DNA of 64,000 nucleotides from Flavobacteriales bacterium (lineage in GTDB: Bacteria > Bacteroidota > Bacteroidia > Flavobacteriales_D > Crocinitomicaceae), in assembly GCA_947470515.1 (NCBI GenBank), contig CANITF010000004.1:1-64000 (forward strand), in the 5' to 3' direction. Shown here one piece after another: positions 1 through 64,000 of this stretch. The position numbers and the translations under genes were made by a program. The notes below the pieces were generated by a model, which was given only the letters and a program-made list of their open reading frames with translations, searched no databases and had not been told where the DNA came from. Positions within the stretch are counted from its first letter, which is position 1. Each line of letters begins with the position of its first letter.

Positions 1-1824
1 AGTGTCACAGCAATTGTTAGTATTTCTGGTGGTGGAACAGTTACAAATAATGGCAATGGAACGATTAGTTATGTTCCAGCTGCTAACTTCAATGGTGTTG
101 ATACGATAATTTATACTGTTTGCGATCAAGGACTTCCTTTACCTGCAATTTGCGTAAATGATACACTTTTTGTTACAGTAAATGCTGTAAATGATTCTCC
201 AATTATTGACAATGAATTTCATGTCACAGATTTTGGGGTTTCAGTGACTGGAGATTTAACGAATTTAGGAGATGCTGATATAGATGGGAATTTGGTTGTA
301 ACAGTCAATCCAATTATTAATCCAACAAATGGAAGTATTACAATTAATTCCGATGGAACGTATACTTATATTCCAAATCTTGGTTTCGAAGGGAATGACA
401 CAATAGTTGTCCAAATTTGTGATGATGGTAGTCCACTTCCTGCGATATGTGTGAATGATACCATCTTTATTACCGTTTCAAATTGCTTGAGTAATCCTTT
501 AGAAGATTGCGACAACGATGGTTTAACGAATGACGAAGAAATCACAGCTGGGACCGATCCATTGAATCCTGATTCAGACGGTGATGGGGTAATTGACGGA
601 ACAGAAGTTGCTGACGGAACAAATCCAACTGAACCATGCGATTTGTTGATTGCAAGTCAAACGGTTGTGCCAAACGCAGCTTGGGGCTTGTTAGATTGTG
701 ATACTGATGGTTTAACAAACGACGAAGAAATCACAGCTGGAACTGATCCATTGAATCCTGATTCAGACGGTGATGGCGTTTTGGACGGAACAGAAGTTGC
801 TGACGGAACAAACCCAACTGAACCATGCGATTTGTTGATTGCAAGTCAAACGGTTACACCAAGTTCAGCTTGGGGCTTATTAGATTGTGACACTGATGGT
901 TTAACGAACGACGAAGAAATCACAGCTGGAACAGATCCATTGAATCCTGATTCAGACGGTGATGGTGTAATTGACGGAACAGAAGTTGCAGACGGAACAA
1001 ACCCAACTGAACCATGTGATTTGTTGATTGCAAGTCAAACGGTTGTGCCAAACGCAGCTTGGGGATTATTGGATTGCGATAACGATGGTTTAACAAATGA
1101 CGAAGAAATCACAGCTGGAACAGATCCATTGAATCCTGATTCAGACGGTGATGGCGTAATTGACGGAACAGAAGTTGCTGACGGAACAAACCCAACTGAA
1201 CCATGCGATTTGTTGATTGCAAGTCAAACAGTTACACCAAGTTCAGCTTGGGGCTTATTGGATTGTGACACTGATGGTTTAACCAATGACGAAGAAATCG
1301 CAGCTGGAACTGATCCATTGAATCCTGATTCAGATGGTGATGGAGTAATTGACGGAACGGAAGTTGCTGACGGAACAAACCCAACAGCACCATGTGATTT
1401 GTTGATTGCAAGTCAAACTGTTACACCAAGTGCAGCTTGGGGACTGTTAGATTGTGACAATGATGGAATTAACAATGGAACAGAAATAACGAATGGTTCT
1501 AATCCTCAAGATCCTTGTAGTCCAAACAGTTGCAATGATATTATTGATGTTCCGAATGCATTCACACCGGATGGTGATGGAATAAATGATGCATTGGTAA
1601 TTACTGGAATTGAACAATTCCCAGAGAATACATTGGTTATTTTCAATCGATGGGGGAATATTGTTTTTGAAGCAGAGAATTACAAAAATGATTGGACAGG
1701 AACAACTAATGCAGGAATTGTATTAGGTGGCGAAAACCTCCCAACAGGAACATATTATTACCTACTTGATCTTAAGCAAGAAGAGCAAGAAATAGTAAAA
1801 GGATTTATTTATATCCAACGTTAA
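1..1824 (+). CDS. Repeat-rich surface adhesin with T9SS type B sorting domain (5' end outside window)
   Basis: The frame is open from base 1, so the N-terminus and signal peptide lie outside; 607 codons are visible. The first ~160 residues look like two cadherin/Ig-like 'tandem-95' modules (a DGTYTYIPN strand and paired Cys). Residues 169-483 are five near-identical 63-residue repeats rich in thrombospondin-3-like calcium sites (DSDGDGV and related), followed by a degenerate sixth. The C-terminus (~520-607: PNAFTPDGDGIND, FNRWGN, LPTGTYYY, KGFIYIQR) is the CHU_C/gliding-motility C-terminal domain, a type B T9SS sorting signal. Known type B substrates such as SprB need a dedicated PorP/SprF protein, and one is encoded 17 bp downstream. 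I infer a large secreted surface protein, possibly an adhesin. Its ligand cannot be deduced. Confidence 0.9.
   Translation, partial: SVTAIVSISGGGTVTNNGNGTISYVPAANFNGVDTIIYTVCDQGLPLPAICVNDTLFVTVNAVNDSPIIDNEFHVTDFGVSVTGDLTNLGDADIDGNLVVTVNPIINPTNGSITINSDGTYTYIPNLGFEGNDTIVVQICDDGSPLPAICVNDTIFITVSNCLSNPLEDCDNDGLTNDEEITAGTDPLNPDSDGDGVIDGTEVADGTNPTEPCDLLIASQTVVPNAAWGLLDCDTDGLTNDEEITAGTDPLNPDSDGDGVLDGTEVADGTNPTEPCDLLIASQTVTPSSAWGLLDCDTDGLTNDEEITAGTDPLNPDSDGDGVIDGTEVADGTNPTEPCDLLIASQTVVPNAAWGLLDCDNDGLTNDEEITAGTDPLNPDSDGDGVIDGTEVADGTNPTEPCDLLIASQTVTPSSAWGLLDCDTDGLTNDEEIAAGTDPLNPDSDGDGVIDGTEVADGTNPTAPCDLLIASQTVTPSAAWGLLDCDNDGINNGTEITNGSNPQDPCSPNSCNDIIDVPNAFTPDGDGINDALVITGIEQFPENTLVIFNRWGNIVFEAENYKNDWTGTTNAGIVLGGENLPTGTYYYLLDLKQEEQEIVKGFIYIQR
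505..1449 (+). repeat. Five 189-bp in-frame tandem repeats
   Basis: Units start at 505, 694, 883, 1072 and 1261, each exactly 189 bp (63 codons). A degenerate partial sixth begins at 1450. Each unit begins with a DCD(N/T)DG calcium loop and ends in AWGLL. The variable segment before AWGLL alternates VVPNA, VTPSS, VVPNA, VTPSS, then VTPSA, so a two-unit (378-bp) block probably duplicated. The copies are similar enough at DNA level for recombination to change the copy number. Confidence 0.95.
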
Positions 1825-1841
1825 AATAATTGATAGGAATT

Positions 1842-2756
1842 ATGAATACACAAAAATTAATGTTGTTTTTGGGACTACTTTTAACAAGTAGTTCTATAAC
1901 ATTTGCTCAACAAGACCCTCATTTTACGCAGTATTTTGATAACGCATTATTTGTTAATCCAGCATACGCAGGAAGTACAAAAATGCTTTCAGCAACTGCA
2001 ATTCATAGAGAACAATGGGTTGGATTTGAAGGAAGACCATCATCAACAACTTTTAGTATCCATTCACCTCTTTCGTATGAGTCTGTAGGAGTTGGATTTA
2101 CAGCGGTAAGAGATGTCTTAGGGCCACTTAAGCAAACAATGTTTTACGGTGATTTCTCCTATAGTCTTCGTTTTAAAAAGAGCCGCAGTTTAGCTTTTGG
2201 ATTGAAAGCTGGGTTGAATCTAATAAATATGGAAACGGCAACATTAAATACAACTCAGGAGAGTGATCCTCATTTAATAACGAATACGTTGAATAAAGTA
2301 AATCCTAATTTTGGATTTGGCGTTTATTACCGTTCTCCAAAATTGTTTTTTGGACTGAGTACTCCGAAAATTATTGAGCAGAGTTATGATGGTTCAGCAA
2401 ATAATCGAGAGAAAAGACATTATTTTGCACTAGTTGGTGGAATTATTAAGATGAATACATCATGGAAATTGCGACCAACGGCTCAAGTAAAAATGACAGC
2501 TGGTGCACCTATAAGTATGGACCTATCTGTTGCTGCAATTCACAGAGATCAACTTTATCTTGGTGCTATGTACCGCTACGGTGCGGCTTACGGAATATTT
2601 GTTCAATATCAGATTTCGCAGCAGTTTCGGTTGGGTTTAGCATCGGATTTTGGAACACAAGCACTTCGCAATTATAATAATGGAACATTTGAAGTAATGC
2701 TGTCCTACGATTTTTCTTTTAACAAGGAAGGTGTTCGCTCGCCGCGTTATTTCTAA
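1842..2756 (+). CDS. PorP/SprF family T9SS outer-membrane protein
   Basis: 304 residues. A signal peptide (MNTQKLMLFLGLLL...TFAQ) is followed by QQDPHFTQYFDN and NPAYAGS, the hallmark opening of the PorP/SprF family, and then alternating beta strands typical of a ~14-strand outer-membrane barrel. Members help secrete or anchor type B sorting-domain proteins and are often encoded beside them, as here. I chose ATG 1842 because it starts the signal peptide directly; an in-frame TTG at 1830 would add four residues. The gene sits 17 bp after the adhesin and 11 bp before the OmpA-family gene, so the three are probably cotranscribed. Confidence 0.9.
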   Translation: MNTQKLMLFLGLLLTSSSITFAQQDPHFTQYFDNALFVNPAYAGSTKMLSATAIHREQWVGFEGRPSSTTFSIHSPLSYESVGVGFTAVRDVLGPLKQTMFYGDFSYSLRFKKSRSLAFGLKAGLNLINMETATLNTTQESDPHLITNTLNKVNPNFGFGVYYRSPKLFFGLSTPKIIEQSYDGSANNREKRHYFALVGGIIKMNTSWKLRPTAQVKMTAGAPISMDLSVAAIHRDQLYLGAMYRYGAAYGIFVQYQISQQFRLGLASDFGTQALRNYNNGTFEVMLSYDFSFNKEGVRSPRYF

Positions 2757-2767
2757 AGTAATTCAAA

Positions 2768-5008
2768 ATGAATAAAATGCTAAAAATTAACACCTTAATT
2801 GGTTTTCTTTTCCTTACTAGTTTGCTTTTTGGACAAACGGCTAAATTAAAAAAGGCGGATGCCAATTACGCAAATCTATCCTATGTATTTGCTGCTTCAA
2901 GCTATGAAAAATTAGTTGGAACTGAAGTTGATAGTCCTGCAATGAAAGCAAAACTTGCCCATTCGCATTATCAAATTGGGAATATGAAACGAGCAGAAGA
3001 ATTTTATACGTTAGCTTTTTCATCATCGCAAGATCTTTCGTTGGAACATTATTTTTATTTCGCTCAAACGTTAAAGCAAAATGGTAAATACGCTGAAAGT
3101 GATAAATGGATGACGCAATTTCATGCAAAAGAAATCAAAGATCAACGCGGAGTTTTATTTGCGAAAGACCAATCTTATTTATCAAAAATACTTGGGGAAC
3201 AAGCACATTTTACCATCGGAAATATTTCCTTTAATTCAGCAAAGTGTGATTTTGGAGGATATGACTTTCAGAAAGGTGAAACACTTTATTTTATTTCATC
3301 TAGAAGAAAAGGATTAATTCGAAGAACGTGGACATGGAATGCGGATAACTTTTTAGATATCTATACACGTAAAATTTCATCAGAAAAAGAAGTGGTTAAA
3401 CCATTCTCAAAAAAAGTAAATTCAAACTTCCATGAAGGTCCTATTTGTTTTTCTGCAGATGAAAGCCGTGTCTATTTTACGCGGAATAATATTGCCAAAG
3501 GGAAACTTCGAAAAGATCAAAAAGGGATTCAGAATTTGAAACTCTACTTTGCCGAAGTGGATGAAAAGGGAAATTGGAGCAATTCATTTGAATTAAAGCT
3601 CAACTCAAAAGAATATTCTGTTGGCCATCCTACAATTTCAAAAAACAGTAAAACACTTTATTTTGTTTCTGATATGCCAGGTGGATTTGGTGGAGCAGAT
3701 ATTTATAAAGCAGAAATTCTAGCTGATGGAAACCTTGGTCAACCAATCAATTTAGGAAATAAAATAAATACGGAAGGTCAGGAAATGTTCCCTTGGCTTT
3801 CTAAAGAAGGACAATTGTTTTTTGCGTCGGATGGATTAATTGGACTTGGAGGATTAGATATTTTTGTGGCCGATCTTTCTAAAGATGGATTAGTCAATGC
3901 AATTCAACATGCAGGAATCGGAATAAATAGTGAAAGAGATGATTTTGCTTTTATTTTAAGTGGAGATCATAAAACGGGTTATTTTTCTTCTAACAGAGAT
4001 GGCGGTCAAGGTGACGATGATATTTATTCTTTTGAGATGATTAAACCGTTCCTTTTTAGTTTGACATTGAAAGGAATTGTCACAGCAGCAAATACAAATG
4101 CTATTTTACCTAATTCAACAGTTACATTGCTTAATTCGAAAGGAGATATTGTTGCAAGAGTAATTGCTGACAAAAATGGGATGTATAGCTTTACTATTGA
4201 ACCAGAAGAAAACTACACCTTAGTATTCAATGATTCAAAATTCGAAGAAAAATCATATTCCGTAACTGCTAAAAATGCAACTTCAGGAGTTTTAGTACAA
4301 GATGCTCAACTGGATTTAAAACCTGATTATGGACTTCTCTGTTTAATCACAGATTCTAAATCTAAAAGTCCTTTGGAAAATGTACAAGTTACGATTAAGG
4401 ATAAAATAACGGGGAAAGTTCTTATTGATCAGTTAACAGCTGCATCAGGGGATATTCAAAAAGTTCTTGAAAATGCTAAAAATGGTGATGTAATTAATTA
4501 TGAAATTACACTTGAAAAAGACGGATATTTGTTAAAGACGCTCCTTTTTAATCATACAATTACGCAAGCAGGCATGATTAATATTCATGAAAATTTAGAT
4601 CTTTCTATGTCTAAATTGGACGTAGGAATGGACCTCGCAACTTTAATAGATATCAAGCCAATTTATTTTGACCTTGGCAAGTATGTTATTCGGAAAGATG
4701 CTTCCTTAGAGTTGGATAAAATTGTAAAAGTCATGAATGATTATCCAGCAATGAAAATTGAATTAGGTTCTCATACAGATTGTCGTTCTAGCATTGCTTT
4801 TAACGATAAATTGTCCGCTAATCGTGCAAAAGCATCTGCCGATTATATTAAATCACGTATACAAAATCCAGAAAGAATCTATGGAAAAGGGTATGGTGAG
4901 TCAAAATTGAAGATTGATTGTCCTTGTGAAGGAACCGTAAAATCTTCTTGTTCAGAAGAAGAGCACCAACAAAATAGACGTACAGAATTTGTTATTCTGA
5001 AAATGTAA
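2768..5008 (+). CDS. OmpA-family protein with TPR and PD40 propeller (PorE-like)
   Basis: 746 residues with a signal peptide ending near LLFGQ. Domains in order: TPR-like helices (~20-130), a PD40/WD40-like propeller (~155-430, with strands such as LYFVSDMPGGFGGADIY and GYFSSNRDGG), two carboxypeptidase-regulatory-like modules (~435-610), and a C-terminal OmpA peptidoglycan-binding domain (~630-746: IYFDLGKYVIRKDA, GSHTDCR, NDKLSANRAKA). This architecture matches PorE-type T9SS proteins and the OmpA partners that follow PorP/SprF genes. The likely role is a periplasmic link between the PorP/SprF barrel or its substrate and the cell wall; that role is inferred. A second in-frame ATG lies at 2777. 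Confidence 0.88.
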   Translation: MNKMLKINTLIGFLFLTSLLFGQTAKLKKADANYANLSYVFAASSYEKLVGTEVDSPAMKAKLAHSHYQIGNMKRAEEFYTLAFSSSQDLSLEHYFYFAQTLKQNGKYAESDKWMTQFHAKEIKDQRGVLFAKDQSYLSKILGEQAHFTIGNISFNSAKCDFGGYDFQKGETLYFISSRRKGLIRRTWTWNADNFLDIYTRKISSEKEVVKPFSKKVNSNFHEGPICFSADESRVYFTRNNIAKGKLRKDQKGIQNLKLYFAEVDEKGNWSNSFELKLNSKEYSVGHPTISKNSKTLYFVSDMPGGFGGADIYKAEILADGNLGQPINLGNKINTEGQEMFPWLSKEGQLFFASDGLIGLGGLDIFVADLSKDGLVNAIQHAGIGINSERDDFAFILSGDHKTGYFSSNRDGGQGDDDIYSFEMIKPFLFSLTLKGIVTAANTNAILPNSTVTLLNSKGDIVARVIADKNGMYSFTIEPEENYTLVFNDSKFEEKSYSVTAKNATSGVLVQDAQLDLKPDYGLLCLITDSKSKSPLENVQVTIKDKITGKVLIDQLTAASGDIQKVLENAKNGDVINYEITLEKDGYLLKTLLFNHTITQAGMINIHENLDLSMSKLDVGMDLATLIDIKPIYFDLGKYVIRKDASLELDKIVKVMNDYPAMKIELGSHTDCRSSIAFNDKLSANRAKASADYIKSRIQNPERIYGKGYGESKLKIDCPCEGTVKSSCSEEEHQQNRRTEFVILKM

Positions 5009-5030
5009 TACATAAAACAAAATTGAGATT

Positions 5031-5068
5031 GAGCCATATCGATGTAAATTGATATGGCTCTTTTGTTT
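5031..5068 (+). terminator. Rho-independent terminator after the T9SS cassette
   Basis: A perfect 10-bp stem GAGCCATATC/GATATGGCTC (5031-5040 and 5051-5060) with a 10-nt loop is followed by TTTTGTTT. It ends the adhesin-porP-ompA unit before asnS. Confidence 0.85.
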
Positions 5069-5109
5069 ATCAGTCTTTCTTACTACTTTTACTTCCTATT
5101 TTAGATTAC

Positions 5110-6549
5110 ATGAAAAGAGTAAAAATTGTTGACGTTTTAAATCAACCACAAGTTGGACAAGAAATCCTTATTAAAGGATGGGTAAGGGCTTTTAGAAGTA
5201 ACCGTTTCATTCAAATAAATGACGGGTCAACTATAAACACCTTGCAGGCTGTTGTTGATTTTGAGAAGTTCGATGAAGCAATTTTAAAAAAAATCACTAC
5301 TGCAGCAGCGGTTGGCTTAAAAGGAATTCTGATTGAATCTCAAGGTTCAGGTCAAGCAGTTGAATTACAAGTAACAGAAATTGAAATCATTGGTGAAGCA
5401 AATCCGGATGATGTCCAACGAACTGTGATGCAGCCAAAGAAACATAGCTTAGAATTTTTACGCGAACAAGCGCACTTGCGTTTTAGAACGAATGTTTTTG
5501 GAGCTGTTTTTAGAATTCGACATGCAGTGGCTTATTCAATTCATAAATACTTTAACGATAAAGGTTTTTTCTATTTACATACGCCAATTATCACCGGTTC
5601 AGATGCTGAAGGTGCGGGTGAAATGTTTAGAGTAACGAATTTAGATCCGAAAAATCCACCATTGAATGAAGATGGAACGGTAAATTACAAAGAAGATTTC
5701 TTTGGAAAGGCGGTTAACTTAACTGTTTCTGGACAATTAGAAGCAGAATTGGCAGCACTGGCTTTGGGTCAAGTTTATACATTTGGTCCAACATTCCGTG
5801 CTGAAAATTCAAACACTTCACGTCATTTGGCAGAATTTTGGATGATAGAACCGGAAGTCGCGTTCAATGATTTATTGGATAATATGAATTTGACAGAAGA
5901 TTTCTTGAAATATATTTGTCAATATGTGATGGACAATTGTGCGGATGATTTGAGCTTTTTGAATGACCGCGAAGTTCAAGAACAAGCACAAAAGCCGCAA
6001 AACGAACGCAATGAATTAACATTAATCGAACGGTTGAAATTTGTTGTAAACAATGAATTCAAACGATTAACCTATACAGAAGCGATTGATGTACTTCAAA
6101 ATTCAAACCATTATAAAAAGAAGAAATTTCAATATGAAGTTTCTTGGGGAATTGATTTGCAAAGTGAACACGAGCGTTATTTAGTAGAAAAAGAATTCAA
6201 ATGCCCAGTGATTTTAACCAATTATCCAGCTGAAATCAAAGCGTTCTACATGCGTCAAAATGATGATGGAAAAACCGTTGCAGCCATGGATGTTTTGTTT
6301 CCAGGAATTGGTGAAATTGTAGGTGGTTCGCAGCGTGAAGAAAGAATGGACATTCTAAAAAAGAAATGCGCAGACTTTAATATTGATGAGGAGGAGTTAT
6401 GGTGGTACATGGACACGCGAAAATTTGGCTCTGTTCCTCACGCGGGCTTTGGTTTAGGTTTTGAAAGAATGATCATGTTCGTTACAGGAATGACAAATAT
6501 TCGAGATGTAATTCCATTCCCAAGAACACCTCAAAATGCTGAATTTTAA
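5110..6549 (+). CDS. asnS: Asparagine--tRNA ligase
   Basis: 479 residues, the normal length for bacterial AsnRS, a cytoplasmic class IIb synthetase that charges tRNA-Asn. The N-terminal OB fold (~1-110: [20 protein letters not shown]) is followed by the class II core. Motif 2 ([21 protein letters not shown], split here as [11 protein letters not shown] / [10 protein letters not shown]) falls near residues 229-249. Motif 3 ([12 protein letters not shown] with [10 protein letters not shown]) is near 445-470. The Asn rather than Asp type fits the AENSNTSRH signature. A direct asnS gene means Asn-tRNA need not be made by the GatCAB transamidation route. Its own promoter probably lies between the terminator at 5031 and ATG 5110. 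Confidence 0.97.
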
Positions 6550-6592
6550 AAGATTTTTGTATATTTAGTCAAGATTGATAGCTTAAACACCG

Positions 6593-8044
6593 ATGGCCTT
6601 AAAACAATATCTCGCTCAGAAACTCGAACAACGACTTTCACCACAGCAAATTCAGTTGATGAAATTGCTGCAGGTTCCGACCATGGAATTGGACCAACGG
6701 ATCAAACAAGAAATCGAGGAAAATCCAGCATTGGAAGAAGGAGCAGAAGAGAAGGATGAAGATGAATTCGACAATGAGGATGATTACGATAAGGACGACG
6801 ACAACGATGATGCCGATTTCGATATTTCAGCATATATAGACGAAGACGGTTCCGATTATAAGACAAAGGCAAACAATACAAGCAAGGATGATGAAGAACG
6901 CGTTATTCCTTTATCTGGTGAACAATCATTTCAAGAGAAAATGACAGAGCAATTGCATTTGCTTGACATGGATGATGTTCAATTCATGATTGCTGATACC
7001 ATTATTGGAAATATTGATGAATCAGGATATTTGAACCGTGAAATTGAAGCAATAGTTGATGATTTAGCTTTTTCTGCAAATATTACAACCACTGAAAAAG
7101 AGGTTGAAGAAGTATTGATAATTATCCAAGATTTGGATCCTGCTGGAGTGGGGGCAAGAGATTTGAAAGAATGTTTATTGATACAAATAAACCGCAAACA
7201 GGATGGTGATATTACAAAATATACTGCCAAAATAATCTTAGAACAATTCTTTGATGAATTTACAAAGAAACATTACGATAAAATCTCCAAAAAGTTAGAA
7301 ATTGAAGATCAAGATTTGAAGGAGGCAGTGGCTGAAATTCTAAAATTGAATCCTAAACCAGGAGGCTCAATGAAGGAATCTTCTAAAAATCACCAACAAA
7401 TAATTCCTGATTTTATGATCACAGAATTTGAAGGGCGATTAGAATTGACATTAAACGGAAGAAATGCACCTGAATTAAAAGTGAGCAGAGATTACGAGCA
7501 AATGCTCAGAACGTATGCTGAAGGTGCAAAAACTTCCAGATCTGATAAAGATGCATTGCAATTTGTGAAACAAAAATTGGATGGCGCAAAATGGTTCATT
7601 GATGCAATTAAACAACGTCAAAACACGCTGTTATTGACAATGAATGCCATAATGGAGTATCAAAAAGAATATTTCTTGACTGGCGATGAAACGAATTTTA
7701 AACCGATGATTTTGAAGGATATTGCTGAAATCGTAAGTTTGGATATTTCTACAATTTCTCGCGTTGCAAACAGTAAATACGTTCAAACAGGTTACGGAAT
7801 TTTCTCGTTGAAATACTTTTTTTCTGAATCACTTTCAACGGACTCTGGCGAAGAAGTTTCTACACGCGAAGTCAAGAAAATATTATCTGAAGCAATTGAA
7901 GGGGAGAAAAAGAAACGTCCACTTACGGATGAAAAATTGGCTGATTTATTAAGAGAAAAAGGGTATAATATTGCTCGCCGAACGGTTGCGAAATACCGAG
8001 AACAATTGAATATTCCTGTAGCCCGTTTAAGAAAAGAGTTATGA
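6593..8044 (+). CDS. rpoN: RNA polymerase sigma-54 factor
   Basis: 483 residues. The N-terminal activator-interacting region I is Gln/Leu-rich (LAQKLEQRLSPQQIQLMKLLQVP, ~5-27, in two parts: LAQKLEQRLSPQ and QIQLMKLLQVP). A very acidic region II follows (~45-85, runs of D/E). The core-binding domain comes next, then the C-terminal RpoN box ARRTVAKYRE (461-470), which reads the -24 element. Sigma-54 needs AAA+ enhancer-binding activators; none is encoded in this window. The stop overlaps the next start (ATGA, 8041-8044), so the downstream membrane protein is translationally coupled. Confidence 0.97.
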   Translation: MALKQYLAQKLEQRLSPQQIQLMKLLQVPTMELDQRIKQEIEENPALEEGAEEKDEDEFDNEDDYDKDDDNDDADFDISAYIDEDGSDYKTKANNTSKDDEERVIPLSGEQSFQEKMTEQLHLLDMDDVQFMIADTIIGNIDESGYLNREIEAIVDDLAFSANITTTEKEVEEVLIIIQDLDPAGVGARDLKECLLIQINRKQDGDITKYTAKIILEQFFDEFTKKHYDKISKKLEIEDQDLKEAVAEILKLNPKPGGSMKESSKNHQQIIPDFMITEFEGRLELTLNGRNAPELKVSRDYEQMLRTYAEGAKTSRSDKDALQFVKQKLDGAKWFIDAIKQRQNTLLLTMNAIMEYQKEYFLTGDETNFKPMILKDIAEIVSLDISTISRVANSKYVQTGYGIFSLKYFFSESLSTDSGEEVSTREVKKILSEAIEGEKKKRPLTDEKLADLLREKGYNIARRTVAKYREQLNIPVARLRKEL

Positions 8045-8694
8045 AAATTTTAGCAGAAATTCTTTCATGGGTATTCCTTCCTTTATTAACGCCTGTTTAT
8101 GGTTTGTTAATCGCAATGTACGTGGTTTCACAACCATTTCCTGTTGATGCCCATGAGTCACTTTATTTATTACCAGATTCTGCTAAGTTGGCAATTTTTT
8201 ATATGTTTTTAATTTTTAGTGTTCTTGCTCCTGGTATTTCTTTCGTGATTCTGCGAAAGCAAAATATCATTACAACAATCGATATGGAGAACCAAAAGGA
8301 GCGAAATATTCCGATGTTCATTACGCTCACTTATTGTTTGATTTTATATTCAGTTTTTCTATACATTTCTAAAGAAAACGTTCTACCAAAATACGTTTAT
8401 GCTTTACCGTTTTCAGGAATTTGTGTGACTGTAATTTATACGATTATTAATCGTTGGATTAAAATAAGCCTTCATGGTGGTGGAGTTGGAATAATGAGTG
8501 GCTTTCTATTTGCCTATGCTGTTGAACAAGCAGAATTTCAATTTTGGATTTTAATATTTGCAATTATAGCTTCCGGATTAACGATTTCAGCACGATTATT
8601 TCTTAAGAAGCACACGCAATTAGAAGTTTACACTGGCTGGTCATTGGCCGTAATATTGACATTTTTAGTAAATTATTTATATCCAATCGGATAA
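8041..8694 (+). CDS. PAP2-like integral membrane protein
   Basis: 217 residues, almost entirely hydrophobic, with about six predicted membrane helices and no cleavable signal. The C-terminal half has KISLHGGGVG followed ~35 residues later by ARLFLKKHTQLEVYTGW. These resemble the PSGH-type and SRxxxxxHxxxDVxxG active-site motifs of membrane phosphatidic-acid phosphatase (PAP2) relatives, but are diverged, so catalysis is uncertain. The gene is coupled to rpoN by a 4-bp overlap and is 15 bp before the M48 protease. If active it would act on a lipid phosphate or pyrophosphate in the inner membrane. This is inference from weak motifs. Confidence 0.6.
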   Translation: MKILAEILSWVFLPLLTPVYGLLIAMYVVSQPFPVDAHESLYLLPDSAKLAIFYMFLIFSVLAPGISFVILRKQNIITTIDMENQKERNIPMFITLTYCLILYSVFLYISKENVLPKYVYALPFSGICVTVIYTIINRWIKISLHGGGVGIMSGFLFAYAVEQAEFQFWILIFAIIASGLTISARLFLKKHTQLEVYTGWSLAVILTFLVNYLYPIG

Positions 8695-8709
8695 TTCAAA
8701 TTCAAAACA

Positions 8710-9513
8710 ATGAAATCTCCAATTTTAAAAAGCACATTTATTTTTACAATTTTATTGATCCTAGTTTCTTGTGGTGGAACAAGTAAAGGAAAAGGAATCA
8801 ATTTATTTACTATTGATCAAGACAAAGCTCTAGGCGCGCAAGTAGCGCATGAAATAGACAGTAATACTGCTGAGTATCCCTTATTAGATTCAGTACAATA
8901 CAAGCAAGTTTATCAATATTTGTATAAAGTACGAGATAACATTTTGAACTCAGGTAAAGTCGATTTAAAAGATGAATTCGCTTGGAGGTTAAGAGTTATA
9001 CATGACGATAGTACCTTAAATGCATTTTGTACTCCTGGAGGATACATTTATATTTATACGGGAATTTTAAAATTTTTGGATTCTGAAGACCAATTGGCTG
9101 GGGTGTTAGGACATGAAATTGCCCATGCTGATATGCGACATTCAACAAGACAGATGACAACTATGTTCGGATTTCAAATATTATTGGATGTGTTAGCAGG
9201 AGATATGGCAGCAATTAAACAAATTACAGGAGCGCTAGTTGGATTGAAATTTTCACGTAAACATGAAGAAGAAGCTGATGAAAAATCTGTTGTTTATTTA
9301 TGCCCAACTCAGTATAATGCAGATGGTGGAGCAGGTTTCTTTGAGAAAATTCAAGCATTGGGTGGTGCAAGTCAACCAGAATTTTTAAGCACGCATCCAG
9401 ATCCAGGAAATAGAATTGAGCATTTCCAGAATTCTAAAGTTGTATTGGGCTGTAAAGGCGACAAAAAATTTGAGGTAGAATACGCTGCTATGGTTGTAAA
9501 ATTGCCGAAGTAA
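8710..9513 (+). CDS. M48 family zinc metalloprotease, lipoprotein
   Basis: 267 residues. The N-terminus ends in a lipobox (LILVSC at ~residue 21), predicting a lipid-anchored periplasmic protein. The zinc motif HEIAH (135-139, in GHEIAHADMRHS) is intact, and the third ligand Glu lies in RKHEEEADEKS (~185-190). A C-terminal STHPDPGNRIEHF segment is typical of the LoiP/BepA-type M48 family, which degrades misfolded outer-membrane proteins. No transmembrane HtpX region is present. It lies 15 bp after the PAP2-like gene, so rpoN, pap2 and m48 form a probable operon. Confidence 0.9.
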   Translation: MKSPILKSTFIFTILLILVSCGGTSKGKGINLFTIDQDKALGAQVAHEIDSNTAEYPLLDSVQYKQVYQYLYKVRDNILNSGKVDLKDEFAWRLRVIHDDSTLNAFCTPGGYIYIYTGILKFLDSEDQLAGVLGHEIAHADMRHSTRQMTTMFGFQILLDVLAGDMAAIKQITGALVGLKFSRKHEEEADEKSVVYLCPTQYNADGGAGFFEKIQALGGASQPEFLSTHPDPGNRIEHFQNSKVVLGCKGDKKFEVEYAAMVVKLPK

Positions 9514-9545
9514 TAATTTCCCAATATTCATCGTGGAAAATCAAA

Positions 9546-9656
9546 ATGAAAGAAAAAAGAGCTTCTCTTGCAGATATTGCAGCTAGCGTTGGTGTATCGA
9601 AAGGACATTGTACCAATCGAATCTTCTTAATTACAAATTCGTTAAAAACTTCTTAA
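9546..9656 (+). pseudogene. LacI-type HTH remnant (N-terminal 19 codons only)
   Basis: An ATG at 9546 opens a 36-codon frame. Its first 19 residues, MKEKRASLADIAASVGVSK, match the start of a LacI-family DNA-binding domain (consensus ...DIAxxxGVSxxTVSxxLN). After the VSK the similarity stops abruptly: the TVSRVLN recognition helix is missing, and the frame ends at TAA 9654. I read it as the stranded 5' end of a LacI-family regulator gene whose remainder was deleted. It cannot fold as a full HTH. Confidence 0.6.
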
Positions 9657-9756
9657 TCACTATTCAACAAGTTTTCTTATTTTGCAGTGGAAATTAGCTT
9701 TAATTTTTATGTGCGTTTTTGACATTTTGTTCAGAACTTAAAATAATGAGTATTCA

Positions 9757-10776
9757 ATGAGAATCGACCACCAAGCCGAAATATTTGAAATTATAAAACG
9801 CAAAATTAAAGGAAATGATTCTTTAGGAAATGCTGTTGGAGAGGTTCTTAGTATCAGTCAAGATGCTGTTTATCGAAGATTTCGAGGAGATACGTTATTA
9901 ACGATTTATGAAATTGAAAAATTGGCCAAGCATTTTGATTTTTCGATTGACGCACTTTTTGAAATGAATAAAAACAAGCTAGTTTTTGATTTTCAAGCTT
10001 TCTCAGCGTTTGATTTTAGTATGGATTCCTATTTACAAAACATGCTTGATAGTGTTGTCCATTTGAAAAAACAGAAAAATCCTCACCTTACTATTTCAGT
10101 TAATAACACACCTTTTCTGCAATTATTGAATTTCCCACATTTAGTGCGATTTAAGTTGTTTTTTTGGGCCAAAACACATTTGCAAATTGAGAAGTACAAA
10201 GAGCAGCTTTTTCAACATGAAAAGGTTTCGGAACAAACATTTGGAATTGGAAAGGAAGTATTGCGTATTTATAATTCCATTCCCTCAAGAGAAATTTATG
10301 ACCCTGAATTATTGCGGGGTTTTACACGAGAAATCTATTATTACTTCAATGCGCAACATTTTCAAGAACCAGAATATGCATTATTCCTTTTAGATAACTT
10401 AGATAAATTTGTGGACCATTTAAAAGATCAAGCAGCACAAGGAAAAAAATTTTTATACACTACGCAAGCGCCAGCTTCTGGAAATGATTTTGAAATGTAT
10501 CACAATGAAACCTTGAATGCGACCACAACCATCCACTACAAAACCGATGACTATTCAGGACTCTTTATTGCACATAATATCATGAATACATTGCATACCA
10601 CAGATCAAGTTTATGTTTCAGATAGTGAGAGCGTGCTTTTGAAACAAATTGCCAATTCAAGTATGATTAGCACTGTAAATGAGAAGGATAGAAACAATTA
10701 CTTTTCTCAAGTTAAAAGCATGATCAATGGTTACAGAAAAAAAATTGAAGCTGATTTAGAAGTCACTAATAGTTAA
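9757..10776 (+). CDS. Helix-turn-helix regulator with large C-terminal domain
   Basis: 339 residues, no signal peptide or membrane segment. Residues ~1-70 look like an XRE/Cro-type HTH (GEVLSISQDAVYRRFRGDT, then IYEIEKLAKHFDFSIDALF). The remaining ~265 residues are a helical, aromatic-rich region with no motif I can assign. Similar HTH-plus-unknown-domain proteins are widespread in Bacteroidota. I infer a cytoplasmic transcription regulator; its ligand and targets are unknown. It stands alone between the LacI remnant and an unrelated envelope gene, with 126 bp before the next start. Confidence 0.65.
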   Translation: MRIDHQAEIFEIIKRKIKGNDSLGNAVGEVLSISQDAVYRRFRGDTLLTIYEIEKLAKHFDFSIDALFEMNKNKLVFDFQAFSAFDFSMDSYLQNMLDSVVHLKKQKNPHLTISVNNTPFLQLLNFPHLVRFKLFFWAKTHLQIEKYKEQLFQHEKVSEQTFGIGKEVLRIYNSIPSREIYDPELLRGFTREIYYYFNAQHFQEPEYALFLLDNLDKFVDHLKDQAAQGKKFLYTTQAPASGNDFEMYHNETLNATTTIHYKTDDYSGLFIAHNIMNTLHTTDQVYVSDSESVLLKQIANSSMISTVNEKDRNNYFSQVKSMINGYRKKIEADLEVTNS

Positions 10777-10873
10777 TTCCCACTTATTCTTTCCTGATTA
10801 TTTATTTGCGTTTTTCGCAAGTAAGAAAATTATGCTTACGCTATTCAGTTAACATCTTGCCTTCTTCTGCATG

Positions 10874-10881
10874 TACATTTG
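10874..10881 (+). promoter_or_regulatory. -7 box TACATTTG upstream of 10903 gene
   Basis: Exact match to the Bacteroidota primary-sigma -7 consensus TAnnTTTG, 21 bp before ATG 10903. The nearest TTG (10857) is only 14 bp upstream, short for a -33 element. Confidence 0.5.
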
Positions 10882-10902
10882 TCTTAACAAAAAGCAAATG
10901 TT

Positions 10903-11574
10903 ATGAATTATGTACGTGTTAATTTCAAGTTTCAAAAAGTATTTAATGCTATTTTATTAGTTCTGGCTTTTTCAAGTTGTTCTATTCAACTAATCGGCCA
11001 AACTAATCCATGGGAGAATCAATCCAAAGAAAATCCGTGGGAAACAACCAAAAAAGAACAACCAAAAATAAGCACATCGAGCATTGATTCATCTGAGATT
11101 AGTACAAATTCTGAAACTCCAATAGTAAAAGTTGATTCGACGTTGAATGGCGTGAATCAATTAGTAAATGAAGTCGACACCAGTTCTAATGTAATCGTTA
11201 CAAAAATTGAAAAGGTAGATACAGAACAAATAAGAATTGAAAAAAGCAATCCACTTAATTTAAGAGAGTTAGAATATATTACAAAAAAGAATTATGTGCC
11301 TCCTGTGGCATTTATTGGGTCATTCTTGACTGGAGGAGTTTTTCTAATACTCGCTTTACCTGTGAATATGATATTCTCCGTTCTTCCAACCCCAAGATCG
11401 AAATTATATGTTGCAAATTATATTACTGAACACCCTAAAGCTACCAGAGAAGAAATCAAATCTGTAAAAAAGGGAATACAAAAGAAAAGATCCTTAAAAA
11501 GTTTAGGAGGTTCCTTGGCAGGAATGGGAGTTGGAATAGTTGTATGGCTTGCCGTAATATTAAGCAACTTTTGA
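10903..11574 (+). CDS. Hypothetical membrane-anchored protein with NPWE repeats
   Basis: 223 residues. The N-terminal hydrophobic stretch contains a lipobox-like LAFSSC. Two NPWE motifs (TNPWENQS, ENPWETTK) and a low-complexity Ser/Thr/Lys region follow. The C-terminal part has two hydrophobic segments (~130-160 around FIGSFLTGGVFLILALPVN, ~200-222 around GVGIVVWLAVIL) separated by a Lys/Arg-rich stretch (SVKKGIQKKRSLKS). I cannot assign a function. The overlap and spacing (47 bp to ATG 11622) suggest cotranscription with the following secreted protein. Confidence 0.6.
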   Translation: MNYVRVNFKFQKVFNAILLVLAFSSCSIQLIGQTNPWENQSKENPWETTKKEQPKISTSSIDSSEISTNSETPIVKVDSTLNGVNQLVNEVDTSSNVIVTKIEKVDTEQIRIEKSNPLNLRELEYITKKNYVPPVAFIGSFLTGGVFLILALPVNMIFSVLPTPRSKLYVANYITEHPKATREEIKSVKKGIQKKRSLKSLGGSLAGMGVGIVVWLAVILSNF

Positions 11575-11621
11575 AAATCACGTTAAATCATAAAAGAAAT
11601 AATAATCAAAAACTAAAAATC

Positions 11622-12830
11622 ATGAAAAAAGTAATTTACAATTTAGCCTTAATTATCGGTTGTGTGAGCACAACTTTAGCACAAACAAAATCATCTATTG
11701 CGGTAACAAATCCAAGTGTTAATGGGTTATTTGCAACGCCAACAATTGCATCAAAATTGATTCGCTTAGAATTAATCAAACTGAACATTTACACTGTCTA
11801 TGACGAATTTGACATGTCAGATGCGTACAAGAAAAACCCTGAGTTTTTAAATAATTGTGTCAGTAAATCCTGCTTGGTAGAATTAGGCAAGGAATTGAAT
11901 GTAGATTATACTGTTTCTGGTAGTTATGATGCTTTAGGAGATAAAATTGTCTTAACAATTAAAATAATTGATGTGAAGAACAATTTGATTTTTAAAACTG
12001 GAACAAAGGAATTCGATAATCAAGAGCCAGAACTTCAACGCATGACAGAAATTCTTTTGAATGAAATGCATGGAATTGAATCCCAAAAAGAACTTGTTGA
12101 TCGCTTGAAATTTAAAAATGAGCTAATTACCTCTAATAATGTTGGAAAAGTAAACAATTCTGGACCTCGAGTTGGATACGCATATATGGTTGGAAGCTTA
12201 GCTGAATTTGCAACACGTTCAACAGATCGTGGTGGTTTAGATATTTTCCCTGGAATCAGTATGATTGGATATCAAGTTGAAGGACAATATGTTGGAACTG
12301 AAAATTTTTCAGCGTTAATTGAAGGGGTTTTTAATGTTTCAGGTTTAGAACAAGGGCAATTTATTCCAACAGCAACCATTATGAATGGTTTTAGATTCGG
12401 TAAAGCAGGGTGGGAATTTGGTTTTGGACCTGGTTTTGGTTTGAAAAAGGTAACGAATGGATTTTTTGACTCAGAAGGGACATTTGGTGATAAAGACACC
12501 TATTTTAACAATGAGGATTGGATTTCTTATGCGGTTAAAGAATCTTTGGATCCAACCCAACATCCAAGTTTTTTTAATACAGATGGTACAATGAAATCAT
12601 TAACAGAAATAAATTCTAAATATAACTTTTCAAGTAAACATGCAGATACAAGAGGCGATTTGGCTATAAGCACAATGTTCGTTATGGCAATCGGAAGAAC
12701 ATTTAGAGCAGGATCGTTAAACATTCCTGTAAATGTATTTTATTCTTCAAGAAAAGGAGGAGGAATGGTAGGATTAAGCGTTGGTTTCAATGTTTTGAAA
12801 AGTAAGAAACCAATCAACTCTAAAAAGTAA
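11622..12830 (+). CDS. Hypothetical secreted protein with CsgG/LpoB-like N-terminal domain
   Basis: 402 residues from ATG 11622, which begins a clean signal peptide (MKKVIYNLALII...STTLAQ); the frame is open further upstream but has no better start. Residues ~25-150 (NIYTVYDEFDMSDA, CVSKSCLVELGKELNVDYTVSGSYD, IVLTIKIIDVKNN) resemble the region used by CsgG/LpoB-type and related periplasmic proteins to judge whether a component is present. The second half is Gly/aromatic-rich with beta strands (GWEFGFGPGFGLKK, NVFYSSRKGGGMVG) and may be a small outer-membrane barrel. The function is unknown. Confidence 0.65.
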   Translation: MKKVIYNLALIIGCVSTTLAQTKSSIAVTNPSVNGLFATPTIASKLIRLELIKLNIYTVYDEFDMSDAYKKNPEFLNNCVSKSCLVELGKELNVDYTVSGSYDALGDKIVLTIKIIDVKNNLIFKTGTKEFDNQEPELQRMTEILLNEMHGIESQKELVDRLKFKNELITSNNVGKVNNSGPRVGYAYMVGSLAEFATRSTDRGGLDIFPGISMIGYQVEGQYVGTENFSALIEGVFNVSGLEQGQFIPTATIMNGFRFGKAGWEFGFGPGFGLKKVTNGFFDSEGTFGDKDTYFNNEDWISYAVKESLDPTQHPSFFNTDGTMKSLTEINSKYNFSSKHADTRGDLAISTMFVMAIGRTFRAGSLNIPVNVFYSSRKGGGMVGLSVGFNVLKSKKPINSKK

Positions 12831-12850
12831 ATTTGTATATTTTGATCTTT

Positions 12851-12879
12851 ATAAAGGAGTGATTTTTTCACTCCTTTAT
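12851..12879. terminator. Bidirectional hairpin between convergent genes
   Basis: A perfect 12-bp stem ATAAAGGAGTGA/TCACTCCTTTAT with a 5-nt T loop lies between the 11622 gene (+) and lysS (-). The 3' U-run is weak on both strands, so it is a plausible shared terminator. Confidence 0.65.
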
Positions 12880-12991
12880 TATTAAATTCTCAAAATTAAT
12901 TAGCTGTTCATCTGAGGCTTTTGACTCTTAAAGTAATTCTTGTTTTGTCAATGACTTTTGTCATACATTTTTAATTCGAATTATACGCTTT

Positions 12992-14710
12992 TTACTCAGC
13001 CATTCCAACAGATAAACTATCTTCCGTTTTTGTGACTTTTAAGATTCCTTGTTTTGTTAATGCCTTAATACTCACATCCCATTGTTTTCCACTCAACCCA
13101 GATTTCAACTTCAATGAATTTAAGTCCATTTCACCTTCCTTCTGAATAATGTCAAAAATCACTTTTTCATTATCACTTAATTCAACTTTCACAGCATGAA
13201 CTTCTGGTCGCATTTGAGGGAAAAACAACACTTCTTGAATAGAAGGATTATTTGTCAAATACATGATCAAACGGTCCATTCCAATTCCCATTCCAGAGGT
13301 TGGTGGCATTCCATATTCCAATGAACGCAAGAAATCGTAATCAATAAATTGACCCGCTTCATCATCACCTTTTTCAGCTAAACGAACTTGTTCCTCAAAA
13401 CGTTCTCGCTGATCAATCGGGTCATTTAATTCCGAATATGCATTCGCAACTTCCTTTCCACAAACCATTAATTCAAATCGCTCTGTCAATTCTGGATTAT
13501 CCCTGTGTTCCTTGCACAATGGCGACATTTCCTTCGGATAATCTGTGATGAAAGTTGGTTGAATGTAATTTCCTTCACATTTTTCACCAAAAATCTCATC
13601 GATTAATTTCCCTTTCCCCATGGTAGTATCCACAGCGATTCCCATGCCTTTTGCAGCATTGAATAATTCTTCTTCTGATTTTCCATCAATATCAAATCCG
13701 GTGAAATCAATGATCGATTGCCGCATCGTTACTCTTTTATAAGGAGCTTTGAAGTTGATTTTATGTTCGCCGAAAGTTGTTTCCGATGAACCATTAACTT
13801 CCACAGCACAATATTCTAAAAGTCGCTCTGTGAAATCCATCATCCAATTGTAATCTTTGTATGAAACATAGATTTCCATTGCAGTAAATTCAGGATTATG
13901 CGTTCTATCCATTCCCTCATTTCTGAAGTTTTTAGAAAATTCATACACACCATCAAATCCACCAACAATCAATCTTTTTAAATATAATTCATTGGCAATA
14001 CGCATATACAAAGGTATGTCCAATGCATTGTGATGCGTCATAAATGGTCGAGCAGCTGCACCACCAGGAATTGGCTGCAAAACGGGCGTTTCAACTTCCA
14101 TATAGCCAGCATCATTGAAAAATTGACGCATGGCAGTGAATAATTTTGTTCGTTTGATGAATATTTCTTTCACATGCGGATTCACAACCAAATCAGCATA
14201 TCGCTGACGGTAACGCATTTCAGGATCTGTAAAAGCATCGTGAATTCTGCCTTCAGCATCAGTTTTTGGCAACGGTAACGGTTTCAATGATTTGCTCAAT
14301 AAGGTAAATTCTTGCACATGAACAGACGTTTCTCCAACTTTCGTAGTAAACATGTATCCTTTTACCCCGATGAAATCACCTAAATCTAATAGTTTCTTAA
14401 AAACTTGATTGTACATGGTTTTGTCTTCGCCTGGACAAATTTCATCCCGGTTGAAATACAACTGAATACGTCCTGAAGAATCTTGTAATTCAGCAAAAGA
14501 CGCTTTTCCCATGTCACGTTGACTCATCATTCGACCAGCCAGACAAACCTGTTTACCTTCTTCGAACTTATCCTTTATAACTGTCGCATAGTCAGTTACT
14601 GGATATAAATCTGCAGGATAAGGATTAATTCCCATCTCACGCAATTTATTCAACGATTCTCTGCGTTGGATTTCTTGTTCGGAAAGTTCGAATGCACTCA
14701 TGTTATTCAT
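12992..14710 (-). CDS. lysS: Lysine--tRNA ligase, class II, with C-terminal extension
   Basis: 572 residues against ~500 for typical bacterial LysRS. The N-terminal OB fold ([21 protein letters not shown]) precedes the class II core: motif 2 [15 protein letters not shown] and motif 3 [15 protein letters not shown], with [11 protein letters not shown] between them. The extra ~65 C-terminal residues ([20 protein letters not shown] ... [16 protein letters not shown]) look like a winged-helix module, as seen in other Bacteroidota LysRS. Starts are possible at 14710 or the Met at 14701. It is cytoplasmic and charges tRNA-Lys. Transcription is leftward from the -7 box at 14721-14728. Confidence 0.97.
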
Positions 14711-14720
14711 TTTATGGGCA

Positions 14721-14728
14721 CAAAGATA
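14721..14728 (-). promoter_or_regulatory. lysS -7 box (TATCTTTG on the minus strand)
   Basis: The reverse complement of CAAAGATA is an exact TAnnTTTG match, 10 bp upstream of the outer lysS ATG and 19 bp before the inner ATG (14701). The short leader favours the inner start. Confidence 0.5.
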
Positions 14729-14839
14729 CTTAACAATTTGGAATTTAGAATTTGGAATTGTTGACTCCCTATCACATTCGGGTTGGAATTAGATTCGCTA
14801 GATGTTTCCAAACTCATAATTCATGCTTACATTTGAAGA

Positions 14840-15379
14840 ATGGAATTCGAAACATATCATACAATAAAATCGCTACACATTATCTTTATGGTGAGTTGGT
14901 TTGCAGGTTTATTCTACATCGTACGGTTGTATATCTACCATACAGAAGCGCAAAAAAAACCGGAAATGGAACGAGCTATTCTGTCCACACAATTCATTGA
15001 AATGGAAAAAAAATTGTGGTGGATCATCACGACACCGGCAATGATTCTAACGGTTATTTTTGGAACTTGGTTGCTCATCGCGAATCCCGGACTTTTGAAA
15101 ATGCCTTGGATGCACATCAAATTGGCTTTTGTTGTTTTGTTGTTAGTCTATCATTTTGTTTGTCAGAAGATATTATTTGATGTTAAAAAAGGAATTTTTA
15201 ATTGGAAATCAAACGGTTTGCGCATTTGGAATGAAGTAGCAACATTAGCACTTGTTGCAATCGTTTTTTTAGTGGAAATGCAAGGTTCGTTAAATTGGAT
15301 TAAAGGCACAGTCGGGTTCTTCGCAGTTGCGATTGGATTAATGATTGGAATTAAAATTTATAAAAAAACAAAAAAATAA
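14840..15379 (+). CDS. hemJ: HemJ-type protoporphyrinogen IX oxidase
   Basis: 179 residues with four to five membrane helices. The opening HTIKSLHIIFMVSWFAGLFY followed by RLYIYHTEA, and the later PWMHIKLAFVVLLLVYH, are the conserved blocks of the HemJ/UPF0093 family. They contain the N-terminal His and the helix-3 His/Lys that are important in characterised members. HemJ oxidises protoporphyrinogen IX to protoporphyrin IX in the inner membrane, the penultimate step of haem synthesis. It stands alone between lysS (divergent) and the hydratase gene. Confidence 0.88.
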   Translation: MEFETYHTIKSLHIIFMVSWFAGLFYIVRLYIYHTEAQKKPEMERAILSTQFIEMEKKLWWIITTPAMILTVIFGTWLLIANPGLLKMPWMHIKLAFVVLLLVYHFVCQKILFDVKKGIFNWKSNGLRIWNEVATLALVAIVFLVEMQGSLNWIKGTVGFFAVAIGLMIGIKIYKKTKK

Positions 15380-15387
15380 ATATGGTA

Positions 15388-15409
15388 GCGTTGAATTGCA
15401 ATTCAACGC
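15388..15409. repeat. 22-bp perfect palindrome
   Basis: GCGTTGAATTG is followed immediately by its exact reverse complement (15388-15398 and 15399-15409) in the 65-bp gap between hemJ and the hydratase gene. There is no loop and no T-run, so it is a poor terminator. It is more like a dispersed palindromic repeat or an operator. Confidence 0.8.
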
Positions 15410-15444
15410 GATTATATTTACAAAACATAATTTAATAGTTTACC

Positions 15445-16221
15445 ATGTACAACAATCTTCTCACTGAACAAAAAGGACAAATTTTAATTATCACAATCAA
15501 CCGTCCTGCGCAATTAAATGCGTTAAACAAAGAAACAATTGAAGAATTACACCGTGCTTTAGCGAGTGGTGATGAAGATTCGGATACGGGTGTTATTATT
15601 TTAACTGGTTCAGGTGAAAAAGCTTTTGTTGCTGGAGCAGATATCAAAGAATTTGCAGATTTCACCATTTCACAAGGTGGTGAATTAGCCTTTGAAGGTC
15701 AAAAAATCTTATTTAATTTCTTAGAAAATCTTTCAACTCCTGTTATTGCAGCTGTTAACGGTTTTGCATTAGGTGGAGGATTGGAATTAGCAATGGCTTC
15801 GCATATTCGAATTGCATCAACCAATGCACGAATGGGATTACCTGAAGTTTCTTTAGGAGTTATTCCTGGATATGGAGGAACGCAACGCTTAACACAGTTA
15901 GTTGGAAAAGGAAAGGCTAACGAAATGGTTTTCACTGCTGGAATGATGAAAGCTGACGAAGCACTTGCATGGGGATTAGTGAATCACGTTGTTGAACCAG
16001 AAGACTTATTAGCAAAAGCAGAAGAAATTGCAAATAAAATTTTGAATAATTCGCCTACAGCTATTGCATCTGCAATTCGTTCAATCAATGCAAATTTCGA
16101 AGATGGCGTGAACGGATTTAATGTTGAAATTGAAGAATTCGGAAAATGCTTTGGAACGGAAGATTTTAAAGAAGGAACAACCGCATTTTTAGAAAAACGT
16201 AAACCAAATTTTAGAAATTAA
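15445..16221 (+). CDS. Enoyl-CoA hydratase (crotonase family)
   Basis: 258 residues, normal for a short-chain enoyl-CoA hydratase. The oxyanion-hole loop GEKAFVAGADIKEF and both catalytic-Glu blocks are present (GGGLELAMASH, then GLPEVSLGVIPGYGGTQRL), so hydratase activity in fatty-acid or amino-acid beta-oxidation is likely. It is cytoplasmic. Its stop overlaps the start of the flippase gene by one base (TAATG), which suggests coupling despite the unrelated function. The substrate chain length cannot be read from sequence. Confidence 0.92.
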   Translation: MYNNLLTEQKGQILIITINRPAQLNALNKETIEELHRALASGDEDSDTGVIILTGSGEKAFVAGADIKEFADFTISQGGELAFEGQKILFNFLENLSTPVIAAVNGFALGGGLELAMASHIRIASTNARMGLPEVSLGVIPGYGGTQRLTQLVGKGKANEMVFTAGMMKADEALAWGLVNHVVEPEDLLAKAEEIANKILNNSPTAIASAIRSINANFEDGVNGFNVEIEEFGKCFGTEDFKEGTTAFLEKRKPNFRN

Positions 16222-17678
16222 TGTCGAACCCAATAAAAAATTTATTGGGTCAAACTGCTGTTTACGGACTCTCAAGTATCGTAGGCAGGTTATTGAATTA
16301 TCTACTAGTTCCGCTTTACACATCTGTTTTTGCAAACCCATCAGATTATGGAGTTGTTTCCGAATTGTATGCTTGGGTAGCATTTTTGGTTGTTTTTCTA
16401 ACGTTTGGAATGGAAACGGCTTTCTTTCGCTTTTTGCAAGATAAAGAAGATAAAGACAAAGTATTCTTAAATGGTTTTTTAACGGTAATCGGGGTAAATG
16501 TAATTTTCTTCATTGCACTGTTGTTTTTTAACCAGAATATTGCGGATGTCATGTTGTATTCTGATCATCCTGAATACATTATTTTACTCGGAGCAATTGT
16601 TTGTATTGATGCAATAACTGCTTTGCCTTTAGCAAAATTAAGGGCTGAAAATAAAGCCAAACAATTTGCTTCCATTCAATTTGCATCAATAGGAGTAAAT
16701 ATTGGGTTAAATTTATTTTTAATGCTAGGTGCTTTTGATCCAGCAAGACCTGAAGAAGGCGTTTTGTTCATTCTTTTTGCTAACTTGTTTGCTTCACTCG
16801 TCAAACCGATTTTGCTCTACAAGCATTTCTTGAACCTGCGTTTAAACTTTGATTTCACACTAGCCAAAGAAATGGGAATTTATGCAATACCACTTGTGAT
16901 TGCTGGATTTGCTGGAATTGTCAACGAAACAATTGATAGAATTTTATTGAAACATATTTTGTATGATGGTTCAACCGTTGAATCACTCACATATGCTGAA
17001 GGACAAGTTGGAATTTACAGCGCTTGTTATAAATTAGCCATGCTCGTAACGATTTTATTGCAAGCATATCGATACGCAGCCGAACCATTTTTCTTCGCGC
17101 AAATGAAAAACGAAGAAAAAAACAAAGTCTATGCGAAAGTGATGAATTTCTTCGTTGCAATGGTTTGTTTGGTATTTCTTGTCGTATCGTTGAACATCGA
17201 TATTTTCAAATTATTCATTCGAAATGAAGCGTATTATGTTGGTTTGGGAGTTGTGCCCATCTTGTTATTAGCAAACGTTTTTCTCGGTATTTATTACAAC
17301 CAAAGTATTTGGTACAAGTTAAGCGGACAAACAAAATTTGGCGCTTTTATAGCAATAGCAGGAGCAGGATTAACACTAATAATTAACATAATTTTTATCC
17401 CAATTTATGGATTCATGGCTTGCGCGTGGGCAACGTTGATTGTATATGCTTTCCAAATGGTTGCGTCGTATTTACTCGGGCAAAAATATTATCCTATCAA
17501 ATATAATTTGCGAAAATTTGGTTTGTACTTGGGAGTCGCATTGTTCTTCTATTTTATTACGCGAATACTTGATATTCAAGGCTCAATGGGTAAATTATTT
17601 GTCCACAACGCGCTCATATTACTTTATATTGCGATGGTTTATTCTTTTGAAAAATCATCCTTTAAAAAAACAACGTAG
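16221..17678 (+). CDS. Wzx-like lipopolysaccharide/oligosaccharide flippase
   Basis: 485 residues with about 12-14 hydrophobic helices and the MOP-superfamily polysaccharide-transporter opening (LLGQTAVYGLSSIVGRLLNYLLVPLYTS, e.g. GLSSIVGRLLNYLLVPLY). It should flip undecaprenyl-linked glycans across the inner membrane. It heads an envelope operon in which dut, a sugar nucleotidyltransferase, TPR and DUF4292 lipoproteins and an EnvC-like protein follow; this order recurs in Bacteroidota. It is distinct from the second flippase at 26174, not a recent copy. Confidence 0.88.
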   Translation: MSNPIKNLLGQTAVYGLSSIVGRLLNYLLVPLYTSVFANPSDYGVVSELYAWVAFLVVFLTFGMETAFFRFLQDKEDKDKVFLNGFLTVIGVNVIFFIALLFFNQNIADVMLYSDHPEYIILLGAIVCIDAITALPLAKLRAENKAKQFASIQFASIGVNIGLNLFLMLGAFDPARPEEGVLFILFANLFASLVKPILLYKHFLNLRLNFDFTLAKEMGIYAIPLVIAGFAGIVNETIDRILLKHILYDGSTVESLTYAEGQVGIYSACYKLAMLVTILLQAYRYAAEPFFFAQMKNEEKNKVYAKVMNFFVAMVCLVFLVVSLNIDIFKLFIRNEAYYVGLGVVPILLLANVFLGIYYNQSIWYKLSGQTKFGAFIAIAGAGLTLIINIIFIPIYGFMACAWATLIVYAFQMVASYLLGQKYYPIKYNLRKFGLYLGVALFFYFITRILDIQGSMGKLFVHNALILLYIAMVYSFEKSSFKKTT

Positions 17679-17741
17679 ATTGTTAATACTTCGTTGTTGA
17701 TTTCTAAGTAATCATAAGCATTTCATCCACTTTCTTTTTCG

Positions 17742-17749
17742 TATTTTTG
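17742..17749 (+). promoter_or_regulatory. -7 box TATTTTTG upstream of dut
   Basis: Exact TAnnTTTG match 17 bp before the dut ATG (17767), inside the 88-bp gap after the flippase gene. It suggests dut and downstream genes also have their own promoter. Confidence 0.5.
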
Positions 17750-17766
17750 AAGTCAATTAAAGGCAA

Positions 17767-18201
17767 ATGCAAGTTAAAATTATCAATCAGTCAAAGCATA
17801 GTTTACCAGCTTATGAAACTTCTTCATCTGCAGGACTAGATGTTAGAGCAAACTTGTCTGAACCAATTGAATTAAAACCGTTGGAAAGAGCCCTAGTAAA
17901 AACCGGACTTTTCATGGAAATATCAGCAGGTTTTGAATGTCAAGTGCGCCCAAGAAGTGGCTTGGCTTTTAAGAATGGAATTACGGTTTTAAACTCTCCC
18001 GGAACTATCGACGCAGATTATCGTGGTGAAGTTGGAGTGATTTTAATTAACCTGTCTAATGAAACTTTTGTAATTCAAGATGGTGAAAGAATCGCTCAAT
18101 TGGTATTTGCAAAAGTAGAACAGGCTGAATGGAATGCTTCAATCGAATTATCAGAAACCGAACGAGGAGCTGGTGGATTTGGTAGCACAGGAGTTAAGTA
18201 A
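17767..18201 (+). CDS. dut: dUTP diphosphatase
   Basis: 144 residues, the standard trimeric dUTPase size. All five motifs are recognisable: SSAGLDVRA (I), [11 protein letters not shown] (II), [15 protein letters not shown] (III), ERIAQLVF (IV) and the Gly-rich [11 protein letters not shown] tail (V). It hydrolyses dUTP to dUMP, keeping uracil out of DNA and supplying thymidylate synthesis. Its place inside an envelope operon is a syntenic habit in this phylum and does not imply a surface role. Confidence 0.96.
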
Positions 18202-18213
18202 TTGAGAATTCAG

Positions 18214-18279
18214 AATTCAGGATTCGGAATTTTTGAAAAAATAATATAGGGAATAAGAGTTTAGGATAAATCCTGAATT
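18214..18279. repeat. Inverted repeat in dut-nucleotidyltransferase spacer
   Basis: AATTCAGGATT (18214-18224) is complementary to AATCCTGAATT (18269-18279). The 44 bases between are AT-rich, and GAATTC-like words also precede the left arm. This resembles the GAATT-rich spacers at 14736, 28421 and 47418. Confidence 0.5.
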
Positions 18280-18306
18280 ACAAATCCCAAATAAATAATT
18301 GTAAGT

Positions 18307-19320
18307 ATGAATATAATAGTTCCAATGGCGGGACGCGGAAGTCGTCTTCGTCCACATACATTAACAGTCCCAAAACCACTAGTTCCAGTAGGAGGGAAAC
18401 CGATTGTTCACCGATTAGTGGAGGATATCGCTGCTGTTTGCACAGAAAAAATAGATGAAATTGCATTTGTGATTGGTGTTGATTTTGGAGATGATGTGGA
18501 AAAAGAATTAATTGCTGTTGCAGCAAGTTTGGGCGCAAAAGGATCAATTCACTACCAAGAGAAACCACTCGGAACGGCACACGCTGTTTTGTGTGCGAAA
18601 GAAAAATTGAATGGACCAGTTGTTGTTGCATTTGCAGACACCTTGTTCAAAGCGAATTTCAAAATTGACCCAAACGATGACGGAATTTTATGGGTAAAGC
18701 AAATTGAAGATCCTAGTGCTTTTGGGGTGATCAAAATGAACGAAAAAGGTGAGATTATTGATTTCGTTGAAAAACCAAAAGAGTTTGTTTCTGATTTGGC
18801 AATGATTGGGATTTATTATTTCAAAGATGGAGCACGTTTGCGCACTGAATTAGAATATTTAATTGATAACAATATCATTAAAGGTGGTGAATATCAATTG
18901 CCTGATGGTTTGCGTCGTTTAACGGAAGCGGGATATAAATTTAAGCCTGGAGAGGTTATTGAATGGCTAGATTGTGGGAATAAAGAAGTAACTGTGCACA
19001 CCAATCAGCGCGTGTTGGAATATGATTTTGAAAAAAATAAAATGATGGTTGCTGAATCAGCGGACATTATTGATTCTGTTATCATTCCACCTTGTTTTAT
19101 TGGCGAAGGAGTTGTCATTGAAAATTCAGTTGTTGGGCCACATGTTTCTTTAGGAAAAGGCACGCGAATCATGAATTCTATTATTACAAATGCTAATATT
19201 CAGCAAAATTCTGAAATTACAAATGCTATTTTAAAAGATTCAATGATAGGCTCCAATGCAAAATATATCGGTTCGGCACGTGATTTGAGTCTTGGCGATT
19301 TTTCAACTGTGAACGAATGA
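18307..19320 (+). CDS. Sugar-phosphate nucleotidyltransferase with left-handed beta-helix tail
   Basis: 337 residues. The N-terminal nucleotidyltransferase signature MNIIVPMAGRGSRLRPHTLT with PKPLVPVGGKP identifies an RmlA/GlmU/ManC-like fold that makes NDP-sugars from NTP and sugar-1-phosphate. The C-terminal ~80 residues (ENSVVGPHVSLGKGTRIMNS, then SIITNANIQQNSEI) are hexapeptide repeats of a left-handed beta-helix. Which sugar and nucleotide are used cannot be read from sequence. It is cytoplasmic, and the stop overlaps the next gene by ATGA (19317-19320). I infer a supply role for envelope glycans. Confidence 0.85.
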   Translation: MNIIVPMAGRGSRLRPHTLTVPKPLVPVGGKPIVHRLVEDIAAVCTEKIDEIAFVIGVDFGDDVEKELIAVAASLGAKGSIHYQEKPLGTAHAVLCAKEKLNGPVVVAFADTLFKANFKIDPNDDGILWVKQIEDPSAFGVIKMNEKGEIIDFVEKPKEFVSDLAMIGIYYFKDGARLRTELEYLIDNNIIKGGEYQLPDGLRRLTEAGYKFKPGEVIEWLDCGNKEVTVHTNQRVLEYDFEKNKMMVAESADIIDSVIIPPCFIGEGVVIENSVVGPHVSLGKGTRIMNSIITNANIQQNSEITNAILKDSMIGSNAKYIGSARDLSLGDFSTVNE

Positions 19321-21029
19321 GGTTTTATAGCTATTTAACAATTTTCTTAATTTTATTTTTTACTTCCTGCGGATCATCGAAGAAATCTAAAGAAGCTCTT
19401 GGTTTTTCAGCTGCGGAATATCCGTATATTGAAAAATTCCATGAAGGTGTTCGCTTAAAAGCACGCGGTCAAATAGATGAATCAATTGCAATGTTTGAAC
19501 AATGTCTGCTGATCAAACAAACAGATGATGCCGTTTATTATGCTTTGTCGGAATTAAATTTGATGAAAGAGAATCAAGCTAAATCAGCAGAATATATATT
19601 AAAAGCTGCGGAATTAGATCCAAACAACATTTGGTATACCCAAGAGTTGGCCTATATGCAATTTGAACAAAGTAATTTTTCAGAAGCAGTTAAGAATTTC
19701 CAGAAATTAGTAAAGCATACACCACAAAATGTGGAATGGTTATATGGCTATGCAGAATGTTTGGTTAAGTTGAATAAAACTACTGAAGCGATAAAAATGT
19801 TTGATAAAATGGAAGATCAAATAGGCGTTAACCCTGAGCTTTCTATCCAAAAATTCAAAATGTATGTTGAAATAAAACAGCCTGAAAAAGGAGTTCTCGA
19901 ATTAGAAAAAGCACGTAAATTGTATCCAGAAGATCCGCAATTGTTGGCTACTTTGGTTGATTTTTATTTTCAAACAAATCAGGCTGAAAAAGCACTTTCA
20001 TTCTTGGAAGAATTGGTTAAAGCAACTCCAAATAATGGGAGAGCACATTTGGCATTAGCGGATATTTACCGTCAACAAGGAAAACAAGCAAGCGCTTATG
20101 TTGAATTGAAAAAAGCGTTTCAATGTGATGATGTTGATATCGATACGAAAATGAAAATCCTTATTAATATCCACGAAGCAAGCCAGAAGATAGATCCTGA
20201 AGTGTATGAATTAGTAGAAATTTTGGTAACGCAATATCCAATTGATGCAAAAGTTCATTCGATCAAAGGAGATTACATGCTGCGCGCGGAGAAAGAAGAT
20301 GAAGCGCTTAAATCCTACAAAGAAGCATTGAAATATGATAAAACGCAATATCCGATTTGGAATCAAGTGATGATCATGGAATACCAAAAATCAAAATTTG
20401 AGGATTTATATGCTGATAGTAAAGAGTGTTTAGAATATTTCCCAACGATTGCAGCTGTTTATCTTTTAAACGGTTTAAGTGCTGTTCAATTGAAAAAATT
20501 CGATGAAGCAATCACGACCTTAGAAACAGGAAAAGACCTCGTTGCAAACGATAAATCAATTGAATCGGAAATGTATAGCCAATTGGGTGAAGCTTGTTTT
20601 GGAAAGGCAGATTTCAAAGCTGGGATTGAAAATTATGAAAGAGCAATTGTGTTAGATCCAAAAAGTTTACTGATAAAAAATAATTACGCTTATCGATTAG
20701 CTTTGGCGAAAATGGATTTACCACGTGCACTGATTTTAGCTGTTGAGATTGCACCAGAAAATTGTGAGGTTGCACACTTTATCGACACAAAAGGTTTTGT
20801 ACATTTTCAAGCGCAAAAATATGTCGATGCTATGCGTTATTTTGAAAAAGCGTATAAATTACAACCTTCTGATAAAATTATCGTTGAACACATGGGAGAC
20901 GGTTATTTTAAAACAGATAATAAAGATAAAGCTGTAGAATATTGGATTAAAGCCAAAGCATTAGGTTCAACCAATAAAAACCTTGACAAGAAAATTGAAC
21001 GAAAAGAATATTATGAACCGTTGTATTAA
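19317..21029 (+). CDS. Tetratricopeptide-repeat lipoprotein
   Basis: 570 residues. The lipobox (FFTSCGSSKKS, Cys ~18) predicts a lipid-anchored periplasmic protein. The rest is a near-continuous solenoid of TPR units, with typical A8/G-A20 patterns such as WYTQELAYMQFEQSNFSEA and GRAHLALADIYRQQGKQASAY. TPR arrays hold multiprotein complexes together. With neighbours making glycans and controlling murein hydrolysis, an envelope-assembly scaffold is the best guess. It is coupled to the genes on both sides by overlaps. Confidence 0.88.
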   Translation: MRFYSYLTIFLILFFTSCGSSKKSKEALGFSAAEYPYIEKFHEGVRLKARGQIDESIAMFEQCLLIKQTDDAVYYALSELNLMKENQAKSAEYILKAAELDPNNIWYTQELAYMQFEQSNFSEAVKNFQKLVKHTPQNVEWLYGYAECLVKLNKTTEAIKMFDKMEDQIGVNPELSIQKFKMYVEIKQPEKGVLELEKARKLYPEDPQLLATLVDFYFQTNQAEKALSFLEELVKATPNNGRAHLALADIYRQQGKQASAYVELKKAFQCDDVDIDTKMKILINIHEASQKIDPEVYELVEILVTQYPIDAKVHSIKGDYMLRAEKEDEALKSYKEALKYDKTQYPIWNQVMIMEYQKSKFEDLYADSKECLEYFPTIAAVYLLNGLSAVQLKKFDEAITTLETGKDLVANDKSIESEMYSQLGEACFGKADFKAGIENYERAIVLDPKSLLIKNNYAYRLALAKMDLPRALILAVEIAPENCEVAHFIDTKGFVHFQAQKYVDAMRYFEKAYKLQPSDKIIVEHMGDGYFKTDNKDKAVEYWIKAKALGSTNKNLDKKIERKEYYEPLY

Positions 21030-21834
21030 CTATTTCACTTTTATTGGAACAATGGTTCTTTTGTTTTCATGTGCAAAGCAACTGACCGATGTGCAACATG
21101 AAAAATTGCCGCGTAAAAAAACACAAGATTTAATTGCTACGATGGACAGTTTATCCCTTATTAAACCAACGTTTTTTTATACTAAAATTGCTACTGAATT
21201 TTCGGATACAAACCGTAATATTAGTTTCAAAACTTCTATTCGAATGGTGAAAGATAGTGCCATAAATACAACAATTACTTACGCTAAAATTCCAATTATC
21301 AATTCAATTATTACTTCTGATACCGTAAAAGTTATCAATAAAAGAGATAAATGTTACATCATTCAAAGTTTGAGTTATATCAAAGACAATTTTGGGATTG
21401 ATTTTAATTATCGCAACTTGGAAGAACTGATTTTGGGAATGCCGTTGGATTATGACACAACACAAAAGTACTTTCAAATGCACGATCCGTATAATTATAT
21501 TATTTCTTCCCACAAAAAAAGAGAGATGAAACGATTGGATAGAAATGGCAGGCAAATTGAGCGAAATGATATTTTGGTTAAATATTTCCTAACGGATGAT
21601 GCAACAAATTTGAAGGCCATGTTTATTGAAAGTCCATCCGATTCAACAACGATTCAAGTTGATTATTTGACGAGGGAATTGGTTCAAGGATATAATCTAC
21701 CAAAAGACGTATTTATAAAAATTACTTCACCACGAAATCAGATTCAAATCAACTTAACATACGATAAAGCTGAAATAGATCAGCCCCAACCATTGTTTTT
21801 TGTAATACCTGAAGGTTATGAAAAGTGCGAATAA
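21013..21834 (+). CDS. DUF4292 family lipoprotein
   Basis: 273 residues from ATG 21013, which lies inside the end of the TPR gene (17-bp overlap). A TTG at 20983 would add a Lys-rich tail but weaken the signal peptide. The lipobox LLFSCAKQ places it as an envelope lipoprotein. The body is beta-rich, with an LGMPLDYD segment and a LolA/LolB-like look, and ends in PQPLFFVIPEGYEKCE. DUF4292 has no proven activity; between a TPR lipoprotein and an EnvC-like protein it is often found in this phylum. It may carry or sense lipid or lipoprotein cargo (inference). Confidence 0.75.
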   Translation: MNRCINYFTFIGTMVLLFSCAKQLTDVQHEKLPRKKTQDLIATMDSLSLIKPTFFYTKIATEFSDTNRNISFKTSIRMVKDSAINTTITYAKIPIINSIITSDTVKVINKRDKCYIIQSLSYIKDNFGIDFNYRNLEELILGMPLDYDTTQKYFQMHDPYNYIISSHKKREMKRLDRNGRQIERNDILVKYFLTDDATNLKAMFIESPSDSTTIQVDYLTRELVQGYNLPKDVFIKITSPRNQIQINLTYDKAEIDQPQPLFFVIPEGYEKCE

Positions 21835-23125
21835 AATAACAATAGTCTTTTTCTTTTTTTGTGCAACTTCCTTGTTTGCTCAAACTACTAGTGAGAAGTT
21901 AAAAACAGAGCAATCGCGTTTGGAAAAGAAAATTTCCAATACAAAATCACTGTTGGATAAGTCAAAAAGCAATACTGAAGCTTCTTTGAACGAATTGCGT
22001 TTAATTGATAATCAAATAAAATTTAGAGAGGAATTGGTTTCAAATTTTGATAATCAAGTACGTGGCGCTGAAATAAAAGTTGTCGAAAAAGGATCAGAAA
22101 TCAAAGATTTACAGAATAAACTGGCTAAATTAAAAGCACAATACAAAGATTTACTTTTATACGCCTACAAGCACCGCAACAAATTTGGAAAGATGATGTT
22201 TGTGTTTTCATCTACGAATTATAATGAAGCAATTAAACGAGGAAATTACCTTGAGCGAATTGCGGATATTCAAAATAAACAGTTTTTAATAATCCGTCAA
22301 CATCAAGGGTTGATTAAGAAAGAAATTTCTTCCATCGAAAAAGAGAAACAATACAAATTGGCTGTTTTAAATGAAAAAAAATCTGAAAAAGCGGCAATTG
22401 AAAAAGACAAGCAAAAGCAAGAAGTAGTTTACAAAAAGTTCAAGCAGGAGGAAGGCGCTTTGGTAAGTCAACTGAAGGCTGACGAAAAGAAAAAAGCCGT
22501 TTTAAAGCAAAAAATCAATGCTGCTATTCAAAGTGAAATTGCGGCGGCCGAAGCAAAACGTAAAAAAGCCGAAGCTGCTGAAGCTAAAAAGAAAAGTGCG
22601 GGAGGAACGGCTTCAACTACCTCAACAGCAACTAAGCCGGAAACTGCGCCAGATAAAGTAATCAATGTTACTGTTGAGACCAAAGAAACGGCTGCTTTAA
22701 GCAAAAGTTTTGAAGGAAATAAAGGCAAATTACCATGGCCAGTAGATAAAGGTTCGTTGACAGAAGGTTTTGGGAAAAATGCACATCCCACATTGGATAA
22801 CGTATTCACAAACAATAATGGGATTGATATTAGTTCTCCAAAGAATTCGCAAGTTCGAGCTGTCTTTGAAGGAGAAGTGACAAGTGTTTTGAGTATCCCA
22901 GGTGCTGGGAAAGTAGTGATTATTAAGCATGGAAATTACAGAACGGTTTACAGTAACTTGCAAGACACCTATGTGAAAACTGGGTCAAAAGTTTCGACAA
23001 AACAAGCAATTGGATCTTTATTAGTGAGCGATGGTGCATCTGTTTCTGTTGCGCATTTTGAAATCCATCAAGTAGTTGGAACATTGGTTCAATGCTTGAA
23101 TCCTTCGCTGTGGGTGACTCATTAA
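21818..23125 (+). CDS. EnvC/M23-like murein hydrolase activator, likely non-catalytic
   Basis: 435 residues with a signal peptide (FFFFCATSLFAQ). A long coiled coil (~25-250, Lys/Glu-rich, with an Ala/Lys/Glu stretch near 240-265) is followed by a Thr/Ala linker and a C-terminal LytM/M23 domain (~310-435). The zinc ligands of active M23 enzymes are lost: the HxxGxDI site reads NNNGIDI, and the HxH site reads VAHFEIH, with Ala in place of the first His. EnvC of E. coli is likewise a coiled-coil LytM protein with a degenerate site and activates amidases AmiA/AmiB during cell separation. I infer a similar role. It overlaps the DUF4292 gene by 17 bp. Confidence 0.85.
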   Translation: MKSANKITIVFFFFCATSLFAQTTSEKLKTEQSRLEKKISNTKSLLDKSKSNTEASLNELRLIDNQIKFREELVSNFDNQVRGAEIKVVEKGSEIKDLQNKLAKLKAQYKDLLLYAYKHRNKFGKMMFVFSSTNYNEAIKRGNYLERIADIQNKQFLIIRQHQGLIKKEISSIEKEKQYKLAVLNEKKSEKAAIEKDKQKQEVVYKKFKQEEGALVSQLKADEKKKAVLKQKINAAIQSEIAAAEAKRKKAEAAEAKKKSAGGTASTTSTATKPETAPDKVINVTVETKETAALSKSFEGNKGKLPWPVDKGSLTEGFGKNAHPTLDNVFTNNNGIDISSPKNSQVRAVFEGEVTSVLSIPGAGKVVIIKHGNYRTVYSNLQDTYVKTGSKVSTKQAIGSLLVSDGASVSVAHFEIHQVVGTLVQCLNPSLWVTH

Positions 23126-23131
23126 ATGAAA

Positions 23132-23376
23132 TTACAATAAAGCTTTTTTATTATTTAGCGATATCTCCAAAGCAATAAATATCGCACAGATTCCCCAAAC
23201 TGGAACAGCTGCCTTGTCTGTGTCTAAGAAATTATTTAGTACTCCGTGAACAAAGTAGGTCGTTAAAGAAAGAATCATGGATAAAATCAAGATCCGCATT
23301 TCTTTGTCTTCTTTTGGCCAGATGATGAAAAGTGTAATTCCTTTGTAGAAAATGGCTGCTACAATCAAAAGAATTT
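23132..23376 (-). pseudogene. Partial copy of the O-antigen ligase 3' end
   Basis: About 80 codons at 23132-23376 match the last ~80 codons of the ligase gene at 23588-25021, including identical stretches such as MRILILSMILSLTTYFVHGV and NNFLDTDKAAVPVWG. The protein is nearly identical and most base differences are synonymous. Homology stops near 23376, upstream of which a TAA closes the frame. It has no start, no membrane domain and no catalytic region. I infer a remnant of a second, once-selected ligase gene rather than a recent copying error. Confidence 0.85.
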
Positions 23377-23587
23377 ATTGTGCGTATTAAATTTAGTTTA
23401 CACTAAACAGGTTAGTGTAAACAAAAAAAGTTGAATGATGCTGATTTTATATTTTGAAAGCACTTATTTCTGGTCTTTCAATATTCATTCAAACCATCAT
23501 TTTTCAAACTTCGTAATGACTTTTTCACGGTTTCTTATAAATTGATAAGTGGAAGAGATATGGATTTTTAGAATGATTTAGTCCATT
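23377..23587. other. Spacer between ligase fragment and intact ligase gene
   Basis: 211 bases without a recognisable gene. The only structure is an inverted repeat: GTTTACACTAA (23396-23406) and TTAGTGTAAAC (23412-23422) around a 5-nt loop, followed by an A-run on the + strand. It may be an operator or repeat, and marks the junction where the second ligase copy was lost. Confidence 0.6.
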
Positions 23588-25021
23588 TTAATTCGCTTGC
23601 TTCTTTTTCAGTGAAATCTCTAACGCAATAAATATCGCACACATTCCCCAAACTGGAACCGCTGCTTTATCTGTATCTAAGAAATTATTTAACACACCGT
23701 GAACAAAGTACGTCGTTAAGGAAAGTATCATCGACAAAATCAAGATCCGCATTTCTTTGTCTTCTTTTGGCCAGCGAATATAAAGTGTGATTCCTTTGTA
23801 GAAGATAGCGATTACAATTAAGACCATGGAAATAAATCCAATTGTTCCCATTTCAGCTAAAGGGCCTAGATATTCGCTATGCGCATTGCCTAAATTCCCA
23901 AAATTGGTTGAAATAATAGTAATGTTTTCGGCATGTTGAAAGCGCGCATATTCAAAAGCAAAAGTTCCAGGTCCAAAACCAAAGAAAGGGCGTTCTTGGT
24001 ACATGTCAATTGCACACGTCCAACGATTGATTCTTTCTAAATTAGACGCATCCGTTGTAACATTCGTTGCAGATTCTAGCTTCTTTCCAAAGTCCTCTGT
24101 AGTATGCTCTGATTTGTTTTTGGCCATGTTCATCTGAATGGCATCCCAAGAGAAAAAGAGTAAAGCACCGATGAAAACTGCAATCCCAGCAATGAATCGA
24201 AATTTGATTTTAAAGCGGATAAGTCCCCAAACCCCAACCGCAGCAAATACACTTAACCATGCTGCACGTGTATAAGAGAAAAACAAGCCTAAAAGCGTAA
24301 TTGAAATGAAGCCAATGATGGTTGCTTGAACCAAAGGATGGTGTTTTTTGGAAAAGTACAATCCGAAAACAAGTGGAACACTTAGCGCGACAATTGCACC
24401 ATAAATTGTATGGTCTTTGAAAAATGGCCACATCACCCAATGACCTTCTTTTTCACCAAATTGATAGGATGCGTGTACAATTAAAGTATACGTTATGGCA
24501 ATCATCATTCCGATGATAAACAACCAAATAAAGCGTTTGATGTTTTGTGAATTCACGAAAAATGTTGGTCCAAAGATTACAATTGGAACAATAAACCATA
24601 AGCGGGAAAGCAAATATTTTAAGGATGTAATGGGATCAGTACTTGTGATAGAAGTAATAAATATCCAAAACAAATAAAATCCTAAAGCCCAAATAATTGG
24701 GCTTTTCCATAGTTCTTTATTGATAAATTGTTTTTGAATTTGAAGTAAGATGAACAGCAACATCAATGTGAAAAGAATGGGTTCCGTTGGCACAAACAAA
24801 CCAAAACTTTCTGTGTATTCTTCAATGTTGACTGAAAGTGGGGTTAAAAATGCCAGACTGAGGAACGTCCATTCCGTTTGAAAAATCGCGAAATAAATCG
24901 CCATTAATCCAAAAGGAAATAAAGACAAATAGGAAATATTCTGTTGTATAAAATATACCGACAACAGGATAAATACTATTCCAAGGAAAAGGAAAAGACT
25001 ATTTCGTTGGATGAATTGCAC
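23588..25021 (-). CDS. O-antigen ligase/polymerase family protein (Wzy/WaaL)
   Basis: 477 residues, about 10-12 hydrophobic helices. The Wzy_C block contains SYTRAAWLSVFA (~220) and a large periplasmic loop with FFGFGPGTFAFEYARFQHAE (~360), as in O-antigen ligases and polymerases. The start is GTG 25021, 4 bp after the Wzz-like stop; no ATG is available upstream. It should polymerise or ligate lipid-linked polysaccharide at the periplasmic face. Wzy and WaaL cannot be separated by sequence alone. A truncated copy of its 3' end lies downstream. Confidence 0.85.
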   Translation of the reverse strand: MQFIQRNSLFLFLGIVFILLSVYFIQQNISYLSLFPFGLMAIYFAIFQTEWTFLSLAFLTPLSVNIEEYTESFGLFVPTEPILFTLMLLFILLQIQKQFINKELWKSPIIWALGFYLFWIFITSITSTDPITSLKYLLSRLWFIVPIVIFGPTFFVNSQNIKRFIWLFIIGMMIAITYTLIVHASYQFGEKEGHWVMWPFFKDHTIYGAIVALSVPLVFGLYFSKKHHPLVQATIIGFISITLLGLFFSYTRAAWLSVFAAVGVWGLIRFKIKFRFIAGIAVFIGALLFFSWDAIQMNMAKNKSEHTTEDFGKKLESATNVTTDASNLERINRWTCAIDMYQERPFFGFGPGTFAFEYARFQHAENITIISTNFGNLGNAHSEYLGPLAEMGTIGFISMVLIVIAIFYKGITLYIRWPKEDKEMRILILSMILSLTTYFVHGVLNNFLDTDKAAVPVWGMCAIFIALEISLKKKQAN

Positions 25022-25025
25022 AGAA

Positions 25026-26021
25026 TTAAGCTAGTTTCTTTAACTCTTTGATTCTGTCAGCAATCAATAATGCAAAAACCATGAAGACAAATGTTCCAAT
25101 CATAGAAAGCAAAACTATAATCAACCGTTTTGGCTGGTCCTTTTTATCAGCGACTACTGCTTGTTCAACAACGAATTTGTGGTTAAAAACTGAGTTTGCA
25201 TCGGATTCAGCTTGTTCGTATGAATCAAGAAATTTCTCCAGTTTCACAATTTTCTCATCACGAATTTGTTCTAACGCATCGAATTTGGCGCCGTATTTCA
25301 AGTTAACATCTATTTGCTGACGCAAGAAAGTTCTATCCTCTTGATTTTTTGCATCCACGAAAGCTTGAAATAAGTTCGTTCTTCCTTCAATGGAAACGAC
25401 TCCTAAATCAGCTAAACTGTCCATTTTCACCAAAACAAGTTTTAGATCTTGATCCAAAAGATTTTTCTTTCGGGTATTAATTTCAAACGCTGGCCACGTT
25501 CTTTCAGCCACCATGTTATTTTTAACCGTATCTATTAAATCAACAATTTTATTGGCCATTTCGGCTGCTAATTCTGGATCTCGATCCAACACATCGATTT
25601 GAATAGAACCGTATCGTGTGCGAATAAATGCAAAATGACCTTCATATTCTTTCATCAATAAATAATGTTTGTTGGCATCATTTGTATCAATGTCGTAATG
25701 CTTCATTAAATCAAATTGGTCAACAATTTTGTTCCGAATACGTGATGATTGAAGAATTTGAACCAATTGTTCTGATTGTTCTTCTTCACCAAAATCCATT
25801 GCTGCTGCTTTTGCATTTCTTTGTTCAGAGAATGAAACGGTACTTGTAGCAGCTGGAAAAACAATAGCTGTTGATAGATAAAGTGGCGTCATCATGAATG
25901 AAACTACCGTTGAAACTACTCCAGCAATTCCTGTAATTAGGATAAGTATTTTTCTTTTTCGCCAAATAAAGAGTAAAAGATTCTGTCTTTCCTTCTCCAT
26001 TTCTTTCATTTGATCTGTCAT
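25026..26021 (-). CDS. Wzz-type polysaccharide chain-length determinant
   Basis: 331 residues. One N-terminal membrane helix (FIWRKRKILILITGIAGVVST) and one C-terminal helix (IIVLLSMIGTFVFMVFALLIA) flank a periplasmic coiled domain, the PCP/Wzz arrangement. There is no C-terminal tyrosine-kinase domain. It probably sets the modal length of the glycan polymerised by the adjacent Wzy-like protein. It is adjacent to the ligase gene with a 4-bp gap, so the two are almost certainly cotranscribed. Confidence 0.88.
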   Translation of the reverse strand: MTDQMKEMEKERQNLLLFIWRKRKILILITGIAGVVSTVVSFMMTPLYLSTAIVFPAATSTVSFSEQRNAKAAAMDFGEEEQSEQLVQILQSSRIRNKIVDQFDLMKHYDIDTNDANKHYLLMKEYEGHFAFIRTRYGSIQIDVLDRDPELAAEMANKIVDLIDTVKNNMVAERTWPAFEINTRKKNLLDQDLKLVLVKMDSLADLGVVSIEGRTNLFQAFVDAKNQEDRTFLRQQIDVNLKYGAKFDALEQIRDEKIVKLEKFLDSYEQAESDANSVFNHKFVVEQAVVADKKDQPKRLIIVLLSMIGTFVFMVFALLIADRIKELKKLA

Positions 26022-26173
26022 TCGGTTTGTTTTTGATGTGCGAATTTAGTGTTTATACTGATAGACAGCTGATTTTCCTCGAATTAATTAGAATCAAATG
26101 TATCGGTATTAATTTGTTTTTGACAGAGTATTAACTCGATTTTAACGAAATTATTTTAAAAAGATAAAATATA

Positions 26174-27607
26174 CTAGTTGTTTTCTTTAAAGGCAATTTT
26201 CAATGCTTTTAGATCGATGAATTTGAAAAGTAATAAACCGATAACGCCGAGTATAATTTGTAAGGAGAATGAAACGGAATGATTTGATGAAATCAACGGA
26301 AGGAGAAACATTAATAAGATGAAACTTCCATAATTTATAATTTGTAAGAAGGTTATTTTTATGGAAAAAAGTTGGTGGCAGAAAATCAGTTGAATCAACG
26401 CCGTAAAGGATTGTGTTATCAATGTTGCAAACGCAGAACCTGCTGCACCGTATTTAGGAATTAGCAATGCATTGAGAATGATATTTAAAAAAATGCCAAT
26501 AATCGAAAGTTGATTCATGAATTTCATGTTCCCATTTGCTGTTAAAAGTGTACCATAAATTAGACTAATACACATTCCAATAAAGCTCCACATCAACCAT
26601 TGGAAAGAAAGAATAGATTCAGTCACATTGTTTTTATAAATCAGTTTTAATAGAAATTCTGCATTGTGAAAACAAATGAAAGCAAGAAGTATTGCTCCAC
26701 CAACCAATAGATTTCTTGAGGTTATTAAGAGTTGAAAGACCGTTTCACGTTTTGTTTTCAATAGCCTTGAAAAAATGGGGAATAAAAGGTTTGCGAAGAT
26801 CATTCCGAACATAAAAAAAGCATCTAATAAACGGAATCCTTGCGCGTAAACACCAGCTTCAAATTTTCCGTTGGGATGAATTCGTTCGAGCATGACAGAG
26901 TCCGTGCGCGTGTAAATCATCATCAACAAGATCATTAGAGCGTATGGATAGCTCTGAAGCAAAATTGCCATTGAAAAAACCCAGTGGAATTTAAATTTTG
27001 GAATACCTATTTTTTGAACTAGTAAAACAAATGCTACCATAAATGTTATTCCATAACAAATCGTTTGAATCCAAATAAACCATTCAATTTGAAAAGATGC
27101 ACCAAAAGTTGTAGAAATCAAAACACTGCCGCAAATGATAATCAGCAATAACCTATCTAAAACGGAAATCAATGCATCTGTTTTGAAGAAGTGTAAGCCT
27201 CCAAAATGACTTCTAAAATAAGCGATGAAAGTGATGAGTAATTGATTAAAAATCAAAACGTACAATATATTTAATTGAGCACCACGATAACCAATGCCAA
27301 TGCCAATTGATAAAGTAACAATTGCATAGATTGCAAATAGAATTAAGCGAAAACTGAATATTTTTCCAATGTAGCGCGATGCAATATGAGGATATTGAGC
27401 AATATTTTTTGTGGTGAAATTGTTAATCCCAAGATCTGCTAGAATATTGAATAAATAGGTAAAATTTAAAATGGAAAAATACATGCCATATTCTTCCGCT
27501 CCGACGCGGTTTTGGACTGTAGCATCAATCCCAAAAATAGCCAATGGTTTTACCAAAAGGTTTAAAACAACAATTAGAACGAGATTTGAAATGAATTTTT
27601 TCTGCAT
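26174..27607 (-). CDS. Second polysaccharide flippase (Wzx/MOP family)
   Basis: 477 residues and about 12-14 membrane helices. The opening KFISNLVLIVVLNLLVKPL and a later GMIFANLLFPIFSRLLKTKRE match MOP flippases of polysaccharide loci. Together with the Wzz and ligase/polymerase genes it makes a Wzy-dependent export set. 152 bp of AT-rich sequence separate it from the Wzz-like gene, so it may be transcribed separately. The glycosyltransferases of the pathway must be encoded elsewhere. Confidence 0.85.
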   Translation of the reverse strand: MQKKFISNLVLIVVLNLLVKPLAIFGIDATVQNRVGAEEYGMYFSILNFTYLFNILADLGINNFTTKNIAQYPHIASRYIGKIFSFRLILFAIYAIVTLSIGIGIGYRGAQLNILYVLIFNQLLITFIAYFRSHFGGLHFFKTDALISVLDRLLLIIICGSVLISTTFGASFQIEWFIWIQTICYGITFMVAFVLLVQKIGIPKFKFHWVFSMAILLQSYPYALMILLMMIYTRTDSVMLERIHPNGKFEAGVYAQGFRLLDAFFMFGMIFANLLFPIFSRLLKTKRETVFQLLITSRNLLVGGAILLAFICFHNAEFLLKLIYKNNVTESILSFQWLMWSFIGMCISLIYGTLLTANGNMKFMNQLSIIGIFLNIILNALLIPKYGAAGSAFATLITQSFTALIQLIFCHQLFSIKITFLQIINYGSFILLMFLLPLISSNHSVSFSLQIILGVIGLLLFKFIDLKALKIAFKENN

Positions 27608-27634
27608 CTGAGAAATTAACGCAAAAAGTACTGA

Positions 27635-28363
27635 TTAATTTGAAACAAAAATAAAATTTTGATTGTCGTGTTTCTGTGAGTCAAATGAAACAAGCTGATC
27701 GTTAACAACAACAAGCGCTTTATAATTTAAATTCGACAATAATTCAATACAATTCGTGCGATTTTCATTGTTCCATAATTCTGCATAAATAACAGGGTGG
27801 TTACTTTCCAAAATCCGTTTCCCACCTTTTAATGCATAATATTCAAAATTCTCAATGTCAATTTTGATTCCCTGGATTGCTTCACCATTCAAGAGATTAT
27901 CCAATGTATTCAATTGCACATTGTATTCATCTCCTTCGTTCCATTCAGTGATGGTTTCATGCTTGACATGACTCAATCCTTGCATCTTGGTTTTTCCTTG
28001 ATGTGGTAAAATCATTTGAACATTTCCTTCTGTTTCACCAACAGCCGTTTCATGGATTTTTATCTTTTTTAACTGAAATTTTGCGATGATTCTTTTTAAT
28101 ACAGATAAATTATCTGGAATAGGTTCAAAAGCATGTATGGTTGAATTGGGTAATTTTTGTGCTAAATGAACAGTCATAATACCAATGTTTGCTCCGATAT
28201 CTAGCACGGATCCCTTTCCATCCTCTAATAATGTCAAGAAATGAAAGAAGTCTTTTTCTTTGGAATCGGAACGTAAAGTCTTGATTTTAAACAGCGCAAA
28301 AACATACAGATAAGTCCGAAAACCCATTAATTTTTGCAATATGTATTTCACTGAATTCTTCAC
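27635..28363 (-). CDS. FkbM family methyltransferase
   Basis: 242 residues from GTG 28363; no upstream ATG is in frame. The SAM-binding motif I VLDIGANIGIMTVHLAQKL is followed by IHAFEPIPDNLSVLKRI and later KIDIENFEYYALKGGKRIL, which are FkbM family blocks. FkbM enzymes O-methylate sugars or polyketides. Beside a flippase and Wzz-like gene, methylation of a surface glycan is the likely use. No membrane helix, so it is cytoplasmic. Confidence 0.85.
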   Translation of the reverse strand: MKNSVKYILQKLMGFRTYLYVFALFKIKTLRSDSKEKDFFHFLTLLEDGKGSVLDIGANIGIMTVHLAQKLPNSTIHAFEPIPDNLSVLKRIIAKFQLKKIKIHETAVGETEGNVQMILPHQGKTKMQGLSHVKHETITEWNEGDEYNVQLNTLDNLLNGEAIQGIKIDIENFEYYALKGGKRILESNHPVIYAELWNNENRTNCIELLSNLNYKALVVVNDQLVSFDSQKHDNQNFIFVSN

Positions 28364-28469
28364 TTCTTCTAAAACATCGCTAAGTTAGATAAAGTTGGCG
28401 ACTTTTTAAACGTTGCGCGTTATTAGTTGTGAATCACGAATTACAAATCGCGAATCGCGAACCTATTGG

Positions 28470-29159
28470 TTACTTCACCAAAAACTTAAATCCTTTTCCG
28501 TGAACATTCATTATTTCGATTGCTTCATCTTCTTTCAAAAGTTTGCGCAACTTGGCAATATAAACATCCATGCTTCGTCCGTTGAAATAATTGTCATCTC
28601 CCCAAATCGCGCGCAACGTAGCTTGGCGATCTAATATTTCATTTTCATTTTTAACCAATAATTTCAATAATTGGTTTTCTTTGGTTGTCAATTTTTTTAC
28701 TCCCTCAGCTAAATGCAATAGGCGTAATTCAGGCTCATATTTAATTTTACCAACCATCAACAAAGCATCTTCATTTGCGTCTCGTCTTTCCACACGTCTG
28801 AGAATTGCATTGATTCGAGCAAGAAGTTCTTCCATTGAAAAAGGCTTTGTCAAATAATCATCTGCACCAATTGCGAATCCTTCCAACTTATCTTCTTTCA
28901 TCGATTTTGCTGTCAAGAAAAGAATCGGAACTTTTTTGTCAATTTCTCGAATTTCTTTTGCTAAGGTAAATCCATCCATTTCGGGCATCATCACATCGAA
29001 GATACAGAAGTCGTAATTTCCTCCTGTAAATTTTTCAAATGCGCTTTTCCCATTGCGAGCAAGGTCTGCATCAAATCCTTTTGTTTTAATAAAAGTGTGC
29101 AATAAATGGCCTAAGTTTTCATCGTCTTCGGCAAGTAGAATGTTCAATTTTTTGCTCAT
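28470..29159 (-). CDS. OmpR/PhoB family response regulator
   Basis: 229 residues. Receiver domain: acidic EDDE near 11-14, phosphoacceptor D55 (CIFDVMMPEMDG), T83 (FLTAK) and K~105 (DDYLTKPFS). The C-terminal winged-helix DNA-binding domain (~130-229) has LTTKENQLLKLLVKNEN and SMDVYIAKLRKLL. It is encoded directly after its kinase with an ATGA overlap (29156-29159), so the pair is a two-component system. The regulon is unknown; adjacency to the polysaccharide cluster is only circumstantial. Confidence 0.95.
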   Translation of the reverse strand: MSKKLNILLAEDDENLGHLLHTFIKTKGFDADLARNGKSAFEKFTGGNYDFCIFDVMMPEMDGFTLAKEIREIDKKVPILFLTAKSMKEDKLEGFAIGADDYLTKPFSMEELLARINAILRRVERRDANEDALLMVGKIKYEPELRLLHLAEGVKKLTTKENQLLKLLVKNENEILDRQATLRAIWGDDNYFNGRSMDVYIAKLRKLLKEDEAIEIMNVHGKGFKFLVK

Positions 29160-30778
29160 ATTTTTTCTTTCATTACAAGTATAAATTCTGATCCTTCTCC
29201 AAATTTACTTCGAACAAGGATGTTCCAACCGTGCGAGTCTGCTATTGCTTTAACATAGCTTAAGCCAAGTCCAAACCCTTTAACATCGTGCAAGTTTCCC
29301 GTTGGAATGCGATACAATTTATCAAAAATTTTGTTCATGTGCTCTTTTTTTATTCCAACACCATGATCTTTAACGCTTAAAAGTAGTTTCTTATTTTCTC
29401 GCTTCAAATTAATTTCAATCTCTGGAGCCGATAAGCTATATTTTATTGCGTTGTCAACCAAATTGGAAATAATATTCGTCAAGTGCATTTTGTCCGATGT
29501 AATTTCAATTGGTTCTTTTGGCAGATTTAAATGAATTTTTCCACCTGAATTTTGGATTCTAAATTGTGCGTTTTGTGCCACATTTTCAACTAACTCATTT
29601 AAAATAACATGTTCTTCTTTTAATTTTATTTTCCCTTTGTCCATTACGGCACTTTGAAGAATGCGCTCAACCAACAATCCTAATCGCTTGTTTTCATCGT
29701 TAATCATTTTGACAAAAGGAGCAATATCTGTTGTGTTTTGCTGAACCATATCTGGATCATTCAATGCTTCACAGGCCAATGAAATAGTCGAAATTGGAGT
29801 TTTGAATTCATGTGTCATATTGGAAATGAAATCATTTTTAATTTCAGACAATTTATTTTGAGCCAAAATCGTTTTGAACATGAACATCAAGGCTACAATT
29901 ATTAAAATCATCAAGGTTAAACTGATGGTCAATGAACCCCACATTTCATGAAAGAGATAAACTCCTTTCTTGGGAAAATAGATGTGAATATACACATCTT
30001 CATCTAAGATATTACTAGGAAATAAGGCTGTTTTCCCAGTTAATAGTGTATCTAGTTTTTCATTGTAATTAGGAGGTGAATGGGCAAATTTAATTGGAAT
30101 GCCATATTCATTTGTGATCATAAATTGATAGGTATGTGGTAAATCATCGTTCCCGATTTCCGTTCGAATAACAGAGTCCAAAAAAACAGGGTCAATGCGT
30201 GTTGATGGATCTTCGTAAACATTGTTTTTGAATGCTTCGACCATCATATCATTCACAAATTTGGCTTTTTTGAAAATTTGCTGCAAAACACGTTGATCTA
30301 ATTGAATTGCTAATTTGACAGAATCGTTATGTGGTAAATGCTTTTTTTGTTTATCAAATAAATCTCTTAACTGCCTAACGTCACGCGCTAAAACCTTTTG
30401 TTCTGTTGTTAAACCAGTTAGTGAATCGTATGCTTTTCCCTTTATCACTAAGTAATTCTGGATTTCACCGTTTTCAAAAACTGCAGTGTCTTCAATTGAA
30501 ATGGATTCCTGTGCAGATACTAAAAGTTTAAATTCTTCTTTTAAAACATCTTTGTATTGGCCGCTAAAATCGCGGTTCACAATGTGCATGTACCGACGAA
30601 TATCTTCTGCTTTTTCATGGCGAACAGCGATTCGTTCTAAAGAAGTTGATAGATTTGTTTCAAACTGTGTGGATTTACGATCGTATAATTGCACCGTTTG
30701 GAACGCTTGAATCACTAATAAAGCGAGTAAAGCTATAACTACAAGAGCAACAATGAAATTGACACGTATTTTCCGCAC
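29156..30778 (-). CDS. Sensor histidine kinase
   Basis: 540 residues from GTG 30778 (only in-frame option; no ATG follows the upstream stop). Layout: N-terminal membrane helix (NFIVALVVIALLALLVIQAF), a ~250-residue periplasmic sensor domain, a second helix (~290-315), HisKA with phosphoacceptor His in SNMTHEFKTPIST, and HATPase_c with N, G1 (KDHGVGIKKEH) and G2 (GFGLGLSYV) boxes. It should phosphorylate the response regulator encoded after it. The stimulus cannot be inferred. Confidence 0.94.
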   Translation of the reverse strand: MRKIRVNFIVALVVIALLALLVIQAFQTVQLYDRKSTQFETNLSTSLERIAVRHEKAEDIRRYMHIVNRDFSGQYKDVLKEEFKLLVSAQESISIEDTAVFENGEIQNYLVIKGKAYDSLTGLTTEQKVLARDVRQLRDLFDKQKKHLPHNDSVKLAIQLDQRVLQQIFKKAKFVNDMMVEAFKNNVYEDPSTRIDPVFLDSVIRTEIGNDDLPHTYQFMITNEYGIPIKFAHSPPNYNEKLDTLLTGKTALFPSNILDEDVYIHIYFPKKGVYLFHEMWGSLTISLTLMILIIVALMFMFKTILAQNKLSEIKNDFISNMTHEFKTPISTISLACEALNDPDMVQQNTTDIAPFVKMINDENKRLGLLVERILQSAVMDKGKIKLKEEHVILNELVENVAQNAQFRIQNSGGKIHLNLPKEPIEITSDKMHLTNIISNLVDNAIKYSLSAPEIEINLKRENKKLLLSVKDHGVGIKKEHMNKIFDKLYRIPTGNLHDVKGFGLGLSYVKAIADSHGWNILVRSKFGEGSEFILVMKEKI

Positions 30779-30923
30779 GATTAATTTTTTAACGAAATTA
30801 ATCTTCCATTGGTAGCTTTGACTTTAGCTTAACTTTTTTTAACAGCAAAGCTAGGATGTTACAATTTTTAAGGAAGTCATTTTCACCTCGGTTTTGTAAT
30901 TTCTAATTCAAATTTTAAATTCG

Positions 30924-30931
30924 TATATTTG
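30924..30931 (+). promoter_or_regulatory. -7 box TATATTTG upstream of mntA
   Basis: Exact TAnnTTTG match, 18 bp before the ATG at 30950. Its position argues against the TTG start at 30929, which would lie within the box. Confidence 0.6.
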
Positions 30932-30949
30932 AAATTAAGAAAAAAAGTG

Positions 30950-31255
30950 ATGTTAAGTTTGATGAAGAATAAAATAGACGAATTGCAACTACTTTGCGAA
31001 AAGTATGATGTAAAGTCTATGTACCTATTTGGCTCAGCAACAACTGAAAAATTTAATGATTCAAGTGATATCGATATTCTAATTTCATTTAAGGAAATTC
31101 CATTCGAAAAATATACAGACAATTATTTTGAACTTCACGAAATGCTTGAAAAACTGTTTAATCGAAAGATTGATTTGTTAACTGAAAAGTCACTTTCTAA
31201 TCCTTACTTTATTCAGAGTATTGAGAAAACCAAGCAATTAGTGTATGCCGCGTGA
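30950..31255 (+). CDS. mntA: MntA-type minimal nucleotidyltransferase antitoxin
   Basis: 101 residues from ATG 30950; ATG 30962 is an alternative. The nucleotidyltransferase motif GSX10DXD is intact: GS at 28-29 and DID at 40-42, in FGSATTEKF...SDIDILI. In the characterised system MntA adds AMP to the HepT toxin and blocks its RNase activity. It overlaps the HepT gene by 11 bp, which supports coupled expression. The pair lies alone between the kinase gene and an outer-membrane protein gene. Confidence 0.88.
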   Translation: MLSLMKNKIDELQLLCEKYDVKSMYLFGSATTEKFNDSSDIDILISFKEIPFEKYTDNYFELHEMLEKLFNRKIDLLTEKSLSNPYFIQSIEKTKQLVYAA

Positions 31256-31589
31256 TATCAAAATGTACTTGCTCGACATTTCAAATTCTATTGATTCAAT
31301 TTTTGAATATTTGGGTAATGAAAGGAATTTTAAATTGTACGACACCAACAAATTAATTAGACGAGCTGTTGAAAGAGAATTGGAAATTATTGGGGAAGCG
31401 ACCAATAGAATAATAAAAATTAATCCAACTATTGACATTTCAAATGCAAGGAGAATTGTAAGTCTTAGAAATTGGGTCATTCATTCTTATGATAATGTGG
31501 ACAATGTAATAATTTGGGGCATAATTGACAAAGATTTGCCTTTACTAAAAACACAAGTTGATAATATACTTATTAAAGAAGGTAAATAA
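31245..31589 (+). CDS. hepT: HepT-type RNase toxin (DUF86)
   Basis: 114 residues, all-helical, DUF86/HepT family. The HEPN active-site motif RX4HXY is present as R75-NWVI-H80-S-Y82 in RNWVIHSYDNV. Tyr82 is the residue modified by MntA in the known system, where HepT is an RNA-cleaving toxin silenced by AMPylation. The start lies within the antitoxin gene. Whether it is a functional defence or addiction module here is not shown by the sequence. Confidence 0.88.
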   Translation: MPRDIKMYLLDISNSIDSIFEYLGNERNFKLYDTNKLIRRAVERELEIIGEATNRIIKINPTIDISNARRIVSLRNWVIHSYDNVDNVIIWGIIDKDLPLLKTQVDNILIKEGK

Positions 31590-31668
31590 GATATTAGCTT
31601 TAGTTTTAATAGTTGATTTTCATACTTTTTTCCAACTCAAACACGATTTTTCTGCTTTCAACGTTGTA

Positions 31669-31682
31669 CATTCGTACGAATG
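31669..31682. promoter_or_regulatory. 14-bp palindrome overlapping a start codon
   Basis: CATTCGTACGAATG is a perfect palindrome whose last three bases are the ATG of the 31680 gene. It could be an operator or a translation-affecting structure. No regulator is identified. Confidence 0.5.
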
Positions 31683-34600
31683 TCAAATTTACGACACATA
31701 AGCTTGTTAATTGTCTTTTTGATTAGTGCTGTGAATGGTTTTTCACAGACAACGAGTTTGCGTACACGAACATTTAGTGCTACAGCAGATACGCTGAATT
31801 TAGACACGTTATCGATCTCACCCAATTCTGTTCAAGTTTTTTGTGGCGCTGAAAGGTTGTCCTTTAATTCCTATTATTTGGATTATGCTAAGGCACGTTT
31901 CGCATTAACAACTCCTTGCGGTGATTCGATTCGAATTGTATATCGGGTATTACCAATGAACCTAGCAAAGATTTATGGTTCTCGAGATACGAGTATAATT
32001 TATAATCAAGACAAAGGAGACAGAGATAAATATTTAATCACTAATCAATACGATGTTTCGGATGTTTTTGGTGGTTCTTCAATTTCTAAATCTGGAAGTA
32101 TTTCTCGAGGTGTTTCTTTTGGAAATAATCAAGATTTAGGCGTTAATTCAACCTTAAACCTTGAACTTTCCGGTGATATCGCACCAAATTTAAAGATGAT
32201 TGCTTCTGTTTCTGATGATAATTTACCAATTCAACCAGATGGAAACACGAATAAATTACAGGAGTTTGATCAAGTTTTTATTCAAATTTACAATGATAGA
32301 ATGAAACTCATTGCGGGTGATTTTTGGATTTCGAAACCGAAAGGTTATTTTATGACGTACAAAAAACGTGGACAAGGACTCACTATGAATTATCAATGGA
32401 ATGCGGATACTACCAAAGTTTGGAATACCCAAGTAAGTGGAGCTTTATCGAAAGGGAAATTCGCGCGACAAATAATTCCAGGAATAGAAGGCAATCAAGG
32501 TCCTTATCGTTTGAAAGGAAATGAAAATGAACCTTTTATTATTGTTTTGTCGGGAACAGAGCGTGTTTATATCGATGGGAAATTGTTAGAACGAGGACAA
32601 GAATTTGATTATACCATTAATTACAATTCGGCGGAAGTGATTTTTACATCTCGCAACCAAATAACAAAAGATTCGAGAATTGTTATTGAATTCCAATATT
32701 CAGATCAAAATTATGCACGTTCACTTTTCCAAACGTCAACAACCTTTTCTTCTAGAAAATTGAATTTTTGGTTCAACGTATATTCTGAACAAGATGCTAA
32801 GAATCAATCCTTACAGCAGGATTTGTCCTTTTCTCAGAAGCAATTGTTATCTCAAATTGGTGACACATTAGATCTAGCCCGAACAAACAGCATTGATTCT
32901 ATAGGATATTTTGAAAATCAAGTGCTGTATAAAATGATTGATTCATTGATTTACGATTCCGTTTTGGTCTATTCTGTCAATCCTGATTCTGCTGTTTATC
33001 GCGCTACGTTCACATTTGTTGGAATGGGGAAAGGTGATTATGTTTTTAGTAATTTCAATGCACTTGGTCGCGTTTACAAATGGGTAATGCCAGTTGGTGG
33101 CGTTTCTCAAGGAGATTATGATCCTTCTCGTGTGATGATTACACCGAAACAAAAGCAAATGGTTACTTCTGGCTTTTCATATTCCATCAGAAAAAATCTT
33201 CGAGTCGAAACGGAAATGGCCTATTCTAAGAATGATTTGAATACTTTTTCAAAGTACAATAGTAGTGATGATCAAAGTTTTGCAAATCGAAGTAGGTTGA
33301 TTGGAACAATTCCTTTAAGCCGTGATTCAGTGCCAAAATGGCAATTGGAAACGAAATTAGAGCTGGAAGCATTAGATCGTAATTTTAGTCCGATTGAACA
33401 GTACAGAGCCGTTGAATTTGACCGAGATTGGAATACGAGAAACAAGGGATATTCAGGAAATCAAGTTGCTTCAACGATTGGGATGAATTTCAAAAATCAG
33501 TCGTTCGGAAACATGAATGTAGAAGGACAACATTTTATCATTGGAAGTGATTACCAGGGTTTACGAACAGCAATTAACGGCAAATGGAAACAAAAAGGAT
33601 TCAATGCAATTTGGGATGGAAGTTATTTATCAAGTAAAACAACCACTAAAAATGAATTTATTCGTCACCGTTCTGAATTTTCACAAGATATAAAATGGCT
33701 TAGAATTGGTTACAAGGATGATCATGAATTGAACCGATATTCGGGAGGAACAATGCCATTAGAAACGAATAGCTATCAATTTTTTGACTATCAATTTTAT
33801 TTAGCGAATGGAGATTCGATTAAAAACAATTATAAGATTTTTTACCGTGAACGATATGATCAGCGTTCGGATAGTTTGCAATTAACACCAGTTGCAAAGG
33901 CCAGAACGGCGGGTGGAGAAATAAAGTTGACAGAAATGAAAAACCAGTCTTTAAATGTTGTGACGAGTTACCGTGAGTTAAAGGTGTTGAATTCTACTTT
34001 ACTTAATCAAACGCCTGAAAAAACCTTGTTAGGAAGAATTGATTATGAGGTTCGTCTTTTAAAAGGAGCGTTGACGTGGAACAACTTTTACGAAATTGGA
34101 TCAGGTTTGGAACTGAAAAGAGAATTCCTTTACATCAAAGTGAATGATGGACAAGGCGTTTATACATGGATTGATTATAATTCAGATGGGATCAAAGATT
34201 TAAATGAATTTGAAATCGCACAATACATTGACCAAGCGAGTTACATTAGGGTTTTTACACCGAGCAATGAATACATAAAAACATATTCAAACGAGTTTAA
34301 TCAATCAATTTATTGGCGACCAGAACGTATTTGGTCTTCCAAAAAAGGAGTAAAGAAATTATTGTCTCGTTTTTCAGATCAAGTAAGGGTTCGAATCAGT
34401 AGAAAAACAAATTTATTCAATGGAATTGATGCTTTCAATCCTTTTTCAACCCAAATTAGAGACACGAATCTTATTGCAACTAATACGAATTTAAGGAATA
34501 CTGTTTTCTTCAATAGAACATCTAGTATTGTTGGAGGTGAATATACCTTTCAAGATTTGAGCAGTAAAACATTGCTTGCAACTGGTTTTGATTCAAAAGC

Positions 34601-35126
34601 AAATCGGTACCATGAACTTTCAATACGATGGAATATTAAAAGAATTTTTTCAATTGAAGCGAAAGGTCAGATTGGGACAAAAGATTCAGAAGCAGATTAT
34701 ACCTCAGGGAGAAATTATTCCTTGAAATATTATTTCATCCAACCAAGTTTGATATATCAACCAACAACAACTTTTAGGATAACATTAGATGGCAAATATT
34801 CTGAAAAAAGTAATGCTATTCAATTTGGTGGAGAACAAGCAAACTTATATGAATTAGGGTCAACTTTTAAATACAATCAAGCTGAAAAAGGTAGTTTACA
34901 AGGTGGATTCAAAACGGTTAAAATTGATTATAATGGAAGTCAAAATTCAGCATTGGGATTTGAAATGTTAGAAGCGCTAAGACCAGGAATAAATTATACA
35001 TGGAATATTGGTTATCAAAGATCCATTTCTAAAAATTTGCAATTGTCCATTCAATATAATGGTCGGAAATCTGAGAACACACGAACAATTCACTCGGGAG
35101 GAATGGAAGTTAGAGCGTTCTTTTAG
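31680..35126 (+). CDS. Giant outer-membrane beta-barrel protein, function unknown
   Basis: 1148 residues with a signal peptide (LLIVFLISAVNGFSQ). The N-terminal third carries a conserved run: SISRGVSFGNNQDL, then NSTLNLELSGDIAPN, IPIQ/PIQPDGNTNKLQEFDQVF, and LIAGDFW. A later block reads GPYRLKGNENEPFIIVLSGT with ERVYIDGK. The rest is long alternating strands (aromatic/Gly-rich) with the expected barrel character, ending without a sorting signal. I recognise it only as a conserved, uncharacterised large Bacteroidota outer-membrane protein; short pieces recall SprA-type barrels but I cannot call it SprA. It is monocistronic, in a 90-bp gap after hepT. Confidence 0.7.
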   Translation: MSNLRHISLLIVFLISAVNGFSQTTSLRTRTFSATADTLNLDTLSISPNSVQVFCGAERLSFNSYYLDYAKARFALTTPCGDSIRIVYRVLPMNLAKIYGSRDTSIIYNQDKGDRDKYLITNQYDVSDVFGGSSISKSGSISRGVSFGNNQDLGVNSTLNLELSGDIAPNLKMIASVSDDNLPIQPDGNTNKLQEFDQVFIQIYNDRMKLIAGDFWISKPKGYFMTYKKRGQGLTMNYQWNADTTKVWNTQVSGALSKGKFARQIIPGIEGNQGPYRLKGNENEPFIIVLSGTERVYIDGKLLERGQEFDYTINYNSAEVIFTSRNQITKDSRIVIEFQYSDQNYARSLFQTSTTFSSRKLNFWFNVYSEQDAKNQSLQQDLSFSQKQLLSQIGDTLDLARTNSIDSIGYFENQVLYKMIDSLIYDSVLVYSVNPDSAVYRATFTFVGMGKGDYVFSNFNALGRVYKWVMPVGGVSQGDYDPSRVMITPKQKQMVTSGFSYSIRKNLRVETEMAYSKNDLNTFSKYNSSDDQSFANRSRLIGTIPLSRDSVPKWQLETKLELEALDRNFSPIEQYRAVEFDRDWNTRNKGYSGNQVASTIGMNFKNQSFGNMNVEGQHFIIGSDYQGLRTAINGKWKQKGFNAIWDGSYLSSKTTTKNEFIRHRSEFSQDIKWLRIGYKDDHELNRYSGGTMPLETNSYQFFDYQFYLANGDSIKNNYKIFYRERYDQRSDSLQLTPVAKARTAGGEIKLTEMKNQSLNVVTSYRELKVLNSTLLNQTPEKTLLGRIDYEVRLLKGALTWNNFYEIGSGLELKREFLYIKVNDGQGVYTWIDYNSDGIKDLNEFEIAQYIDQASYIRVFTPSNEYIKTYSNEFNQSIYWRPERIWSSKKGVKKLLSRFSDQVRVRISRKTNLFNGIDAFNPFSTQIRDTNLIATNTNLRNTVFFNRTSSIVGGEYTFQDLSSKTLLATGFDSKANRYHELSIRWNIKRIFSIEAKGQIGTKDSEADYTSGRNYSLKYYFIQPSLIYQPTTTFRITLDGKYSEKSNAIQFGGEQANLYELGSTFKYNQAEKGSLQGGFKTVKIDYNGSQNSALGFEMLEALRPGINYTWNIGYQRSISKNLQLSIQYNGRKSENTRTIHSGGMEVRAFF

Positions 35127-35261
35127 ACATGTATCATTTCGAGAAAGATTGATTTGACAATAAATTTTTGATTCGATATTTTTAACGTGTGGAGTTTGGA
35201 TTTTGAACGAAAGCGAATCCATTTTGTATTAATCCATTTTGCATTAAAAAACATAAAAGAG

Positions 35262-36131
35262 ATGAATGTTAGTATCACAGAGCCATGTCCAGAAGATTGG
35301 AACAAAATGAAAATAGGGCTTATTTCTCGTCATTGCGACCAATGTGATAAACCTGTGATTGATTTCACAAAAATGGATCGAGCAGAAATAATCATCTACC
35401 TTTTGTCTAATCCAGCTACAAAAACATGTGGAAGAATGTCGCGCGATCAATTTGATTTCCATCACGACGATATTCCGTTGTTAATTGAAGGTTTGAAGAA
35501 GAAAGGCGGAAATACTTCTTTTTTAATTCTTGCGTTGGTGTGTGTGAGTTTGGTTTCGTGTAAAGAAGACAACCGAAAAACAACTATTAAAACACCGAAT
35601 CCAATTCATCAAAATTATCCTGACGGAAACACATTAGGCGAAGTAAGTATGCCAAATGATAGGAACGTAAAGGAAACAATTGTTCCAGAACATGTGAAAA
35701 AAGTTACAAAAGAACCCTCTATTATGCCTGAACCAATAATTATGGGAGAACCGGTTATGGTTGTTGATATTCAACTTGTTGAGCCTCCTGAAAAAATGGC
35801 GATAACAGATGAGGTTTTGAGTTATGCTGAAAAAATGCCAGAATATCCTGGTGGAGTTACAAAACTATTTGCTTTTGTATATGAGAATTTAAAGTACCCT
35901 GATTTTGAAAAAGAGAATGGTATTGAGGGAACGGTTTATGTGAAATTCACTGTTACGGAAGAAGGGAAAATTGTTAAACCTGAGGTTGTTCGTGGAGTAA
36001 ATGGCGCACCGAATTTTAATCAGGAAGTTCTTCGAGTCGTTAATAAAATGCCAAATTGGATTCCAGGAGAAAACAATGGGAAGAAAGTAAAAGTGTATTT
36101 TACAATGCCGTTTAAATTTCGGTTGGATTAA
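35262..36131 (+). CDS. TonB C-terminal energy transducer with N-terminal Cys motif
   Basis: 289 residues from ATG 35262; the frame is open 25 codons further up but only from an in-frame Met of poor context. Residues 1-90 hold EPCPEDW, C25-x2-C28 (RHCDQCDKP) and a later TKTCGRM, a zinc-ribbon-like segment common in Bacteroidota envelope regulators. A membrane segment ending VSLVSC (~100) follows, then a Pro-rich linker and a C-terminal TonB domain (MPEYPGGVTKLF, GIEGTVYVKFTVTEEGK, VKVYFTMPFKF). It should energise TonB-dependent receptors. The stop overlaps the end of the convergent ppx gene by 4 bp. Confidence 0.8.
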   Translation: MNVSITEPCPEDWNKMKIGLISRHCDQCDKPVIDFTKMDRAEIIIYLLSNPATKTCGRMSRDQFDFHHDDIPLLIEGLKKKGGNTSFLILALVCVSLVSCKEDNRKTTIKTPNPIHQNYPDGNTLGEVSMPNDRNVKETIVPEHVKKVTKEPSIMPEPIIMGEPVMVVDIQLVEPPEKMAITDEVLSYAEKMPEYPGGVTKLFAFVYENLKYPDFEKENGIEGTVYVKFTVTEEGKIVKPEVVRGVNGAPNFNQEVLRVVNKMPNWIPGENNGKKVKVYFTMPFKFRLD

Positions 36132-37024
36132 TTTTTTGTACTATCTAAATACATTTGATAAATCATACCATCTGATAATCCAATTTTAGGGACAATTAAT
36201 TCGGTTGATTTTAATTCATCCAAAATATAGATGTATATATCCAATGCTGGAAGAATAACATCTGCTCTATCTGGCTTCAGTTGGTACTCATCTTCTCTTT
36301 GAATAAGTGTAAGTGAACCAAGTTTGACTCTTAAATCTTTCATTTTTTCAAGTGAAACAGGTTCCATTTGACCAACGCCTACTATTTTATGGACTTTATT
36401 AATATTTCCACCTGTTCCGAAGATTTTATGCGGAGAATTTAAATCCACATGTTCAGCGATCCATTCATGAATATTCGACCAGACATCATTTTTTACTTTC
36501 CCTTTTAATAAACGAATTGTACCAATTTCAAAGGATTTTGAGGCAATGCGCTCACCACTTTCAAAGACACTCACTTCGGTGCTCCCACCGCCTACGTCAA
36601 TTACCAAAAAGGGAAGGGTTTTATCAAAATCAAGTAAGAAAAAAGTACTGAAGATTAATTCTGCTTCAACATCACCGCTGATTACTTCAATTTCAACACC
36701 TGATTCTTCAAGAATTTTTTCAATTATTTTCTTAGAATTGGTTGCTTCACGCATAGCCGATGTTGCAACAGCACGTAATTGTTTGACATCAAATATCTCT
36801 GAAATCAGCTTGAAAGCTTGAATTGTTTTTACAAAATCTTCCGTTTTTTTCTTGGAAATTTTTCCATCTTCAAAAACTTCTTCTCCTAGTCGCAAGGGAA
36901 CACGCGTATAAGAAATCTTTTTTACAAAAGAATGTCCTCCTTCATGTTCAACCTCCCCTACAAGCAGTCGGGCGGCATTTGTTCCTATATCTATTGCTCC
37001 GAATTTCATACTTTTTACTGTCAT
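36128..37024 (-). CDS. ppx: Ppx/GppA family exopolyphosphatase
   Basis: 298 residues, shorter than E. coli Ppx (~510) but typical for single-domain Bacteroidota members. ASKHA ATPase-like motifs: GAIDIGTNAARLLV at the start and FLVIDVGGGSTEVSVFE (~130). These enzymes hydrolyse polyphosphate or pppGpp. Starts are possible at 37024 (MTVKSMKFG) or the inner Met 37009. It converges with and overlaps the TonB gene end by 4 bp. Confidence 0.85.
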   Translation of the reverse strand: MTVKSMKFGAIDIGTNAARLLVGEVEHEGGHSFVKKISYTRVPLRLGEEVFEDGKISKKKTEDFVKTIQAFKLISEIFDVKQLRAVATSAMREATNSKKIIEKILEESGVEIEVISGDVEAELIFSTFFLLDFDKTLPFLVIDVGGGSTEVSVFESGERIASKSFEIGTIRLLKGKVKNDVWSNIHEWIAEHVDLNSPHKIFGTGGNINKVHKIVGVGQMEPVSLEKMKDLRVKLGSLTLIQREDEYQLKPDRADVILPALDIYIYILDELKSTELIVPKIGLSDGMIYQMYLDSTKN

Positions 37025-37174
37025 TACTTATTGAAACCACATAGAAACATAGGTCACATAGGTTTTATAGCTATTTTTTTCGTTTTTATAATTTTGAAAT
37101 ACTACTTTTTACAGTTTTAGTAAACCCCATAACTAGCAACTTGTAATTCGCACTTCTTTTCTTCTTTGAATTAA

Positions 37175-38485
37175 TCACTTCTTTCTAAAGAAAATACGAA
37201 TCGGCACACCACAAAAATCAAACTTTTCTCTTAAACGATTTTCAAGAAAACGTCGGTAAGAATCTGGAATGTATTGTGGTAAATTACAGAAAAACGCGAA
37301 TGCTGGTGAGTACATTGGCAATTGTTGTACATACTTGATACGAATATATTTTCCTTTCAATGCTGGGGGAGGAGTTGCTTGAATAATTTCTAACATCACC
37401 TCATTCAATTTGGATGTTGCAATTTTCTTGGTTCTATTTTCATGAACCATCATTGTTGCTTCTAACGCTTTGTGAATACGTTGCTTTGTCAATGTAGACG
37501 TAAAAATAATCGGCACATCATTAAAAGGCGCCAATTCTAGACGTAATTTAGCTTCGTATTCATTCATGGTGTTTTGATCTTTTTCAACCAAATCCCATTT
37601 ATTTACGAGAACAACACATCCTTTTGAGTTTTTCTCAATGATATAATAAATATGTAAATCTTGTTTTTGTAATCCTTCTTCTGCATCAATCATGAAAATA
37701 CAAACATCCGCATCTTCTATTGTTCTAACTGATCGCAAAACAGAATAATATTCAATATCTTCTTGCACTTTTGCTTTCTTTCGAATCCCAGCAGTATCAA
37801 TTAATAGGAAGTCAAATCCAAAGGAATTGAAACGTGTATTGATTGAATCACGCGTTGTGCCTGAAATACTTGTTACGATATTTCTTTCTTCACCAGTCAA
37901 GGCATTTACCAACGATGATTTACCAACATTTGGACGACCAACAATAGCAATTCTAGGTAAGTGATCTTTCTCGTTTACAGATTCATCTTCAATGTTGAAA
38001 TGTTTCACAACTTCATCAAGAATTTCACCTGTTCCGGTGCCATTTGTAGCAGATAAATCAAAAACTGGTCCTAGCCCAAAAGAATAAAATTCAGCAGATA
38101 ACCCAATTCGCTTATTACTATCAACTTTGTTGGCAACAATAAGTATAGGTTTCTTTGATTTTCGGAGCATCGAAGCCACCGTATCATCTAAATCTACGAT
38201 TCCAGTTGTCACGTCCACCATAAATAAAATTACAGTAGCTTCCTCGATAGCAATAACGACTTGTTTGCGGATTTCAGCTTCAAAAATATCATCAGATCCA
38301 TGCACGTAACCTCCAGTATCTATCACTGAAAATTGCGCCCCATTCCATTCTCCTTTTCCGTACAGACGGTCACGTGTTACGCCACTAATTTCTTTTACGA
38401 TTGCATCACGAGATTCTGTCAAGCGATTAAACAACGTTGATTTCCCAACATTTGGACGACCTACTATTGCAACTATATTACCCAT
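37175..38485 (-). CDS. der: Ribosome assembly GTPase Der (EngA)
   Basis: 436 residues with two tandem G domains, the signature of Der. First P-loop [11 protein letters not shown] (~8-18) and second [11 protein letters not shown] (~180-190). Both have NKxD (NKVD; NKWD) and DTAG-type switch II motifs. A C-terminal KH-like domain (~350-436) ends [10 protein letters not shown]. It is essential for 50S subunit maturation. It lies upstream of ppx, with a 150-bp gap, and downstream of era on the same strand. Confidence 0.97.
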
Positions 38486-38616
38486 ACTTTTTTAGAACTG
38501 AGAACCGAGAACCGAGAACCGAGATGGTTTTAGATTCTGAACTCTATTTTTATCAATAATTTTTAGAATAGGATTATCCCTGGTTTACAATACACTTAAC
38601 TTCTAACATCGACTAG

Positions 38617-38635
38617 CACTGAGCTTGTCGAAGTG
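38617..38635. repeat. Dispersed CACTGAGCTTGTCGAAGTG element
   Basis: The 19-bp word CACTGAGCTTGTCGAAGTG is an imperfect palindrome in the der-era spacer. I recognise it as a repeat frequently seen in intergenic spacers of unrelated bacterial genomes. It lies next to other low-complexity spacer sequence and no gene. Confidence 0.6.
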
Positions 38636-38668
38636 AGCGGTCTATGCTCTCAGTTCTAACATCTATTC

Positions 38669-39544
38669 TTAATATCCGTATTTCTTTAATTTATTCGCTG
38701 TTGAACGCCAGTCTTTATCCACTTTAACGAACGTTTCCATGAACACTTTTTGATCGATGAATTTTTCGATTTCTATGCGTGCTTCACGACCAATTTTCTT
38801 CAACATTTCACCACCCTTTCCGATAACAATTCCTTTTTGAGAATCGCGTTCAACGATGATTAGAACCCGAATTCGTGTTAAATTCGGTTCTTCAATATAT
38901 TCTTCAATTTCTACTTGACAGCTATATGGCACTTCCTTTTCGCAATGCATGAATATTTTTTCTCTTACAATTTCTGAAACGAAAAAGCGCATTGGTCGAT
39001 CAGAAAGCTCATCTTTATCATAATAAGCTGGACTTTCAGGTACAAATTCAAGGATTCTATCCCACACCTTTTCCAAGTTGAATTCATGGAGGGCAGAGAT
39101 AGGACAAATAATTGCTTTTGGTAATTGTTCTTGCCAATAATTGATGCGTTCAACCACTTTCGTTTGGTCGCCCAAATCAATTTTATTGATCAGACAAAGT
39201 ACTGGAATTTTTAATGTTTTAATCTTTTCAAGTGTTTCCAGATGATTCATTTCGTTTTCCTTCATATCTGTTATAAAAAGCAAAACATCAGCATCTTTTA
39301 AGGAAGCATTAACATAATCCATCATGTTTTCGTGCAATTTGTATGCAGCGTTTACAACACCTGGCGTGTCAGAAAATACGATTTGGTAATCTTCATCATT
39401 TACAATTCCCAAAATACGGTGACGTGTAGTTTGAGCTTTAGATGTTACGATAGATAATTTTTCGCCAACTAAACGATTCATTAACGTTGATTTACCAACA
39501 TTTGGACTACCGACTATACTTACGAAACCTGATTTGTGAGACAT
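38669..39544 (-). CDS. era: GTPase Era
   Basis: 291 residues. G1 [11 protein letters not shown], switch DTPGV, and NKID (INKIDLG) mark the Era-family G domain; the C-terminal KH domain contains GIVIGKGGEMLKKIG (~230-245). Era binds 16S rRNA near the 3' end and assists 30S maturation. Two ribosome-assembly GTPases, era and der, are consecutive here on the minus strand, separated by a 183-bp spacer with tandem GAGAACC words and the repeat at 38617. Confidence 0.97.
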   Translation of the reverse strand: MSHKSGFVSIVGSPNVGKSTLMNRLVGEKLSIVTSKAQTTRHRILGIVNDEDYQIVFSDTPGVVNAAYKLHENMMDYVNASLKDADVLLFITDMKENEMNHLETLEKIKTLKIPVLCLINKIDLGDQTKVVERINYWQEQLPKAIICPISALHEFNLEKVWDRILEFVPESPAYYDKDELSDRPMRFFVSEIVREKIFMHCEKEVPYSCQVEIEEYIEEPNLTRIRVLIIVERDSQKGIVIGKGGEMLKKIGREARIEIEKFIDQKVFMETFVKVDKDWRSTANKLKKYGY

Positions 39545-39656
39545 TTGAAGAAATTAAAGTGCAAAGAAACGAAATTTAAAGGGGGTGCGCAAATTTTCAT
39601 TGTGTAGAAAGCGCTATTCAAATACATGTTTCTTTCGATTTCCTCAAATCTGTTCT

Positions 39657-40745
39657 TTACTTATTGAATTTTTCTAGCCAATAAAGCGTTCTTTTTAAAT
39701 AATAATCAATTGGAAGAGTGCCATAATCTTGATAGTTGTATGTTCCAAAAGACATTGGCCTAGCAGGTTCAATTTGTGTTCCTTCATGCCATTCGTTATA
39801 GGAAGTGATTCCAATCCATTTAACATGAGCATCAATCGCACTTTGAAAGAAATTATCATAATAAGAACCGTCATCCCGATTTTTGGTATTCGCTATATTC
39901 CAAGGTCTGATGCGGTTATCGCTATATCCTGGTCCAACGGATGGAATAAATTTTAGGTGATGTTCATCTGCAAAATGCTGCAACTTCAGCCAATTATCTG
40001 GATTTGCACCATAGGTAAATCCCCGACTAGCGAAATAAGTATAAAATCCATCAAATCCGGAATTTAAAAAGAAAGAAGAATCCTCTTTCCAGCACCAAAG
40101 TCCGATTATATCAGAATCAAATTCAGAATTTCTAAATGAATTGGTTTTATCATTTTTAGCAAAAACTTCGCTCCATTCATTCGCAGGAATCATATATGAA
40201 TCATAGACAAAGAAAAGAGGACGTTTTGTTACTTCTTCGCGATAAAACGCAGGGTGCTTTCCAAAATTTTCGATGATAAATTCAATCGCTTGTTTCGTTG
40301 CAAGTGGATTTTTCCGAACACACGGTTCGATTTGAAAACAAATCTTAAGATGATATTGATCAGCAAGATCTAAAATGGTTGGAACGCTGCGGAATGAATA
40401 ATCGTTCTCGCCAAGCCAAGTAACAGCAATTACACCTATTCCAGCACTTGCCATTTCTTTCATATGGCGATCGATTGTGACCGAATCAGAACTTGAATAT
40501 TCACCTGAAGCGGGATAATAATCAGCTCCAATATTCCCATTTCCTTCAAAAATAAAGGAGTTTGTATCTTTGTCATTTTGTGGCATTACGGGATGCTTCC
40601 AATGGTGATTTGCGCCATCCAAATCAACCGACCCATACCAATTATAGTAAAAGCAAAAGGCATGTGAATTGAGAGCTTGAGCAGACATAAGCATGCTCAA
40701 GCTTAAAGAATAAAAAAGGATTAAAAGCTTTTTATTGGTTATCAA
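39657..40745 (-). CDS. GH99 family endo-alpha-mannosidase/mannanase-like enzyme
   Basis: 362 residues. Opening strands FCFYYNWYGSVDLDG and HHWKHPVMPQ plus the active-site block YNEWHEGTQIEP match glycoside hydrolase family 99. The two catalytic Glu are E318 and E321 (EWHE), as in BtGH99/BxGH99. Family members cut internal alpha-mannosidic bonds in N-glycans or yeast mannan. The signal peptide is present (ILFYSLSLSMLMSAQ) with no lipobox. The start is a TTG at 40745; no ATG is available between the upstream stop and TTG. It overlaps the upstream SprB-repeat gene by 14 bp. No SusC/SusD genes are nearby, unlike classical GH99 polysaccharide loci. Confidence 0.85.
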   Translation of the reverse strand: MITNKKLLILFYSLSLSMLMSAQALNSHAFCFYYNWYGSVDLDGANHHWKHPVMPQNDKDTNSFIFEGNGNIGADYYPASGEYSSSDSVTIDRHMKEMASAGIGVIAVTWLGENDYSFRSVPTILDLADQYHLKICFQIEPCVRKNPLATKQAIEFIIENFGKHPAFYREEVTKRPLFFVYDSYMIPANEWSEVFAKNDKTNSFRNSEFDSDIIGLWCWKEDSSFFLNSGFDGFYTYFASRGFTYGANPDNWLKLQHFADEHHLKFIPSVGPGYSDNRIRPWNIANTKNRDDGSYYDNFFQSAIDAHVKWIGITSYNEWHEGTQIEPARPMSFGTYNYQDYGTLPIDYYLKRTLYWLEKFNK

Positions 40746-41403
40746 TTTCGTCTAAATAAGTATAAATTGGGTAGTCAATTATAGTCATTTTTATGATTTG
40801 TTGCTCAGGATTATTAATTGTTTCAGACACTTGTTTTACAGATGATAGCGAAAAATCAATTAAAACAGGTTTTTGAAGTGTGCATCCATGTGCGTCTTCC
40901 ACACTGAAAATATATTCTCCATCTGGCAATGATTTTGAATCATCCATAAATGCTTGGTCATTAATTTTCACGAAATAGTAATCTGTATTTTCAATTTCCC
41001 ATGGAGATCCACCAAGTATTTTAGCATTCATTGCACCGCCAACTGCATCTACAAAAGTGGTTACTGGACTATTGAAACTTAATTGTAATGGAGATGGGGT
41101 TTCAATAGTGACATATTGAACAGCCGTTTTACCGCGAGCATCACATACTTTAACAGAATACTCTCCATTTCTCAAATTATCTAAAACCATGGAATAAAAT
41201 CCATTATCCCAAACTACAATGTAGGGTGCTTTACCACCGCATATTTCAAGTTCAATTTTCCCGTCCGTTTTCCCGAAACAAGATACATCTGTTTTTGTAT
41301 ATTCAATTTTTAAATCTTGTATTTTTTCTCGGTTAGAAGCCATTGCATTTCCGCTTAATGCGCTTAGAAAAAATATACCACCAATTAATTTTAAAGTTTT
41401 CAT
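40732..41403 (-). CDS. Secreted SprB-repeat protein
   Basis: 223 residues. After a signal peptide (KLIGGIFFLSALSGNAMA) come SprB repeats: DVSCFGKTDGKIELEICGG, then APYIVVWDNG and NLRNGEYSVKVCDARG; a second, weaker unit follows (SPWEIENTDYYFVKI, LPDGEYIFSVEDAHGC). SprB repeats occur in gliding adhesins and other secreted Bacteroidota proteins. No C-terminal sorting domain is seen. It is translationally linked to the downstream GH99 gene (14-bp overlap), so a binding partner for the enzyme is a plausible reading (inference). Confidence 0.78.
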   Translation of the reverse strand: MKTLKLIGGIFFLSALSGNAMASNREKIQDLKIEYTKTDVSCFGKTDGKIELEICGGKAPYIVVWDNGFYSMVLDNLRNGEYSVKVCDARGKTAVQYVTIETPSPLQLSFNSPVTTFVDAVGGAMNAKILGGSPWEIENTDYYFVKINDQAFMDDSKSLPDGEYIFSVEDAHGCTLQKPVLIDFSLSSVKQVSETINNPEQQIIKMTIIDYPIYTYLDEIDNQ

Positions 41404-41580
41404 AATAGTTTTTGTTTATTAACTATGACAAAAGAACTTATCCCATTTCGATTTTTTTCGAAATAGCAAAGGGGTTATGAAATTATCAATGAATATAGTT
41501 AAAGAGAACTATGCGTAAATACGTAGTAACGGGTTTTTTGTAGACTAAAGATTCAAACTTTAGATTCTTTTGAGGAAGGA

Positions 41581-41610
41581 TTTAGTGCAATTTAGTGCAA
41601 TTTAGTGCAA
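41581..41610. repeat. Three 10-bp tandem repeats after a stop codon
   Basis: TTTAGTGCAA occurs three times head-to-tail directly next to the stop codon of the TlpA-like gene (41611). The 10-bp period is one DNA helical turn. Slippage could change the copy number. No function is evident. Confidence 0.85.
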
Positions 41611-42420
41611 TTATTTTATCAATGCTTCAATTGTACTTTCAATTTCCTTCAATGTGTTTGGGCCTAAACCTACAGTAGAATATGTAACGATAGAATTCTT
41701 ATCAATTATCAGATGGGTTGGAAAAGCTTTGACAGTGTAACTATTTGCTATCTCTCCACTACCTGCAATTATATTATAGTTAAAGGTTTTTGTTTTCAGA
41801 AAACTCTCGATTTTTGATTTGTCATTATTAGCAAATCCAAGAAATACGACATCCTCACCTTTAAATTTATCTACCAATTTATTAAGTTCAGGCATTTCCA
41901 TTACACAAGGTTTACATTCAACAAACCAAAAATTTATTACAATCACTTTTCCCTTTAAACTCTCAAGCGAGTAACTATTTCCTAAAATGTCTGTTACTGA
42001 AAATGTTAGGGCTTCTTTTCCCAACATTTCATTTTCATTTTGCATCTTATCTGGCATATTGGCTTGAGCTTCCATCATAAATTTTTTCTCCTCTTCTGAA
42101 GCCTTACGCAGAACAAATGCTCTTACAATTTTATCACTATCGACATATGGTTCTGGCATATAATCACCTGACATCATAGCCTCCATAAAATCACTTTCTT
42201 TCAACAAAGTTAGATTTTCAAAATACATAGGCGTTGTCATTGGATTTAACATCATGGGTGTATTCGGATCAATGTCATCGGGACCAGCTTTCTTCAGTCC
42301 TTCAAGGGGATTTAATTGTTTCTCCTTGACAGATTTTTTATGTGAACTATTCTTTTGAGCAGTTACATTGCTTGAAAACAGAGCAATTATTAGTGTTATA
42401 ATCCAGATTTTCGTTGTCAT
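41611..42420 (-). CDS. TlpA/ResA-like thioredoxin-family protein
   Basis: 269 residues with a signal peptide (WIITLIIALFSSNVTAQ). The N-terminal ~120 residues are Met/Pro-rich with no recognised domain (MMLNPMTTPMYFE; MEAMMSGDYMPEP). The C-terminal thioredoxin/TlpA fold (~130-269) has the redox site C-K-P-C in FWFVECKPCVMEMPELN and the cis-Pro region AFPTHLIIDK. It is exported, so a periplasmic or surface disulfide reductase role is likely. Its own promoter is unclear. It is the terminal gene of the leftward group between SprB-repeat gene and tRNAs. Confidence 0.85.
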   Translation of the reverse strand: MTTKIWIITLIIALFSSNVTAQKNSSHKKSVKEKQLNPLEGLKKAGPDDIDPNTPMMLNPMTTPMYFENLTLLKESDFMEAMMSGDYMPEPYVDSDKIVRAFVLRKASEEEKKFMMEAQANMPDKMQNENEMLGKEALTFSVTDILGNSYSLESLKGKVIVINFWFVECKPCVMEMPELNKLVDKFKGEDVVFLGFANNDKSKIESFLKTKTFNYNIIAGSGEIANSYTVKAFPTHLIIDKNSIVTYSTVGLGPNTLKEIESTIEALIK

Positions 42421-42569
42421 TTCCTTATATTAAATTTTATAATTTCTCTTTTAAATGAACAGATAGTAATCTATAAAATTATAAAAAGTATTGACATAAC
42501 GTTCTTAGAAATCAAGTACTTGCGTTTGAACTAAATCAATCTAAATATTTGGAAACGTCTTTTTTTAAC

Positions 42570-42610
42570 AAAAAATCAAAATTCCCTGTAAACGCATTGC
42601 ATACAAGGAA
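42570..42610 (-). terminator. Terminator downstream of tRNA-Arg
   Basis: Stem arms 42602-42610 and 42582-42590 (9 bp with one G-T pair), read on the minus strand, precede a T-rich tract ending near 42570. Confidence 0.7.
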
Positions 42611-42617
42611 ATTATAA

Positions 42618-42690
42618 GTGGTCCCAACAGGAATCGAACCTGCATCTAAAGTTTAGGAAACTTCTATTCTATCCGTTGAACTATGGGACC
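42618..42690 (-). tRNA. tRNA-Arg(CCT)
   Basis: 73 nt, all four arms fold: acceptor GGTCCCA/TGGGACC, D stem GTTC/GAAT, anticodon loop TTCCTAA with anticodon CCT, T arm GCAGG-TTCGATT-CCTGT. The 3' CCA is not encoded. It decodes AGG. Confidence 0.95.
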
Positions 42691-42698
42691 AATATTTC

Positions 42699-42730
42699 AA
42701 AAAAAAAGGAACTCATTGCTGAATTCCTTT
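42699..42730 (-). terminator. Terminator downstream of tRNA-fMet
   Basis: Arms 42720-42730 and 42705-42715 form an 11-bp stem with one mismatch around a TTGC-complement loop, followed by nine T on the minus strand. It lies between the two tRNA genes. Confidence 0.75.
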
Positions 42731-42736
42731 ACTTTG

Positions 42737-42809
<73 letters not shown>

Positions 42810-42945
42810 CTCTATTCACTAAACATGAAGTTTAAATGCGCTGCAAAGATACTCAGAGTTTCGAGTAATTCCAAACTAAATATAAAAAATTTGAATTTTG
42901 AAATTTGTTGAGATTCAAAAAAGAATTTATTCAATCGAATCTTGT

Positions 42946-42953
42946 TACTTTTG
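42946..42953 (+). promoter_or_regulatory. -7 box TACTTTTG upstream of 42986 lipoprotein
   Basis: Exact TAnnTTTG match 32 bp before ATG 42986. Confidence 0.5.
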
Positions 42954-42985
42954 TTTAGAAGAAACATTATCAGAAAAAAAAAAGT

Positions 42986-43777
42986 ATGAAAACCCAAATC
43001 ACTTATTTCGCTATCCTTTTCTCTTTATTATTTGCAGCATGTAATTCTAGCAGTCATAAAAATGAAACTTCTGAAGAAAGTAAAACACAACCTAAATTTC
43101 CGAATGAAAATCAATTGGAGGAAAAAATGGCCGCAATTGAAAACAACAAAGATTTATTAGTTGTAAACAGCTTGAATTACAACAATAACGCTGGGTCAAC
43201 AGCTAGTGCAATTGCTTATTTAGATGCAGAGAAAAATACAGTAAAAATGGATGAAATATTTTCAGATGTAACCAATGGAAACTATGGAACACATACTTTT
43301 TACATTGAAAATGGGAAGAAAATCGTTTCTAAAGAAGTTTATTTTGACAATGAATTAAAGGTCCCAATCTTCGTTGAACGCATTTCATTTTATAATAAAA
43401 ACCAAAAAGTAATTTATACGAAAGAACGAACTGCAGAATACGAAGAAGATTTGCCAAAAATGCAATTTCAAATTGCTAAATTGAAAGAATGCTCTCTTGA
43501 TCGTACAATGAGAATTTTAAATCAAGAAAAGGACTTTGAAACAACTTTCCAAGGATTTGCCTCTGATGGTAGCACGAAATTTTTATTAGTTGGTGAAAAT
43601 ACCCCAGATGGTTTTGCTTCCTCTTTGGCTGTTCAACGTTTGGATAAAGAAATTGAAAAGTTGTCGAATAATGAAAAAGCGATGATTGGTAAAAAACTAG
43701 AAATTCAATATGATGTGATGGTGGATGAACAAGGGTTGACTTTTCAGATACTTCAGTCTCTTACAATTCTTAATTAA
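42986..43777 (+). CDS. Hypothetical lipoprotein
   Basis: 263 residues. The lipobox LLFAACNSSSHK marks a lipid-anchored envelope protein, followed by an Asn/Ser/Glu-rich low-complexity linker. The body is mixed alpha/beta with no motif I can name (blocks DLLVVNSLNYNNN, NGNYGTHTFYIENGKK, CSLDRTMRILNQEKDFE). It is monocistronic, with a promoter at 42946 and 144 bp to the next gene. Function unknown. Confidence 0.7.
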   Translation: MKTQITYFAILFSLLFAACNSSSHKNETSEESKTQPKFPNENQLEEKMAAIENNKDLLVVNSLNYNNNAGSTASAIAYLDAEKNTVKMDEIFSDVTNGNYGTHTFYIENGKKIVSKEVYFDNELKVPIFVERISFYNKNQKVIYTKERTAEYEEDLPKMQFQIAKLKECSLDRTMRILNQEKDFETTFQGFASDGSTKFLLVGENTPDGFASSLAVQRLDKEIEKLSNNEKAMIGKKLEIQYDVMVDEQGLTFQILQSLTILN

Positions 43778-43921
43778 CAAACATTAAGGAATATTTACAA
43801 TTATTCATTTTTTATATCTATTCTTCAACCTTTAACCAAACAATAAAGCCGTTTGACATTTTTAACAAGATTCTCTCTTTTTGTTTGTTTAAACTTGTTC
43901 TTCAAAATAGATTAAAAATTC

Positions 43922-46696
43922 ATGAAGAACCTATTTCAATTATTTCTAGGATTAATTTTCGTTTTTTCAATGCAATCTGCCAATGGGCAAGCAATGAAAG
44001 TTACAGGCGTAGTTTACGACACAACGGGTGTTAAACCATTACAAAATGCCATGATAATGGCTGTTCGTGTAAAAGATTCTTTATTATTAGGATTTACTCG
44101 CTCGGATAGCAAAGGTTTTTTCAATCTTACAAATTTTGATGCGGATACTTTCTCCTTGATTATTGCTCATCCTAATTTTGATGATAGAACCTATTATATT
44201 TTTGGAAACAAGGATAATTACGACATCAATATACCCACGGTTAAAATGACTTCTAAAACCAAAGAATTACAAGAAGTTATTATTTATGCGAATAAAAATC
44301 CGATTTATTATAAAGGCGATACCTTGGTTTATGTTGCCGATTCTTTTAAAGTTGCTGAAGGTGCAGTTGTAGAAGATTTATTGAAAAAACTGCCTGGTTT
44401 GAAGATTGATAAGGATGGAAAAATCACCTCGCAAGGTCAGGAAATAAATAAAGTACTCGTAGATGGAGATGAGTTTTTTGGAACTGATCCAACAATTGCG
44501 ACTAAAAATTTGGCCGCTGATGGAATTCAAACAGTTCAAATTTACGAGAAAACTGATAGTGAAACGATCGGAGGTTCGGATGCTAAAATAAAAGTTCTCG
44601 ATCTCAAATTGAAAGACTCCGCCAAAAAAGGTTATTTCGGAAGAGTTTCTGGAGCATCCGACTTGTATCTAACTCCAGGAGCGACATATACAGGAGCAAC
44701 ACCTTTCTATGAAGGAGAATTGCTTTTCAATAAATTTGACAGTAAACAAAAAATATCCGTTTTTGCATTGGGATCTAATACGCCACGATCTAATTTTGGG
44801 CGTGGAGACATGAATAAATTTGGTTTGACAAATGAAACCGGTGCAAATGGTAATTTTTGGGAAGCAGATAATTCAAAGAATAAAGGCGGTGTTCCCCAAA
44901 CATTTAAAGCAGGAATCTACTTTTCTGATAAATACGGTAAAAAACAAAACACAGAACTTCTATTCAATTATTCCTATTATAATGACCGATTAGATTCCAG
45001 GACTGCCAATTATTCTCAATATTTTTTAGCTGACACAACCTATTACACGGAAGATTCAACGAGAAATCTCTCTACAAGCGAATCCCACAAATTGAATTTG
45101 ACACTTACAACTCAATTGGACTCTTTGACTTTACTTGAATTCAAACCGTCTATAAGTTTTGACAGTGGTTTAACGGACAACACTTCTTTTTCACTCTTTA
45201 AAGGAGAAACTGGAATACAATCGTTATCAACTGAAGTTGGGAATAAAAATGATTCAAAAGGTATTAAGGTGAATAATACAGTGCGTCTTTACCGAAAATT
45301 CATGAAGAAAAGACGTGAATTTGAATTGCGTTATGATATGGTATTGTCAAATAATAAAACCGATGGATCATTATATACAAAATCACGATATACATTAGCA
45401 GGAGATACAATTATTGATCAAAAAAAAGTAAACAATAATTCTTCGACAAATCACTATGTTACGGCTTCTTATTTCGAACCTCTTTCAAAATATGTGAAAA
45501 TTAATTTCAATTATCTTTTCGAATACGGTATCTCAACTCAAGAAAAATTAGCGTACGACAAATTGAATGGAGAGTACACTGCCATTCGACAAGATCTTTC
45601 CAACAACTTCGATAATTCGCGCGTTCAAAATAGAGCTGGTACAGAATTAATTTATGAAAAAGGAAAACATTTTGTTTCAGGTGGAGCTTATTTTAGAAAC
45701 ATCAATATCAACAATAACAATTTGTCAACAGACACATTAATTAATCAAAACATTAATAATATTCTACCAAAATTCAAATATGAATTTAAACCGAGTGTGA
45801 GTAAAAGGTTAACGTTTAACTACAACACGAGTTCGCAACAACCTTCAATAAATGATTTACAACCAATTCAGGACAATTCAAATCCTAACAGAATTCAAGT
45901 AGGAAATGCGAATTTGAAACCGAATTATGTACATACAATGATGTTGAATTTCAACACTTGGAATGCATTGAGTGGTAAATATATTTGGACAGGAGGATCA
46001 TTTAATGTAACAGATAATGCATTTGCAACACAATCTACATATGATGATTATGGACGAACACTAACACAAACAGTAAACGTGGATGGTAATTTATCTGCAA
46101 ATGTTTACGGTGGCGCAGGTTTCCCAATTCTAGATCGAAAAATTGAATTTCAACCTGAATTTACAGGATCTTTCAATAGATACAAAAGTTTTGTTGGTAC
46201 AGAGGAAAATATCACCGATAATTATGCTTTAATCCCTGGGTTGGATATTGATTTTGAATGGGATTCTTTAGAGATAAGCTTGAGTTCAAGCTATTCTTAT
46301 AATAATCCAATCAGTTCATTAAGTTCTGTTTCGAATACGCCATTTTCAATTTTTCAATATGGAATTGGATTTAAATGGACATTGCCAAAAGGATTTATTA
46401 TCAAAGTTGATGGCGATTATACGAAAAATTCACAACCAGGATTAGGATTCTACAACACTGATTTTTTCATTCTTGATGCTGAGGTAAGTAAGAAATTCTT
46501 GAAAACAGGAAATTTAGTTGTATCGGTTACTGGAAATGATATTTTAAACCAAAATATCAGCGCAAGTAGAACAGTTACAGGAAACACAACAACAGACAAT
46601 AGAACAACGATCATTTCAAGGTATTTTCTCTTGAAAGTGACGTATAGATTCAATAACAGAAAAATGAAAGAAGATGATTTTAGAGGTATGCATTAA
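43922..46696 (+). CDS. Outer-membrane beta-barrel protein (OMP_b-brl_3/TonB-receptor-like)
   Basis: 924 residues with a signal peptide (FSMQSANGQ). The N-terminal carboxypeptidase-regulatory-like domain (~25-110) is followed by a plug-like region with the block VEDLLKKLPGLKIDKDGKIT, then NKVLVDGDEFFGTDPTIATK, and a ~600-residue barrel of long aromatic strands to the C-terminus (FLLKVTYRFNNRKM). This is the 'outer membrane beta-barrel family 3' architecture, which lacks a clear TonB box. It is followed with a 23-bp overlap by a GLPGLI-family gene, a pairing common in the phylum. Its cargo is unknown; peptide-related transport has been suggested for similar pairs, but I cannot show it here. Confidence 0.85.
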   Translation: MKNLFQLFLGLIFVFSMQSANGQAMKVTGVVYDTTGVKPLQNAMIMAVRVKDSLLLGFTRSDSKGFFNLTNFDADTFSLIIAHPNFDDRTYYIFGNKDNYDINIPTVKMTSKTKELQEVIIYANKNPIYYKGDTLVYVADSFKVAEGAVVEDLLKKLPGLKIDKDGKITSQGQEINKVLVDGDEFFGTDPTIATKNLAADGIQTVQIYEKTDSETIGGSDAKIKVLDLKLKDSAKKGYFGRVSGASDLYLTPGATYTGATPFYEGELLFNKFDSKQKISVFALGSNTPRSNFGRGDMNKFGLTNETGANGNFWEADNSKNKGGVPQTFKAGIYFSDKYGKKQNTELLFNYSYYNDRLDSRTANYSQYFLADTTYYTEDSTRNLSTSESHKLNLTLTTQLDSLTLLEFKPSISFDSGLTDNTSFSLFKGETGIQSLSTEVGNKNDSKGIKVNNTVRLYRKFMKKRREFELRYDMVLSNNKTDGSLYTKSRYTLAGDTIIDQKKVNNNSSTNHYVTASYFEPLSKYVKINFNYLFEYGISTQEKLAYDKLNGEYTAIRQDLSNNFDNSRVQNRAGTELIYEKGKHFVSGGAYFRNININNNNLSTDTLINQNINNILPKFKYEFKPSVSKRLTFNYNTSSQQPSINDLQPIQDNSNPNRIQVGNANLKPNYVHTMMLNFNTWNALSGKYIWTGGSFNVTDNAFATQSTYDDYGRTLTQTVNVDGNLSANVYGGAGFPILDRKIEFQPEFTGSFNRYKSFVGTEENITDNYALIPGLDIDFEWDSLEISLSSSYSYNNPISSLSSVSNTPFSIFQYGIGFKWTLPKGFIIKVDGDYTKNSQPGLGFYNTDFFILDAEVSKKFLKTGNLVVSVTGNDILNQNISASRTVTGNTTTDNRTTIISRYFLLKVTYRFNNRKMKEDDFRGMH

Positions 46697-47417
46697 AAGA
46701 TTTCTTATTCTACTAGTAGTTTTATTTACAACTTCTTTTGGATTAAAAGCTCAGATCACTGCTGGGAAAATTGTTTTTGAACGCAAAACCAATCTAAAAA
46801 AACGGATGGGTGATAATCCGCGAATGAAGAATTTTATTACCGAAGAAAATAAATACCGGGTTGAGAATTTTGAATTGTTTTTTAATGATTCAAATACGGT
46901 GTTTCGACCTATCGAAGATGAGGATCCAGTTGAAGGGTTTTTGAAATATTTTACAACACGTAATACGGTCTACCAAAATATTAATTCTAAACAAAAATTC
47001 ATTGAAATGGATTTATTTGGAACACCAGGCTATATTAAGGATTCAATGGATACCAGAGCTTGGAAAATAACGGAAAGTAAGAGAATGATTAGTGGGTATA
47101 ATTGCCGCAAAGCATTCTGGCAAATGAATGATTCAACAAGAATTTATGCGTGGTTCGCAGTAGATATTGTTCCGTCAATTGGTCCAGAAGGATTTCAAGG
47201 TCTTCCAGGTGCAATTCTTGGAATGGCAACCGAAGATGGCAGTGTTGTTTATTTTGCCAAAGAAGTAAAAGTAATGGACGTTCCAGCAACTATTTTTCAA
47301 TACTCAGAAAAAGGCAAAGATATATACACCGAAAAAGCCTTGATGGAAGAGCTGAAAGTAAAAATGGGTCAATGGGTGAAGCCCGGAGATTTGGAAGCAA
47401 TGTTCTCCTGGCTGTAA
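46674..47417 (+). CDS. GLPGLI family protein
   Basis: 247 residues with a signal peptide (FLILLVVLFTTSFGLKAQ). The family motif appears as FQGLPGAILGMATED near residue 180. Another typical block, ITESKRMISGYNCRKAF, precedes it. GLPGLI proteins are Bacteroidota envelope proteins of unknown activity, usually next to an OMP_b-brl_3 gene. The ATG at 46674 lies inside the barrel gene's 3' end, so translation is likely coupled. The C-terminus carries no sorting signal. Confidence 0.88.
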   Translation: MILEVCIKRFLILLVVLFTTSFGLKAQITAGKIVFERKTNLKKRMGDNPRMKNFITEENKYRVENFELFFNDSNTVFRPIEDEDPVEGFLKYFTTRNTVYQNINSKQKFIEMDLFGTPGYIKDSMDTRAWKITESKRMISGYNCRKAFWQMNDSTRIYAWFAVDIVPSIGPEGFQGLPGAILGMATEDGSVVYFAKEVKVMDVPATIFQYSEKGKDIYTEKALMEELKVKMGQWVKPGDLEAMFSWL

Positions 47418-47418
47418 G

Positions 47419-47468
47419 GATTCGTGATTTGGAATTCGTGTTTTATTCCGAATTCCAAATCACGAATC
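47419..47468. terminator. 20-bp perfect hairpin between convergent genes
   Basis: The arms 47419-47438 (beginning GATTCGTGATTTGG) and 47449-47468 are fully complementary, around a 10-nt loop. It lies between the GLPGLI gene (+) and nfu (-), 6 bp from the latter's stop. It lacks a U-run, so it may be a bidirectional terminator or a dispersed GAATT-type repeat. Confidence 0.65.
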
Positions 47469-47473
47469 ACGAA

Positions 47474-48073
47474 TCACTCATTCTCCGCAACGACTTCAGT
47501 TACTTCAGGTAAATGAGATTTTAATAAATTCTCTATTCCACCTTTCAATGTCATTGTTGAAGAAGGACAACCTGCACATGAACCGCGCATTACGACGGTT
47601 ACAACGCCGTTATCATAACCTCTGAAGTCAATTGCTCCACCATCGTTTTCAACTGCTGGACGTACATATTCATCCAACAAACTTTTGATTGCATCATCGT
47701 ATTCTGATGGCAAATATTCCTTTTTAGGTTTGTCTTCTGTTGCCTCAATTACTGTTTTAGGAGCTGGCATTTGAATCAAAACATCTTTGCCGTCAGTGAT
47801 CCATCCTTTGACAAATTCACGTAATTCCATTGAAATGAAATCCCAAGGAACGTTATCCGTTTTTGTAATTGTAATGAAATTCGCTGCCATGAAAACGTTC
47901 TTTACAAAAGGGAAATTAAATAACTCTTCAGCCATAGGAGAAAATCCTTTTGCATCTGTCATAGAAGAAAATTCTACTGAGTCTCCTGTAAGAAGTAAAT
48001 ATTTATTCGCGACAAATTTCATCGTCGACGGATTTGGTGTCATTTCTGCGTAAACTGTTACAGGTACATTCAT
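47474..48073 (-). CDS. nfuA: Nfu-type iron-sulfur scaffold/carrier protein
   Basis: 199 residues. The N-terminal Nfu_N domain (MTPNPSTMKFVANKYLL, ~10-95) is followed by a linker and a C-terminal NifU domain with C-A-G-C (CAGCPSSTMTLKGGIENLL, ~165-185). The two Cys coordinate a 4Fe-4S cluster between two subunits for delivery to target proteins. It is cytoplasmic and divergently arranged with the HYC_CC_PP gene, sharing an 89-bp intergenic region. Confidence 0.93.
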   Translation of the reverse strand: MNVPVTVYAEMTPNPSTMKFVANKYLLLTGDSVEFSSMTDAKGFSPMAEELFNFPFVKNVFMAANFITITKTDNVPWDFISMELREFVKGWITDGKDVLIQMPAPKTVIEATEDKPKKEYLPSEYDDAIKSLLDEYVRPAVENDGGAIDFRGYDNGVVTVVMRGSCAGCPSSTMTLKGGIENLLKSHLPEVTEVVAENE

Positions 48074-48150
48074 TTTGTTCTTTTTTACAAAATTAAGTTA
48101 AACTTCCAATAATCAATTGTTATTTGTTTTTAATAAAACAATTATTAGCT

Positions 48151-48158
48151 TATTTTTG
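48151..48158 (+). promoter_or_regulatory. -7 box TATTTTTG upstream of the metal cluster
   Basis: Exact TAnnTTTG match just before GTG 48163. The very short distance suggests the true start may be the in-frame GTG at 48181. Confidence 0.45.
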
Positions 48159-48162
48159 TTTT

Positions 48163-48588
48163 GTGAAATTTATACGATCAGTGATATTCATCTTATTAGT
48201 TGCCTTTACATTTATTGGAAATGTGGGGTTCAATGTTTTTACGCACACGTGTAAAAAAGATGGCGTTTTTCGTTCTTATTTTATTGAACAATCTGATCAT
48301 TGTGATGAACATCAGGAAGAATCTCTTCCACCCTGTTGTAAGAAAAAAGCAATTAAGGATGATAATTGCTGCAATGATGAGGTGGATGTTGTAAAAATTA
48401 ATCTTGATTTTTTTAATCAATACCAAGTTTCAATACACGGTGATTTTATACCAACTGAAGCAATTAATGTTGCCTTTGTAAAAGTTAATTCATCGCACTC
48501 AATTCATCAATTATCACATCATACGGATCCTCCTCCCAAACCGTGGGGTAAGGAAATCCTCATTTTACATCAAGTCTTTCGGATATAA
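48163..48588 (+). CDS. HYC_CC_PP family Cys-rich protein
   Basis: 141 residues from GTG 48163; TTG 48124 and GTG 48181 are alternatives, and no ATG is available. A hydrophobic N-terminal segment (VIFILLVAFTFIGNVGF) is followed by HTC, then a CC pair (LPPCCKKKA), another CC (DDNCCNDE), and near the C-terminus DPPPKPWG. This order H-x-C, CC, PP defines the Bacteroidota HYC_CC_PP family. The Cys pairs and the His-rich tail (HSIHQLSHHT) are suited to binding a soft metal. A TonB receptor and an HMA protein follow, so copper (or other metal) handling is inferred. Confidence 0.75.
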   Translation: MKFIRSVIFILLVAFTFIGNVGFNVFTHTCKKDGVFRSYFIEQSDHCDEHQEESLPPCCKKKAIKDDNCCNDEVDVVKINLDFFNQYQVSIHGDFIPTEAINVAFVKVNSSHSIHQLSHHTDPPPKPWGKEILILHQVFRI

Positions 48589-48629
48589 AATTTAATGCTT
48601 AACACTCGTTATTCATTAAATTAAAATAT

Positions 48630-50837
48630 ATGAAAAGTAAACTATTGGTTTTACTTTTTCTGTCAGTTGCATTAACCTCCTTTTCTCAGTTGAAAGGGGT
48701 TATTTTAGGCTCAAATGATTTAAAAAGAGAACCGCTCATTGGAGCAAAATTAAAATTATTAAACAGTAAAATTACCGCAGTAACAAACGAAGAAGGGATG
48801 TTTGAAATAATTCTTCCCAAAGAATTACCAGACACGTTAATTATTTCCGCATTTGGTTATAATTCAGACACACTAATTGTCGATAAAAAAGACAGGTATA
48901 TTTCATTAGAAATAACCTTGTTTTCTGATAAATTAATTCCAGAAGTTGTCATTCAAATGAAACGCGACACGCATTCAATTTCTCGTTTGAAAACGCTTCA
49001 TGTGGAAGAGTTGACTGCTGGTGAATTAAGAAAGGCTGCATGTTGCAATTTATCTGAATCCTTCGAAACAAATGCTTCAGTTGATGTGAATATCACGGAT
49101 GCTGTTTCAGGTGCCAAGAAAATTCAAATGATGGGTTTAGATGGAGTTTACACGCAAATTCAATTGGAAAATATCCCTTATTTACGTGGATTGGAAAGTT
49201 CTTTTGGATTAAATTCTGTCCCTGGAACTTGGATTGAGTCAATTCAAATTACAAAAGGAACTGGTAATGTTGTAAATGGATACGAATCAATGGCTGGATT
49301 GGTAAATCTAGAAGTGAAAAAGCCGCTGGAAATGGAAAAATTCTTTTTCAACTTCTACACCAATGCTTTCGGACGAGAAGAAATCAATTTAAATGCTGGA
49401 CACATTTTGAATGAAAAATGGAGCACCGGTTGGTTTGCGCATGCCTCAAGCATGTTTGGTGAAATGGATCGAAATAGTGACGGTTTTCGGGATACACCAA
49501 AAGGGAATAACCTTGCATTCATGAACCGATGGGCTTATCAAGGAAAAAAAATGGAAGCTCAATTTGGTGTCAATGCGTATTTAGACACAAAAAATGGAGG
49601 TCAAACAGGATTTAACCGAACAACTAACGACGGTAAATATGGGGTTCAAATTGACTCAAGGCATATTGATGTTTTTGCAAAAACAGGATTTTTTCTCAAA
49701 AAACCGCAAACATCAATTGGTGTTGTCTATAATTTCAAATATCAAACTGTTGACGCTAAATTTGGAATTAGAGAATTTTCTGGTGAAGAGAAACGCGGTT
49801 ATGTCAATGCCATTTATGATGGATATTTTGGAACAACAGATCATAAAATTAAAGCTGGAATAAGTGGCGTTTATATTGATATGAAACAACACCAAGATAC
49901 GTTGACTTCTGACCGAATTGAAATTGTTCCAGGTGTTTTTGGCGAATACACTTATACTGGAGCCCGTTTAACAACTGTATTAGGAGCGCGTTTGGATTAC
50001 CATAATTTATATGGGATTCAATTTTCCCCAAGATTACATGCAAAATATACTTTAACGGAAAAAACCGATTTGCGTTTTACTGCTGGAAAAGGATGGAGAG
50101 TGCCAAATTTCATGATCGACAATATTTCACTTTTAGCAAATTCAAAAACATGGGTTGTTCCACTGTCGTTAATGCCAGAAGTTTCATGGAATATTGGTGG
50201 TTCATTGGTGCAGGAGTTTAAATTGTTCGATAAAAAAGCGACCATCACACTTGATTATTATCACACGCTTTTTGTTAATCAATTAATTGTTGACCGTGAT
50301 TTTGATAATAATGCTGTCGTTTTTAAAAACTTGGAAGGAAGTTCTTATTCCAATAGTTTTCAAACAGAATTGAGCTTTTCGGTTATTAAGAATCTAGAAT
50401 TTCGTTTTGCGTATAAATTTTTGGATGTCAAAGCCGAATATGCAGGAATCATGCAACGACAAGTTATGATTCCAAGGCAACGTGGATTTTTTAATGTTGG
50501 TTATATCACGCGGGATAAACGATGGGAATACAATGCAACAATATCCGTTTTTGGAGAATCGAGATTACCAGGAATAACGCCAACTGATGGTGTTGAATAT
50601 AGCGAAGTTTATCCTATGATCAATGCCCAAATAACGCATGTATTTAAAAAGTGGGATTTTTATTTAGGAGGAGAAAATCTTTCCAATTTCAAACAAAAAA
50701 ATGCAATTATTGATGCTGAAAATCCTTTTGGTAGCAATTTTGATGCAACCCGTATTTGGGGACCAATAATGGGGATAAACGTATATGCCGGAGTGCGTTA
50801 TTCGCTTAAAAGAGGAAAGCCTCAAACACAGAATTAA
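48630..50837 (+). CDS. TonB-dependent receptor
   Basis: 735 residues with a signal peptide (LLFLSVALTSFSQ). A carboxypeptidase-regulatory-like domain (~20-100: IGAKLKLLNSKITAVTNEEG) is followed by the plug (GAKKIQMMGLDGVYTQIQLE, GLNSVPGTWIESIQITKG, NGYESMAGLVNLEVKKP) and a barrel to the C-terminus. An unusual Cys pair occurs just before the plug (RKAACCNLSESFETN, ~residue 140). Beside a Cys-rich protein and an HMA protein, uptake of a metal or metallophore is a reasonable hypothesis. It is 26 bp from the HMA gene, so cotranscribed. Confidence 0.88.
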   Translation: MKSKLLVLLFLSVALTSFSQLKGVILGSNDLKREPLIGAKLKLLNSKITAVTNEEGMFEIILPKELPDTLIISAFGYNSDTLIVDKKDRYISLEITLFSDKLIPEVVIQMKRDTHSISRLKTLHVEELTAGELRKAACCNLSESFETNASVDVNITDAVSGAKKIQMMGLDGVYTQIQLENIPYLRGLESSFGLNSVPGTWIESIQITKGTGNVVNGYESMAGLVNLEVKKPLEMEKFFFNFYTNAFGREEINLNAGHILNEKWSTGWFAHASSMFGEMDRNSDGFRDTPKGNNLAFMNRWAYQGKKMEAQFGVNAYLDTKNGGQTGFNRTTNDGKYGVQIDSRHIDVFAKTGFFLKKPQTSIGVVYNFKYQTVDAKFGIREFSGEEKRGYVNAIYDGYFGTTDHKIKAGISGVYIDMKQHQDTLTSDRIEIVPGVFGEYTYTGARLTTVLGARLDYHNLYGIQFSPRLHAKYTLTEKTDLRFTAGKGWRVPNFMIDNISLLANSKTWVVPLSLMPEVSWNIGGSLVQEFKLFDKKATITLDYYHTLFVNQLIVDRDFDNNAVVFKNLEGSSYSNSFQTELSFSVIKNLEFRFAYKFLDVKAEYAGIMQRQVMIPRQRGFFNVGYITRDKRWEYNATISVFGESRLPGITPTDGVEYSEVYPMINAQITHVFKKWDFYLGGENLSNFKQKNAIIDAENPFGSNFDATRIWGPIMGINVYAGVRYSLKRGKPQTQN

Positions 50838-50863
50838 TTAAATAATAAACTAAAACAAATAAA

Positions 50864-51214
50864 ATGAAAAAGTACCTAATTGTATTAATCGGAATGTTCA
50901 TCATGAACAGTGCTGTTGCACAAGATAAAAAAGCCAAATACCAAACAGTCGTAATTCAAACATCTGCTGAATGTGGAGATTGTAAAGGTCGAATAGAAGA
51001 TGGACTGAATTATACCAAAGGAGTAAAATTTGCTGAACTAGACCTTGAGACAAAGAAAGTAACAGTTAAATTTTCTCCTAAGAAGATTAGTTTATTGCAA
51101 GTGAAAGAAAAAATTAACGCAATAGGTTACGATGCTGATGAGTTGAAAGCAAAAAGTGAAATAGTTAAAAAATTGCCACTTTGCTGCCAACCAAGAGGAA
51201 TGAAGAAACAGTAA
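50864..51214 (+). CDS. Exported heavy-metal-associated (HMA) domain protein
   Basis: 116 residues with a signal peptide (VLIGMFIMNSAVAQ). The HMA fold reads TVVIQTSAECGDCKGRIEDG (metal-binding CGDC, ~40-43), then VKFAELDLETKKVTVKF, and LLQVKEKINAIGYDADELK. A C-terminal CCQP adds two more Cys. Periplasmic HMA proteins bind Cu(I) or similar ions. Being the last gene after HYC_CC_PP and the TonB receptor, it may take metal from the receptor (inference). Confidence 0.85.
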   Translation: MKKYLIVLIGMFIMNSAVAQDKKAKYQTVVIQTSAECGDCKGRIEDGLNYTKGVKFAELDLETKKVTVKFSPKKISLLQVKEKINAIGYDADELKAKSEIVKKLPLCCQPRGMKKQ

Positions 51215-51286
51215 TTGAATGTGATAAATTTGTGTGATTTCTTGCGCTTAATTGATTTTTCATTTTCTGTTCCAATCTTTTTTTAC

Positions 51287-51294
51287 TAATTTTG
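51287..51294 (+). promoter_or_regulatory. metK -7 box TAATTTTG
   Basis: Exact TAnnTTTG match, 26 bp before the metK ATG. No SAM riboswitch fold was recognised in the ~25-nt leader. Confidence 0.55.
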
Positions 51295-51320
51295 CACCTC
51301 TATAATTTAAAGAAAATAAA

Positions 51321-52601
51321 ATGTCATATTTATTTACATCAGAGTCAGTTTCAGAAGGTCATCCTGACAAAGTTTCTGACCAAATTTCAGATGCTTTAAT
51401 TGACAACTTCATGGCCTTTGATCCAGAATCAAAAGTGGCTTGTGAGACGTTGGTTACTACAGGATTGGTTGTTTTGGCTGGAGAAATCAAAACTACAACA
51501 TATCTAGATGTTCAATCAATTGCTCGTGAGACGATTAGAAAAATTGGTTATACGAAGTCTGAATATATGTTTGATGCAAATTCTTGTGGAATCATTTCGG
51601 CTTTGCATGATCAATCTGAAGATATCAATCAAGGAGTTGACCGTGCAGTTGCGAACAATGATTTTGAATCAAAAGCAAATGCTCAAGGTGCAGGTGACCA
51701 AGGAATGATGTTTGGTTATGCGACTATTGAAACAGATAACTACATGCCATTAGCGTTAGATTTAGCGCACAAAATCTTGGAAGAGCTTTCTTACGTTCGC
51801 AACAATGAATTAGAATTGATTCCTTATTTACGTCCTGATGCTAAGTCGCAAGTAACAATCGAATATTCTGATGATAATGTTCCTCAACGCATCGACACAA
51901 TTGTTGTTTCAACACAACACGATGATTTTGCGCCTGAAGCAGAAATGTTAGCAAAAATTAAAGCGGATATCATTTCTATCGTTATCCCACGTGTGAAAGC
52001 GAAATTGAAACCAGAATTACAAGGATTGTTTAACGACCAAATTACATATCACATTAATCCAACGGGGAAATTTGTTATCGGTGGACCTCACGGAGATACA
52101 GGATTAACTGGTCGTAAGATTATTGTTGATACATATGGTGGAAAAGGAGCTCACGGTGGTGGTGCATTCTCTGGAAAAGATCCATCAAAAGTTGACCGTT
52201 CTGCTGCTTATGCGACACGTCACATTGCGAAAAACTTGGTTGCTGCAGGATTGTGTGATGAGGTTTTAGTTCAAGTTTCTTATGCAATTGGTGTTGCTAA
52301 ACCATGTGGTTTGTTCATCAATACTTATGGAACTGGGAAAGTGGATATGACAGATGGTGAATTAGCAAAGAAAGTGGAAGCTATTTTTGATATGCGTCCA
52401 TATGCAATTGAGCAACGTTTGAAATTGCGTAACCCTATTTATTCTGAAACGGCTGCTTATGGTCACATGGGACGTAAAAACGAAGTTGTTACAAAATCAT
52501 TTAAATCACCAGACGGAAAAGTGAAAACAATGGATGTTGAGTTATTTACATGGGAAAAATTAGATTTCGTAGATAAAGTTAAAGCTGTTTTTGGCCTTTA
52601 A
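51321..52601 (+). CDS. metK: S-adenosylmethionine synthetase
   Basis: 426 residues, slightly longer than E. coli MetK (384). N-terminal ATP-site [27 protein letters not shown] (the P-loop-like signature), [20 protein letters not shown] and the [23 protein letters not shown] block (in parts: [22 protein letters not shown]) are all present. It makes SAM from ATP and methionine in the cytoplasm. It stands alone between a promoter at 51287 and a strong terminator. Confidence 0.97.
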
Positions 52602-52622
52602 TTTTCAGTATAAAAAATTACT

Positions 52623-52655
52623 AAAAATCCTGCTTCAAAAAAGCAGGATTTTTTT
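52623..52655 (+). terminator. Rho-independent terminator of metK
   Basis: A 13-bp stem AAAAATCCTGCTT/AAGCAGGATTTTT (52623-52635, 52641-52653) with a 5-nt loop runs into a T tract. Confidence 0.9.
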
Positions 52656-52754
52656 GTGGCAGTAAATCGAACACTAAAAACAACTGATTACCGTTTATCA
52701 TTCTTTTGAAGTTATGAATTTGGACTTTATTAAATTTAATCTAAAATATATTCT

Positions 52755-53498
52755 ATGAAAAAAATAACTCTTTTAACTGCATTCATTGGATTTGCAATTT
52801 GTTCATTTGCTCAATCAGCTGATGAAATCGTTTCAAAATATTTTGAAAACATTGGTGGCTTAGATAAAATCAACGCTATTGTTAGTGTTCAAATGAAAGC
52901 AAAAGTAGATTATGGAGGAATGAGCATTCCAATTGACATGGTTAATTTGAAAGATGGTAAGATGATGATGAAGATCAATTTTCAAGGGAAAGAGATTACT
53001 CAAATGGCATTTGATGGAGAAACATCTTGGAGCACAAATTTCATGACAATGAAAGCTGAGAAAGATGATTCAGAAAATACAGAAAATGTAAAAAGAGCAA
53101 GTTCAGATTTTATTTCACCTTTCGTTAATTATAAAGACAAAGGTTATTCAGTTGAATTATTGCCAAATGAGACAATTGAAGGTGTTGAATGTTTCAAAAT
53201 AAAATTGACAAAAAAGACAATCCTTTCAGAAGAAAAGGAGATCCCAAATATCGAATACTATTATTTCGATAAAGAAAATTATGTTCCAATCGTAGTTGAA
53301 CAAGAAATCCCATCTGGTGAAATGAAAGGTCAGATTTCACAAACCCTATATTCCGATTATCAAGAGGTGGATGGATTAATGTTTGCATTTTCGATGACTC
53401 AGAAATTAAAAGATGGTCAGGGACAAACTATTGTTTTTGAATCAATAGCGTTAAATAATAAATTTGAAAATTCAATTTTTAAATTCCCAGGAGAATAA
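52755..53498 (+). CDS. LolA-like outer-membrane lipoprotein-sorting family protein
   Basis: 247 residues with a signal peptide (ITLLTAFIGFAICSFAQ). The body has the LolA-fold pattern of Bacteroidota 'lipoprotein-sorting' relatives: ADEIVSKYFENIGGLDKINA, MAFDGETSWSTN, and GVECFKIKLTKK, with a Tyr-rich strand (NIEYYYFDKENY). It lacks a lipobox, so it is soluble in the periplasm. It is 27 bp before the propeller protein, so probably cotranscribed. True lipoprotein transport is not shown; some relatives act only as peptidase partners. Confidence 0.75.
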   Translation: MKKITLLTAFIGFAICSFAQSADEIVSKYFENIGGLDKINAIVSVQMKAKVDYGGMSIPIDMVNLKDGKMMMKINFQGKEITQMAFDGETSWSTNFMTMKAEKDDSENTENVKRASSDFISPFVNYKDKGYSVELLPNETIEGVECFKIKLTKKTILSEEKEIPNIEYYYFDKENYVPIVVEQEIPSGEMKGQISQTLYSDYQEVDGLMFAFSMTQKLKDGQGQTIVFESIALNNKFENSIFKFPGE

Positions 53499-53525
53499 AA
53501 TCACATATTGGATATTCTATAATTT

Positions 53526-56500
53526 ATGAAAAAAAATCTTTGTGCTTTCGTATTACTTTTTGTTGTTTCAATTAGTTCTGCTCAAGAAATTATAAAAATT
53601 GAAGGGAAAGAACTTTTCGGAGACCTCAAGGCCCGTCAAATTGGCCCTGCTTTAATGAGTGGACGTGTTTCCGACATTGAAGGACATCCGTCTAATTCTC
53701 GAACAATTTATATTGGTACAGCCGGTGGAGGTGTATGGAGATCTCAAGATGGAGGGGTAATTTTCAATTCAATATTTGATGAACATTGTCAATCAATTGG
53801 TGCTGTAGCGGTTGATCCTAACGATCCAGATAACTCATTGTGGGTTGGTACAGGAGAAGTTTGGACGCGAAACAGTGTTTCAATTGGGGACGGAATCTAC
53901 AAAACGAATGACGGTGGAAAGAACTGGCAAAAAATGGGTCTCGAAAAGACTGAAAGAATTAGTGCTGTTGAAATTCATCCGAAAGACAAAAACACTGTTT
54001 ATGTTGGAGCAATGGGAGCATTGTGGGGAGATAATGAAGATAGAGGTGTCTTTAAAACAATTGATGGAGGAAAGACTTGGACGAAAGTTTTGTATTTAAA
54101 TGCTTTTACAGGTTGTTCGGATCTAGTAATGGATCCAACTAATCCAGAAATACTTTATGCATCATTTTGGGAATATAGAAGAACAGCTTGGTCTTTTAAT
54201 TCTGGTGGATTGAATAGTTCCTTACACAAAAGTATCGATGGAGGAAAAACATGGGTGAAAATTCACACTGGTTTTCCAAAAGGAGTTTTAGGTAGAATTG
54301 CTGTTACTGTAGCTCCTTCAAATCCTTCGATTCTTTATGCTGTTGTTGAAGCAGAAAAAGATACTGAAAAAGGATTGTACCGTTCAGATGATGCTGGTGT
54401 TACTTGGAAACATTTAAATGGTGATTTTGGATTAACCGTTCGTCCATTTTATTTTTCACGAATTGTTGTGGACCCAAAAGATCCTAATACTGTTGTGAAG
54501 GCAGGTTTGTCAGGTTCAATTAGTCATGATGGTGGTAAGACCTTTAAAGGTCTTGGTATGATGCACTCAGACATTCATGATATATGGTTTGATGTGAAGG
54601 ATTCAGACAAAATGTTTGTGGCAACTGATGGTGGGTTGTATCGATCTTTGAATGGTGGAACGACAATGGAAATCATCGAAAATTTGCCGATTTGTATGTT
54701 CTATCATGTAAGTGTTGACAATCAAACGCCGTATAATATTTACGGAGGATTACAAGATAATGGATCTTGGTTCGGTCCATCGGCTAGTCCTGGAGGAATT
54801 GAAGCGCGTGATTGGGAATCAATCGGTTATGGTGATGGTTTTAGAGTTTATCCCCATCCTACAAATCCAAAAATCATGTATTCTGAAATGCAAGGAGCTG
54901 AAGGAGTTTGGAGATATGACAGCGAGAAAAAGCAAGTAAAAACAGTTAAACCTTTTCCTGTAACAGGGGATCCAAAATACCGTTTCAACTGGAATGCTGC
55001 TATAACAACAAGCCAGCATCAACCGGATCGTTTATATATTGGAAGTCAGTTTCTTCACAAGTCGGACGACATGGGAAATAATTGGAAGAAAATGTCACCA
55101 GATCTAACAACAAACAATCCTGCGAAACAACAACAAGTTCAATCAGGAGGTTTGTCTGCAGACAATTCAGGTGCAGAAAATCATTGTACAATTTTCACAA
55201 TCGCGGAATCACCGTTAGATGAAAATATTATTTGGATTGGAACGGATGATGGTAATGTGCAGCTCACAAAAGACGGTGGAAAGACGTGGTCTAATTTAAC
55301 ACTGAACATCAAAGGACTTCCTGTCAACACATGGTGTTACCATATTGAAGCAAGTTCATTTGATAAAGCAACGGCATACGCTGTTTTTGATGGCCATACT
55401 AAAAATGATAAAAACGCTTATGTTTATAAAACGATGGACAATGGACTTACTTGGAAATCTATTGTAACTGCCGATATCACAAGCTTTGCACGAAATATTC
55501 AGGAGGATTATAAAAATCCGAATTTGCTTTTCCTTGGGACGGAATTAGGTTTGTTTATTACCATTGATGGTGGATTAAGCTGGTCTAAATTTACGAATGG
55601 AGTTCCTGCTGCTGCGGTTCATTATATTGAATTGCACCCAAAGACGAATGATTTGATATTGGGAACACATGGTCGCGGAATCATAATCATTGATGACATT
55701 AGTCCTTTGCGCGAATTGAATGCTGAAGTATTGGCTAAACCGCTTTATTTTTTCCCATCCAAAACATATGAAATGGATGAGACAAGTACATTTGGAGGAG
55801 CAAGTAGTGAAACCCAATTCATAGGTTCAAATCCATCTTCATCGGCACAAATTAAATATTACTTATCTAAAAGACATACGTTTGGAAAAATGAGTCTGGA
55901 TATTTATGATAGCAATGACAAGTGGATCACAACAATTTCACCAGGAAAACAAAAAGGAATCAACATTGTGGAGTGGGGATGCAATTCAATGGCACCAAAA
56001 GTTGCTGCAGGAAAGACAATTGCTGGAAGCGCAATGTTTTCACCTCGTGTTCCAGCTGGAAAATATAAGGTTGTCATTACAAAAGGGTCAGAGAAATTTG
56101 AAAGTTCTCTAGAATTGAAATATCCTACAAATACTGTTTTCACTCCTGAGGAAAGAAAACTTCAAGAAGCTACAACAAAAACGTTGTATGACATGACAGA
56201 AGAGTTGGCTTACGTGGTTTACGAAATGGATGAGTACATTCTTCATTCGGAGAAAGTAATGAAGGAAAATGCAAGTTTAAAAAAGCAAGCATTGAAACTA
56301 AATACGGATCTGAATGCATTAAAGGATGTTTTAGTTGTAACCAAAGGTGATAATTATGTTGGTGCAGGTGAGCCTCAATTGAGAGAAAAAATTGGGGATC
56401 TATACAGCACAATTGGATCTTATTATGGTGTCCCTTCAGTTTCTCAATTGGAAACAATGAAAATGTTACAAGATAAACTAGCTGATGGGAAAAAGAAATT

Positions 56501-56609
56501 TCAACTTATAAAAGATGCCCAAATTGGCAAATACAAAGTAGCAACTGAAAAAGCAGGTATTACTTATGTTGTATTGAAGTCGTTTGAAGAATTTGTAAAG
56601 AAAAATTAA
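53526..56609 (+). CDS. Secreted sortilin/BNR-type beta-propeller protein
   Basis: 1027 residues with a signal peptide (VLLFVVSISSAQ). Residues ~40-700 hold repeated Asp-boxes of BNR/sortilin propellers: SQDGGV, NDGGKNW, DGGKTW (three times), DAGVTW. The last ~300 residues are partly helical (EERKLQEATTKTLYDMTEEL, near residue 880). There is no T9SS tail, so it is probably periplasmic. Similar proteins in Bacteroidota are annotated as glycosyl hydrolases, but no catalytic residue can be pointed to here. Function remains open. Confidence 0.85.
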   Translation: MKKNLCAFVLLFVVSISSAQEIIKIEGKELFGDLKARQIGPALMSGRVSDIEGHPSNSRTIYIGTAGGGVWRSQDGGVIFNSIFDEHCQSIGAVAVDPNDPDNSLWVGTGEVWTRNSVSIGDGIYKTNDGGKNWQKMGLEKTERISAVEIHPKDKNTVYVGAMGALWGDNEDRGVFKTIDGGKTWTKVLYLNAFTGCSDLVMDPTNPEILYASFWEYRRTAWSFNSGGLNSSLHKSIDGGKTWVKIHTGFPKGVLGRIAVTVAPSNPSILYAVVEAEKDTEKGLYRSDDAGVTWKHLNGDFGLTVRPFYFSRIVVDPKDPNTVVKAGLSGSISHDGGKTFKGLGMMHSDIHDIWFDVKDSDKMFVATDGGLYRSLNGGTTMEIIENLPICMFYHVSVDNQTPYNIYGGLQDNGSWFGPSASPGGIEARDWESIGYGDGFRVYPHPTNPKIMYSEMQGAEGVWRYDSEKKQVKTVKPFPVTGDPKYRFNWNAAITTSQHQPDRLYIGSQFLHKSDDMGNNWKKMSPDLTTNNPAKQQQVQSGGLSADNSGAENHCTIFTIAESPLDENIIWIGTDDGNVQLTKDGGKTWSNLTLNIKGLPVNTWCYHIEASSFDKATAYAVFDGHTKNDKNAYVYKTMDNGLTWKSIVTADITSFARNIQEDYKNPNLLFLGTELGLFITIDGGLSWSKFTNGVPAAAVHYIELHPKTNDLILGTHGRGIIIIDDISPLRELNAEVLAKPLYFFPSKTYEMDETSTFGGASSETQFIGSNPSSSAQIKYYLSKRHTFGKMSLDIYDSNDKWITTISPGKQKGINIVEWGCNSMAPKVAAGKTIAGSAMFSPRVPAGKYKVVITKGSEKFESSLELKYPTNTVFTPEERKLQEATTKTLYDMTEELAYVVYEMDEYILHSEKVMKENASLKKQALKLNTDLNALKDVLVVTKGDNYVGAGEPQLREKIGDLYSTIGSYYGVPSVSQLETMKMLQDKLADGKKKFQLIKDAQIGKYKVATEKAGITYVVLKSFEEFVKKN

Positions 56610-56628
56610 TTGAAATTTTTATAAATAG

Positions 56629-56653
56629 AAAGGCTCCAAATGGAGCCTTTTTT
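56629..56653 (+). terminator. Rho-independent terminator after the propeller gene
   Basis: 9-bp stem AAAGGCTCC/GGAGCCTTT (56629-56637, 56642-56650) with a 4-nt loop, then TTTA. Confidence 0.9.
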
Positions 56654-56724
56654 ATGGTGTTAATTTGATAAATTTTTGAATTATCCAATAAATCAATTAC
56701 ATTAGCTGATAACTGTAACCACTT

Positions 56725-56796
56725 ATGATTAATAAAATTCCAATATTAGTGCTATGTTTCATTGTTTCATTGTTTCATTGTTTCATTGTTTCATAA
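56725..56796 (+). other. Out-of-frame signal-peptide leader of the subtilase
   Basis: ATG 56725 opens 23 codons (begins MINKIPILVLCFIVSLFH), a classic signal peptide with one early Lys and a hydrophobic core, then TAA 56794. The core is written by the 8-bp repeats. It is in a different frame (1) from the protease (2), so as sequenced it makes only a short peptide. Confidence 0.75.
56756..56794 (+). repeat. 8-bp simple repeat (GTTTCATT x4.9), candidate phase-variation tract
   Basis: GTTTCATT occurs at 56756, 56764, 56772 and 56780, with GTTTCAT at 56788. Because 8 is not a multiple of 3, each unit gained or lost shifts the reading frame. All three frames are open through the tract. With three or six copies the ATG at 56725 joins the protease frame. 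Confidence 0.95.
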
Positions 56797-59269
56797 CAAT
56801 ATAATTTCCCAAGAATCAAAAAGTCAAATAATTGTAAAATTCAATTATTCGTATTTGAATTTTGATGAAATAAATGATATAAACAGTTTAGTTCTGCCTT
56901 TTAAATCAGTTTTGAATGACCGTTCAAAAGAACAACTTAAAAATCTAGAACTGTTATATCCAGGAATTTCGAATTATCAAATTACCAAAATATTCCCCTT
57001 TTTAAGAACCACAGATACAGTTTCCATTTCCCGTTTAGGAGAAAAAATTACAATACCTCCATTTTGGGCAACTTTCACGATGACAGTTCCACCTCATATT
57101 GATGTTGCTAAATTAATGAGAGTTTTAGATAATTTCAATCCGTTAATCGAATATTGCCATTATAATTTCCCAGCTTATACTGCTAGTCCGACTACACCGA
57201 GTGACACGTTATATGACAAACAAATTTCATTGAATGGTTCAGCATTGCATCCAAATGCTGGAATAAATATTGAAAATGCATGGACGATTGAAACTGGAGA
57301 GCCCTTCGTAAAAGTAGGTGTACACGATTCTGGAATTGACACATTGCATCCTGATATAGATGTCGTATTTGGGGGAGCTTATCTTGAGCCTGATAATAGT
57401 GTCAATTTCGAATGGGGAGAAGACACAAAGGGTCACGGAACTCCAGTAGCTGGTATAATTGGAGCAAAAAGGGACAATGTTACAGGTATTGCAGGTATAG
57501 CTGGCGGAGATACAATTCCAGGTTCTGGCTGTTCATTATTCGATTTACGGGTCAATTTTTATAATAGTAATGTTGCTTCATTTATTTGTGCAACTGTTGT
57601 TGATGCTGCACGCATGGTAAATACTTATTGGGATTATCCTGGTGAAGAATCGTTAATTGATTACTATGGTCCCAATCCATATTTTAACCATACACCAGGT
57701 TTTGGTATTAATGTCGGAAATCATTCGTATATCATTAAGACTGATGGAATTCCTCAAGATCCAACTAGTGGCACAGGTGAAGAAACAAAATCAATAACAA
57801 AAGAGAACAGTGATACTATTGTTGCCTTTTCACCAACTTGTACACTTTGTCGTGAAGCATATTTATTTTCATTAAAAAATGGTGTAATAAATGTTGTTTG
57901 CAGAGGAAATAGTCAGCATTTTTCACCAAGTTTGGACCCAACAATAATAGACAATGTTTACCCTCAATCGTTCCCTGATAATTGGCTCATTTCTGTAGGT
58001 GCTTCTGGACACGATGGTTATACAGTTCAAAATGGATTAAACCAAAGTCTTCTGGAAGAACAAGGTGCTTATTGGTCTATGTATGGCGGAAATATGGATT
58101 TAATTGCACCTGGTTCGGATTCAATTGTTTACACATTGAGTATGGTTAACCCAGTGACAGAGCCTTACCCTTATGAAAAATTTAATGGAACTTCAGCTGC
58201 TGCTCCTCATGTAACAGGTGTTGTTGCATTGTTACTAAGTCATTACAACAAAGATTGCTATACCAAAAGAAATCTTTCTGTGGAAGATATTGAATATATT
58301 TTGGAACACTCAGCCACCAATTTATATGAACCAGGCTATGATGACACAACGGGTTGGGGGAGGCTCGATGCCTACAAAGCATTGCAAATGATTGAAAATC
58401 CAACCAAGCAAATCATTCATCCTGACAGTTTAATTAGTTCGGTTATTGTTAGTAGAGATACAATTGCACTTTCGTATCAAGATGCCTTTGTTGCTGATGG
58501 GTGGGGGCCGATATCTAGTACAATGCCATTAGAAAACAATAAATATTATCAAGTTGAACGCGTTCTGGTTCAAAATACGTATTCTTTTGCTGAATACATG
58601 TTATCAAGCACAACCTTAAATGATGTGTGGCTCCGCCCAAGTGCCAGTAATTCACTTGATTTTTATAATGATACAAGTTCTTACTTAACTGGTCCAGGTG
58701 TTGGCATTTTAGAATATATTTTTGATGCATTTGACTACATGCCCTTTGAAGAAATGGATTCTGTTGATACGATATTGTTTCAAGTGAAAACAAAAGGATT
58801 TTATTACCATTTTATTTCTAGATATGATGAAGCTTATTTCCCGACCATTTTTATTGACACTAATATACTTATCGATACATGGCTTCCTTTGGACCCTATT
58901 TCTGACACAGCAAAAATGCTTTTTTCAATTTATATTACGGATACTACATTAACATCCATTTATGATTTCCCTTGTACTTCAGATAATCCTTTGTATGATG
59001 ATAATTATGATTTAGGTTTGCAGGATTTGGCTAAAACAAACTTTATCTTATATCCTAACCCTTCGAATGAATCAATAACAATAAAAGGAGTTGAAAATCA
59101 AGTAATTTCTAAAGTTGAAATTTTTGATTTGAATGGGAAAATCCTTTATTCAAAATATCCGAATGTCAAACAGCTGAATATTGACATTTCTAATTATCAA
59201 CAAGGTGCTTATTTTGTAAAATGCTCCGATGAGAATACTAGTAGAACCCTTAAATTAATGAAATTATGA
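56762..59269 (+). CDS. Secreted subtilase with T9SS type A sorting domain (phase-OFF as sequenced)
   Basis: 835 codons from TTG 56762 (arbitrary; no ATG is in frame until deep inside the protein). The subtilisin S8 triad is complete: D189 (VHDSGID), H225 (GHGTPVAG) and S478 (NGTSAAAPHVTG). An N-terminal ~150-residue propeptide-like region precedes. Residues ~760-835 form a Por-secretion-tail type A domain (NFILYPNPSNESI, KVEIFDLNGK, YQQGAYFVKC), so the enzyme should cross the outer membrane by T9SS. The natural start is most likely ATG 56725, separated from this frame by the repeat tract. The stop overlaps the next ATG (ATGA). Confidence 0.88.
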   Translation: MFHCFIVSLFHNNIISQESKSQIIVKFNYSYLNFDEINDINSLVLPFKSVLNDRSKEQLKNLELLYPGISNYQITKIFPFLRTTDTVSISRLGEKITIPPFWATFTMTVPPHIDVAKLMRVLDNFNPLIEYCHYNFPAYTASPTTPSDTLYDKQISLNGSALHPNAGINIENAWTIETGEPFVKVGVHDSGIDTLHPDIDVVFGGAYLEPDNSVNFEWGEDTKGHGTPVAGIIGAKRDNVTGIAGIAGGDTIPGSGCSLFDLRVNFYNSNVASFICATVVDAARMVNTYWDYPGEESLIDYYGPNPYFNHTPGFGINVGNHSYIIKTDGIPQDPTSGTGEETKSITKENSDTIVAFSPTCTLCREAYLFSLKNGVINVVCRGNSQHFSPSLDPTIIDNVYPQSFPDNWLISVGASGHDGYTVQNGLNQSLLEEQGAYWSMYGGNMDLIAPGSDSIVYTLSMVNPVTEPYPYEKFNGTSAAAPHVTGVVALLLSHYNKDCYTKRNLSVEDIEYILEHSATNLYEPGYDDTTGWGRLDAYKALQMIENPTKQIIHPDSLISSVIVSRDTIALSYQDAFVADGWGPISSTMPLENNKYYQVERVLVQNTYSFAEYMLSSTTLNDVWLRPSASNSLDFYNDTSSYLTGPGVGILEYIFDAFDYMPFEEMDSVDTILFQVKTKGFYYHFISRYDEAYFPTIFIDTNILIDTWLPLDPISDTAKMLFSIYITDTTLTSIYDFPCTSDNPLYDDNYDLGLQDLAKTNFILYPNPSNESITIKGVENQVISKVEIFDLNGKILYSKYPNVKQLNIDISNYQQGAYFVKCSDENTSRTLKLMKL

Positions 59270-60486
59270 GAACTTCGCAATTACTAATTGTCATTGCTTT
59301 ATCTTGTTTAAGTACAGGGTTTACTCAAACATGGCAATCAATCAATAAAGTTGGCTCGTTTGAAACATCACCCAACCGCAGTTTTCAAATAAACCGATAC
59401 ACAAATGATTTATGGCTGATTCAGGATACGAAGGTGGCAGTAATAGAAAACGACGGTACTATCCGAAATTTTGCTGATGCTGATTTTGGCATACTTTGGC
59501 CCAATGATAGATTACAATTTGCATTTACACCAACAGATATTTATTACAACATCAATTTATATGGTTTCCATTCTTTTACAGGATACACTTCAACGCTTAT
59601 TGATGCAGGTTTTGAATCTTATCTTAATATGACAAGTAATCTTGATACGATATATGTAACAATGGCAAATTTGGGTGGATTTAAGAAATTCTATAATGGA
59701 ACGGTTGAAGCATATAATAAAAACTTCACAAAAATTGATGCAAAAAATGCATTTTTTTATGGTAATAATGGTGGAACAGGTATATATCAATACTTTCAAA
59801 CGACAAATACAATAAACAACCTGAATTCTGATCCAAATTATTTATTATGTATTTACAACGACACCAAGTTTTCTAGAAATACAGACACGTTTTATGTTGG
59901 AAGCACACAAGGAATAAGTTTCGCGTATAACTATGATTTTTTAGATACCATCACACCCAATAATACGTTCAACATGCCAAGTGCTAATGTGTTGGAAATG
60001 GAATTTGATGCTGATGATAGTTTGTGGGCTGTTTTTGGAGATGTGAATGGTGATGCTTTTGCATTGGCAAAATTGGAAGGTGATACATGGACCAATATTT
60101 ATGATGCTTCAAATAGTCCGATTATTTTCTCCTCTTTTTTTGGTTTAGAAATTGACACCTTAGGGAATCTTTGGGTTGCCGACCAACAATATTTGCACAC
60201 CCTTTTAAACCCAAATAGTCCGGGATGGCTGTCTTTGTTGGAGAATGAAAAGGCGATTAGTTTTTCAATAACACCTAATCCTTCAGCAGATTTTATTTCT
60301 GTAAAAAGTGAGACGATGATAGATTTGATTGAAATTGTTGATTTACAGGGAAGGAAAGTTCTTTCAACGGATTATCATTCTTTCAATCCAACTGTTAACG
60401 TGGTTGATTTGAAAGAAGGAAGTTATTTTATAAAAGTCGTTTCAGGAAACAATGTTGAATTTCAGCAATTTGTAAAGAAAAATTAG
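59266..60486 (+). CDS. Secreted protein with T9SS type A sorting domain
   Basis: 406 residues with a signal peptide (LIVIALSCLSTGFTQ). The middle has propeller-like strands (NDLWLIQDTKVAVIENDG, DDSLWAVFGDVNGD, LGNLWVADQQYL). The C-terminal ~75 residues are a Por-type tail (FSITPNPSADFISVK, IEIVDLQGRKVLS, KEGSYFIKVVSG). It overlaps the subtilase stop by ATGA, so it is probably translated by coupling and may be reduced when the protease is phase-OFF. No enzymatic motif is seen; it may be a partner or a substrate-binding protein. Confidence 0.82.
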   Translation: MRTSQLLIVIALSCLSTGFTQTWQSINKVGSFETSPNRSFQINRYTNDLWLIQDTKVAVIENDGTIRNFADADFGILWPNDRLQFAFTPTDIYYNINLYGFHSFTGYTSTLIDAGFESYLNMTSNLDTIYVTMANLGGFKKFYNGTVEAYNKNFTKIDAKNAFFYGNNGGTGIYQYFQTTNTINNLNSDPNYLLCIYNDTKFSRNTDTFYVGSTQGISFAYNYDFLDTITPNNTFNMPSANVLEMEFDADDSLWAVFGDVNGDAFALAKLEGDTWTNIYDASNSPIIFSSFFGLEIDTLGNLWVADQQYLHTLLNPNSPGWLSLLENEKAISFSITPNPSADFISVKSETMIDLIEIVDLQGRKVLSTDYHSFNPTVNVVDLKEGSYFIKVVSGNNVEFQQFVKKN

Positions 60487-60505
60487 TCACAAAATATATT
60501 TTAAC

Positions 60506-60532
60506 AAAAGGCTCTTTTTAAAGGAGCCTTTT
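60506..60532. terminator. Hairpin terminator between convergent genes
   Basis: 9-bp stem AAAAGGCTC/GAGCCTTTT (60506-60514, 60524-60532) with a 9-nt loop and T-run on the + side. It lies 46 bp from the phosphatase stop. Confidence 0.8.
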
Positions 60533-60578
60533 GTATTTATATGAGTGTTAAATCATCAAACATAAAAATTCAAATCAA

Positions 60579-61430
60579 TCATATTCTTACCCCTATCAAA
60601 CAAACGTCATCGATTTGCTCTTGGTTTCCTTTCCAATTGTTAAACGACAATTCCAATTCTTTTTTCTGTTTATCAAAGGCAAAACCATCTAGTGATTGCA
60701 ATAAATTTCTGAATCGTTTTCGGTTGAATTTTTTAACATTATCACCTCCGAATTGATCGGTATAGCCATCCGTAAACAAATAGAATTGATCCCCTTCAAC
60801 CAAGGAAAAATGAATCGTCTCGAAATTTTTCTCTCCATCGGAACTGTAACCAATTGCATCAGCACCTTTTTTGAATTCCACCAATTCTCCATCACGTACC
60901 AAAATTAAAGGACGACCTGCACCACAAAAAGACCCTGTTTTTTTGCGCAAATTGAATTTACAAAAAACAATATCCATACCATCCTTCTGTGTTCCTTCCG
61001 TCAAGTTATCGTTGAATAAACTTACCAGTTCGTGGTCTAAAATTCTCATGATGAGCGCAGGATCTGAAACTCCATCTAAACGAATTATTTGGCGTAATAA
61101 TGTTGTTCCAGCGATATTCACCAAAGCACCCGGAACGCCGTGACCCGTGCAATCTCCAACTGCAAAATAGACGTCATCGTTGTGTTGGAACGTCCAATAG
61201 AAGTCACCACTTACAACATCTTTTGGTTGAAAAAGCACGAACGCGTCATTAAATATATTTTGAAGCACACGTTGATTTGGTAAAATAGAATGTTGTAAAC
61301 TGCCAGCATATCGGATGCTTTCTTGCATTTCAGCAGATTTTTCCTCTAAAAATGCAATACGTTGCAAAAGTTCATTTTGAGTGTATTCAACTGTTGATAC
61401 ACCATCTTCTTGTAAGATCAATGTTTCCAT
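60579..61430 (-). CDS. SpoIIE-type PP2C protein phosphatase
   Basis: 283 residues. An N-terminal ~40-residue coiled segment (NELLQRIAFLEEKSAEMQES) precedes the SpoIIE/RsbU phosphatase domain. Metal-binding Asp are seen in VSGDFYW, AVGDCTGHGVPGALV and, near the end, LFTDGYTDQFGG and QIDDVCLIGV. No receiver, GAF or membrane domain is present, so it is a soluble regulator, probably of a partner-switching or kinase pathway. No anti-sigma or STAS gene is adjacent. Confidence 0.9.
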   Translation of the reverse strand: METLILQEDGVSTVEYTQNELLQRIAFLEEKSAEMQESIRYAGSLQHSILPNQRVLQNIFNDAFVLFQPKDVVSGDFYWTFQHNDDVYFAVGDCTGHGVPGALVNIAGTTLLRQIIRLDGVSDPALIMRILDHELVSLFNDNLTEGTQKDGMDIVFCKFNLRKKTGSFCGAGRPLILVRDGELVEFKKGADAIGYSSDGEKNFETIHFSLVEGDQFYLFTDGYTDQFGGDNVKKFNRKRFRNLLQSLDGFAFDKQKKELELSFNNWKGNQEQIDDVCLIGVRI

Positions 61431-61666
61431 GACAATGGATATTCGGTAAAACTTAAAAATATTGGATTGTTCTATTTTTCAAAGAGAATAGTAACTCGGC
61501 GCTTACTTTTTAGCAAGCCACCATCATGACGCTACAGCGACTATGGTGTCGCCATTGATTGCAATTGAAATAATATTTCTGCGTCATTTTCATTGGGACA
61601 AAGGTAGAGAAGTAATTTTAAAAAACAAGGAAAAGTGTTAAGTTTCCTTTTTAAAATTACTTGTAC

Positions 61667-61699
61667 AAAAAAATCCCCTCCGAAATCGAAAGGGATTTT
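61667..61699 (-). terminator. Terminator of gcvP
   Basis: On the minus strand, AAAATCCC, a 4-bp inner stem and GGGATTTT pair (outer arms 61692-61699 and 61670-61677), followed by TTT. It lies 21 bp past the gcvP stop. Confidence 0.85.
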
Positions 61700-61719
61700 A
61701 AATCTAATTTTTAGTAGAA

Positions 61720-64000
61720 TTATGCTACTACATTCTTATAACTTTCAACACTTGGGCAAGAACAAACTAAGTTTCTATCTCCATAAGCATTGTCAACTCT
61801 TCGAACTGGAACCCAGTACTTGAATTCTTTCAAGTAAGCTACAGGATATGTTGCTTCTTGCGGAGAATAAGGGTAATTCCATTCTCTATTGATGATGCAA
61901 TCAGCTGTGTGAGGTGCATTTTTCAATAAGTTATTTTCTTTGTCCGCTTTTCCGTTTTCAATTGCTGCAATTTCTTTACGAATTGATTTCATAGCTAAAA
62001 TAAAACGGTCTAATTCTTCTTTGTCTTCTGATTCTGTTGGTTCAATCATTAACGTTCCAGCTACTGGGAAAGAAACAGTTGGAGCGTGGAAACCATAATC
62101 GATTAATCGTTTTGCGATATCACCTGCTTCTACCTCAGAAGTTTTCTTGATCTCACGACAATCTAAAATTAGTTCGTGCGCTACAGTTCCGTTTTTACCT
62201 GTATAAAGAATATCGTAATCACCTTTCAATGAAGCAGCGATATAATTTGCATTTAAAATTGCAATTTCAGTCGATTCTCTTAAACCTATTGCTCCAAGCA
62301 TTTTGATGTAACCGAAAGAAATCAATAAAATCAATGCACTTCCATAAGGCGCAGAAGAAACTGCATGAATTGCTTGACTTCCACCAGCTTCTAGCATTTT
62401 ACTTCCTGGTAGAAATGGCGCTAAATGTGCCGCAACACCAATTGGACCCATTCCAGGTCCTCCACCACCGTGAGGAATAGCGAATGTTTTGTGTAAGTTC
62501 AAGTGACAAACGTCAGCACCAATGTTTCCTGGATTTGTTAACCCAACTTGTGCATTCATGTTAGCTCCGTCCATGTAAACTTGTCCACCATTGTCATGAA
62601 TAATTGAAGTAATCTCGCGAATTCCTTCTTCATACACACCATGAGTTGAAGGATACGTTACCATCAATCCAGCTAACGTGTCTTTGTGTTCAATGGCAAC
62701 ACGTGCCATTTCTGGAATATCAATATTTCCATTTTCATCACAACCAGTAACAACAACTTCAAATCCAGCCATAACAGCAGAAGCAGGGTTTGTACCGTGT
62801 GCAGATGAAGGAATAATCATCACTTTTCTTTGGTGATCTCCACGTGATTCATGGTATGCTTTGATGACCATTAATCCTGCGTATTCGCCTTGTGCTCCAG
62901 AGTTTGGCTGCAATGACATTGCTGCAAATCCAGTACATTCACACAAATCTTTTTCCAATTCACGGAACATTTCTTGGTATCCAGCTGCTTGATTCAAAGG
63001 AGCAAATGGATGCATGTTTGCAAACTGAGGATTGGTGATTGGCATTAATTCAGATGCTGCATTTAACTTCATTGTACATGAACCCAATGCAATCATGCTG
63101 TGAACCAATGAAAGATCTTTGTTTTCTAATCGCTTTAAATAACGCATCATCTTAGATTCAGAATGATGGCTGCTAAATGTCGGATGAGAAAAAACTGCGT
63201 CTGTTCTTAAAACACTTGCAGCTAAATTAAGTTTCGCATCTTGGCTAACTGTTCCAGCAGATTTTCCAGTTGCTTCAGCAAAAATCGAAAGAATTGTTTT
63301 TACATCTTCTATCGTATGCGGCTCACCAAAACTGATTGTTAATTCTGAAGCATTCACATAATTGAAATTCATTTTATGCGCAACTGCTGCTGTTTCAATC
63401 GCAGTTGTATTTAAACCTTTAACCCAAATTGTATCGAAGTAATTAGCTGAACCAATTTCGATTCCCATTGCTTTCAATCCATCTGCAGTTTTAGCCGCTA
63501 ATGAATGAACGTTTAATGCGATTTCGCGCATTCCAACCGGACCGTGATAAACAGCATACATACTTGCCATAACAGCTAATAAAGCTTGAGCTGTACAAAT
63601 ATTTGAAGTTGCTTTGTCTCTTTTGATATGTTGTTCACGCGTTTGAAGCGCCATTCTCAAAGCCATATTGTCATCAGCATCTTTCGATACACCGATGATA
63701 CGACCCGGAATATTTCTTTTGTAATCTTCTTTCACGGCAAAATAAGCAGCGTGAGGTCCACCAGAACCCATTGGCACACCAAATCGTTGAGAAGTTCCAA
63801 ATACACAATCAGCTCCTAGCGAACCAGGAGAATTTAAAAGAACCAATGAAAGAATATCTGCTGCTACAGCAACTTGAATTCCTAAGTCTTTTGATTTTGT
63901 AATGAATGATTTAATATCAGTTATTGTTCCGTTTGCGTCTGGATATTGAACTAAAGAAGCAAAGAACGTAGTATCAAGATTATGCGTTTCTGCATTTCCG
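61720..64000 (-). CDS. gcvP: Glycine dehydrogenase (decarboxylating), P-protein, 5' end outside window
   Basis: The frame is open to the window edge, with ~760 codons visible of a protein usually ~950 long; the N-terminal ~190 are missing. The visible part covers the end of the GcvPA-like half and the whole GcvPB half. PLP-binding Lys is in HLNLHKTFAIPHGGGGPGMGP; upstream are GSCTMKLNAASELMP and PNSGAQGEYAGLMVIKAYH. P-protein decarboxylates glycine and passes aminomethyl to the lipoyl H-protein. It is a single fused chain, as in Proteobacteria and Bacteroidota. Terminated at 61699. Confidence 0.97.
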   Translation of the reverse strand, partial: GNAETHNLDTTFFASLVQYPDANGTITDIKSFITKSKDLGIQVAVAADILSLVLLNSPGSLGADCVFGTSQRFGVPMGSGGPHAAYFAVKEDYKRNIPGRIIGVSKDADDNMALRMALQTREQHIKRDKATSNICTAQALLAVMASMYAVYHGPVGMREIALNVHSLAAKTADGLKAMGIEIGSANYFDTIWVKGLNTTAIETAAVAHKMNFNYVNASELTISFGEPHTIEDVKTILSIFAEATGKSAGTVSQDAKLNLAASVLRTDAVFSHPTFSSHHSESKMMRYLKRLENKDLSLVHSMIALGSCTMKLNAASELMPITNPQFANMHPFAPLNQAAGYQEMFRELEKDLCECTGFAAMSLQPNSGAQGEYAGLMVIKAYHESRGDHQRKVMIIPSSAHGTNPASAVMAGFEVVVTGCDENGNIDIPEMARVAIEHKDTLAGLMVTYPSTHGVYEEGIREITSIIHDNGGQVYMDGANMNAQVGLTNPGNIGADVCHLNLHKTFAIPHGGGGPGMGPIGVAAHLAPFLPGSKMLEAGGSQAIHAVSSAPYGSALILLISFGYIKMLGAIGLRESTEIAILNANYIAASLKGDYDILYTGKNGTVAHELILDCREIKKTSEVEAGDIAKRLIDYGFHAPTVSFPVAGTLMIEPTESEDKEELDRFILAMKSIRKEIAAIENGKADKENNLLKNAPHTADCIINREWNYPYSPQEATYPVAYLKEFKYWVPVRRVDNAYGDRNLVCSCPSVESYKNVVA

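Follow-up and report, generated by a model that had tools for sequence, protein, structure and literature searches.

A frame-shifting octamer array in the signal-peptide coding sequence of a T9SS-secreted subtilase: a candidate three-phase contingency locus in a flavobacterium

Most known contingency loci driven by repeats come from host-adapted pathogens, and phase variation in Bacteroides and other Bacteroidota is known to proceed through invertible promoters. Invertible promoters belong to the same phylum as the locus described here and likewise vary surface functions, but they work by recombinase-driven inversion and not by repeat slippage. In the opa genes of Neisseria, CTCTT pentamer repeats lie inside the leader-peptide coding sequence (PMC3745409). 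Haemophilus influenzae carries octanucleotide SSRs, for example ATTATTTG and GCATCATC, and ATTATTTG varies from 1 to 6 copies between strains (PMC2651432).

The locus that we analysed lies in the window, a stretch of 64,000 nucleotides from a Flavobacteriales bacterium, and resembles each of these repeat systems in part. As in Neisseria opa, a non-triplet repeat sits in a leader coding sequence and its unit number sets the frame of an exported or surface protein; the repeat codes for part of the signal peptide, and an upstream ATG joins the protein at some copy numbers (ATG1 at 3k copies, ATG2 at 3k+1). It differs from opa in having an octamer instead of a pentamer, a T9SS protease instead of an adhesin and a single locus, and in having a second ATG and TTG starts in the tract, which are predicted from the sequence to give three graded phases. 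The product is a peptidase S8 with a T9SS tail, so the locus is opa-like in its working but is not an opa gene. With the H. influenzae SSRs it shares an eight-base unit and a similar range of copy numbers, whereas those repeats lie upstream of genes, in the promoter or 5' region, and the array here is inside the coding leader. The protein itself is built like other T9SS-secreted subtilases of Bacteroidota, with an S8 domain, a type A Por_Secre_tail and a predicted Sec signal peptide. A literature search, mostly of papers outside subscription, found no repeat switch in the leader of a T9SS cargo, and such a switch is apparently unreported before.

The array and the genes around it are arranged as follows.
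56725-56796, plus strand: leader open reading frame from ATG1, MINKIPILVLCFIVSLFHCFIVS and then a stop (TAA 56794-56796); only 3, 6 or 9 copies bring it into the protease frame
56754-56804, plus strand: frame of ATG2, MFHCFIVSLFHCFITI and then a stop (TAA 56802-56804); 4, 7 or 10 copies bring it into the protease frame
56755-56794, plus strand: tandem array (TGTTTCAT)x5, 40 bp and 100% perfect, within the signal-peptide coding sequence
56762-59269, plus strand: subtilase (peptidase S8) open reading frame with a C-terminal T9SS type A sorting domain (PF00082, PF18962, TIGR04183)
59266-60486, plus strand: partner T9SS cargo protein of 406 amino acids with a Por_Secre_tail, its start overlapping the protease stop (ATGA)

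Along the leader, ATG1 (56725) is followed by ATG2 (56754), the array and then AAC AAT ATA ATT TCC CAA, which opens the subtilase frame; the TG of ATG2 forms the first letters of the first repeat unit. The preliminary description had placed an 8-bp repeat with five copies in the signal-peptide coding region, in a register that reads GTTTCATT four times complete and then GTTTCAT at 56756-56794. This part of it stands, as the array is perfect and longer than any simulated run: the period-8 perfect run observed is 40 bp, against a maximum of 21 bp in 60 third-order Markov sequences of 64 kb. A chance origin of the array is excluded. The doubled TGTTTCAT word is unique to this locus across the 2.99-Mb genome, and the tripled word occurs in 3 species among 26 genomes of the genus, each time at the protease locus only. 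We surveyed repeats in 463 kb of the host genome, about 400 kb of it in additional stretches, and this array is the sole one at the start of a long open reading frame with a unit length not divisible by 3. The remaining non-triplet arrays in the survey are short, lie away from the starts of long open reading frames and are mostly heptamers not spanned by a long open frame. Arrays of 6- and 9-base units, in contrast to these, lie within long open reading frames. The tract reads the same cyclic peptide in all frames; a hydrophobic peptide in every frame was considered as evidence of selection and rejected, since any unit whose length is not a multiple of 3 gives this by arithmetic.

Other repeats were seen in this genome. 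A heptamer array of AGAACCG, with 3.6 perfect copies, occupies 38500-38524, about 15 bp upstream of the start of a minus-strand gene (37175-38485), and is not present at the corresponding place in the nearest sister genome. A ten-base array, ATTTAGTGCA x3.3, lies at 41580-41612 at the 3' end of a minus-strand open reading frame (41611-42420), and none is found at the aligned place in the same sister. There are many short heptamer arrays of 3-5 copies, with words such as AAACTAC, TAAACTA and CACTCCT and no long open frame across, at sites including L076 (G000:C5) 3532-3632, L083 (G000:C9:20001-40000; contig 21258-21394) and window 47458-47477. They recall intergenic heptamers reported from other bacteria (PMC4679880). 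At 504-1475 a 189-bp coding repeat is present five times, with units about 90% identical and rich in Asp-containing motifs; these are likely calcium-binding surface repeats.

The protein downstream of the array is by sequence an intact subtilase with a T9SS tail. Both the peptidase S8 domain and the T9SS tail exceed their curated cut-offs (for the sorting domain, TIGR04183 53 bits against a cut-off of 23 and PF18962 52 bits against 27), and the Asp, His and Ser catalytic motifs DSGID, GHGTPVAG and GTSAAAPH align to a solved subtilase. The host genome encodes the T9SS translocon SprA (TIGR04189, 2436 bits, at C2). Coupling of the partner gene to the protease is plausible because of the ATGA overlap, because the partner is itself T9SS cargo and because the pair is conserved in all orthologous loci read.

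Comparison with relatives, which the preliminary description had proposed, was run on sister species and gave three related arrays: five copies in the window, four in G074 and four of a variant in G137. Each number comes from one assembly per species, for three different species within a genus sample of 26 genomes, one per species. G074 (L042) is the nearest orthologue, with a protein 91-93% identical to that of the window; the protein of G137 (L043) is 82-83% identical, and every unit of its array after the first is CGTTTCAT instead of TGTTTCAT. The leaders of all three align base for base apart from the array. In a 10.5-kb alignment of the window with G074, the only indels outside a mosaic segment described below are one exact repeat unit and two changes of 1 bp. 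Because the difference between 4 and 5 copies is nearly the sole indel, the tract varies in length by whole units, and the open reading frame after it is kept. That frame is open in all three species, with a pairwise dN/dS of 0.13-0.21. The dN/dS of the window branch was considered as proof of translation at five copies and rejected, since most differences between the window and G074 fall in the mosaic segment.

In G137 an identical base change is found at all three internal unit boundaries, which would most simply be explained by expansion from one changed unit; the homogenised CGTTTCAT units therefore point to turnover of the tract. Together these comparisons, which are between species and not between cells of one population, indicate whole-unit turnover in the tract. 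The locus combines a perfect non-triplet tandem repeat in coding sequence with whole-unit copy variation between related genomes that changes the frame, as is expected of an SSR-mediated contingency locus. In the more distant orthologues (L044, L045, L017-L019) the signal peptides are ordinary and free of repeats, and all end just before glutamine. In the window the predicted Sec cleavage site, IIS/QES, lies just after the tract, and Q is at +1 in all orthologues read, as the Bacteroidetes Q-rule expects after Sec cleavage (PMC5837995). Since the signal peptides of distant orthologues end before Q at the place of IIS/QES, the tract falls in the signal peptide's hydrophobic core. Its origin is most likely in the lineage that these three species share.

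The preliminary description had taken ATG1 as the start of a good signal peptide, with the subtilase in another frame and no ATG near it, and had calculated that 3 or 6 copies would fuse the two. We find the same: the ATG1 frame closes at its TAA, near the beginning of the protease frame there are TTG starts only and no ATG at the window's five copies, and a copy-by-copy frame computation gives the same fusions. Overlooked were the TTG at 56762 and ATG2, which lies in the third frame and is joined to the protease when there are 4 or 7 copies. At 5 or 8 copies TTG codons alone are in frame, and TTG 56762 at 5 copies gives exactly the same peptide as ATG2 at 4 copies. Because every added unit displaces the frame by 8 bases, the state recurs every three units. 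The earlier picture of a two-state switch, set to OFF in the window, is therefore right about the missing in-frame ATG but has to give way to three phases with a TTG start left. Since TTG starts remain at 3k+2 copies, one of them giving the short signal peptide, we infer that the window is in the poorest phase, in which output would be lowest rather than proven null.

The two ATGs would provide the protease with different signal peptides. The ATG1 form is a predicted signal peptide with a Lys, a strong hydrophobic core and the S/Q site; it has 23 residues when there are 3 copies and 31 when there are 6. The ATG2 form at 4 copies is MFHCFIVSLFHNNIIS followed by Q, which is shorter and, in the window sequence, free of basic residues; this short signal peptide has an uncharged n-region in both the window and G074 and a single Arg in G137. 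On the Kyte-Doolittle scale over 10 residues, the hydrophobic maximum of the ATG1 form is 3.3 and that of the short form 2.1, compared to 2.4-3.4 for eight neighbouring or orthologous signal peptides. By reading, a full N-terminal Sec signal peptide would thus be present at 3k copies, and the window would have only the short, TTG-started form. All three species retain an ATG in the ATG1 frame (window ATGATT, G074 ATGATG, G137 ATTATG). G074 has two adjacent ATGs there, and each has been lost once, one in the window and the other in G137. That every species keeps at least one of the two, in three genomes, which are few, favours ATG1 as a functional start.

The sequence upstream of ATG1 contains two further elements.
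56629-56650, strand unassigned: hairpin with a T tail resembling an intrinsic terminator, after the upstream gene 53526-56609; the scan listed it on the minus strand, and a T run is also found on the plus strand
56675-56705, plus strand: putative Bacteroidota-type promoter, TTTG (56675-56678), 19 nt and TACATTAG (56698-56705), read by eye

The Bacteroidota promoter consensus is TTTG/TANNTTTG. The putative promoter ends about 20 bases before ATG1, and the predicted 5'UTR to ATG1 is about 13 nt. The stretch TTATCC...GTAAC does not vary between the window, G074 and G137, and in G137 the spacing is the same despite differing sequence just upstream. A sigma-70 scan of the leader found no promoter on the plus strand. 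Because the terminator-like hairpin separates the upstream gene from the protease, the protease pair is likely a separate transcription unit. In G137 the conserved upstream gene and the protease are separated by a gene of 1168 amino acids on the other strand (L063 11708-15214), whose product has a signal peptide and a T9SS-like C terminus; this gene is absent in the window and G074.

Our preferred explanation, to which we give a probability of about 0.55, is that this is an SSR-mediated translational phase-variation (contingency) locus, a three-phase device and not a proven ON/OFF switch, in which gain or loss of copies probably decides whether and how well the protease is made and exported. 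Replication slippage in the octamer array would alter the copy number by whole units, and with each unit moving the frame by 8 bases the protease would cycle, reversibly within a population, through three translation states. At 3k copies, ATG1 would start a protein with the full Sec signal peptide (MINKIPILVLCFIVSLFH...NNIIS/Q). At 3k+1 copies, the state of both sisters, ATG2 would start a protein with the short signal peptide. At 3k+2 copies, the state of the window, no ATG is in frame, translation from ATG1 would end after 23 codons, and initiation at TTG alone would give the lowest output. The exported protein would lose its signal peptide at S/Q and leave through the T9SS, and the ATGA-overlapping partner would follow the state of the protease through coupling or polarity. 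A contingency locus had also been the reading of the preliminary description; its variable-length, frame-shifting tract in a hydrophobic core and its intact genes are kept here, but its simple ON/OFF is not.

The strongest alternative, somewhat doubtful in our view, is a slow and effectively fixed repeat, whose length changes over evolutionary time with no switching in the population. The short signal peptide MFHCFIVSLFHNNIIS would then work, the real start would be ATG2 at 4 copies or TTG at 5, and the window's extra unit would only have swapped ATG for TTG. The two sisters, at 4 copies, have ATG2 in frame, each assembly has one copy number, and the 3k phase, in which ATG1 would be used, is found in none of the three species that carry the array. 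As TTG 56762 gives the sisters' short signal peptide, there may be little functional difference between 4 and 5 copies. The tract is also short. Known fast switches usually have more than five units, and with five octamer units the switching rate here may be low. However, the short peptide of the window and G074 lacks a charged n-region and its hydrophobic maximum falls below both the ATG1 form and the range of the eight comparison peptides, and the homogenised units of G137 imply turnover of the tract.

A recent loss of function, in which the fifth unit is a frameshift that silenced the gene in the window lineage and left a young pseudogene, is unlikely. The protease is found in the same genus and family with a patchy distribution in the genus (4 of 26 genomes), and the G119 orthologue (L044 4950-7529) carries a stop within the gene, so loss of the gene is tolerated; the window, moreover, has no in-frame ATG. 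Yet its 824 codons and the partner are otherwise undamaged, only one base after 58054 differs from the intact sister, and the TTG start is still present. An assembly or sequencing error in the repeat, with a true copy number of 4 or 6, is very improbable: the assembly is a draft of 58 contigs and repeats are error-prone, but 40 bp is well within a short read, the copies are perfect and a neighbouring species independently has an array of another length.

The protease gene of the window is also mosaic, in a way that stands outside the evidence for the switch.
57275-58053, plus strand: mosaic segment in the protease domain, divergent from both sisters at about 76% identity and covering the first part of the S8 domain

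The flanks of this segment are 97-100% identical to G074. By codon, identity between the window and G074 is 97-99% over 1-160, 69-78% over 161-360 and 88-94% over 361-440. From 58054 to 60611 (2.56 kb, including the whole partner gene) one base differs from G074, compared to about 97% identity just upstream. The mosaic looks like a recent allelic exchange between species or a chimeric assembly, and it would fit a gene on which diversifying pressure acts. A fuller version of the contingency reading, a three-phase export switch that is strong from ATG1 at 3k copies, weak from ATG2 at 3k+1 and near-silent from TTG at 3k+2, combined with recombination that exchanges part of the protease domain, is one that we put forward tentatively.

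If the contingency reading is true, an environmental member of the Bacteroidota would have a secreted protease, a public good, under the control of a contingency locus. It would extend the mechanism to secreted enzymes in an environmental flavobacterium, where bet-hedging or cheating over a public good may be the driver. Automatic annotation that chooses ATG2 or TTG as the start can hide such a switch.
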